From the NCBI GenBank assembly GCA_024695405.1, contig JAILIF010000072.1:1-38042 (forward strand): 38,042 nt of DNA, given 5' to 3'. The stretch is from Bacilli bacterium (GTDB lineage Bacteria; Bacillota_I; Bacilli_A; RFN20; CAG-826). Under the pieces are notes generated by a model. The model saw nothing but the letters and a program-made list of their open reading frames with translations, was not told where the DNA came from and did not search any database. A program made the translations under genes and the position numbers. Below are positions 1 to 38,042 of this stretch, piece by piece. Each line of letters begins with the position of its first letter. The first letter of the stretch is position 1.

Positions 1-452
1 CCCGTAAACGGGTCTTCGTCGAAGTCGATTGTCAATTGGACAACGGCTTCGTCTTCTTTTAATTGATTCCTGATGTATTCGGCTATTTTGGCTTTATTCT
101 TGCCAACCGTATCCACGTAATAGCCTCTACACCAAAACTCTCTGTTTCTATATTTATATTTCAGGTTTCCCCATCTTTGATAAATAATCAGAGATAATTT
201 GCCTTTTAGATATCCCACAAAACCAGAAACAGACATTTTTGGTGGAATCTCAACAAGCATATGTATGTGGTCCGGGCACACTTCTGCTTCAATAATAGTC
301 ACTTGTTTGAACTCGCAAAGCTTCCTAAGAATCTTTCCGATTTCTATTCTTTTTTCACCGAAGAACACCTGTCTTCGGTATTTGGGCGCAAACACTATGT
401 GGTACTTACAGTTCCACACAGTATGTGCTAAACTTAGGTTGTCGATCGACAT
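1..452 (-). CDS. tnpA: IS200/IS605-family Y1 transposase TnpA (partial)
   Basis: Single-strand HUH transposase that would cut and rejoin its insertion sequence at hairpin ends. The protein opens MSIDNLSLAHTVWNCKYHIV and continues with YRRQVF, typical of the family. The HUH pair is His62-Ile-His64 in PDHIHMLVEIP; the likely nucleophile is Tyr126 in AEYIRNQ, after the conserved GYYVDTVGKN. The start ATG at 452 follows AAAGGAGAAAT, a good ribosome binding site. The gene runs off the window edge after about 150 residues, close to the usual family length, so only the C-terminus is missing. No tnpB is visible. Codons such as CCG and ACG are more GC-rich than in neighbouring genes, which fits recent arrival. 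Family assignment is firm; activity cannot be judged. Confidence 0.93.
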   Translation of the reverse strand, partial: MSIDNLSLAHTVWNCKYHIVFAPKYRRQVFFGEKRIEIGKILRKLCEFKQVTIIEAEVCPDHIHMLVEIPPKMSVSGFVGYLKGKLSLIIYQRWGNLKYKYRNREFWCRGYYVDTVGKNKAKIAEYIRNQLKEDEAVVQLTIDFDEDPFT

Positions 453-466
453 ATTTCTCCTTTCAT

Positions 467-556
467 ATTCAAGCGTTGGTCCGCATGAATATTGTAAGGA
501 GATTTTCTTTACTGGGCAAAACTATAAGTTTTACCTCCACCCCAGACTATCTGGGG
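467..556. repeat. Hairpin-rich left end / tnpA leader of the IS200-like element
   Basis: Three small inverted repeats lie in tandem just upstream of tnpA: 467-475 with 482-490 (one mismatch), 518-523 with 527-532 (AAAACT/AGTTTT), and 540-546 with 550-556 (CCCCAGA/TCTGGGG, 3-nt loop). Elements of this family carry subterminal hairpins that the transposase recognises as single-stranded DNA, and some also fold the mRNA leader to limit transposase synthesis. Which hairpin is the transposition end is inference; the exact element boundary is not visible. Confidence 0.55.
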
Positions 557-595
557 GTTTTAACTCGCTCAGCCTTTGCAGGACTGGCTCAGACA

Positions 596-623
596 ATAAA
601 AGGCCTGATGGGATACAGGCCTT
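596..623 (-). terminator. Rho-independent terminator after the HipA-like gene
   Basis: On the minus strand an 8-bp perfect stem (AAGGCCTG/CAGGCCTT at 616-623 and 600-607) with an 8-nt loop is followed by TTATT. It lies about 27 bp past the stop codon of the giant kinase-repeat gene. A second 7-bp hairpin (631-650, GAGAGCA/TGCTCTC) touches the stop codon but has no T-run. Confidence 0.75.
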
Positions 624-649
624 CCAATATGAGAGCAATATAATGCTCT

Positions 650-3600
650 CTATTTCTTTTTATCTTTTTTGCCGAACAGTCTTCCAAAGAAGCCTTTCTT
701 CTTAGGAGATTCTTCGACTTGTTCTTCTTCTGCTGGATCTTCTGGAATCTCTTCGGACACAGATTCATCAACTGGAGATTCATCATTGGTTGTGTCTTCA
801 ACAACTTCATCAACAGGTTCTTCAACAGAATCATCAGCTGTTTCTTCTTGATCAGCATCTTCTATAGATGCTTCATCTTCTACTGGTTCTTCTGCTGGTG
901 CTTCTTCAACAGGTTCTTCATTAACTACTTCTTCAGGAGTCACCTCATTAGATTCAGGTTCAGAATCATCACTTGTCTCTTTAGCAGGTTCTTCGTCAGC
1001 GACTGATTCTTCTGTTGGTGCTTCATCAGTTAAAAGTTCTTCATTAGCTTCTTCAGCAGGAATTTCTTCAACAGGAGCATCCTCAACTGGTTCTTCTACT
1101 GGTTCTTCTACTGGTGCTTCCTCAACAACAGGAGCAGCCTCTTCAACTGTTTCCTCAACAACTGGAGCTTCTTCTTCAGGTGTTGGTTCTTCAATTTGTT
1201 CTTCAGCTACAGGTGTCTCTTCAACAGCTGGTTCTTCTGTAGGAACTTCTTCAGGAGCTGGTTCTTCAACAGGAGTTTCTGCTGAAACCTCTTCATTTGT
1301 GTCGTCAGCGACTGATTCTTCTGCTGGCGCTTCTTCAACAATTGGAGTTTCATCAGTCAAAAGTTCTTCATTAGCTTCTTCAGCAGGAATTTCTTCAACA
1401 GGAGTATTCTCAACTGGAGCAGTTTCATCAATTGAAGCTTCTTCGACTGCAGGTTCACCTTCTGAAGCTAATTCTTCATTAGGTTCTTCAGCTGGAACTT
1501 CTTCAGGCTCTACATCCTCTTCGACAGGAGCTTCTTCTGGAGCTGGTTCTTCTTCAACAGCTTTGCCTTTTTTATCTTTTTTGTCTTTCTTACCGAATAA
1601 TCTAGCGAATAAGCCTTTCTTCTTTGGCTTTTCTTCAACTTTTTCTTCTTCACTAGGAGCGTCTTCGACGTCTTCTTCTACTGGAGTTGCTTCCTCTTCG
1701 ACTGGTTCTTCAGTAACTTCGTCACCGACCGATTCTTCTTCTGCTACATGTTCTTCAGCAACATCTTCTGCAGGAGCTTCTTCGATAACTTCGTCAACAA
1801 GTTCCTCTACAGGCATTTCTTCTGCAGGAGCATCCTCAACTGGAGCAGCCTCTTCAGCTGATTCCTCTACTGGTGTTTCCTCAACAGCTGGAACTTCTTC
1901 GACTACTGGTGCTTCTTCTACAGGAGTTTCTTCAACAGGTGCAGGTTCAGCAGCAGGTTCTTCATTGACAGCAGCTGCTACAGCAACTGCTTCTGCTACA
2001 GGAGCAGCATCAACTGGTTTTGAACCAACTTTAACTTTAACTTCTCTAATTAAACCTCTTTCGAGAAGTGCTTTGTTATCTTCATATGGTTGGATGTAAG
2101 ATTCATGTTCTTCACTAACTTTTTCAAAGCCTAAGTTTTTATTAACTTCAGCAATCAATTCTTTAGCGTAATTAAATCTTCTATCGCTCTTAATACGGTA
2201 TAGTGATGGAACAGCAGCAAACTTCTTAGAAGTTATCTTTTCGAGTTTGTACTTAGAGTCAGCATAGTCATCGGCATTAAGTGGGAAGTAAACACAAAGT
2301 GTTTTGCCTCTAACTGCAAATTTCATAACTGGATTACGTCCACAGTTAATGGAATCAAAACTCCAAGTTACTGTACTCTTTGATTTCTTATAAGAAAGTG
2401 CTTCGTTCTTTAAGCCTTCATAGAAAGCTTTTGCTTCATCACTTGCTTGAATGAGTTTTGCTTCAAATGATTTAGAGAATCTAATCTCAAAGAGATTACC
2501 TTCTTTATCTTTTTCAACAACAATTGTCTCACCTTCAGCGTTAACTTTAGTTTCAACAACTTCCATACCTTCTTCGGCAACAAAGTCATCAACTTCTTCA
2601 TTATCTTCAGCAGGAACTTCTTCACTAGGAGCAGCCTCTTCAACCGCAGTTTCTTCTACAGCTGGTTCTTCAACAACTTCTGGAGTTGGTTCTTCTTCTA
2701 CAACTGCTTCCTCTACTGGTGCTTCTTCTACAACTGCTTCCTCAATTGGTTGTTCTTCAACAGGTGCAGGTTCTTCAGTAGCAGGTTCTTCAACTACAGG
2801 AGCAGCCTCAGCTGGTCTATCAATCTTGACTTTAACTTCTCTTACTAAACCTCTAGCAAGAAGTGCGTTGTTGTCTTCATATGGTAAAACGTAAGATTCA
2901 TTTTGTTGATCGCCTTTTTCTAATCCAAGAGCTTCAGCAACAACAGCAATGAGTTCTTTAACGTATTCGCATCTTCTATCACTCTTAATGCGGTATAAAC
3001 TTGGTACTAATGCAAACTTCTTAGAAGTGATCTTCTCAAGTTTATATTTAGATTCAGCATAGTCATCAGCATTGAGTGGGAAGTAGGCGCAAAGTGTTTT
3101 ACCTCTAACAGCAAACTTAATAACAGGATTACGTCCACTATTGATTGAGTCAAAGCTCCAAGTAACTATACTCTTAGTTTTATTGTATGAAAGAGCCTCG
3201 TTTTTCAATATTTCATAATATGATTTAGCCTCATCACTTGCTTGAATGAGTTTTGCTTCAAAAGATTTAGAGAATCTAATTTCAAAGAAATTACCTTCTT
3301 TATCTTTCTCAACGACAATTGTTTCACCTTCAGCGTTAACTTTAGTTTCAACAACTTCCATTCCTTCTTCAACGATAATATCTTCTTTTTCTTCCTCTTC
3401 AGCAGGAACTTCTTCGACTGGAGCAGTTTCTTCAACAGGAGTTTCTTCGGCTTGCTCTTCTATTGGAGCTTCTTCAGTAACTTCTTCTTCAACTGGCTGT
3501 TCATCGTTAACAGTTTCTTCAACAACTTCTTCAGTCACTGAAGTGTCTTCAATTACTTCTTCAGCAACTGGTGTTTCTTCAACTGCTGCCTCTTCAACTG

Positions 3601-4954
3601 CGACTTCTTCAGCTGCTGTTTCTAAAGCTTCTTCAGGTATAGTCATAGCAGGAAGTGGCTTACTAATATATTTCTTAATAAATTCGACACGGCTAATAAT
3701 GAAATCTCTATAGATTTTGAATTCGCCTTTCTTTTGTGGATCGATTTTAATTATTAATTTCTTAAACAATTCAGGTTTAAGTTTTGGTATCTTTGCTTTT
3801 CTAGCAAATTTCTTAACTAGCTTATTGCTCTTAAAGAAAGTTATAAAGTTTCTTACAGATGGATCATTCACAGGAGCAAGTTTTAAGTCTTCTAAGCAGC
3901 GGTTATTATCAAAGTTTGGTGCCAGTCTTAAAACTTCGCCTGTTTGTTTATTTCTTAATAAACCCATATCATTTAGGGTTCTATCATTGTTACTAGTAAT
4001 AGCGTCTAAATAACGTAATCTAATGTAGTCTTTAAGTGCTTCTTTGCCGTATGGCTTTAAAAACTCAAAAATACCTAAATAATCATCTTTATTATCAACT
4101 ACACCAAAGAATGGTTCAAAGTTGAACTTTTCAGCAAAGTTTCTACATTTAACACCATCTTCAGTTTTTACATAATGTATAGTAAAGAAATCTAATTCTC
4201 TTGCGAGTCTCTCTACAAGTTGATCATTGAAAACTTGTTCAGGGGTTTCTTTTTTATGCATCCACCAAGCACCATTTTCAAAAATCCAACATTTTTCAGT
4301 TTCGCCTGGTGTAGTTATTTCTGGTGTTCTACCAGGTGCCATTGGATATTCTCTTTTTAAACCATCATAAGCAACACCAGAATATAAATTCTTTCCGAAT
4401 CTTAAATCAGAAAATTTTGTAACAGCGCCGCTAGGTTTAAACCAATAGTTATCGGTAAGACTACGCCCATTGACATAGAAAGGAATTACAGAAGAGTCTT
4501 TGTCTTTTATCTTGACTGCACGTAAAAGTTCACGTCTATTTTCTCTTCTATCATCAATTACTCTATTTGCAAAGTATGTCGAAGCATTTGTACATTTTCT
4601 AAAGAATAAAGGAGCAAGATTTTCATCTATTGATGAAGCTTCACCTTTATATAACTTAGCGGCGACCTTGTCACCACACATTAAATATCCGGTAAAATTC
4701 TTTTCTCTTTTAGTTAAAGGAGGCATTTCGATATAGCCTGAGCTCAATTCTCTAACTTCTCTCTCAATATCCTTTCTTTGAGCTAACTTCGCTTCAGTAT
4801 CAGCAAGTTCTGCTGCAGGAACATAAAAGCTTAAAACTTTTCCTTTATGAAAATACTGGCGGTAGGTATATACTTTGCCTTTGATTGTTTTTCTAGAGAT
4901 ATAGCCTCTAGGCGTATCTCTTAATTGAAGCAATAATTCATCTAGTCTTTCCAT
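650..4954 (-). CDS. Giant HipA-like kinase-domain protein with two repeated modules and acidic EE/P-rich linkers
   Basis: 1434 residues in distinct blocks. Residues 1-75 form a small basic domain (RGYISRKTIKGKVYTYRQY). Residues ~165-435 resemble the C-terminal kinase fold of HipA proteins: a catalytic-loop-like SNNDRTLNDMGLL (Asp324) and a DFG-like LAPNFDNN (Asp349). Residues 441-525, 713-792, 978-1109 and 1132-1416 are low-complexity, Glu/Pro/Val/Ala-rich (VEEAPVEE type). Residues 526-712 and 793-977 are two similar copies of a ~185-residue module. KKKGLFARLFGKK at 1111-1123 recurs as KKKGFFGRLFGKK at 1418-1430, the C-terminus. No signal peptide or membrane helix is seen and no hipB lies alongside. 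The promoter appears to give a leaderless mRNA. The kinase assignment is by motif only; substrate and role are unknown. It sits between an IS200-like element and pckA. Stop is TAG. Confidence 0.7.
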   Translation of the reverse strand: MERLDELLLQLRDTPRGYISRKTIKGKVYTYRQYFHKGKVLSFYVPAAELADTEAKLAQRKDIEREVRELSSGYIEMPPLTKREKNFTGYLMCGDKVAAKLYKGEASSIDENLAPLFFRKCTNASTYFANRVIDDRRENRRELLRAVKIKDKDSSVIPFYVNGRSLTDNYWFKPSGAVTKFSDLRFGKNLYSGVAYDGLKREYPMAPGRTPEITTPGETEKCWIFENGAWWMHKKETPEQVFNDQLVERLARELDFFTIHYVKTEDGVKCRNFAEKFNFEPFFGVVDNKDDYLGIFEFLKPYGKEALKDYIRLRYLDAITSNNDRTLNDMGLLRNKQTGEVLRLAPNFDNNRCLEDLKLAPVNDPSVRNFITFFKSNKLVKKFARKAKIPKLKPELFKKLIIKIDPQKKGEFKIYRDFIISRVEFIKKYISKPLPAMTIPEEALETAAEEVAVEEAAVEETPVAEEVIEDTSVTEEVVEETVNDEQPVEEEVTEEAPIEEQAEETPVEETAPVEEVPAEEEEKEDIIVEEGMEVVETKVNAEGETIVVEKDKEGNFFEIRFSKSFEAKLIQASDEAKSYYEILKNEALSYNKTKSIVTWSFDSINSGRNPVIKFAVRGKTLCAYFPLNADDYAESKYKLEKITSKKFALVPSLYRIKSDRRCEYVKELIAVVAEALGLEKGDQQNESYVLPYEDNNALLARGLVREVKVKIDRPAEAAPVVEEPATEEPAPVEEQPIEEAVVEEAPVEEAVVEEEPTPEVVEEPAVEETAVEEAAPSEEVPAEDNEEVDDFVAEEGMEVVETKVNAEGETIVVEKDKEGNLFEIRFSKSFEAKLIQASDEAKAFYEGLKNEALSYKKSKSTVTWSFDSINCGRNPVMKFAVRGKTLCVYFPLNADDYADSKYKLEKITSKKFAAVPSLYRIKSDRRFNYAKELIAEVNKNLGFEKVSEEHESYIQPYEDNKALLERGLIREVKVKVGSKPVDAAPVAEAVAVAAAVNEEPAAEPAPVEETPVEEAPVVEEVPAVEETPVEESAEEAAPVEDAPAEEMPVEELVDEVIEEAPAEDVAEEHVAEEESVGDEVTEEPVEEEATPVEEDVEDAPSEEEKVEEKPKKKGLFARLFGKKDKKDKKGKAVEEEPAPEEAPVEEDVEPEEVPAEEPNEELASEGEPAVEEASIDETAPVENTPVEEIPAEEANEELLTDETPIVEEAPAEESVADDTNEEVSAETPVEEPAPEEVPTEEPAVEETPVAEEQIEEPTPEEEAPVVEETVEEAAPVVEEAPVEEPVEEPVEDAPVEEIPAEEANEELLTDEAPTEESVADEEPAKETSDDSEPESNEVTPEEVVNEEPVEEAPAEEPVEDEASIEDADQEETADDSVEEPVDEVVEDTTNDESPVDESVSEEIPEDPAEEEQVEESPKKKGFFGRLFGKKDKKK
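1032..1404. repeat. 46-bp exact direct repeat inside the acidic region
   Basis: The same 46 bases occur at 1032-1077 and 1359-1404, 327 bp apart (109 codons, in frame). They encode most of PVEEIPAEEANEELL. The repeat indicates growth of the acidic stretch by unequal recombination, and makes its length likely to vary between strains. Confidence 0.85.
2024..2578 (-). repeat. Copy 2 of the duplicated ~185-residue module
   Basis: Encodes residues 793-977. It differs from copy 1 by scattered substitutions (for example SINSGRNPVIKF against SINCGRNPVMKF) without visible large indels, so it is an in-gene duplication that has diverged moderately. The copies are separated by an 80-residue acidic linker. 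Confidence 0.8.
2819..3379 (-). repeat. Copy 1 of a duplicated ~185-residue module
   Basis: Encodes residues 526-712 of the giant protein, from EEGMEVVETKVNAEGETIVV to VREVKVKI. Conserved anchors shared with copy 2 include RFSKSFEAKLIQASDEAK, VTWSFDSIN, RGKTLCxYFPLNADDYA, SLYRIKSDRR and a closing REVKVK. From memory, similar modules recur in uncharacterised Firmicutes proteins; I cannot name a family. Confidence 0.8.
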
Positions 4955-4960
4955 AAAATA

Positions 4961-4989
4961 ATTATAATTATTGTTAACCCTTGATTCAA
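4961..4989 (-). promoter_or_regulatory. Sigma-70-type promoter placing +1 at the ATG of the HipA-like gene
   Basis: On the minus strand TTGAAT (4984-4989) is followed after 17 bp by a perfect TATAAT (4961-4966). Only six bases separate the -10 box from the start codon at 4954, so the predicted transcript begins at or beside the ATG. No Shine-Dalgarno sequence precedes the start, in agreement with a leaderless mRNA. Confidence 0.65.
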
Positions 4990-5004
4990 GCCCAGTTTAA
5001 AAAA

Positions 5005-5030
5005 CTAAAAAAAGCCGGAAAAGCCCGGCT
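5005..5030 (-). terminator. Terminator of pckA
   Basis: Minus-strand stem AGCCGG/CCGGCT (5025-5030 and 5013-5018) with a 6-nt loop, followed by a run of T. It lies about 28 bp past the pckA stop and just upstream of the promoter of the next leftward gene. Confidence 0.85.
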
Positions 5031-5057
5031 TCATTTTATAGGTTAACTATTAGCAAA

Positions 5058-6662
5058 CTACTTTGTAGGTCCTGCTTTTACTAAAGCTTTGCCTGCTTCG
5101 TTTGATTCATATTTAACGAAGTTTTTGATAAATCTATCAGCTAAGTCAACTGCTTTAACTTCCCAGTCATTAGTATTAGCATATGTATCTCTTGGATCTA
5201 AGATCTTTGGATCAACACCTGGTAATGCAGTTGGAACTGCTAAGTTGAAATGTGGAATAATTTTTGTTTCTGCTTTGTTGATTGAGCCATCTAAGATAGC
5301 ATCAATGATACCTCTTGTATCTTTGATGGAGATACGTTTACCTGTACCATTCCAACCTGTATTAACTAAGTAAGCTTTAGCACCACTTGCTTTCATCTTC
5401 TTAACTAATTCTTCAGCGTATTTAGTTGGGTGTAATTCAAGGAATGCTTGACCGAAACATGCTGAGAATGTTGGAGTTGGTTCTGTAATACCTCTTTCAG
5501 TGCCTGCTAACTTAGCAGTGAAGCCTGATAAGAAGTAGTATTGAGTTTGTTCAGGAGTAAGAACACTAACTGGAGGTAAGACACCAAATGCATCAGCTGA
5601 TAAGAAGATAACGTTCTTTGCTGCTGGAGCACTACTGATTGGTCTTACGATATTCTTAATGTGGTTAATTGGGTAGCTAACACGTGTGTTTTCTGTAACG
5701 CTCTTGTCAGCGAAGTCGATTTTGCCATTAGCATCAACAGTAACGTTTTCTAATAAAGCGTTTCTCTTAATTGCATTATAGATATCTGGTTCACTATCTT
5801 TATCAAGATTGATAACTTTAGCGTAACAACCACCTTCGAAGTTGAAGACACCATTGTCATCCCAACCGTGTTCATCATCACCGATTAATAATCTCTTTGG
5901 ATCAGTTGATAATGTTGTTTTACCTGTACCTGATAAACCGAAGAAGATAGCTGTGTTTTTGCCATCCATATCAGTATTTGCGGAACAGTGCATGCTTGCC
6001 ATACCTTTAAGTGGTAAGTAGTAGTTCATCATTGAGAACATACCTTTTTTCATTTCACCACCATACCATGTGTTGATGATGACTTGTTCTCTACTTGTGA
6101 TATTGAACATAACAGCTGTTTCACTGTTTAAGCCTAATTCTTTGTAGTTAGTAACTTTTGCTTTTGAAGCATTGTAGACGATGAAGTCTGGTTCAAAGTT
6201 AGCTAATTCTTCAGCAGTTGGTTGAATGAACATGTTCTTAATGAAATGTGCTTGCCATGCAACTTCGACGATGAATCTAACTGCCATTCTTGTATCTTTG
6301 TTAGCGCCACAGAATGCATCAACTACATATAATTTCTTACCGCTTAATTCTTTAACAGCGATTTCTTTACATGCGTCCCATGCTTCTTTAGTTGCTGGGT
6401 GGTTATCGTTTTTGTAACCTTCTGATGTCCACCAAACAGTATCTTTTGAATTTTCATCCATAACGATGAATTTGTCCTTAGGTGAACGACCTGTGTAAAC
6501 ACCAGTCATGACGTTAACAGCGCCTAATTCAGTTACTTTTCCAACCTCGTAACCTTCTAATCCTGCTTTTGTTTCTTCTTCGAATAAGAGTTCGTAGCTA
6601 GGATTGTAGACAACTTCTTTTACGTCTTTAATTCCGTATTTTGATAAATCAATAATTGCCAT
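5058..6662 (-). CDS. pckA: Phosphoenolpyruvate carboxykinase (ATP)
   Basis: Interconverts oxaloacetate plus ATP with phosphoenolpyruvate, CO2 and ADP in the cytosol. 534 residues, the normal length of the ATP-type enzyme. Visible motifs: the substrate loop TGRSPKDKF (~57-65), a P-loop [16 protein letters not shown] (~242-257) and the metal-binding GDDEHGW (~261-267). The start ATG is preceded by AAAAGGAGATAATTT, a strong ribosome binding site. It is a single-gene unit with its own terminator, divergent from the relB/PIN pair. In anaerobic gut bacteria it often runs toward oxaloacetate to make ATP; the direction here is not shown by the sequence. Stop is TAG. Confidence 0.97.
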
Positions 6663-6738
6663 AAATTATCTCCTTTTATTACCTACTTTAGTGATTTTTT
6701 GCCAAAATCGCTTTTATCATATAACAGTTTATATGTAA

Positions 6739-6764
6739 AAAGATAGTGAAAACCACTATTTTTT
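6739..6764. terminator. Possible bidirectional terminator-like hairpin between pckA and relB
   Basis: ATAGTG (6743-6748) pairs with CACTAT (6754-6759) around a 5-nt loop, with T-runs on both strands. No gene ends here, so it may shield the two divergent units from each other's antisense transcription, or be chance in AT-rich DNA. Confidence 0.35.
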
Positions 6765-6781
6765 ATATGCTTTATTTGACA

Positions 6782-6809
6782 TGTAATCATTTGTAATCAG
6801 TTGTTTACA
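6782..6809. promoter_or_regulatory. Phased octamer repeats overlapping the relB promoter (candidate operator)
   Basis: TGTAATCA occurs at 6782-6789 and 6792-6799, and TGTTTACA, close to its reverse complement, at 6802-6809: three octamers exactly 10 bp apart, on one face of the helix. The last two form an 18-bp imperfect palindrome. They cover the -35 region of the toxin-antitoxin promoter, where RelB-type antitoxins usually bind to repress their own operon. Confidence 0.5.
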
Positions 6810-6830
6810 AAATTTATAGTTTTATATAAT
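6801..6830 (+). promoter_or_regulatory. Promoter of the relB/PIN operon
   Basis: A perfect TATAAT box at 6825-6830 lies 27 bp before the relB start. Upstream, TTGTTT (6801-6806, 18-bp spacer) or TTTACA (6804-6809, 15-bp spacer) could act as -35 element. The region overlaps the phased octamer repeats. Confidence 0.55.
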
Positions 6831-6857
6831 ATAAAAATAGGTTTTGGAGGGATTTCT

Positions 6858-7142
6858 ATGGGTGCATTGGTCCAATTTAGAGTTGATAATGATTTAAAAA
6901 ATCAAGCAACAAAAATTTGCGAGGATATTGGATTAGATTTACAGTCTTATTTAAGAATGTGTTTGAAACAATTAGTAAACCAGAAAGGAGTCCCGTTAAT
7001 CATGCATACAATATCAGATGAAGAAATAATGGATGCAATTAGAAATTGCAATAAACATTCAAAAGAAAATGGTCTTGATAAGATGGCCATGGAAGAAATT
7101 GATGAAACAATTGCTGAATGTAGAAAAGAAAGAAGGAAATGA
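6858..7142 (+). CDS. RelB/DinJ-family antitoxin
   Basis: Antitoxin of a type II toxin-antitoxin pair; expected to bind its DNA operator through an N-terminal ribbon-helix-helix and to neutralise the toxin with its C-terminal part. 94 residues. The N-terminus, MGALVQFRVDNDLKNQATKI followed by GLDLQSYLRMCLKQLV, is typical of RelB/DinJ. I chose ATG 6858 because it follows TTGGAGGG at a normal distance; an upstream in-frame TTG would lie within the promoter. Its stop overlaps the toxin start as ATGA, indicating translational coupling. It is one of only two genes here ending in TGA. Pairing of a RelB-like antitoxin with a PIN toxin, not RelE, is a known but less common combination. Confidence 0.85.
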   Translation: MGALVQFRVDNDLKNQATKICEDIGLDLQSYLRMCLKQLVNQKGVPLIMHTISDEEIMDAIRNCNKHSKENGLDKMAMEEIDETIAECRKERRK

Positions 7143-7575
7143 AGTTTAATTGTGTCATAGACACCAACATAATTATTTCTGCTTTGCTTAAAAACGATTC
7201 GAATCCTGGCAAGATAATTAAATTTGTAAAAGATTTAGTAATAATTCCTTATTACAACGCAAATATTTTAGAAGAGTACCAAAAAGTACTCAATTATGAA
7301 AAGTTTTTCTTTGATAAAAACACATCTTTATATGCGCTTGCACTTTTCATCAAAAAAGGATTCACTCAAAATCACTTTTTACATTCAACATTTGAATTCA
7401 ATGATGAATATGATCAAATTCTCTATGAAACATATTTGAGTTTGAGTAGCGAAAAAGAAAATTGTTATTTGATTACAGGAAATAAAAGCATTTTCCTAAT
7501 GAAACAAATATAGTTTCTCCAAAAGAAATGATTGAAATAATCAATTTAAGCAAAGAAAGCAAACAAAACGAATAA
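7139..7575 (+). pseudogene. PIN-domain toxin (COG1569-like), frameshifted near the 3' end
   Basis: Putative Mg-dependent ribonuclease toxin. The frame starting at 7139 gives MKFNCVIDTNIIISALLKND with the PIN acidic residues Asp8, Glu45/46 and Asp92 in NDEYDQILYE, then CYLITGN. It then ends early at a TAG (7511-7513) after 124 residues. Reading the -1 frame from the A-run at 7484-7487 instead gives KHFPNETNIVSPKEMIEIIN and a stop at 7573-7575, exactly the C-terminal block expected for this family (about 145 residues). One A appears to be missing from the run. The pair may be decaying, the toxin may be silenced, or the base call may be wrong. Confidence 0.82.
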
Positions 7576-7658
7576 TTGTTCCAAACAAACGAGAAAAAGT
7601 CCTACATAGGCTAAAACCATTATTAAATAGGCTGTAATTATCTAAATTAGATAAGTTG

Positions 7659-7691
7659 AAAAAGACCGAAGAAACAAAATTCTCGGTCTTT
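7659..7691. terminator. Bidirectional terminator between the toxin locus and the lipoprotein gene
   Basis: AAAGACCGA (7661-7669) pairs perfectly with TCGGTCTTT (7683-7691) over 9 bp, with a 13-nt loop and T-runs on both strands. It serves the rightward toxin unit and the leftward lipoprotein gene, whose stop is 18 bp away. Confidence 0.8.
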
Positions 7692-7708
7692 TTAGTTATT
7701 TCTTAATA

Positions 7709-8722
7709 TTAAGCTACAGTTGCGACTGGTTTAAATACAATATATCCTTCAGTGTCGAATACCAAACGATAGTTAGGATTTTGCATTGTCATTTTATCTA
7801 CACCACCAGTAGCAGTTATTGTAAAGAATGTACATGCTTTATATTCACTACTGTTCATTCCTACATCTTCAGCAGTCTTACTAGTATCATATTCAACATT
7901 ATTTCCGTTATAAGTAACAACTACTTGTCTTGTTGCAAAAGTTCTATTTCCGCCACTGGATGATGAGAATTTCGCTTCAAAAAACACATCATAGTCTCCA
8001 GCAGGTAATTGGAAAGTCCATCCGATTTTTCCACCATCTTTTGCAATTTTGCCTTCTGCAAAAGTTCCTGAAATATCTTCATAAGTATTGAATGCTATCT
8101 TAGTTGAAACTGTTTGATGACATTCTGAACATTCAAATTCAGTATATTCTCTACCTTTATCATCTGTTTTAGCTGTCCCCGCGCCTAATGTATGAGCTGT
8201 TCTAGGAATTTCTGTTGCTTTAACATCATTACATACTGAACATTTTTCTACTTTTTTACCAACTACAGAACAAGTAGGTACAACTGCTTGAGTCGCATCT
8301 TCAACGTAAGTATGATCTAGTAACGCTAATGGTGTTTTTTTAACATCATTACATACTGAACATTTTTCTACTTTTTCACCTGCTACTTTGCAAGTTGATG
8401 CCGTACTTGAAGCTGCATCTTCAACATAATTATGTGTTTTTTTAGCTATAGAAGTTTTCTTTTCGTAGCCACAAACACTACATACTTCAACCTTTTCGCC
8501 TTTTTCAGCGCAAGTTGCTGGTGTACCTTTTGATTCATCTAAAGCAAGTGTGTGTTTTTCTTTTTCACTAGTTGATCCATCATTGGCTACTGTCCAGTGA
8601 TAAGACGCATCAGATTCATACTTAACCTCATCTTTTATGTCGGATGCATCACCCTTATCACATCCAACTAGCCCCATACTTAACAATGGGATTAAAATTG
8701 ATATTAATTTTGTTTTTTTCAT
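7709..8722 (-). CDS. Lipoprotein with cysteine-pair repeats and a beta-rich C-terminal domain
   Basis: 337 residues. A signal peptide (MKKTKLISILIPLLSMG) ends in a lipobox LVGC, so it should be anchored outside the membrane. Residues ~60-200 hold at least three repeats of about 36-40 residues of the form C-x(5-8)-V-x-x-CSVC, spaced by HxYVEDA-like links; part of the repeat is exact at DNA level 120 bp apart (from 8221 and 8341). The C-terminal ~130 residues (WTFQLPAGDYDVFFEAKF) look like a carbohydrate-binding beta-sandwich, by impression only. The only usable ATG (8722) has its AAGGAAGGA element 27 nt upstream, with a hairpin between. It has its own terminator. Ligand and role are unknown. 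A YESD...HW-C-x2-C pattern is shared with the CotH lipoprotein at 35.8-37.8 kb. Confidence 0.75.
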   Translation of the reverse strand: MKKTKLISILIPLLSMGLVGCDKGDASDIKDEVKYESDASYHWTVANDGSTSEKEKHTLALDESKGTPATCAEKGEKVEVCSVCGYEKKTSIAKKTHNYVEDAASSTASTCKVAGEKVEKCSVCNDVKKTPLALLDHTYVEDATQAVVPTCSVVGKKVEKCSVCNDVKATEIPRTAHTLGAGTAKTDDKGREYTEFECSECHQTVSTKIAFNTYEDISGTFAEGKIAKDGGKIGWTFQLPAGDYDVFFEAKFSSSSGGNRTFATRQVVVTYNGNNVEYDTSKTAEDVGMNSSEYKACTFFTITATGGVDKMTMQNPNYRLVFDTEGYIVFKPVATVA

Positions 8723-8758
8723 TTAAGTCTACGTAACCCTATATTACGTTCCTTCCTT
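8723..8758 (-). promoter_or_regulatory. Ribosome binding site brought to the start by a hairpin
   Basis: On the minus strand AAGGAAGGA (8750-8758) is followed directly by an inverted repeat ACGTAA-7 nt-TTACGT (8744-8749 with 8731-8736), then eight bases, then ATG. The linear gap is far too long for initiation, but folding the 19-nt hairpin away leaves a normal 8-nt spacing. In-frame stops exclude an upstream start. Confidence 0.5.
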
Positions 8759-8937
8759 TTGTAGAGATCGATAATTTTATTGCCCCTCTAATTTCAATAA
8801 AATAACAAAAACACTACAAAGATAAAACCCCTTATCTACAAATAAATGTGTCTTGTTATTTTTATGTTAATAAATAACTAAATTATTTTTTTATGCTATT
8901 TTTGCTTTTCATCGGTGCTATATTTTTTGAAATACAC
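8759..8937. other. AT-rich intergenic region, no gene seen
   Basis: About 180 bases of AT-rich DNA between the lipoprotein leader and the rplQ terminator. It should contain the lipoprotein promoter, but I see no convincing -35/-10 pair. A 6-bp inverted repeat AGATAA/TTATCT near 8819-8837 may be chance. Confidence 0.4.
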
Positions 8938-8961
8938 AAAAAAGCCAGGAAACCCTGGCTT
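8938..8961 (-). terminator. Terminator of the ribosomal protein operon
   Basis: Minus-strand stem AAGCCAGG/CCTGGCTT (8954-8961 and 8942-8949), 4-nt loop, followed by a T-run. It lies 20 bp past the rplQ stop and closes the 15-kb transcript. Confidence 0.9.
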
Positions 8962-8981
8962 AATCGTAATTTAACTAATAA

Positions 8982-9383
8982 TTAGTCAACCCAAGTTACT
9001 AATACGATTGGAGCGTCATCGCCCTTACGATTACCAACTTTGAGTTTACGTGTATATCCACCATTACGGTCTTTATATTTAGCACCTAAATCAGCGAATA
9101 ATACATCTAATGCAAATTTGCCATCGTCTGCTTTAAGATCTCTAACAAATCTAGCTGCTTGTCTTTTTGCGTTAACAACATCATCTTTCTTTGTTAATGT
9201 AACTAATCTATCAGCTTCGCTAACGACATCTTTTGCGACTGTTGCTGTAACTTTGACACTGCCTTTTAAGATTAAGTCAGTGACGACGTTACGTAACATA
9301 TTTTCATATTTGCTCTTAGTATAGGCGGCTTTGAATCTTACGCCGGTTTTACCATGAACGTTTTTTCTACCTTGTGCTGGCAT
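8982..9383 (-). CDS. rplQ: 50S ribosomal protein L17
   Basis: Large-subunit protein near the exit tunnel. 133 residues, slightly longer than the bacterial average. The N-terminus MPAQGRKNVHGKTGVRFKAA departs a little from the usual MxxRKLGRxxxxR; the body (MLRNVVTDLILKG, VNAKRQAARFVRDL) and C-terminal GDDAPIVLVTWVD are typical. Start follows AGGAGGATAGAAT. It is the last gene of the operon, directly after rpoA as in other Firmicutes, and is followed by a strong terminator. Confidence 0.95.
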   Translation of the reverse strand: MPAQGRKNVHGKTGVRFKAAYTKSKYENMLRNVVTDLILKGSVKVTATVAKDVVSEADRLVTLTKKDDVVNAKRQAARFVRDLKADDGKFALDVLFADLGAKYKDRNGGYTRKLKVGNRKGDDAPIVLVTWVD

Positions 9384-9394
9384 ATTCTATCCTC

Positions 9395-10360
9395 CTATTC
9401 AAAATCTTTGAATGAAAGTCCGATAGCGATAAGTTTTTCTTTAATTTCTTTAAGAGATTTCTTACCTAAATTCTTAACTTTCATCATATCTTCTTCAGTC
9501 TTATCTGTTAATTCTAAGACTGTAGCAATTCCTGCTCTTTTTAAACAGTTGTAAGAACGTACTGATAAGTCGAGTTCTTCGATTGGGAAGTTCTCATATT
9601 CACTTTCTTGTGGTACTTCTTCATCTTTTTCAATGTTGATATCACGTGTGATTTCAACAAGTTTTTCAAATTTTGCAAAGTGATCAATTAAGATTTTTGC
9701 TGATAATGCAACTGCTTCTTGAGGAGTAATGCTGCCATTTGTCCAAACTTCTAATGTTAATTTATCAAATTTGGAATCGTGTCCTACACGTGTAGCATCT
9801 ACGAAATAATTTGCTTTAGTAACTGGGGAGTAATTACTATCAGTAGCAATAACACCAGCTGCTAAATTTGGATGTAAGATTTTATTCTTTTCACCAGTGA
9901 AGTAGCCTCTACCATTACGTACATGTAATGACATTTTTAAGCTACCGCCTTCACATAAGTGAGCGATTTCTAAGTCTGGATTAACGACTGAGACACCTGT
10001 TGGGCAAACGATATCGCCCGCTTTAACAACGCCTGGGCCTTTAACGTCGACTTCTAATCTCTTATTAGAATCATCATCAGCATCAATTTTTAAAATTAAA
10101 TCTTTTAAGTTGAGAATGATTGTTGTTACGTCTTCTTCAACACCTTCTAAAGCTGTGAATTCGTGACGAGCACCCTCAACTTCAATAGCGTACATACTTG
10201 CACCTGGAAGGGCACTAAGTAAGACTCTACGGAGAGCATTACCGATTGTTAAACCAAATCCTCTTTCAAGTGGTTCAATGACGAATTTGCCATAGTTTTC
10301 ATTTCCGTCATAGTCAGCTTGAGTAATATCAAATCTTTCAAATGGGTTAGCAATTTTCAT
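9395..10360 (-). CDS. rpoA: DNA-directed RNA polymerase subunit alpha
   Basis: Scaffold of RNA polymerase assembly. 321 residues: the N-terminal dimer domain (FVIEPLERGFGLTIGNALRR, ~25-50), a short acidic linker (IEKDEEVPQESEYENF), then the C-terminal helix-hairpin-helix domain (LDLSVRSYNCLKRAGIATV, KNLGKKSLKEIKEKL) that contacts UP elements and activators. I chose ATG 10360, eight bases after AGGAGG; an in-frame TTG two codons earlier lies too close to that site. Gene order rpsK-rpoA-rplQ is conserved. Stop is TAG. Confidence 0.97.
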   Translation of the reverse strand: MKIANPFERFDITQADYDGNENYGKFVIEPLERGFGLTIGNALRRVLLSALPGASMYAIEVEGARHEFTALEGVEEDVTTIILNLKDLILKIDADDDSNKRLEVDVKGPGVVKAGDIVCPTGVSVVNPDLEIAHLCEGGSLKMSLHVRNGRGYFTGEKNKILHPNLAAGVIATDSNYSPVTKANYFVDATRVGHDSKFDKLTLEVWTNGSITPQEAVALSAKILIDHFAKFEKLVEITRDINIEKDEEVPQESEYENFPIEELDLSVRSYNCLKRAGIATVLELTDKTEEDMMKVKNLGKKSLKEIKEKLIAIGLSFKDFE

Positions 10361-10375
10361 AAACAATACCTCCTA

Positions 10376-10765
10376 TTAGCCTCTTGGTTTCTTTGGTGGA
10401 CGGCAGCCATTGTGTGGAATTGGAGTAGTATCAACGATGGATAAAACTTGTAATCCAGCGACTGCTAAACTTCTAATTGCGCCTTCTCTACCTGGGCCTG
10501 GACCCTTAACATCAACGTCAAGTTGTCTAATGCCTTGATCATATGCAACTTTACCAGCAGCTTCTGCAGCTTGCATAGCAGCAAATGGAGTAGATTTTTT
10601 AGCTCCTTTGAAACCTTGTGCACCAGCTGATGACCATGCAATAGCATTGCCTTGTTCATCACAGATAGTGACAATAGTATTGTTGAAAGTAGCGTGAATG
10701 TGTGCGACGCCACGTGTAAATGAACGTTTAATTTTCTTTTTACGTGTTGTGGTTTTTGTTGCCAT
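10376..10765 (-). CDS. rpsK: 30S ribosomal protein S11
   Basis: Platform protein of the small subunit contacting the mRNA exit region. 129 residues, standard length, with [35 protein letters not shown] and the C-terminal [15 protein letters not shown]. The basic N-terminal tail ([10 protein letters not shown]) is normal for Gram-positive S11. GAAAGGAG precedes the start. It lies between rpsM and rpoA as expected. Confidence 0.97.
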
Positions 10766-10786
10766 AAACTTCTTCTCCTTTCAATA

Positions 10787-11164
10787 TTAGCCTTGAGGAG
10801 CCATCTTCTTATTAGCGATGGTTTTTCTTGGGCCTTTTCTTGTACGGGCATTAGTTTTTGTTCTTTGTCCGTTTACAGGTAAACCTCTTTTGTGTCTAAT
10901 ACCTCTATAGCATCCGATTTCAGTTAATCTTTTGATGTTAAGAGCGACTTCTCTACGGAGATCACCTTCTGTTTTGTAATTACCAATCTCGTTACGGATT
11001 GCACCGAGTTGATCATCTGTTAAATCTTTGACTCTGATACCGCCATCAACTTTTACAGCTTTGCAAATTTCTTCGGCAGTATGACGACCAATACCATAAA
11101 TGTATGTAAGAGCGATTCTTACTGGTTTGTCGTTAGGAATATCAACACCAACTAAACGTGCCAT
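10787..11164 (-). CDS. rpsM: 30S ribosomal protein S13
   Basis: Head protein of the small subunit that contacts the large subunit and P-site tRNA. 125 residues. [20 protein letters not shown], the helix-two-turn-helix region and the basic tail ([16 protein letters not shown]) are typical. AAAGGAGGAA precedes the start. It follows rpmJ in the standard alpha-operon order. Confidence 0.97.
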
Positions 11165-11181
11165 ATTCTTTTCCTCCTTTA

Positions 11182-11295
11182 TTAACCTTGTCTCTGCTTA
11201 TGCTTTGGGTTTGAGCAAATGACCATAACTTTGCCTTTTCTCTTAATAACCCTGCATTTTGGGCAGATAGGTTTGACTGAAGGTCTGACTTTCAT
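11182..11295 (-). CDS. rpmJ: 50S ribosomal protein L36
   Basis: Smallest ribosomal protein, 37 residues: [20 protein letters not shown], then [16 protein letters not shown]. The zinc ligands are the Cys pair CPKC plus the later Cys and His (CSNPKH), so this is the zinc-binding type. Start follows TTAGGAGGAAAG. It lies between infA and rpsM, its usual place. Confidence 0.97.
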
Positions 11296-11320
11296 ATTTT
11301 CTTTCCTCCTAATTCGTTTT

Positions 11321-11539
11321 CTACTTGAAACGATAAGTAATGCGGCCTCGTGTTAAATCATAAGGCGAGATTTCTACTGTAACTCTATCTCCTGGGAGAA
11401 TGCGTATGTAGTTCATACGGATTTTTCCAGAAACGGTGGCCTGAATTACAACGCCATTTTCGAGTTCTACTTTAAAGTTTGCGTTTGGTAGACACTCTTT
11501 GACGATCGCCTGCACTTCGATGACATTATCTTTAGACAT
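11321..11539 (-). CDS. infA: Translation initiation factor IF-1
   Basis: OB-fold factor that occupies the A site during initiation. 72 residues, the standard size, with [28 protein letters not shown] and the C-terminal [11 protein letters not shown]. Its start lies eight bases inside the end of map and its ribosome binding site (AAGGAGTT) is within map, so the two are likely translationally coupled. Stop is TAG. Confidence 0.97.
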
Positions 11540-12314
11540 ATTGTTTTAACTCCTTACTTTCTTCTTCGGTTAAGGTGATAATCTTTAATCCCTCCTCTGT
11601 TAAGACTACTGTATTTTCATAGTGGCAAGTTAACTTACCATCTTTAGATACCGTTGTCCATCCATCAGGAAGAATTCTAGTTTGATATTTGCCTTCTAAC
11701 ACCATTGGTTCAATTGCAAGAGCCATGCCTACTTTAATAGATGGCCCAGTCCCTTCTTTTCCATAACATGGAACCGCAGGGTCTTCATGCATTGAACTAC
11801 CAATGCCATGTCCTGTAGCATCACGAGTAACACTATAACCGAACTTGTTAACATAAGCTTCTATAGCGTGACTTATATCACCAACATGATTTCCTTCTTT
11901 AAAGTACTTAATTCCTTCGAAGAATGATTCACGTGTGACTCTGACTAATTGTTTTACTGAATCTTTGCAAATTCCAACTTCAAACGTTCTAGTCGCATCC
12001 GCACAATAGCCTTTATAATTCGCTACAACGTCAAGAGAAACAATATCGCCTTCCCTAAGAATGATTTTTTTACTAGGAATACCATGAATTAACACGTTAT
12101 TCACAGAAACACATGTCATTGCAGGATATTCATAATAACCTTTGCATGGACCTGTGCATCCGTTCTCAGTGATGACTTTTTCTGCTAACTCATTAATTTC
12201 AAACGTGGATACACCAGGTTTGATAATGGCTCCGCAAGTCTCGAATACTTTCGCAACTACTTTGCCAGCTTGTTTCATAAGTTCAATTTCTCTTGACGAT
12301 TTAAGCGTAATCAT
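11532..12314 (-). CDS. map: Methionine aminopeptidase, type I
   Basis: Removes the initiator Met from nascent proteins with a two-metal centre. 260 residues, single catalytic domain with no N-terminal zinc extension. Metal ligands are visible as two Asp in [18 protein letters not shown], His in [14 protein letters not shown], Glu in AIEPMVLEG and a final Glu in [10 protein letters not shown]. Only three bases follow the adk stop and no Shine-Dalgarno is seen, so it probably depends on ribosomes finishing adk. It overlaps infA by eight bases. Confidence 0.96.
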
Positions 12315-12317
12315 AAT

Positions 12318-12965
12318 TTAACTAAGTAAGAATTTTTTTACTTCATCGAATAGTGTTTCACTGCCGATTAATGAGTCGTATTCGACTAATAAGTTTCTCT
12401 TCTTATAGAAATCTAGAAGAGGAGCTGTATCGGCTGTGTAATGTTGTAAACGAACTTTAAGTGCTTCTTCGTTATCATCTTTTCTTTGGTAGAGTTCACC
12501 ACCACATTTGTCACATATACCTTCTTTAATAGGTTTTTTGTTAACAATGTGATAAGGTGCACCACATACCTTACAGACAAGACGTCCGGAGATACGCTTA
12601 ATAAGTTCTTGTTCGTCACACTTGAGACTGATAACAGTTTCAATTGGACGATTTATCTCTTTAGACATGATTTCAAGAGCTTCCGCTTGAGGAATAGTTC
12701 TTGGAAATCCGTCTAATAAGAATCCGTTTTCGCAGTCAGGTCTTGCTAATCTATTTCTTAGCATCTTGATGGTGACTTCATCTGGAACCAAATGACCATC
12801 ATCGATATAACTAGCTGCTAATTTGCCTAGCTCAGTTTTATTAGAAATTTCCTCGCGGAACATATCTCCAGTAGAGATGTGTGTCATTCCTAATGATATG
12901 AGTTGTTTTGCTAATGTACCTTTTCCAGCACCTGGAGGGCCCATTAGTATAATATTCTTCTTCAT
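12318..12965 (-). CDS. adk: Adenylate kinase
   Basis: Converts ATP plus AMP to two ADP. 215 residues, long-form enzyme. P-loop GPPGAGKGTLAKQL (~8-21), AMP site TGDMFREEI and DGFPRT, and a lid with two Cys pairs (CKVCGAPYH and CDKCGGEL) that should bind zinc, as in Gram-positive enzymes. Its ATG shares one base with the secY stop (TAATG); the GGTGG in the last secY codons serves as ribosome binding site. Gene order secY-adk-map-infA is the Bacilli arrangement. Confidence 0.97.
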   Translation of the reverse strand: MKKNIILMGPPGAGKGTLAKQLISLGMTHISTGDMFREEISNKTELGKLAASYIDDGHLVPDEVTIKMLRNRLARPDCENGFLLDGFPRTIPQAEALEIMSKEINRPIETVISLKCDEQELIKRISGRLVCKVCGAPYHIVNKKPIKEGICDKCGGELYQRKDDNEEALKVRLQHYTADTAPLLDFYKKRNLLVEYDSLIGSETLFDEVKKFLLS

Positions 12966-14329
12966 TATTGACCACCTGAGGCAACAACTTCATCGAAGGA
13001 TTTACCGGCAAGTAAACCATCGATTTGAGAATTAAGTTCGAGAGCAACACCAACAACGATGATCATACCTGTACCACCAAGGGCAAGGGAATGATTACCA
13101 CCGAAGACACCAGTAAGTGTAAGAATTGGTGGAATAGCTGCGATAATGCATAAGCTAATTGCGCCTAAAACTGTGACTCTATTTAATACTTTTCTTACAT
13201 ATCTTTCTGTTTCAATACCAGGTCTAATTCCAGGAATGTATGAACCATTCTTTTGGAAGTTTTCTGCCATTTGTTCAGGATTAATTTGTAAGTTAGCGTA
13301 GAAGAATGTGAATACAACTGTAAGGACTAAGTAAATAATTAATCCCCAAGGCATTGACCAGTTATCAGTCATCTTGTACATAGTTGTCATGTTGAAGATG
13401 CCTAACCATTCAGGTTCTTTACCATTTCCAATAAATGCAGCGATAACACTTGGAGCAGTTAAGATACTGCTAGCGAAGATAACTGGGATAACACCAGCAC
13501 TATTGATTTTAATAGGTAAGAAGGAAGCCTTTGCCATAGAAGCAGTTTGACCTCCGCCTTTGCCGGAGTGCTGTACAGGAATTTTTCTCTTTGCTAATTC
13601 TACGAATGTTACGAACGCAATAATGAGTAAGTAACATAGTACATATAGCAAGAATTTGAATACTCCAGCAACTGCTGAAGCAGCCATACCTGTTAAGAAT
13701 CCTTGTGATACCCATGTTGTGAATGCTGTAGCCATTTGACCTGGTAAACTACTAACGATACCAGCAAAGATGATCATAGAGATACCATTACCAATACCCT
13801 TTGTAGAAATTTGGTCACCTAACCACATAACTAACATTGAGCCAGCTAATAATACAACAACAACATAGAGGTAACTTAACCAAGCTGTGTCACCTGTTGT
13901 GAAGGTAACAAACTCGGAATTCTCCATTGTTTTGATAATACCATATGCTTGAACTGCACCTAACAAGAGAGTTAAGTAACGAGTAGCAAGCTCCATTTTC
14001 TTTCTTCCATATTGACCTTGACGTTTTAAATCAGTTAATGCTGGTAAAACATCAGTCGATAATAATTGAACGATGATTTGCGCGGTGATATATGGAGAAA
14101 CACCAAGTGCAAAGATTGAGAAGCTTTGTAATGTTCCACCACCAAGCAAGTTCATGATGGAAAGTGCGTTATTACCACTTAAGTAAGTGTTAAGTGCACT
14201 TTCATCAGGAATAGTAGCTCCTGGTACTGGAATCTGTGCTCCAATACGGAAGATAAGAAGGATCATAATCGTAAAAACGATACGACCCATAATTTCTTTA
14301 TTTTTTAAGATTGAAGCCAGTTTCTTCAT
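12965..14329 (-). CDS. secY: Protein translocase subunit SecY
   Basis: Central channel of the Sec translocon. 454 residues with about ten hydrophobic spans. Recognisable stretches: GRIVFTIMILLIFRIGAQIP (first membrane span), plug-like MNLLGGGTLQSFSIFALG, KGIGNGISMIIFAGI, and the cytoplasmic loop KRKIPVQHSGK. Its ribosome binding site GAGGTGA overlaps the end of rplO. It would export the lipoproteins encoded elsewhere in the window. Confidence 0.97.
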   Translation of the reverse strand: MKKLASILKNKEIMGRIVFTIMILLIFRIGAQIPVPGATIPDESALNTYLSGNNALSIMNLLGGGTLQSFSIFALGVSPYITAQIIVQLLSTDVLPALTDLKRQGQYGRKKMELATRYLTLLLGAVQAYGIIKTMENSEFVTFTTGDTAWLSYLYVVVVLLAGSMLVMWLGDQISTKGIGNGISMIIFAGIVSSLPGQMATAFTTWVSQGFLTGMAASAVAGVFKFLLYVLCYLLIIAFVTFVELAKRKIPVQHSGKGGGQTASMAKASFLPIKINSAGVIPVIFASSILTAPSVIAAFIGNGKEPEWLGIFNMTTMYKMTDNWSMPWGLIIYLVLTVVFTFFYANLQINPEQMAENFQKNGSYIPGIRPGIETERYVRKVLNRVTVLGAISLCIIAAIPPILTLTGVFGGNHSLALGGTGMIIVVGVALELNSQIDGLLAGKSFDEVVASGGQ

Positions 14330-14334
14330 AATAG

Positions 14335-14775
14335 TTATTTCACCTCAACTGTGCCGCCAGCTTTTTCGATAGCATCTTTAGCAGTAGCAGAGAAAGCAGC
14401 TGCGACAACATTTAATTTCTTAGTTAGTTTACCACTACCTAATACTTTAATGCCACAGCATTCTTTTTTTACTAAGCCACTTTCGATTAATAAAGCAGCG
14501 TTAACTGTTGTGCCATCTTCAAATTTTTCCAAAGAGGAAACATTGACTGTTGCATAATTGACATGATTAACATTTTTGAAACCACGTTTTGGTAAAGCTC
14601 TCCATAAAGGTAATTGACCACCTTCGAAACCGAGAGCAACACCGCCACCGCTACGGGAATTTTGACCTTTGTGACCTTTACCACATGTTTTTCCGTTGCC
14701 GGAGCCTAAGCCACGACCTTTGCGGAAACCTTCAACACGTGAGCCAGTAGTATATGATAAGTTATTTAATTTCAT
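14335..14775 (-). CDS. rplO: 50S ribosomal protein L15
   Basis: Early-assembly large-subunit protein. 146 residues: glycine-rich basic N-terminal arm ([20 protein letters not shown]) and the C-terminal globular part ([18 protein letters not shown]). Start follows GTAGGAGGGTAGG. It lies only 17 bp after rpsE; the gene for L30 that normally separates them is absent. Confidence 0.97.
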
Positions 14776-14792
14776 AATTGCCTACCCTCCTA

Positions 14793-15416
14793 CTATTCTT
14801 TGCCACGAAGCTCTTTCATAGCTTTGTAGCTCTTTAAGCTATTTAAGCCTTGGTTAGTAGCTCTAATGATATTGATTGGAGCTCTTGAACCATAAACTTT
14901 TGAACAGACGTTTTGAACACCAGCTAATTCTAAGATAGCTCTAACTGGACCACCTGCGATAACACCAGTACCTTCAGGAGCTGGTTTTAAGTAAACATTA
15001 CATGCGCCGAATTTACCAACGACTTCATGTGAAATTGTATTACCTTTAACTAAGTGGATCTTGTAAGTGTTTTTCTTAGCAGCTTCACTAGCTTTCTTAA
15101 TTGCATCTGGGACTTCAGCAGCCTTTGCTAATGCGAATCCATATTTACCTTTGTGGTCACCGATGACAACAAGGGCTGTGAATTTCATTCTACGGCCACC
15201 TTTAACTGTCTTACTGACACGATTAATGAATACTACTCTTTCTTCGTATTCTTTTGGTTCGTCTCTTCTATCTGGACGTTTACCATCACGGCGTGGACCT
15301 TTACCATCTTTGCCATGTGGACGTCTATCACCGCGAGGTGCTCTATTTTCTTTTGGAGCGCCTTCAACAGGTGTTTCTGCAGCAGCAGCTGCTTCTACTT
15401 TAACTTCATCTGCCAT
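14793..15416 (-). CDS. rpsE: 30S ribosomal protein S5 with charged N-terminal extension
   Basis: Small-subunit protein important for decoding accuracy and mRNA unwinding. I place the start at ATG 15416 (MADEVKVE): the earlier in-frame ATG at 15431 is part of the ribosome binding site GGAGGGC. This gives 207 residues. The conserved core begins around residue 55 ([20 protein letters not shown]); before it lies an Ala/Glu stretch followed by an Arg/Gly/Asp-rich segment ([20 protein letters not shown]). The extension is not part of standard S5. Upstream rplR ends at 15431. Stop is TAG. Confidence 0.93.
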
Positions 15417-15430
15417 TTTATTGCCCTCCA

Positions 15431-15787
15431 TTAGAATTTTAAGCCTGCTTCTCTAGCGGCATCTGCAAGTGCTTTGACACGGCCTGTGTAAACATAGCCT
15501 GATCTATCAAAGACAACTGTTTTAATTTTCTTTGCGATAGCTTTTGCTGCGATATCAGCACCAACTTTTGCTGCTGCATCGATATTGCTACCATTTTCAA
15601 GTTTTAAACTCATTGAGCTAGATGATACTAATGTAACACCTTTAACGTCATCAATGATTTGTGCTTCGATGTTCTTGTTGGAACGGTAGAGGCATAATCT
15701 TGGACATTCTTTAGTGCCAGAGATTTTTGCTCTGACTCTTGCGTGTCTTCTAACTCTGCTGACATTTTTGCTTTCTTTAGAAATCAT
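15431..15787 (-). CDS. rplR: 50S ribosomal protein L18
   Basis: 5S-rRNA-binding protein of the central protuberance. 118 residues: basic N-terminus ([20 protein letters not shown]), [19 protein letters not shown], and [20 protein letters not shown], all characteristic. It lies between rplF and rpsE as in other spc operons. Confidence 0.97.
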
Positions 15788-15806
15788 AACTTGTCCTACC
15801 TTTCAA

Positions 15807-16349
15807 CTATTTAGCACCAGCACGTTTACCTTCCTTAGTAACAACGTGTTCGTCAGTGTAACGAATACCTTTGCCTAAGTATGGTTCTGGTCTTCTAACA
15901 TCTCTAATTAAAGCTGCTGTTTGGCCAACTGCTTGTTTGTCGATACCTTCAACAGTAATTTTTGTTAAATCAGCGACAGAGATTTTAGCACCTTTTGCTG
16001 GATTGATTACGATAGTATGTGAATAGCCAGCCCAGAGTTCAACTGCTTCACCCTTCATTTGAGCTTTAAATCCAATACCGATCATATCAAGAGTCTTTTT
16101 GTAGCCATCTTTAACGCCGATAACAGCAGCAGCTACATTAGCTCTTGTAGTTCCGTGATTTTGCTTTGTTTGTTTTTCTTCATTAGCACGTGTGAATGAA
16201 ACTGCGTTTCCTTCTTGCTTTAATGTAATGCCTTTGTTGATTTTAACATTTAAAGTTCCTTTTGGACCTTTAACTTCAGCAACATCACCGTTAATAGTAA
16301 CTGTAACACCTTCAGGAAGGTTAATAACTTTGTTTCCAATACGAGACAT
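15807..16349 (-). CDS. rplF: 50S ribosomal protein L6
   Basis: Binds near the sarcin-ricin loop. 180 residues, two tandem similar domains: MSRIGNKVINLPEGVTVTIN at the start and the second-domain signature RRPEPYLGKGIRYTDEHV near the end. Start follows GGAGGAAAAATAAT. Stop is TAG. Confidence 0.97.
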   Translation of the reverse strand: MSRIGNKVINLPEGVTVTINGDVAEVKGPKGTLNVKINKGITLKQEGNAVSFTRANEEKQTKQNHGTTRANVAAAVIGVKDGYKKTLDMIGIGFKAQMKGEAVELWAGYSHTIVINPAKGAKISVADLTKITVEGIDKQAVGQTAALIRDVRRPEPYLGKGIRYTDEHVVTKEGKRAGAK

Positions 16350-16363
16350 ATTATTTTTCCTCC

Positions 16364-16756
16364 TTACCAGACATAGCAGATTACTTCACCACCGATACCA
16401 AGTGTTCTTGCTTTTGCGTCAGTCATAACGCCTTGGCTAGTGGAAATAATTGCAATACCTAAACCTTTTAAAACTCTTGGGAGTTTTTCACAGCCGACGT
16501 TAACACGAAGACCTGGTTTAGAGATTTTCTTAAGACCGGAGATAACTCTAGTGCCATCACCAGCGTACTTAAGAGTAATTGATAATTCTTTAATTGCTTT
16601 ACCGGAGACTTTATAGTCAACGATGAAGCCTTCTTCTTTTAAAATCTTTGCGATTTCAACTTTCATCTTGCTAGAAGGCATCGCAACAGATTCATATTTT
16701 CATGCGTTTGCATTGCGGATTCTTGTGAGCATATCCGCGATTGGATCAGTCATCAT
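16364..16756 (-). CDS. rpsH: 30S ribosomal protein S8 with an in-frame UGA at codon 19
   Basis: 16S-binding assembly protein and, in other bacteria, the regulator of its own operon. From ATG 16756 the frame reads [18 protein letters not shown], then TGA (16700-16702), then [20 protein letters not shown] and on to the normal C-terminus [12 protein letters not shown]; 130 codons, the usual S8 length. Both sides of the TGA are in one frame and both are highly conserved S8 sequence. An internal ATG at 16681 could start a 105-residue fragment, but it lacks a ribosome binding site and loses the conserved N-terminus. Upstream, AAAGGAT is about 17 nt from the first ATG. Either UGA is decoded here or the base is a mutation or error. 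The rest of the spc operon is intact. Confidence 0.88.
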
Positions 16757-16784
16757 AATTCTTAATCGATATCCTTTCTATCTT

Positions 16785-16970
16785 TTACCAAGATGATTTC
16801 TTCATTCCTGGAATTTCGCCTTTGTAAGCTAATTCACGAAGGCAAATTCTGCAGAGATGGAATTTTGAGTAGACGGAATGAGGACGTCCACAACGTTCGC
16901 AACGTGTATATTCACGAACTTTATATTTAGCAGGTCTTGCTTGTTTGTTTTTTAAAGCTGTTTTTGCCAT
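16785..16970 (-). CDS. rpsN: 30S ribosomal protein S14, zinc type (S14p/S29e)
   Basis: Small-subunit head protein. 61 residues, the short form, with four zinc Cys in two pairs (CERCGRPH and CRICLREL) and the C-terminal PGMKKSSW. Start follows AAAGGGGAACG. It lies between rplE and rpsH, its normal place. The zinc form is usual in Firmicutes. Confidence 0.97.
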
Positions 16971-16989
16971 AGTTTACGTTCCCCTTTCC

Positions 16990-17712
16990 TTATTTGTGGA
17001 ATGGCATACCTAATAATTCTAATAATGTGTATGCTTCATCGTCTTTCTTAGCGGTTGTGACAACAACAATGTCCATACCTCTAACTTTAGCAACCTTATC
17101 GTAATCGATTTCAGGGAAGATTAATTGTTCTTTAATACCTAAAGTGTAATTACCTCTTCCATCGAATGCGTTCTTAGAAACGCCTCTGAAGTCTCTAACA
17201 CGTGGTAAGCAGATTGTGACTAACTTATCAAAGAAGTCCCACATTCTTAAACCACGGAGGGTTACTTTACAACCAATTTCTTGACCTTCTCTTAATTTGA
17301 AAGTAGCAATTGATTTTTTAGCTTTTGTAATGATTGGCTTTTGGCCTGTAATCATTGTTAATTCTTGGACAGCTTCTTCTAAACGTTTGCTGTCTTGAGT
17401 TGCATCACCAACACCGATGTTAATAACGATTTTGTTTAATGCTGGAATTTGCATTGAAGATGAATAATTGTATTTATCTTGTAATGCTTTTCTAATTTCG
17501 TTTTCGTATTTAACTTGTAAACGGTTGACGATAGCAGCCTTTTTGTTACCGTTGCCAGCTTTCTTAGCTTTTGGAGCTGCTTTTGGAGCAGCCTTTGGTG
17601 CTTCTGCTTTAGCTTCGGCTTTTGGAGCAGCTGGTTTCTTAGCAGCTGCTGGTTTCTTAGCAGCTGTAGAAGTTGTCTTCTTTGCTGCTGGCTTTTTTGC
17701 TTCTTCTGCCAT
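16990..17712 (-). CDS. rplE: 50S ribosomal protein L5 with Lys/Ala/Pro-rich N-terminal tail
   Basis: 5S-rRNA-binding protein of the central protuberance that touches P-site tRNA. 240 residues against about 180 normally. The core starts near residue 65 ([20 protein letters not shown]) and includes [35 protein letters not shown] and [15 protein letters not shown]. The first ~60 residues are an extra, low-complexity basic tail ([20 protein letters not shown]...). A 62-bp segment covering the start and first codons is nearly identical to the beginning of rplV. Start follows AGGAGGAGC. Confidence 0.95.
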
Positions 17713-17726
17713 GAGATAGCTCCTCC

Positions 17727-18032
17727 TTATAGAACTGTGCCGCTCTTCTTTGCGACACGGACTTTTTTACCATTGACGATCTTGTGACCGATCTTTGTTG
17801 GTTTTTTAGTCTTTGGATCAACTAATGCAACATTGGAAGCATCGATTGGAGCATAGATCTCGACGATACCACCATCTGGATTAGCTTGAGTTGGTTTTTT
17901 ACATTTCTTTCTTAAGTTAACGTTTTCAACAACAACTCTGTTTGATTCTGGAATGACTTTTTGAATTGTTCCAGTTTTGCCTTTATCGCGACCTGCGATC
18001 ACGATAACGTTATCACCTTTTTTCAAATTCAT
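17727..18032 (-). CDS. rplX: 50S ribosomal protein L24
   Basis: Assembly initiator at the tunnel exit. 101 residues with a KOW motif at the start ([20 protein letters not shown]) and [20 protein letters not shown] later, standard for L24. AGGAGG precedes the start; it lies between rplN and rplE. Confidence 0.97.
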
Positions 18033-18044
18033 GACAAGTCCTCC

Positions 18045-18422
18045 TTATAAAACTTCTGGAGCGAGGGAGACAATTTTCATGAATCCTTCAACACCTTTAT
18101 CACGTAATTCTCTAGCGACAGGGCCAAATACACGTGTGCCTACAGGTGCGTTATCATCATTAATAATAACAACTGCGTTATCATCGAATGAGATTGTTGA
18201 ACCATCAGCTCTTAAGATATTTTTCTTTGTTCTAACGATGACACATCTTACGACATCGCCTTTTTTAACTTTACCGTTAGGGATTGCATCCTTAACAGCA
18301 GCTTTGATGATATCGCCGACGTAAGATGTTCTACGAGTTGATCCACCATATAATGTGAATGCTCTAACACTACGTGCGCCTGAGTTATCAGCAACAACTA
18401 AGTTTGTTTCCTTTTGGATCAT
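18045..18422 (-). CDS. rplN: 50S ribosomal protein L14
   Basis: Intersubunit-bridge protein. 125 residues, 2-3 longer than usual. [54 protein letters not shown] and LAPEVL are diagnostic. Its ribosome binding site lies in the last codons of rpsQ. Confidence 0.97.
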
Positions 18423-18424
18423 AC

Positions 18425-18727
18425 TTATTCTGCCTCCTTAACATCATCAGCAATCTTAACGATTTCAACAGCTTTCTTATCAATAGAAACAAGTCTCCAT
18501 CTCTTTGTTGCAGAGAGTTTTCTAGTTTCCATGACTGTTACTGTATCGCCAACATTTGCTTCATTGTTTTCATCATGAGCGTAGAATTTCTTACGGTATT
18601 TAACACGTTTACCATATTTGCTATGTTTACGGTGTGTTTCAACAAGGACGGTGATGGTTTTGTCGTTTTTATTAGAAATAACAACGCCTTGAACTGTTCT
18701 ACGAGTAGCAACTTTTCTTTCTTCCAT
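18425..18727 (-). CDS. rpsQ: 30S ribosomal protein S17
   Basis: 16S-binding OB-fold protein. 100 residues: [39 protein letters not shown] and [15 protein letters not shown] are typical; the Glu/Lys-rich C-terminus ([14 protein letters not shown]) is slightly extended. TAAGGAGGGAAA precedes the start. Confidence 0.97.
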
Positions 18728-18741
18728 ACGTTTTTCCCTCC

Positions 18742-18942
18742 TTATTTATTACCAGCGATTTCTCTCTCACGGATAACTAAGTTAACACGTGCGATATCTT
18801 TTCTAACGCCGATTACTTGTTCTGGTCTTTCGAGAGCTCCAACAGCTTTCTTTCTGCGGAGTTCGAACAACTCTTCTTTAAGTGAGTATAATTTTTCTTT
18901 TAACTCACTCGTTGATAATTCACGAACTTCATTAATTTTCAT
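18742..18942 (-). CDS. rpmC: 50S ribosomal protein L29
   Basis: Tunnel-exit protein near the trigger-factor site. 66 residues, two-helix hairpin: [20 protein letters not shown], then [14 protein letters not shown] and [16 protein letters not shown]. The ribosome binding site AAAGGTGAG overlaps the rplP stop. Confidence 0.97.
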
Positions 18943-18947
18943 AACTA

Positions 18948-19358
18948 CTACTCACCTTTCTTAATAACTTTACATTTGATAGGTAACTTGTAAGCAGCTA
19001 AGCGAAGTGCTTCTTTCATGTCTTCTTCTGCAACACCTGCAATTTCGAACATGCAGCAACCTTCTCTAACTACTGCTACCCAATCTTCTGGAGAACCTTT
19101 ACCAGAACCCATACGAACTTCAGCAGGTTTCTTAGTTTTAGCTAAGTGTGGGAAGATTCTGATCCAGACTTGTCCGCCTCTTTTTGTGTAACGAGACATG
19201 ACGATACGAGCTGCTTCAATTTGTCTTGTTGTGATCCATGCGCCTTCTAAAGCTTGAAGACCGAATTCACCGAATGCGACTGTTGTACCGCTCTTGGAGT
19301 GTCCTTCATATTTAATGATATGTGGACGTCTATATTTAACTCTTTTTGGTTGTAACAT
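18948..19358 (-). CDS. rplP: 50S ribosomal protein L16
   Basis: Binds near the A site and organises tRNA docking. 136 residues: [60 protein letters not shown] and [12 protein letters not shown]. All core motifs are present. Stop is TAG. Confidence 0.97.
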
Positions 19359-19363
19359 AGCGA

Positions 19364-20038
19364 TTATTCTCCTTTCTCGTCTTTCTTAGCGAGTTCAGGA
19401 CGGATTTCACCTCTACAAATCCAAACTTTAACACCTAAACGGCCGTATTGAGTTGCAGCGTGGCAGATTGCGTAATCGATGTCGCTACGTAATGTATGAA
19501 GTGGGATGACACCTTCACGGTATCCTTCAGCACGTGCGATATCTGCACCACCAAGTCTTCCAGAAATAGAAGTTTTGATACCTTTTGCTCCAGCTTTTCT
19601 AACTCTTTGGATTGCTTTCTTTTGAACAGTTCTGAAACTTGCTCTTTCTTCTAATTGTTTAGCAATTTCTTGAGCAATGATGTTTGCGTCTAATTCAGGT
19701 TGTTTTACTTCAACGACATCGACTCTAACATTATTGCCTTTGAGCATTTTTGCTAAATTGTCTTTAACTTCGTTAATCTTTTTGCCATCTTGTCCGATAA
19801 CAACACCTGGACGAGCGACATAAATCATAACAACAACATTGAATCCCTTATCACTCTTAGTTCTTTCAATTTCGATGTGAGAGATTAATGCATCTTTTAA
19901 ATTTGTTTCGAGATATTTACGAATTTTAATATCTTCGTTGAGGAATACATGATAATCATTATCATTTGCGTACCATCTGGAATTCCAAGGTTTGTTGATT
20001 CCAATACGCATACCTACTGGATTTACTTTTTGACCCAT
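19364..20038 (-). CDS. rpsC: 30S ribosomal protein S3
   Basis: mRNA-entry protein with helicase function. 224 residues: [20 protein letters not shown], a KH domain with [15 protein letters not shown], and the C-terminal domain [33 protein letters not shown]. Start follows AGGAGGAAGAAG. Confidence 0.97.
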
Positions 20039-20054
20039 GAGTTTCTTCTTCCTC

Positions 20055-20645
20055 CTATCTCATCTTAACCACAACAGTAATGTGGCAATCACGTTTTACT
20101 AAACCTGAAGCTGAACCTTTAGCTCTAGGAATATAACGTTTCATTCTTAATCCGTCATTAGCATAGATTGAAGCGATGTATAATGCATCTTCATCCATAC
20201 CGAAGTTATTTGTAGCATTTGCTGCTGCACTCTTAATAACCTTACTAACAGGTGCGCTTGCTGCGCGATTAACGTTAGCTAAGATTCCGAGAGCTTCTTT
20301 AACAGATTTTCCTCTAACAAGATCAATAACTAATCTTGCTTTTCTTGGAGTTAAGCGGACGTTCTTAGCGATTGCTTTTGCTTCAGTTGGCATAACCTTT
20401 GCTGGTTTTTCAACTTTAGCTTCAGCTTTCTTATCAGCTTTAGCAGCCTTTTCAGCTTTTGGAGCAGCGGCTTTCTTAGCAGCTGGCTTCTTAGCTTTTG
20501 GAGCTTCTTCTGCTTTAACTTCTGCTTTAACTTCTTCAACAGGAGCTTCTACTTTCTTAGGAGCAGCGGCTTTCTTAGCAGCTGGCTTCTTAGCAGCTGT
20601 GGAAGTTGTCTTCTTTGCTGCTGGCTTTTTTGTTTCTTCTGCCAT
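20055..20645 (-). CDS. rplV: 50S ribosomal protein L22 with long Lys/Ala-rich N-terminal tail
   Basis: Lines the exit tunnel; its beta-hairpin is where macrolide resistance can arise. 196 residues against ~110 normally. The core begins near residue 88 (MPTEAKAIAKNVRLTPRKAR) and includes GKSVKEALGILANVNRAAS and the loop MKRYIPRAKGSASGLVKRDC. The first ~87 residues are a low-complexity tail, basic blocks (KKPAAKKAAAPK) flanking an acidic one (VEEVKAEVKAEEAPK), with an internal exact 35-bp DNA repeat (20461-20495, 20560-20594). Its first 62 bases match the rplE start with two mismatches. Start follows ATAGGAGGTAG. Stop is TAG. Confidence 0.95.
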   Translation of the reverse strand: MAEETKKPAAKKTTSTAAKKPAAKKAAAPKKVEAPVEEVKAEVKAEEAPKAKKPAAKKAAAPKAEKAAKADKKAEAKVEKPAKVMPTEAKAIAKNVRLTPRKARLVIDLVRGKSVKEALGILANVNRAASAPVSKVIKSAAANATNNFGMDEDALYIASIYANDGLRMKRYIPRAKGSASGLVKRDCHITVVVKMR

Positions 20646-20658
20646 GAGTATCTACCTC

Positions 20659-20952
20659 CTATTTTCCAGCCGCAGCTGCTTTATCTTCAGCAGTGTGGCC
20701 TGTATGACCAGTGAATTTTCTTGTTGGAGAGAATTCACCTAATTTGTGGCCGACCATATCTTCTGTTACATAAACAGAGATGTGTTCTCTACCGTTGTAG
20801 ACTGCGAAAGTGAGTCCAACGAAAGATGGATAAATGGTACTTCTACGTGACCATGTTTTGATAACTTCTTTTTTACCAGAAGCATTCAAAGCTTCGACTT
20901 TTTTCATTAATGATGCATCAACGAATGCGCCTTTTTTCAAACTTCTTGCCAT
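20659..20952 (-). CDS. rpsS: 30S ribosomal protein S19
   Basis: Head protein, partner of S13. 97 residues: [59 protein letters not shown]. Standard except for a short Ala/Lys C-terminus. Start follows AAAGGAG. Stop is TAG. Confidence 0.97.
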
Positions 20953-20974
20953 GTTTCATTTCTCCTTTCATCTA

Positions 20975-21808
20975 CTACTTATCATTGCGGCGTTTCATAA
21001 TGAGCTTACCGCTTGCTTTCTTTTGGTTACGTGTCTTAACACCTAATGCACGTTTGCCCCAAGGAGTTCTTGGTGCATCACGTCCAACTGGACACTTACC
21101 TTCACCACCACCATGTGGGTGATCGTTAGGGTTCATAACTGAACCTCTGACTGTTGGTCTGACACCAGCCCAACGAGTTTTACCTGCTTTACCTTTATTA
21201 ATTAAGTTCCAGTCTTCATTACCGACTGTACCAATGGTAGCACGGCATTCGCCTAAGATTTTTCTCATTTCACCAGATGCTAAACGCACGATGACATATT
21301 TTCCTTCAGCACCTAAGACTTGTGCAGCAGCACCAGCAGCTCTACATAATTGACCACCATTTCCTGGTACTAATTCAAGGTTGTGGATGAATGTACCTTC
21401 TGGGATGTTCTTTAAGCAGCAGCAGTTGCCTGGCATGATATCAGCAGCTTCACCGGAAACAACTTTCCAGCCAATTTTGATATCCTTTGGTGCGAGAATG
21501 TAACGCTTTTCACCATCAGCATAAACGATTAAGCAGATATTAGCGTTTCTGTTTGGGTCGTACTCGACTGTCTTGATAACGCCTGGGATATTATCCTTAT
21601 TACGTTTGAAGTCAATAATACGATATTTACGTTTATGACCTCCACCAATGTGACGGCATGTAATCTTACCTTGATTGTTTCTACCGCCAGTTTTGGTAAT
21701 ACTGACTAATAAGCTTTTCTCAGGAGTAGTACAAGTGATTTCTTGGAATGTCGAGTTTGTCATGTTTCTACGGCTTGGGCTCGTAGGTTTGTAAGTTCTA
21801 ATTGACAT
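20975..21808 (-). CDS. rplB: 50S ribosomal protein L2
   Basis: Peptidyl-transferase-proximal protein needed for subunit joining. 277 residues: [40 protein letters not shown], and the catalytic-region signature [20 protein letters not shown] with its conserved His. Start follows AGGAGGACAAAGT. Stop is TAG. Confidence 0.98.
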
Positions 21809-21847
21809 TACTTTGTCCTCCTATAATTTGAATAGTTTGAACTTTAA

Positions 21848-22174
21848 CTATTCTTTGAATAAGTCAATTGCATCGCCTTCTGCGACAGTAACAATTGCTT
21901 TTTTGTAACCAGAGATTGTACCAGCATAACGAGTACCTCTAGTTGTTGATTTTGCGCTAACGTTTGAAACTTTAACATCATCAACTTTAACTTGGAAAAT
22001 TCTTTCGAAAGCTAATTTGATTTCTGTTTTGTTGCTGTTAGCAGCTACTTTAACAGTAACTTTGTTTAAGTTTTGCATTAATGCCATTGTCTTTTCTGTA
22101 ACGATTGGTTTGACAATGACTGCAAAGTCTTTTTCAGTCGCTTTTGGGAAGCGTAATTCTGTTTTCTTAGCCAT
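21848..22174 (-). CDS. rplW: 50S ribosomal protein L23
   Basis: Docking site for trigger factor and SRP at the tunnel exit. 108 residues: VIVKPIVTEKTMALMQNLNK, VKVAANSNKTEIKLAFERIF and VKVDDVKVSNV are typical. Its ribosome binding site GAGGAGGC lies in the last codons of rplD. Stop is TAG. Confidence 0.97.
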   Translation of the reverse strand: MAKKTELRFPKATEKDFAVIVKPIVTEKTMALMQNLNKVTVKVAANSNKTEIKLAFERIFQVKVDDVKVSNVSAKSTTRGTRYAGTISGYKKAIVTVAEGDAIDLFKE

Positions 22175-22176
22175 AA

Positions 22177-22809
22177 TTATTTCAATGCCTCCTCAACAGC
22201 TTTAACACTAGCCTTGCTCATAACGAGTGTATCAACGTTTAATAAGTCAACAACTGAGACATTGTCTGAGCTGACAACTTTGACATAACCAACGTTACGG
22301 CATGATGCGAATAAGTTTTCATCGATATCTTCAACGACAACTAATGCTTTGTTTGCAACCTTGATTGCGTCTAACATTTTGACGAAGTTTGCTGTTTTCT
22401 TGTCTGCGAATTTGATTTCATCGACAACAACGATATCGTCTTTCTTCATTGATAATGCGCTCTTTACAGCGAGTTTGTGTGCTTTCTTATTTTGGGATAA
22501 TTTGTAGTTTTGGTTACCTACTGGACCGAAAACGGTGCCACCACCAACCCAAATTGGTGAACGGGAACTACCAGCTCTTGCGCGGCCTGTTCCTTTTTGA
22601 CGCCATGGTTTTTTACCACCGCCGCTGACTTCGTGTCTAACTTTTGTCTTAGCTGTTGCTTGACGTGCGTTAGCTTGTTCAACTTGAACTGCATCGAAGA
22701 CGACTTGCTTATTAGCGTCAATTCCGAATACTGAAGCGTCTAATGAGATAGAACCGACTTCTTCGCCAGCCATATTAACGACTTTCTTGGAAATTTTCTT
22801 GTCTGCCAT
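22177..22809 (-). CDS. rplD: 50S ribosomal protein L4
   Basis: Tunnel-constriction protein and, in enterobacteria, repressor of the S10 operon. 210 residues: the loop signature RHEVSGGGKKPWRQKGTGRA and RAGSSRSPIWVGGGTVFGP are intact, then the globular part (VAVKSALSMKK-like helix, DNVSVVDLLNVDTLVMSK). It is a possible ligand of the structured leader upstream of rpsJ, by analogy only. Confidence 0.97.
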   Translation of the reverse strand: MADKKISKKVVNMAGEEVGSISLDASVFGIDANKQVVFDAVQVEQANARQATAKTKVRHEVSGGGKKPWRQKGTGRARAGSSRSPIWVGGGTVFGPVGNQNYKLSQNKKAHKLAVKSALSMKKDDIVVVDEIKFADKKTANFVKMLDAIKVANKALVVVEDIDENLFASCRNVGYVKVVSSDNVSVVDLLNVDTLVMSKASVKAVEEALK

Positions 22810-22823
22810 TTTGACTCTCCTCC

Positions 22824-23561
22824 TTATTCAGCTTTTGCTTCTTCTGCTGGAGCTTCAACTGGAGCTTCAACTGGAGTAGCTACTGGAGCAGTTTCTCTAA
22901 CGATTAACTTTTTAGCACTGTCTGGATTTTTAACATCCTTAACAGCACTTCTAATAGTAACGATTGATTTACGTGCTCCTGGGATACCACCTCTAACTAA
23001 GATGTAACCTTTTTCTTCATTAACATCGACAACTAAACAGTTTAAGATTGTTGCGCTTTCATTGCCCATGTGTCCGGACATGTGTTTTCCTGGCATAACA
23101 CCGTGGTTATAACGACCATTGTTAGCGAAGGAACCTTGTCCTCTGTGGTAACCTGAACCATGGCCTTTAGGACCAATAGTCATGTTCCATCTTTTAATAG
23201 TGCCAGTGTAACCGTGACCTTTGCTGACACCGATAACGTCGACGATATCGCCTGCTTTGAATAAGCCTGCTTTAATTACATCGCCAACTTTGTAGTTAGC
23301 CATTTCATCACCTCTAAGTTCTTTTGAAACTTGGTGTGGGACTGTGTTAGCTTTCTTAGCAATGCCTTTTTCAGCTTTGTTTGCTCTAGATTCTTTCTTG
23401 TCCTCGTAGCCGACTTGAACTGCTACATAGCCGTGCTTTTCAGCTGTTTTGACTTCTGTAACAACGTTTGGTAAGACTTCGACGACTGATACTGGATAGC
23501 ATGTTCCATCTTCAGCGAAGACTTGAGTCATGCCCATTTTACGTCCGATAATTGCTTTCAT
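22824..23561 (-). CDS. rplC: 50S ribosomal protein L3 with acidic C-terminal tail
   Basis: Early-assembly protein reaching the peptidyl-transferase centre. 245 residues; MKAIIGRKMGMTQVFAEDGT and SKGHGYTGTIKRWNMTIGPK through HRGQGSFANN are diagnostic. The last ~25 residues (PVATPVEAPVEAPAEEAKAE) are an extra Pro/Glu/Ala tail of the same low-complexity style as in L5, L22 and the giant kinase-repeat protein. Start follows AAGGGAGGTAAG. Confidence 0.96.
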   Translation of the reverse strand: MKAIIGRKMGMTQVFAEDGTCYPVSVVEVLPNVVTEVKTAEKHGYVAVQVGYEDKKESRANKAEKGIAKKANTVPHQVSKELRGDEMANYKVGDVIKAGLFKAGDIVDVIGVSKGHGYTGTIKRWNMTIGPKGHGSGYHRGQGSFANNGRYNHGVMPGKHMSGHMGNESATILNCLVVDVNEEKGYILVRGGIPGARKSIVTIRSAVKDVKNPDSAKKLIVRETAPVATPVEAPVEAPAEEAKAE

Positions 23562-23576
23562 GAACTCTTACCTCCC

Positions 23577-23888
23577 TTATAGTTTGATCTCGATGTCAAC
23601 TCCTGCAGGTAAGTCTAAATTCTTTAATGAATCTAATGTTTCCTTGCGATAATTGCTGATATCGATGATTCTCTTGTGTGTTCTGATTTCGAATTGTTCA
23701 CGAGCATCTTTGTATTTGTGAACAGCTCTTAAAATCGTGAATACTTGTTTTTCCGTTGGTAATGGAATTGGACCCACAACGGTAGCCCCAGTCTTCTTAG
23801 CAGCTTGGATGATCTTTTCAGCACTAGCATCAAGGTTGACGTGATCATAAGCTTTTAAGCGGACTCTGATTTTAGTTGCTTTTGCCAT
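23577..23888 (-). CDS. rpsJ: 30S ribosomal protein S10
   Basis: First gene of the operon; head protein that elsewhere also acts with NusB in antitermination. 103 residues: [40 protein letters not shown] and [12 protein letters not shown] are standard. GATAGGAGGAAAA precedes the start; about 130 nt of leader lie between the promoter and this gene. Confidence 0.97.
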
Positions 23889-24016
23889 GAATTATTTTTC
23901 CTCCTATCACTTTCAGGCTTTGTCATAACTCTCTCAATGCGAATTCCCTGAATACACCTTCATGACAACGCCTGTGGGTGTATCAGCAACCTCGCACATC
24001 AACGCGAGCCGACAAC
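23889..24016 (-). promoter_or_regulatory. Structured mRNA leader of the S10 operon
   Basis: The ~130-nt leader is unusually GC-rich for this genome and contains two hairpins: CTCGC (24004-24008 read on the minus strand) with GCGAG (23991-23995), and ATACACC (23977-23983) with GGTGTAT (23952-23958) around an 18-nt loop. S10-operon leaders in several bacterial groups bind a ribosomal protein (L4 in E. coli) for feedback control; that role here is inference. Confidence 0.55.
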
Positions 24017-24022
24017 GTTTAA

Positions 24023-24051
24023 ATATTACTCTCTTCATACGCATATGTCAA
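24023..24051 (-). promoter_or_regulatory. Strong sigma-70-type promoter of the S10-spc-alpha operon
   Basis: Consensus TTGACA (24046-24051), exact 17-bp spacer and TAATAT (24023-24028) on the minus strand, with AT-rich DNA upstream that could act as an UP element. It predicts transcription from about 24016, some 130 nt ahead of rpsJ. It is the best promoter in the window, fitting the most highly expressed operon. Confidence 0.88.
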
Positions 24052-24121
24052 CGCGAAAAATAAATTTTTTTCTAATTTTATTATATAGGGTCACTAACTA
24101 GACAACGGTGATAGGTGTATC

Positions 24122-24167
24122 AAAAGCACCGAAAAAAAATGTATTTTTTACTATTTAGAGTGCTTTT
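24122..24167 (-). terminator. Possible weak terminator at the end of queH
   Basis: AAAAGCAC/GTGCTTTT (24160-24167 and 24122-24129) can pair over 8 bp, but the loop is 30 nt and holds the queH stop codon. T-rich tracts lie inside the loop. I see no better terminator before the ribosomal promoter, so some read-through into the S10 operon is possible. Confidence 0.3.
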
Positions 24168-24783
24168 CTTGGTATTTTTTGTATGAAAATATACATCCAC
24201 AGTACTCTTGAAAATACATTTCGTGCTCTCTGATGATGAGTAAAGAATTTTCGTAACCATTGTTCTTTTTAAAGTCAGCAGGGAGCCATTTGGTTGATCC
24301 ATATTGTTTTTCTAGCTGATATCCAATTTCGTTTATGTCCTTGGCGTTTTTGTATCTAGAAATAGTCATTACAGTTCCGAAATAATCGTAGCCGTGTTCT
24401 ACTGCATAAGAAAAGCCAAATCCTAGTCTTTTTCTAAAACAAACTCTACATCTTTCATGTCCTTCTGGCATATCTCCATATGGTTCTAAATCTTTATTGT
24501 AGGTTATATTATCATAAGGAAATTCGATTAAATCAATATCAGCGGATATCTCTTTTAAATAACGTTTAAATTCGTTAAGTCTACGATCATGTTCTTCTTT
24601 AGGATATATATTAGAATTGTTATAGATAACTGTAATCTTAAAATAGTCCTTAAGTTCTTCATAAGGTATGGTAAAACAAGGACCACAACAAGCATGCAAT
24701 AAAAGAGTAGGTTTCACACCACTTTCTTGTACGTTTTTGATAATTGATAACAATTCTTTTTGGTAGTTTCTATTTTTTTGCAT
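24151..24783 (-). CDS. queH: Epoxyqueuosine reductase QueH
   Basis: Last step of queuosine synthesis: reduces epoxyqueuosine to queuosine in tRNA. It replaces the unrelated QueG in many anaerobes. The metal-binding Cys motif [10 protein letters not shown] (Cys32, 33, 36) is near the N-terminus and [13 protein letters not shown] near the C-terminus; [14 protein letters not shown] and [10 protein letters not shown] lie between. I prefer ATG 24783 ([12 protein letters not shown], 210 residues), which overlaps queA by 14 bases; an in-frame ATG at 24831 would add 16 residues unlike the family N-terminus. No clear ribosome binding site, so coupling to queA is likely. Stop is TAG. Confidence 0.93.
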
Positions 24784-25803
24784 AGATAAACATTGCATCG
24801 CCAAAACTGAAAAATCTATATCTTTCCTCAACTGCGTGTTTATACACTTCTAAAGTAAATTCTCTACCCATAAATGCAGAAACGAGCATTATTAAAGTAG
24901 ATTTTGGCAAATGGAAATTTGTAATTAAACAATCAATAGCTTTATATTCATATCCTGGTTCAATGAAAATATTTGTAGATTCTTTTGTAGGATAAAACTT
25001 TCCATACTTAGTTATGTTAGCTTCTAATGTTCTAGTTGATGTAGTACCAACCGCAATAATTCTACGATTTTCTGCTTTTGCTTTATTTAAAATATCAGCA
25101 GCTTCTTCACTGACTTCATAAACTTCTGAGTGCATTACATGGTCTTTTGTGTCAGTAACTTTAACAGGTCTAAATGTTCCTAAACCAATATGTAAAGTAA
25201 CATCAACAATAGCTACACCTTTATCTCTTAACTTTTTGAATATCTCTTCTGTAAAATGGAAGCCCGCTGTTGGAGCAGCTGCACTACCTTCATATTTTGC
25301 GTAAACAGTTTGATATCTGTCATTAGTGCATAATTGCTGAGCAATATAAGGAGGTAAAGGCATTTTTCCGAGTTCATCAAGTACTTCCATAAAAATTCCT
25401 TTATAGATAAACTTAATGTTTCTTAATCCTTCTTCTTTCTCTTCAACTACTTCACCTATTAACTTACCATCACCAAAGTCGACTCTAGCACCAACTTTAA
25501 GTGATTTAGCAGGTCTAGTTAAACATTCCCAAACATCACCATCGAGCTGTTTTAAAAGAAGTAATTCACACTGAGCGTGAGTAACTTCTTTTACGCCTAA
25601 AAGTCTTGCAGGAATGACTTTTGTGTTATTTCTAACTAAAACATCACCTGCTTGAAAATAATCTACTATATCGTGGAAAATAGCGTCTTTATATGTCTTA
25701 TTGTCTTTATCAATAAGTAAAAGACGAGAATAATCTCTTTTATCACTAGGCTTTTGAGCAATTAACTCTTCAGGAAGATAATAATCAAACAAATTAATAT
25801 CCA

Positions 25804-25804
<1 letters not shown>
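24770..25804 (-). CDS. queA: S-adenosylmethionine:tRNA ribosyltransferase-isomerase QueA
   Basis: Transfers the ribosyl group of SAM to preQ1-modified tRNA, giving epoxyqueuosine-tRNA. 344 residues, standard length: [40 protein letters not shown], the signature [31 protein letters not shown] and [23 protein letters not shown] in the last tgt codons serves as ribosome binding site; its ATG shares one base with the tgt stop. Stop is TAG. Confidence 0.97.
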
Positions 25805-27449
<1,645 letters not shown>

Positions 27450-27460
27450 CTTCTTACTTC

Positions 27461-28045
27461 CTATCTATAGTACTTTATAGCGATAAGAGTCATCTTCTTA
27501 TTCATCTCAAAGTCATTTAATAATCTTTTTTCATCTACGTCAATTTGACGCGAATGTGCTAATTTTACAAAATCTTTAGTAAAAAACCAATAAGGAAGAT
27601 CTTTTACTAAGAAATCTCTTTTAGAATCAAACTCTACCATAATATATGGTAAGTAATATAGTTTACCATCTAAAAACTTAAAATTAACTGGGTCAAAATC
27701 TATATAGTTACGAGCTTTTTTTGCATACCACGCCATTTCAAATAGCTTTGGATATATATCTTCGTTTAAATCTTGTTTAACAAGAATATCAAAAACATTT
27801 TCTCCATCAATGTAGTCCACAACAAAGATATTAGCGTTCTTATCCCACATATATACTTTAGGCATTGTGAATCCACAATTTCTTAATATTTCTTGATTCT
27901 TAATTATCTTTTGAAATCCTTTAACGTCATCACCAAAATCCTTAAGAAAATAGACTTTTCCTTTTCTTTCGACTTTATATGATCTATCACCTAATTGTTC
28001 GATGACTTCAAACTCTTTTCTTTTAATCTCAATAATCTCTTTCAT
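27461..28045 (-). CDS. Small kinase-fold protein of unknown function, first gene of the queuosine-salvage operon
   Basis: 194 residues. It resembles a minimal protein-kinase/aminoglycoside-phosphotransferase fold: GDRSYKVERKGKVYFLKDFG with a possible ATP-site Lys35, Glu52, a hinge-like VVDYIDGENVFD (~76-86) and a catalytic-loop-like DFDPVNFKFLDGKLYYL (~116-132). The usual His-Arg-Asp is replaced and the DFG position reads LPY, so it may be a weak kinase or pseudokinase. It lies 12 bp ahead of queT in one transcript. No Shine-Dalgarno is seen; the promoter predicts a leader of only about 8 nt. A function linked to precursor uptake or modification is guesswork from context. Stop is TAG. Confidence 0.5.
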   Translation of the reverse strand: MKEIIEIKRKEFEVIEQLGDRSYKVERKGKVYFLKDFGDDVKGFQKIIKNQEILRNCGFTMPKVYMWDKNANIFVVDYIDGENVFDILVKQDLNEDIYPKLFEMAWYAKKARNYIDFDPVNFKFLDGKLYYLPYIMVEFDSKRDFLVKDLPYWFFTKDFVKLAHSRQIDVDEKRLLNDFEMNKKMTLIAIKYYR

Positions 28046-28059
28046 AAAATAACATACAT

Positions 28060-28088
28060 ATTTTAATGTTTTAACATTATTTAAACAA
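28060..28088 (-). promoter_or_regulatory. Promoter of the queuosine-salvage operon
   Basis: TTGTTT (28083-28088), 17-bp spacer and TAAAAT (28060-28065) on the minus strand. The predicted +1 near 28053 leaves about 8 nt before the first ATG, too short for a ribosome binding site or a preQ1 riboswitch. Confidence 0.5.
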
Positions 28089-28137
28089 ATAAATAATTAT
28101 GTTTTTCTAATATGCGTGTAATTTAAAAAGTCCTTAG

Positions 28138-28145
28138 TATAAAAT
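28138..28145 (+). promoter_or_regulatory. Candidate -10 region of pepT
   Basis: TATAAAAT lies 23 bp before the pepT start, with a poor -35 candidate (TGTAAT at 28117-28122, 17 bp from TAAAAT). The weak match means another promoter is possible. Confidence 0.35.
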
Positions 28146-28168
28146 AATGCTAGTTAGCGAGGTATATT

Positions 28169-29398
28169 ATGGCAGCTCTCGATAGATTTCTAAAATATGT
28201 AAAAATTGATACTCAATCTGACGACACTACCCACACTACTCCAAGTACAGAGAAACAGAAAAACTTAGGTAAAGTTCTTGTAGAAGATTTACTTGAGCTT
28301 GGCTTAGAAGACGCCGCAATGGACAAATGGGGAAACGTTTATGCTCATCTAAAAGGAGAAAAAGCAGAAAGAATAGGTCTAAACGCCCACATGGATACTG
28401 CTTTAGAATCAAGTGGTAAAAACGTTAAACCTAGAAAGATTAAAAACTGGGATGGAAGCGACATTAAGTTAGATGAAGAAAAAGTATTATCTACAAATGA
28501 ATTCCCAGCATTAAAAAATCATATCGGTAAAGACTTAATAGTTACTGATGGAAAGACTCTTTTGGGAGCGGATGATAAAGCGGGCATCGCAATCATCATG
28601 GGAGTACTTGAATATTTTAAAGATCACCCAGAAAAGAAGCATCACCCAATTAGTGTCTGCTTTACAGTAGATGAAGAAATTGGAGAAGGCGCTGATCACT
28701 TTGATATTAAAAAGATGAAAGCTGATTATGCCTATACAGTCGATGGAGCAGAAATAAATCATGTTGATTATAGAAATTTCAACGCTCAATCAGTCCATAT
28801 TAAATTTGAAGGCTTTGCAGTACATCCAGGAGAAGGAAAAGGAACATTAATTAACGCTATCATGGTCATGCATGAATTTCTTCAATCTCTTCCACAAGAT
28901 CAAACACCTTATGATTCAGATGGTGAACAAGGCTATTGGCATCTAACTGAAATAAATGGAAACTCAGTTAATTGTGAATGTTCAATGATACTCAGAGAAT
29001 TTGAAAAAGATGTATTAGAAAAAAGAGATAACGAATTATTCGCGATTAGAGATGCTCTCTTAACTAAGTATCCAAACGCTAAAATTGAAATAGAAATAAC
29101 TGACCAATATCAAAATATGGCTGAGTTCTTAAAGAAAGACCCACGTCCACTATTTAAAGCAATTGAATCAATTAAAAGATGCGGATTAGATCCAGAATCA
29201 AAAGCAATTAGGGGTGGAACAGATGGAGCACAATTCTCTAGAATGGGATTAACAACTCCAAACTTAGGAACAGGTTCTGCTAACCATCATGGACCATACG
29301 AATATCTTGTAGTTCAAGACTTCTTAAAAATGATTGATATCATTGTTGATATAATGACAATTCCAGAACAAGAAAAAACAACTCGAATCACTGATTAG
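28169..29398 (+). CDS. pepT: Tripeptide aminopeptidase PepT (M20 family)
   Basis: Zinc peptidase that releases the N-terminal residue of tripeptides in the cytosol. 409 residues, standard. Metal and catalytic residues: HMDT (His74, Asp76), GADDKAG (Asp135/136), DEEIGEG (Glu169/170), TVDGAE (Asp192) and a C-terminal His in GSANHHGPYEY; the family's RGGTDGA is intact and uses AGG for its Arg. GCGAGGTATATT precedes the start. It stands alone on the plus strand; its last codons form half of a shared terminator with the convergent gene. Stop is TAG. Confidence 0.96.
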   Translation: MAALDRFLKYVKIDTQSDDTTHTTPSTEKQKNLGKVLVEDLLELGLEDAAMDKWGNVYAHLKGEKAERIGLNAHMDTALESSGKNVKPRKIKNWDGSDIKLDEEKVLSTNEFPALKNHIGKDLIVTDGKTLLGADDKAGIAIIMGVLEYFKDHPEKKHHPISVCFTVDEEIGEGADHFDIKKMKADYAYTVDGAEINHVDYRNFNAQSVHIKFEGFAVHPGEGKGTLINAIMVMHEFLQSLPQDQTPYDSDGEQGYWHLTEINGNSVNCECSMILREFEKDVLEKRDNELFAIRDALLTKYPNAKIEIEITDQYQNMAEFLKKDPRPLFKAIESIKRCGLDPESKAIRGGTDGAQFSRMGLTTPNLGTGSANHHGPYEYLVVQDFLKMIDIIVDIMTIPEQEKTTRITD

Positions 29399-29409
29399 TG
29401 GTCCGAGTT
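29380..29409. terminator. Bidirectional terminator built across two convergent stop codons
   Basis: AACTCGAATCACT (29380-29392) pairs with AGTGGTCCGAGTT (29397-29409) around a GATT loop, 12 of 13 positions including one G-T. T-runs follow on both strands: TTTTCTTTTT rightward and GTTTTTTC leftward. pepT TAG (29396-29398) and the opposite TAA (29395-29397) lie in the loop and stem. Confidence 0.75.
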
Positions 29410-30573
29410 TTCTTTTTCTTCTTCTTTTTTCTCAACAGCTACTTCTTCTAAATAGTATTTATCCAATTCCCATTTAGGATGTAAATTATTAACTTTCTTT
29501 AATGCGTCATTGAATAACTGTGTTTCAATAGGCTTTCTATTACTAGGAGTCTTTTTAATAGCTTTATCAACTTTATTAATTGCAATAACAACTTCACTTC
29601 TAGATTTATCAAGAAGGCCTGCCATAAGGATATATGCTCTAATACATGCCATAGCGTTATCGTCAGCTATCTCTCTTCTTTCTGAAACAGGTACTTCATT
29701 ATCATAATACGTCATTGCAGCTTCAATATCATCATTCATTAAATGAATATATACTTTTTGAGCTTTTGCTCTGATATAGACGTGTCTTGAAACATTTTCT
29801 CTAGCGTTAATAATATCATCTAATAAAACGACTGCTTCATCATATTTCTTAGCGTCTAATAAAGAATAAACTTTGTTCAAATTTAAATCAGCAGTATAGT
29901 TAGTGATTTCTTTAAATACTTTAACATCTACTTCTTTACCTTGAGAGATATCGTATTCAACTTTCAATAATTCATTGAATGCTTCTCTATTCTTTGGGTT
30001 AGTAACTTTAGTTAATCTATATCCATCAGTCATAGAGTCTAATTTAAATGGAAGAATGTTATAAACGAATATCATTAATCCAGTAGCGCCCATAGTTAAT
30101 AAGAAATAAGCAACATTACCTAAGCCGCCTAGTTCTTTTCTATACATTGAGAAAACAATCATTACTCCAATTACTTCTAAGACAAATAATAATGAACCAA
30201 ATAACAAATAAGCATATGGATTAGATGGTTTATTTCTGTTTTCCTTTGGAACAATTTTAGTTTCACCAGTTAAGCCGTTATAACTAGAGAAACAGAATTT
30301 CCATTTACCAGCGTCTTTCTTAAAACATAAACCTAAAATAGTAACTGAAACAATTGAATATCCACCAATTAAGGCACCTAGTATATGAGCTGCTTCAAAA
30401 AGAATTGCGTTAAAAATAACACCCGCTACTAATGCACCAAGATTAAATAACCAATAAATATCACCTAATCCTGAAGCGCCTGAACGGTCTCTTAAAACAG
30501 TAAAGATAAATATTGCTCCTAAACCAAGTATTAATAAGTATACAATCGTACCTGTAATATCTTCTTTTTTCAT
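29395..30573 (-). CDS. Membrane protein resembling an inactive M50 (site-2-like) protease, with a C-terminal helical repeat region
   Basis: 392 residues. Residues 1-190 contain four to six hydrophobic spans. The stretch FNAILFEAAHILGALIGGYS (~54-73) lines up with the HExxH helix of M50 proteases but has Phe59 where the first His should be (FEAAH). NILPFKLDSMTDGYRL (~172-187) matches the second motif and keeps Asp183. The remaining ~200 residues (SLLDAKKYDEAVVLLDDIIN) look like TPR-type helices on the cytoplasmic side. It may bind without cutting. AAGGTT lies about 12 nt before the start. It is the last gene of the psuG-TetR-alcohol dehydrogenase run and meets pepT tail to tail. Confidence 0.6.
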   Translation of the reverse strand: MKKEDITGTIVYLLILGLGAIFIFTVLRDRSGASGLGDIYWLFNLGALVAGVIFNAILFEAAHILGALIGGYSIVSVTILGLCFKKDAGKWKFCFSSYNGLTGETKIVPKENRNKPSNPYAYLLFGSLLFVLEVIGVMIVFSMYRKELGGLGNVAYFLLTMGATGLMIFVYNILPFKLDSMTDGYRLTKVTNPKNREAFNELLKVEYDISQGKEVDVKVFKEITNYTADLNLNKVYSLLDAKKYDEAVVLLDDIINARENVSRHVYIRAKAQKVYIHLMNDDIEAAMTYYDNEVPVSERREIADDNAMACIRAYILMAGLLDKSRSEVVIAINKVDKAIKKTPSNRKPIETQLFNDALKKVNNLHPKWELDKYYLEEVAVEKKEEEKENSDH

Positions 30574-30582
30574 AATAAATTT

Positions 30583-31761
30583 TTAACCTTCTTTCACCAT
30601 TTTAAAGATTTCTTTAGCCACCTCATAATTCATTGGCTTTTCTCTATGGTAAACTTCTCTAGTTTTCCCCTGACTAAATACGTTAGTTAATAATTCAATA
30701 TCAACGTTACTAAGTCCAAGATCTTTATATGTTAGAGGCACACCTAGATATCTAAAGTAATTCTCTAATTCTTCAATGAATTTTCTTCCTACTTCTAGGT
30801 CGTCTTCTCCAACTATATCAAAAACCCTACGACCAAGTGTAGCAAACTTTTTGAAATCATACACTAAATAATATTTAGCCCATGCGGGATATAGTACTGC
30901 TAAACCTGCTCCATGGCTAACATTTGGATATACTCCAGAAAGAGCGTGTTCTAATTGATGAACAGGCATTCCAAATCTTTTTCCAATACTAGTTAAGCCA
31001 TTATGAGAATAGGAAGAACCTAACATTAAAGTAGCTCTTGCTTCATAATCATTAGGTTTATTAATTGCTACATATCCAGCTTTAACTACTACTTTTAATA
31101 ATCCTTCAGCAAACCCATCTGCTAACTCATTATCGCTAGAATCTTGTAAATATCTTTCTAAAGTATGCATCATAATATCTACAATGCCTACACCAGTTTG
31201 ATATTTATCTACTGAATAAGTTAGTTCAGGATTTTCAACTGCAAATACTGGTCTAACTAAATCTGAATTAAAACCTGATTTACAGTTAATAGAGTCATTT
31301 TGTATAACACATGAATTAGATAATTCACTACCCGCTGCTGCAATAGTTAATATTACTCCAATAGGTAAAGCCCTAGTTGGAGAAAATTTATGAGTATTAA
31401 AATCAAAAGAATCACCATCATAATAAACACCTGCAGCAATATTTTTTGCAGTGTCTATTACTGATCCCCCTCCAATTGCTAAGATACTATCTATATTATT
31501 TTCTCTTGCGATTTCAATGCCTTTTTTACATAAGGAAATCTCTGGATTAGGACGAACTCCTTCTAATAAAGTGTATTGAATTTTCTTTTCTTTTAATTTA
31601 GAAAAAACAAGATCCAAAAGCCCTGATTTTTTTACACTACTTTTGCCAATTACCACTAATACATTTTTAAAAGAAAATTCTTCACAAATATCTCCTATTT
31701 GTTTTTCTTTTTCTCTCCCAAAAAATATCTTTGTAGGTGATACAAAATTAAAATCTATCAT
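30583..31761 (-). CDS. Iron-type (group III) alcohol dehydrogenase, butanol-dehydrogenase-like
   Basis: NAD(P)H-dependent reduction of an aldehyde to an alcohol. 392 residues: nucleotide site AIGGGSVIDTAKNIAAG (~93-109), metal region GIVDIMMHTLERY with Asp and the later His residues in FGMPVHQLEHALSG and VSHGAGLAVLYPAW. This arrangement fits BdhA/YqhD-type enzymes. Substrate and cofactor preference cannot be told. Its first 14 bases overlap the end of the TetR gene, and its ribosome binding site (AAGGGGA) lies inside it, so the regulator and enzyme are co-made. Confidence 0.9.
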   Translation of the reverse strand: MIDFNFVSPTKIFFGREKEKQIGDICEEFSFKNVLVVIGKSSVKKSGLLDLVFSKLKEKKIQYTLLEGVRPNPEISLCKKGIEIARENNIDSILAIGGGSVIDTAKNIAAGVYYDGDSFDFNTHKFSPTRALPIGVILTIAAAGSELSNSCVIQNDSINCKSGFNSDLVRPVFAVENPELTYSVDKYQTGVGIVDIMMHTLERYLQDSSDNELADGFAEGLLKVVVKAGYVAINKPNDYEARATLMLGSSYSHNGLTSIGKRFGMPVHQLEHALSGVYPNVSHGAGLAVLYPAWAKYYLVYDFKKFATLGRRVFDIVGEDDLEVGRKFIEELENYFRYLGVPLTYKDLGLSNVDIELLTNVFSQGKTREVYHREKPMNYEVAKEIFKMVKEG

Positions 31762-32317
31762 TCTTTGGCATCCCCTTATATTCTATGTAGTTTTGAACTG
31801 CCTTTTGTAAATCACTATCTCTAATAAAGCAGAAGGAATCTAATAATCCTTCTAATGATTTATTCTTAAATACCGAAAGATAATAAACGATAGAATGAGC
31901 GTACGCTAGAGCGTAGAATCTAGCGACAGACTTTCTATCATTAGAAAGGATACGTTTATTATCTTTAGTTTCATTAACTAACTTTAATATAGTTGTATAA
32001 CAGTTATTATAAATAAACTCTTGGAATAGATCTTTTCCTGCACTATTAAGAGAAGCATCTACAAATGCTACATTATCTTCATAATAACGATATATAACAA
32101 TAACTAATTCTCTTAATGATTTAACGTAAGCAATATTCTTAATACGTTCATCTAAATAAACTAAAGTTAGTAGGTCATAAACATCATGAAAATGATAATA
32201 GAATGTCTGTCTATAGATATGACATCTCTTTGTAAGAGCCACAACTGATATTTCATCAAGTGGTGTCTCTTGCATCATTTCTCTTAATGTTTCCGCTAAC
32301 TTATGTTCTGTCTTCAT
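31748..32317 (-). CDS. TetR/AcrR-family transcriptional regulator
   Basis: 189 residues. The N-terminal helix-turn-helix is clear: LAETLREMMQETPLDEISVV then ALTKRCHIYRQTFYYHFHDV (~25-44), followed by YDLLTLVYLDER. The all-helical C-terminal part (SARFYALAYAHSIVYYLSVF-like) resembles DhaS-type regulators; the ligand is unknown. Its ATG overlaps the psuG stop as ATGA, and it overlaps the dehydrogenase gene downstream. It probably controls this operon, but I see no operator of good symmetry. Confidence 0.85.
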   Translation of the reverse strand: MKTEHKLAETLREMMQETPLDEISVVALTKRCHIYRQTFYYHFHDVYDLLTLVYLDERIKNIAYVKSLRELVIVIYRYYEDNVAFVDASLNSAGKDLFQEFIYNNCYTTILKLVNETKDNKRILSNDRKSVARFYALAYAHSIVYYLSVFKNKSLEGLLDSFCFIRDSDLQKAVQNYIEYKGMPKNDRF

Positions 32318-33228
32318 GCTTTATTTAGTTTTGAATACTCTTTTGCAATATTAGCGCCCACCTTGGCGTTATTTAATATGAGTTTAATGTTACTTTCTAA
32401 TGAATCTCCGCCAGTAAGTTCCACTATATTCTTTAACAAGAATGGCGTTATTTCTTTTCCTTTAATGCCTAATTCATCTGCTTTCTTTAAAGAAGTTTCA
32501 ATAGCATCATCTATTGTCTTCTTATCCATTGCGAATTCTTTAGGAATTGGAACACATATTAATATTCCACCATCAAGGATTTTGTTCTCTCTTTTTGCCT
32601 TGATTATCTCTGCGGCATTTCTTTCATCTTTAAGTGCGTAATCTAACTTAAGGCCACTATTAGGGGTATAGAAACAAGGTAATTCATTAGTCTTATATCC
32701 TAAAACTGGTACACCCATAGTTTCTAAATATTCTAAAGTGAGTGGTAAATCTAATATAGCTTTAGCACCTGCGCAAACTACTGTAACGTTAGTTTTAGCA
32801 AGTTCTTGTAAATCAGCCGAAATATCAAAAGTTTCGGTAGCTCCTCTATGAACCCCACCAATTCCGCCAGTGACAAATACTTCAATACCCGCCATTTTAG
32901 CAATTATCATCGTTGTAGCGACCGTTGTAGCTGCCCAGTCCTTATTAGCCATGACTACAGGTAAATCACGTCTAGAAGCCTTTAAAATGCCTTTACGTTT
33001 TCCAAACTCTTCTATCTCATCATGATCCATACCTACAATAGGTACTCCATCAATAATTCCTATAGTGGCAGGAACACATCCATTATCAATAATAACTTGC
33101 TCTACCATTAAAGCAGTTTCAACATTTTTTGGATAAGGCATTCCATGAGAAATAATTGTAGATTCGAGGGCTACAACAGGAATGTTATTTGTTAATGCAT
33201 CTTGCACTTTTTTACTTATCTTGATCAT
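32314..33228 (-). CDS. psuG: Pseudouridine-5'-phosphate glycosidase
   Basis: Splits pseudouridine 5'-phosphate into uracil and ribose 5-phosphate. About 304 residues: PVVALESTIISHGMPYPKN, GKRKGILKASRRDLP, VFVTGGIGGVHRGATETFDI and the catalytic-Lys region VVCAGAKAILDLPLTLEYLE are family hallmarks. I chose ATG 33228; a GTG three codons earlier is possible, and neither has a good ribosome binding site. It overlaps the ATPase gene by 17 bases. A partner psuK kinase is not seen. It ends in TGA, one of two in the window, as an ATGA overlap with the TetR start. Confidence 0.94.
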   Translation of the reverse strand: MIKISKKVQDALTNNIPVVALESTIISHGMPYPKNVETALMVEQVIIDNGCVPATIGIIDGVPIVGMDHDEIEEFGKRKGILKASRRDLPVVMANKDWAATTVATTMIIAKMAGIEVFVTGGIGGVHRGATETFDISADLQELAKTNVTVVCAGAKAILDLPLTLEYLETMGVPVLGYKTNELPCFYTPNSGLKLDYALKDERNAAEIIKAKRENKILDGGILICVPIPKEFAMDKKTIDDAIETSLKKADELGIKGKEITPFLLKNIVELTGGDSLESNIKLILNNAKVGANIAKEYSKLNKA

Positions 33229-35671
33229 TTTGTTCACTTGCTTTCTTTCTCTTTAATAGATCGTGTAATTCGCATCCGCCAATATAGAAGAAGAAGCATA
33301 TGAGTAAACTAATTATTCCAATGGTGATGCACATTTTATCAAATGTTGAAAAATCTATTTCAAATATCATCCATTTTGTATGACCTGTTAAAGACACTAT
33401 TGCTTCATATGTTAAGCATGCGACTACACCAATACCAACGCCTATAACAACGTTTCTTCTATATTTGTCTAATGGTGATGCAATTCTATATAAAACAACT
33501 ACACTTAGAATATTAAATACAACAGTGCATATATATCCAGCGGTCTTAAAGTCGTCTAATCCAACATAAGTAATCTTATATGTGTCTAACATATGGAATA
33601 AATAAACAATAAGAACTGAACCTATCATCATTGCTGCAGCAGGTAAAGACTTCTTAAATATATTCTTCAAGAATTTACCATTAATAAGTTCTTTATTAGG
33701 CTGTAATGCTAAGAAGAATGCTGCATAACCAATCGCGATAATTTCCCAAGGATACATATTTCTTGTGGAGAATGGATAAGCGATTGTGTTTGTTTTTCCA
33801 AAATAAGACGCAACAGTAAATAACAAAGTTAAGAACATTGCAAAGAATGTTTTAACTAAAAAAATAGACGCAGTACGTTGTAAGTTATTAACAACTCTTC
33901 TACCTTCACCAACTACTTCTGGAAGATGGTCGAAATTATTATCTAATAAAACAATATGAGATACGTTTCTAGCTGCGTCAGCACCACTAGCTAAAGCAAT
34001 AGAACAGTCAGCTCTTTTAAGGGCTAAAATATCATTAACACCGTCCCCAGTCATTGCGACTGTCTTACCCATATCTTTAAATGCTTTGATAAGAGTTTCT
34101 TTTTGTTCAGGAGTAACTCTACCAAATACGTTATATTCTTTCGCTAATGCATATGTTTCTTCAAGTGACTTACCTGCTAAAGAAACGTATTTATCTGCAT
34201 CTTTAACATTTGCGTTTTTAGCAATTTCACTAACTGCCATAGCATTATCACCAGAGATAACTTTTACATCGACATTATTCTCATTAAACCAGGCAAATGT
34301 TGCTCTAGCGTTTTCTCTAATATGATCTTCTAAGATAATTAAGGCCACTGCTTCTACATTACCTTTAACTTTGTTATCAGCAATAACATCTTTACCTCTA
34401 GATAAAACAAGTACTCTATTACCTTTACTTGCGTTAGCTTCGACAGTGTCTTTAATCTCATCTTTATTTGTAATAGGAAGAACTTCAAAAGCTCCTAAAG
34501 CATATGTATAGCTCTTATCAAATTCAGCAGCGGAATATTTATTTTCACTGGTGAATGGAATAACTGTTTTAGCAGTTTTATTTGCTTTAGCAGTAAAGTA
34601 TTTCTTTAAAGATACTGCAGTTAAGTTTTCATCTTTAGTCGCTGCTAATAAATTAGCGATAATTTGACCAATCGCTTTTTCTGTATCACCTAATGAAGTA
34701 GGAATAACTTGTTTAACAAGCATGCTTCCATCAGTAATTGTCCCTGTTTTATCTACGCAAAGAAGATTAACTCTCGCTAACATTTCAACTGAATAGAAAT
34801 CTTGTACTTGTGCTTGTTTCTTTGCTAATGAACCAACCGCTAAAGTTAAAGCAACTGAAGTAAGCAAATATAATCCAGAAGGAATCATCGCGACTAATGA
34901 TCCAGTGATTCTACCAATTAAGTCTTGATTAAATTCTCTATCTTGTACAACGAAAGTAACAATCATAAAGATTGCCATAACACTAACTACTGAACCAATG
35001 ATTCTAAATAAACCTTTAAGTGATTTTAAAATTTCACTACTAGATCTATGAAACTTATTAGCTTTATTAGATAAAGTAGCAGCGTAGCTTTCTTCACCAA
35101 TCTTGTCTGCTCTAAAATAGCAAGTTCCACTAACAACAAAAGAGCCTGAATAAACAGTGTCTCCTACTTGCTTTCTAATCTTATCTGATTCTCCAGTTAA
35201 TAAAGATTCATCAACTGTAACACTACCTTCAACTACTTCACCATCACAAGGAATTTGGTTAGAACTTTTTAAAATAATAATGTCATCTAATAAAACATCA
35301 GCGCTATTAATAACTTCTTGTTGACCATTTCTTACAACTGTTACTTTAGGAGAGGTTAAAACTTTCAGTTTACCCATCAATTTTCTAGATTTGATATCTT
35401 GAGTTAAACCAATAATGATATTAGGAATCAAAACTACTAAGAAATAAAGATTCTTAAATAATCCCCACGCAATCATTACTCCTGCGATTACAAATAAAGT
35501 GATATTAAAAAAGCTTAGTACATTAGTAAAAATAATTTCAGCGTAACTTTTACCTACTGTAAGCTTTGTTTTGTTATTTAATTTATGTAACTTTCTTTCT
35601 TGTATCTGTTCTTCATTAAGACCAGTAGAATAATCAGGATTATAACGAGTAATTTCAAATTCTTTTTTCAT
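33212..35671 (-). CDS. Cation-transporting P-type ATPase (CtpE/calcium-type)
   Basis: ATP-driven membrane cation pump. From ATG 35671, 819 residues: actuator TGES (~159-162), M4 motif MIPSGLYLL (~262-270), phosphorylation site CVDKTGTIT (Asp307), hinge MTGDGVNDILALKRADCSIA, and a C-terminal set of about six membrane spans. No heavy-metal-binding N-terminal domain. Pro-Ser-Gly in M4 and the following VEMLARVNLLC favour a CtpE-like Ca2+ pump, at moderate certainty. An upstream ATG at 35704 would add 11 residues; neither has a ribosome binding site. It leads an operon of mixed function with psuG, TetR, alcohol dehydrogenase and the M50-like gene. Confidence 0.88.
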   Translation of the reverse strand: MKKEFEITRYNPDYSTGLNEEQIQERKLHKLNNKTKLTVGKSYAEIIFTNVLSFFNITLFVIAGVMIAWGLFKNLYFLVVLIPNIIIGLTQDIKSRKLMGKLKVLTSPKVTVVRNGQQEVINSADVLLDDIIILKSSNQIPCDGEVVEGSVTVDESLLTGESDKIRKQVGDTVYSGSFVVSGTCYFRADKIGEESYAATLSNKANKFHRSSSEILKSLKGLFRIIGSVVSVMAIFMIVTFVVQDREFNQDLIGRITGSLVAMIPSGLYLLTSVALTLAVGSLAKKQAQVQDFYSVEMLARVNLLCVDKTGTITDGSMLVKQVIPTSLGDTEKAIGQIIANLLAATKDENLTAVSLKKYFTAKANKTAKTVIPFTSENKYSAAEFDKSYTYALGAFEVLPITNKDEIKDTVEANASKGNRVLVLSRGKDVIADNKVKGNVEAVALIILEDHIRENARATFAWFNENNVDVKVISGDNAMAVSEIAKNANVKDADKYVSLAGKSLEETYALAKEYNVFGRVTPEQKETLIKAFKDMGKTVAMTGDGVNDILALKRADCSIALASGADAARNVSHIVLLDNNFDHLPEVVGEGRRVVNNLQRTASIFLVKTFFAMFLTLLFTVASYFGKTNTIAYPFSTRNMYPWEIIAIGYAAFFLALQPNKELINGKFLKNIFKKSLPAAAMMIGSVLIVYLFHMLDTYKITYVGLDDFKTAGYICTVVFNILSVVVLYRIASPLDKYRRNVVIGVGIGVVACLTYEAIVSLTGHTKWMIFEIDFSTFDKMCITIGIISLLICFFFYIGGCELHDLLKRKKASEQNDQDK

Positions 35672-35728
35672 ACACTGTATAAATACTAAACCATATTTAT
35701 ACATAACTAAAGCATAAAAAAGAAAAAA

Positions 35729-35751
35729 GTTACTTTATGTTTTTTAGTAAC
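35729..35751. repeat. Small inverted repeat upstream of the P-type ATPase
   Basis: GTTACT (35729-35734) and AGTAAC (35746-35751) form a perfect 6-bp inverted repeat with an 11-bp AT-rich centre, about 60 bp ahead of the ATPase start. It could be a regulator site, for instance for the TetR protein of the same operon, but nothing else supports this. Confidence 0.3.
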
Positions 35752-35789
35752 GATTATTTATTTGATTTCTATTTATTCGTTAAAAAAGC

Positions 35790-35824
35790 ATAAAGAAAAG
35801 GTGTCAAATTAAATTGACACCTTT
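35790..35824 (-). terminator. Terminator of the CotH lipoprotein gene
   Basis: An 11-bp perfect stem AAAGGTGTCAA/TTGACACCTTT (35797-35807 and 35814-35824), 6-nt loop, followed leftward by TTCTTTATG. The hairpin ends 13 bp past the stop codon. Confidence 0.85.
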
Positions 35825-35837
35825 AAACCCTAATTAA

Positions 35838-37820
35838 CTATTTATCAGCAGTTACGCTTGGTCTATTGTTACCCCATCTCTTTTCAAGATAGTTAACACG
35901 TTTAGTCAACCAGTTGATTGTTTCTTGTTGAGCTTGTTTACGGTCATTAACATTTACAAATGGTTTTCTTAATTCACCAGAGTTAACACCATCGCCATTA
36001 AAGTAACTACCAACATTATTATCTGAAGCTTGTGTTGTAGGCCATTTCTTAAAGTTACGATCATATTCTTCATCAAAATATTCATAGTAAACATTTAACA
36101 TACCTAACATCTTTTCAAATGTTTTATTTTCTCTAGCAGCGTTCCATTTTGGTTTTACGTAATCATTCATAAAGAAGTCTAACTTACCTAATAATTGTAA
36201 CCACATGTTAGCAGTTCTATCCATGAAGTATGGATCAAATGAGGAACCTCCGCCCCATCCACCGCTGGATTGAGATACTTCATCAGGTTTTTCAATAAAG
36301 TTTCTTCTGTTACCAAAGTTACTATCAAAGTCCCATGGATTATCAAATCTTAATTGCTTATTGCCATTTGCTGTATTATCAAATGACATATAGAATGATG
36401 AATAACCAACATCTGGTGGTAAGCAAACAGCGTTAATAACGAAACCTTCAGCCCATGTATTGAGGTCAAAATTCTTTTCAATTGTTTGTTTTACGGATAA
36501 TGTTGTAGAGACTACTTCGTTATTATCATTAATGTCTTTTGCAACATTATTCTTGCTAGCTTCTGCTAAAACAGTAAATAAAGCTTGCAATCTATTTTTA
36601 ATAAATTTAACTTGATTACTATTTTTATCATCAATATGAGCGTTTGAAGGTCCGTCATTAATATCTGAATTCATTGTGTACGTATTAACAACACCTAAAC
36701 CAGAGTTAGCTAAACAGCTTTCAATATTAAAGCTATTTTTATTAAAGTAGCTGCCATAGTCAATTGAGAATGTTGGATCGCCATCCGCACCTTTATCAGG
36801 TTCGTTTTTAGCATAGTAGTCCATTTCAAAGCAGTATCCAATATCTGTAGTTGTAACTGGAGTTTCTACTTTCTTACCATTTTCATCTTTAGTTTCGATA
36901 ATAGGTTCGTCTAATTTAATTCTGCCTTCTTTAACTTCTTTAGCGTCTGCAAGCATGTACATGCCCCAATATTCATCATTAAGGTAAACAGAAACAGGTG
37001 TATAGTCACAGCTAAATACTTTACTATTTTCTGCAATAACGCCTTTAGCCATTGTTAAACCTAAAGCAGTTCTAGAAATGGTTGTGTCTTTAGCATCTGC
37101 TAGCAAGACCCATTTCTTAAATTTTTTACCACCATTAACACCTAACATGCTTTGTTTCTTATCAAACTTAATTTGTAAGCCTTTTTTATCAAAACCAGCT
37201 GTTTGGTTGCCTCTAACTTTCATAGTAGCTACAGCATCTGTAATAGCCATATCTTCGCCAACATTTGTAACAGAAATTTTTCCTGAAACTGATGGTCTAG
37301 TTTTGTCTGTGCTTCTTGCTTTAGTTGCAAAATCTTTATTAGTGTCATTCTTATCAAATGTAAATCTAATTTCAGGTAAAATAGATGCCTTTTCTTCATA
37401 ACCGCAAACTTTACATTTTCTTTTCTTAATATTGTTTACGTTATAACGAGAATCATTTAATAAAGTCCCTAAATTAGTTACTTCCCATTCATTAAAGTCA
37501 TGAGCAGCTTCATCTTTCTTTTCATTACAAGTTTTACATTTAAACCAGTGATTATTTTCGTCTGATTCATATGTATTATTCCATTCATGGTTATGAGCAC
37601 CATTATTATTTTCCTCATCAGAACCATTATTATTGTTGTTATTATTATTTTCGTTGTTATTATTATTTTCTTCAGCAGATCCGTTGTTATTGTTGTTATC
37701 AGGATTAGTGTCGACTTGCTCTGCTTTTTTATCATCTGATGTTACTGTAGGTGTAGGACCACAACCCACTAATAAAAATGGAATTGTTGCAAAAATAAGT
37801 TTCTTAAAAACACGTTTCAT
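35838..37820 (-). CDS. CotH-kinase-family lipoprotein
   Basis: 660 residues. A signal peptide ends in LLVGC (Cys20), predicting an exported, lipid-anchored protein. Residues ~41-73 are Asn-rich spacer (AAT/AAC triplet runs). Residues ~77-150 hold two Cys pairs (CKTC, CKVC) in a YESDENNHW...C-x2-C context, shared with the lipoprotein at 7.7-8.7 kb. The CotH core follows: KVRGNQTAGFDKKGLQIKF (~201-219), KKWVLLADAKDTTISR, CDYTPVSVYLNDEYWGMYML (~271-290) and the catalytic-type RFDNPWDFDSNFGN (~491-504). CotH proteins phosphorylate secreted proteins, in Bacillus at the spore coat; outside-the-cell use in this organism is inferred. A strong AAAAGGAG precedes the start. Stop is TAG. Confidence 0.88.
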   Translation of the reverse strand: MKRVFKKLIFATIPFLLVGCGPTPTVTSDDKKAEQVDTNPDNNNNNGSAEENNNNNENNNNNNNNGSDEENNNGAHNHEWNNTYESDENNHWFKCKTCNEKKDEAAHDFNEWEVTNLGTLLNDSRYNVNNIKKRKCKVCGYEEKASILPEIRFTFDKNDTNKDFATKARSTDKTRPSVSGKISVTNVGEDMAITDAVATMKVRGNQTAGFDKKGLQIKFDKKQSMLGVNGGKKFKKWVLLADAKDTTISRTALGLTMAKGVIAENSKVFSCDYTPVSVYLNDEYWGMYMLADAKEVKEGRIKLDEPIIETKDENGKKVETPVTTTDIGYCFEMDYYAKNEPDKGADGDPTFSIDYGSYFNKNSFNIESCLANSGLGVVNTYTMNSDINDGPSNAHIDDKNSNQVKFIKNRLQALFTVLAEASKNNVAKDINDNNEVVSTTLSVKQTIEKNFDLNTWAEGFVINAVCLPPDVGYSSFYMSFDNTANGNKQLRFDNPWDFDSNFGNRRNFIEKPDEVSQSSGGWGGGSSFDPYFMDRTANMWLQLLGKLDFFMNDYVKPKWNAARENKTFEKMLGMLNVYYEYFDEEYDRNFKKWPTTQASDNNVGSYFNGDGVNSGELRKPFVNVNDRKQAQQETINWLTKRVNYLEKRWGNNRPSVTADK

Positions 37821-37998
37821 TATGTTTTCTCCTTTTAAGTTAAATATTTGTCTTTATAATTTTATATCTTATTTAAAAATAAACCAAACAAAAATAAATG
37901 AAAGTTAATTGAATAATTAAATGCAACTGCCTAGAAAAATAAGTTGTAATTACTATTTCGGTATAATTATTTTGATGCTTCCTAAGAAAGGAGAGAAT
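37821..37998. other. Divergent AT-rich promoter region
   Basis: 178 bases between the CotH gene and the rightward partial gene. Rightward, a perfect TATAAT (37962-37967) lies 31 bp before the ATG but has no good -35 partner at the usual distance. Leftward, TTGTTT and TATAAA elements are present with non-ideal spacing. Confidence 0.45.
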
Positions 37999-38042
37999 AT
38001 GGAAAAACATGAAAAAGGAAGCAAAAAACATTTAACAAGTAC
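37999..38042 (+). CDS. Start of an unidentified rightward gene (partial)
   Basis: ATG 37999 follows AAAGGAGAGAAT, a near-perfect ribosome binding site, and a TATAAT box upstream. Only MEKHEKGSKKHLTS and part of the next codon are visible before the window ends. The basic N-terminus might precede a membrane anchor, but no family can be named. Confidence 0.6.
   Translation, partial: MEKHEKGSKKHLTS

Follow-up and report, generated by a model that had tools for sequence, protein, structure and literature searches.

The gene at positions 650-4954 of the 38,042-nucleotide stretch of DNA analysed here (hereafter the window) encodes a protein of an uncultured gut bacterium that joins a HipA/CtkA-like kinase head to a lineage-specific module in two copies, long acidic linkers and two basic-aromatic motifs. 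The reading we favour, with somewhat less than even confidence, is that this single-copy, lineage-specific fusion is a peripheral inner-membrane scaffold carrying a remodelled HipA-like head. The head still has the kinase fold, together with the ATP lysine and the aspartate for the metal, but its catalytic loop is remodelled, and from this combination we infer that it is more likely a pseudokinase, or a weak or altered kinase, than an active HipA-type toxin. The original prediction, made from the sequence alone, had already placed the kinase in a long extended scaffold, and the evidence laid out below supports that view.

Integrity and genomic context of the gene

The gene lies on the reverse strand (650..4954, -) and forms one open frame of 1434 codons plus stop, started by an ATG and without an internal stop, so the single intact frame reported earlier holds, as does the proposed layout of a kinase part, two modules, acidic stretches and two basic motifs. 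The source is a MAG of 1.45 Mb in 108 contigs with 87% completeness, in which the window corresponds to contig C97. The fragmented state of this MAG and the absence of the fusion from the other genomes searched are what would be expected if a kinase gene and the gene for a surface-protein tail had been wrongly joined during assembly, a danger that the original prediction had pointed out. However, the reading frame continues across the junction, and the protein ends in a tail of its own instead of the L15-like domain found in the surface proteins. Moreover, exact repeats at the kinase/linker junction are short, the longest measuring 20 nt against the remainder of the gene and 16 nt against the other loci checked in the same genome, which makes a join through a repeat unlikely. 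The genome's only rpoA is located on the same contig and has its nearest relatives in the same family (79% identity); together with the short junction repeats, this argues against contamination as well as against a repeat-mediated join, and we regard an assembly chimera as highly improbable. A 46-nt exact repeat within the acidic tail makes the length of that portion less certain.

The fusion gene is flanked by pckA and by an IS200-type transposase gene, the latter at the contig end. A terminator-like hairpin (5011..5032, -) lies between pckA and the fusion gene and indicates that the two are separate transcription units. The pckA gene (window 5058-6662, -) was not found in 12 relatives and, given the transposase on the other flank, the fusion gene may lie in an accessory region that is unstable. 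A promoter-like TTGAAT-17-TATAAT sequence (window 4954-4989, -) stops 7 bases short of the ATG, and a Shine-Dalgarno sequence is lacking; the transcript is possibly leaderless, although such promoter-like sites are not above chance in this region. Elsewhere in the window are a gene pair encoding a RelB-like antitoxin and a PIN_3 domain protein, of the ordinary toxin-antitoxin type (6801-7513, +), and a gene for a CotH-like kinase family protein (PF08757; 35838-37820, -).

Family and fold of the kinase-like head

The protein begins with a small, weakly DUF6788-like domain (residues 1-75; 4730..4954, -). Matches to DUF6788 (PF20586) at E<=0.1 were obtained for 11 of 44 family members, the best at 0.0028, and for the window copy there was none. 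The same domain also exists on its own as a small protein, of 130 aa on contig C91 of the same genome and likewise in many relatives. It is followed by the HipA/CtkA-like kinase domain (residues 86-430; 3665..4699, -). Residues 1-430 belong to a family of HipA/CtkA-like kinases found in gut and rumen Bacilli and Clostridia, with relatives in the same order at E values down to 2.6e-71. Single-sequence searches of Pfam, NCBIfam and the PDB with the kinase part alone returned nothing useful, and a family alignment (44 members, including the window protein) was needed; its profile matched CtkA in the PDB (E 1.4e-8). Pfam HipA_C (PF07804) was matched by 43 of the 44 aligned members, the sole exception being the window protein, which gave no match at E<=0.1, nor was any PF07804 match present elsewhere in its genome. 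The AlphaFold2 model of the kinase part has a mean pLDDT of 93, and its first Foldseek matches are HipA (4pu5, E 2.3e-7) and CtkA (3akj, E 3.1e-7); as modelled, the domain has the HipA/PI-kinase fold, in agreement with what had been proposed. A comparison with PDC-M03, a candidate defence system of PADLOC, gave one chain with a weak M03A match (E 5e-5) and a marginal M03B match (0.017). Matches to Extensin_1, UDG_fam4, FRB and SAM_PNT were set aside as products of composition or chance.

A search of public genomes with the kinase part returned 168 places, and we kept the best 80. Among these best 80 of 168 loci, the other full-length close homologues are unfused frames of about 345-490 aa, and the same holds for those in the 245 genomes searched within the order and the 395 searched within the class; looking for the same domain order in related genomes had been suggested with the original prediction. 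Neither of the two genomes searched from the same genus, both incomplete, yielded the fusion, and one of them carries a stand-alone kinase. The fusion is known from one MAG, without an orthologue, which is the chief weakness, and our literature search found no description of it.

Remodelling of the active site

The active site was compared across 88 sequences, namely 87 homologues and the window protein. E244, H326 and N329 are invariant in 87/87 homologues, and the window protein has D, T and D at these positions, respectively. The catalytic loop (residues 324-329; 3968..3985, -) consequently reads DRTLND where the family consensus is DRHxxN, and by alignment residue 244 (4223..4225, -) is D; H326T and N329D are found in the window protein only. 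K234, D324, R325, D349 and N351 are kept, and so are 42 of the 50 columns in which at least 90% of the family agree, which points to a focused change rather than general decay. The HipA-type catalytic motifs described earlier are thus present in part: K234 is there, as are D324 and D349 from the HipA-type DxHxxN motif and metal aspartate, but the H and N are replaced (T326, D329) and the motif is not intact.

In the work on HipT (PMC10627512), the catalytic Asp210 and His212 of the D-x-H motif contact or hold the Gly-rich loop at its phosphoserine, and the D233Q variant is said to lack activity. On the basis of the common D-x-H pattern, D324 and the H326T position would equate with Asp210 and His212 of HipT. 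Kinase activity in the window protein may have been lost or changed. The N-to-D change at the metal site and the E-to-D change could still be compatible with catalysis. It is therefore worth weighing a membrane-localised active kinase, in which D329 would take the place of N in metal binding and the fusion would aim the kinase at substrates gathered by the modules. The five retained residues, the high-confidence fold model (pLDDT 93) and the analogy with a PrkC kinase bearing the same tail (see below) are in its favour, but three positions invariant in 87/87 relatives have been altered together and the protein is the only family member without a Pfam HipA_C match, which leaves this reading rather unlikely.

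Fold and family membership might also suggest a toxin-antitoxin system with this protein as a HipA-type persistence toxin. Besides the altered catalytic loop, the surroundings of the gene oppose this: no hipB/hipS-like gene lies beside it, its neighbours being pckA and the IS200 transposase, and the terminator sets it apart as a separate transcription unit. Across about 80 homologue loci (the best 80 of 168), no neighbouring gene is conserved and no antitoxin is co-conserved. A toxin is thus scarcely credible here, in line with the original prediction that the protein is not a classical persistence toxin.

The repeated modules

Two modules of some 185 residues had been predicted and were found at residues 531-711 (2822..3364, -) and 796-976 (2027..2569, -), with 83% mutual identity. 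Between the two copies dN is 0.106 and dS is 0.86 (dN/dS about 0.12), indicating purifying selection on the modules. This bears on whether the protein is a non-functional relic, in which a rearrangement fused a kinase gene to a surface-protein tail and the product is now decaying. The restriction of the fusion to one genome, the adjoining transposase and the degenerate active site would all be consistent with such an origin. However, in addition to the selection on the modules, the 1434 codons contain no premature stop, and the active-site changes are few and clustered, with 42 of the 50 strongly conserved columns kept, and we consider a decaying relic improbable.

Neither Pfam nor the PDB sequences contain the module, which has no above-threshold match to the YdhG/YjbR Pfam families, and we recognised no paper on it in the literature. 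The top PDB fold matches of its model (pLDDT 92.8) are all to YdhG/DUF1801 or YjbR proteins (E 0.05-0.15, prob 0.85-0.99), which is suggestive only of a YdhG/YjbR-like fold. A kinship between module and kinase was also considered and rejected (hhalign probability 0.5%).

Of the 245 genomes searched in the order, 198 contain the module. In the cases read, it mostly occurs in one to three copies behind a transmembrane segment, in what is presumably the cytoplasmic end of large surface proteins of up to 4913 aa; an L15-like domain often follows (E about 1e-12 to PF00828). The same genome encodes one such module-bearing surface protein of 878 aa (contig C96), whose module is 72% identical. Going beyond the original prediction, the module is a widespread, lineage-specific domain of surface-protein tails. 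The fusion protein itself has no transmembrane segment and no L15-like end.

Giant surface proteins of this kind, with a transmembrane segment, tandem modules and an L15-like ribosomal-protein domain, are encoded at loci L177, L178, L183, L184, L186 and L188. Modules were also seen in other settings. At L181:1385-4534 a SipW-type signal peptidase is fused to three modules; its gene has that of a small secreted-looking protein on one side and that of a repeat-rich surface protein on the other. A DUF2357 protein carries seven modules and a basic tail ending in RKSFFARLRMAFKNRR / RKSFFARLRMAFKNRRAKNK; at L179:73-7495 the gene for the seven-module DUF2357 protein is placed in the middle, between those for a membrane AAA+ protein and a signal peptidase.

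Acidic linkers, basic motifs and the tail of a PrkC-like kinase

By composition, acidic linkers occupy residues 435-530 (3365..3652, -) and 712-795 (2570..2821, -), and the acidic tail is divided into a first part at residues 977-1108 (1631..2026, -) and a second at residues 1124-1416 (707..1585, -). The 592 linker residues counted include 242 D/E and 7 K/R, so that the earlier description of more than 500 Glu/Pro/Val-rich residues was right. The acidic tail is interrupted by an internal basic-aromatic motif, KPKKKGLFARLFGKK (residues 1109-1123; 1586..1630, -), and closed by a C-terminal one, PKKKGFFGRLFGKKDKKK (residues 1417-1434; 653..706, -), whose basic core PKKKGFFGRLFGKK (residues 1417-1430) stops four residues before the end; these are the two cationic motifs that had been noted. 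Reading them as amphipathic helices was abandoned, since their helical hydrophobic moment is no better than that of shuffled versions.

One clear second copy of the terminal KKKGFFGRLFGKK tail is present in the same genome: as KKKGFFARLFGRKK, it closes a 294-residue PrkC/Stk1-like kinase devoid of a transmembrane segment or PASTA domains. The PrkC homologues of relatives likewise end in a short basic-aromatic tail; PASTA domains had no match in the same genome and exceeded the cut-off in only 5 of 38 relatives. Across the order, PrkC looks like a kinase whose extracellular sensor was swapped for a membrane-binding tail. The uncultured orders RFN20, RF39 and ML615J-28 include lineages without peptidoglycan (PMC10868615), and peptidoglycan loss in related orders would fit the loss of PASTA domains. 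By analogy with this PrkC-like tail, the basic motifs of the fusion protein probably bind the membrane, which lends indirect support to the membrane tethering that had been raised as a possibility. Next to the PrkC/Stk1-like kinase gene (L197:664-1548; also L199-L228) lie genes for an RsgA-like GTPase and a PP2C-type phosphatase. When the tail was searched for with a degenerate DNA pattern, hits came from two genomes only, both at PrkC ends, and the known copies in the same genome were missed; the pattern was dropped.

A proposed role for the fusion protein

In the scaffold reading that we favour, the two basic FF.RLFGKK patches would hold the protein to the acidic inner leaflet (in the lineage's PrkC, this tail stands where the transmembrane and PASTA part would be), and the very acidic linkers would act as extended spacers between the parts. 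Since the modules are the same domain as in the cytoplasmic tails of the surface proteins, they probably bind the same partners. The HipA-like head could serve in nucleotide sensing or partner binding, with its catalysis reduced or altered, and the scaffold would bring it to the surface-protein and secretion zone of the membrane. A more specific version, in which a HipA-family pseudokinase heads a membrane scaffold that gathers the tails of the giant surface proteins or shares their partners, is conceivable but doubtful. If true, it would be a prokaryotic adaptor derived from a former toxin-type kinase.

To our knowledge, nearly all work on HipA-type kinases has treated them as persistence toxins. 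A fused member of the family with an altered active site would, if the scaffold reading is correct, show a route from a toxin-type kinase to a structural or regulatory protein. The data also point to a common unnamed domain that connects a SipW-type signal peptidase and a DUF2357 protein with the giant surface proteins, as well as to a common tail where PrkC would have its transmembrane and PASTA part.

Comparison with known systems

CtkA of Helicobacter pylori (3akj) is the closest solved sequence relative of the kinase part, and CtkA and the HipA_C kinases share with it the fold and the positions of the K, D-R and metal-D motifs. However, CtkA has 325 aa and an intact NFDRHNGN, whereas the fusion protein has DRTLND, an extra N-terminal domain and 1000 further residues. 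The kinase fold is also common to HipA of HipBA and HipT of HipBST, from which the fusion gene differs in being without an antitoxin or HipS gene, in not being part of an operon and in its remodelled active site. The stand-alone HipA/CtkA-like kinases of 345-490 aa, which have no accepted name and are related to the PADLOC candidate PDC-M03A, are homologous over residues 1-430 (90-430 in the shorter ones) with about 29-35% identity; all of them are unfused and have DRHxxN, in contrast to the fused and altered window copy. The PrkC/Stk1 kinase of the same genome has the same C-terminal tail, KKKGFFxRLFGxK, but belongs to the unrelated Hanks-type branch and is without modules. YdhG/DUF1801 and YjbR proteins, of frataxin-like fold, are weakly similar to the module in predicted fold. 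Finally, the module-bearing surface proteins of the order share with the fusion protein the same module and similar acidic linkers, but in place of their transmembrane segment and L15-like end it has a kinase head and a basic tail.
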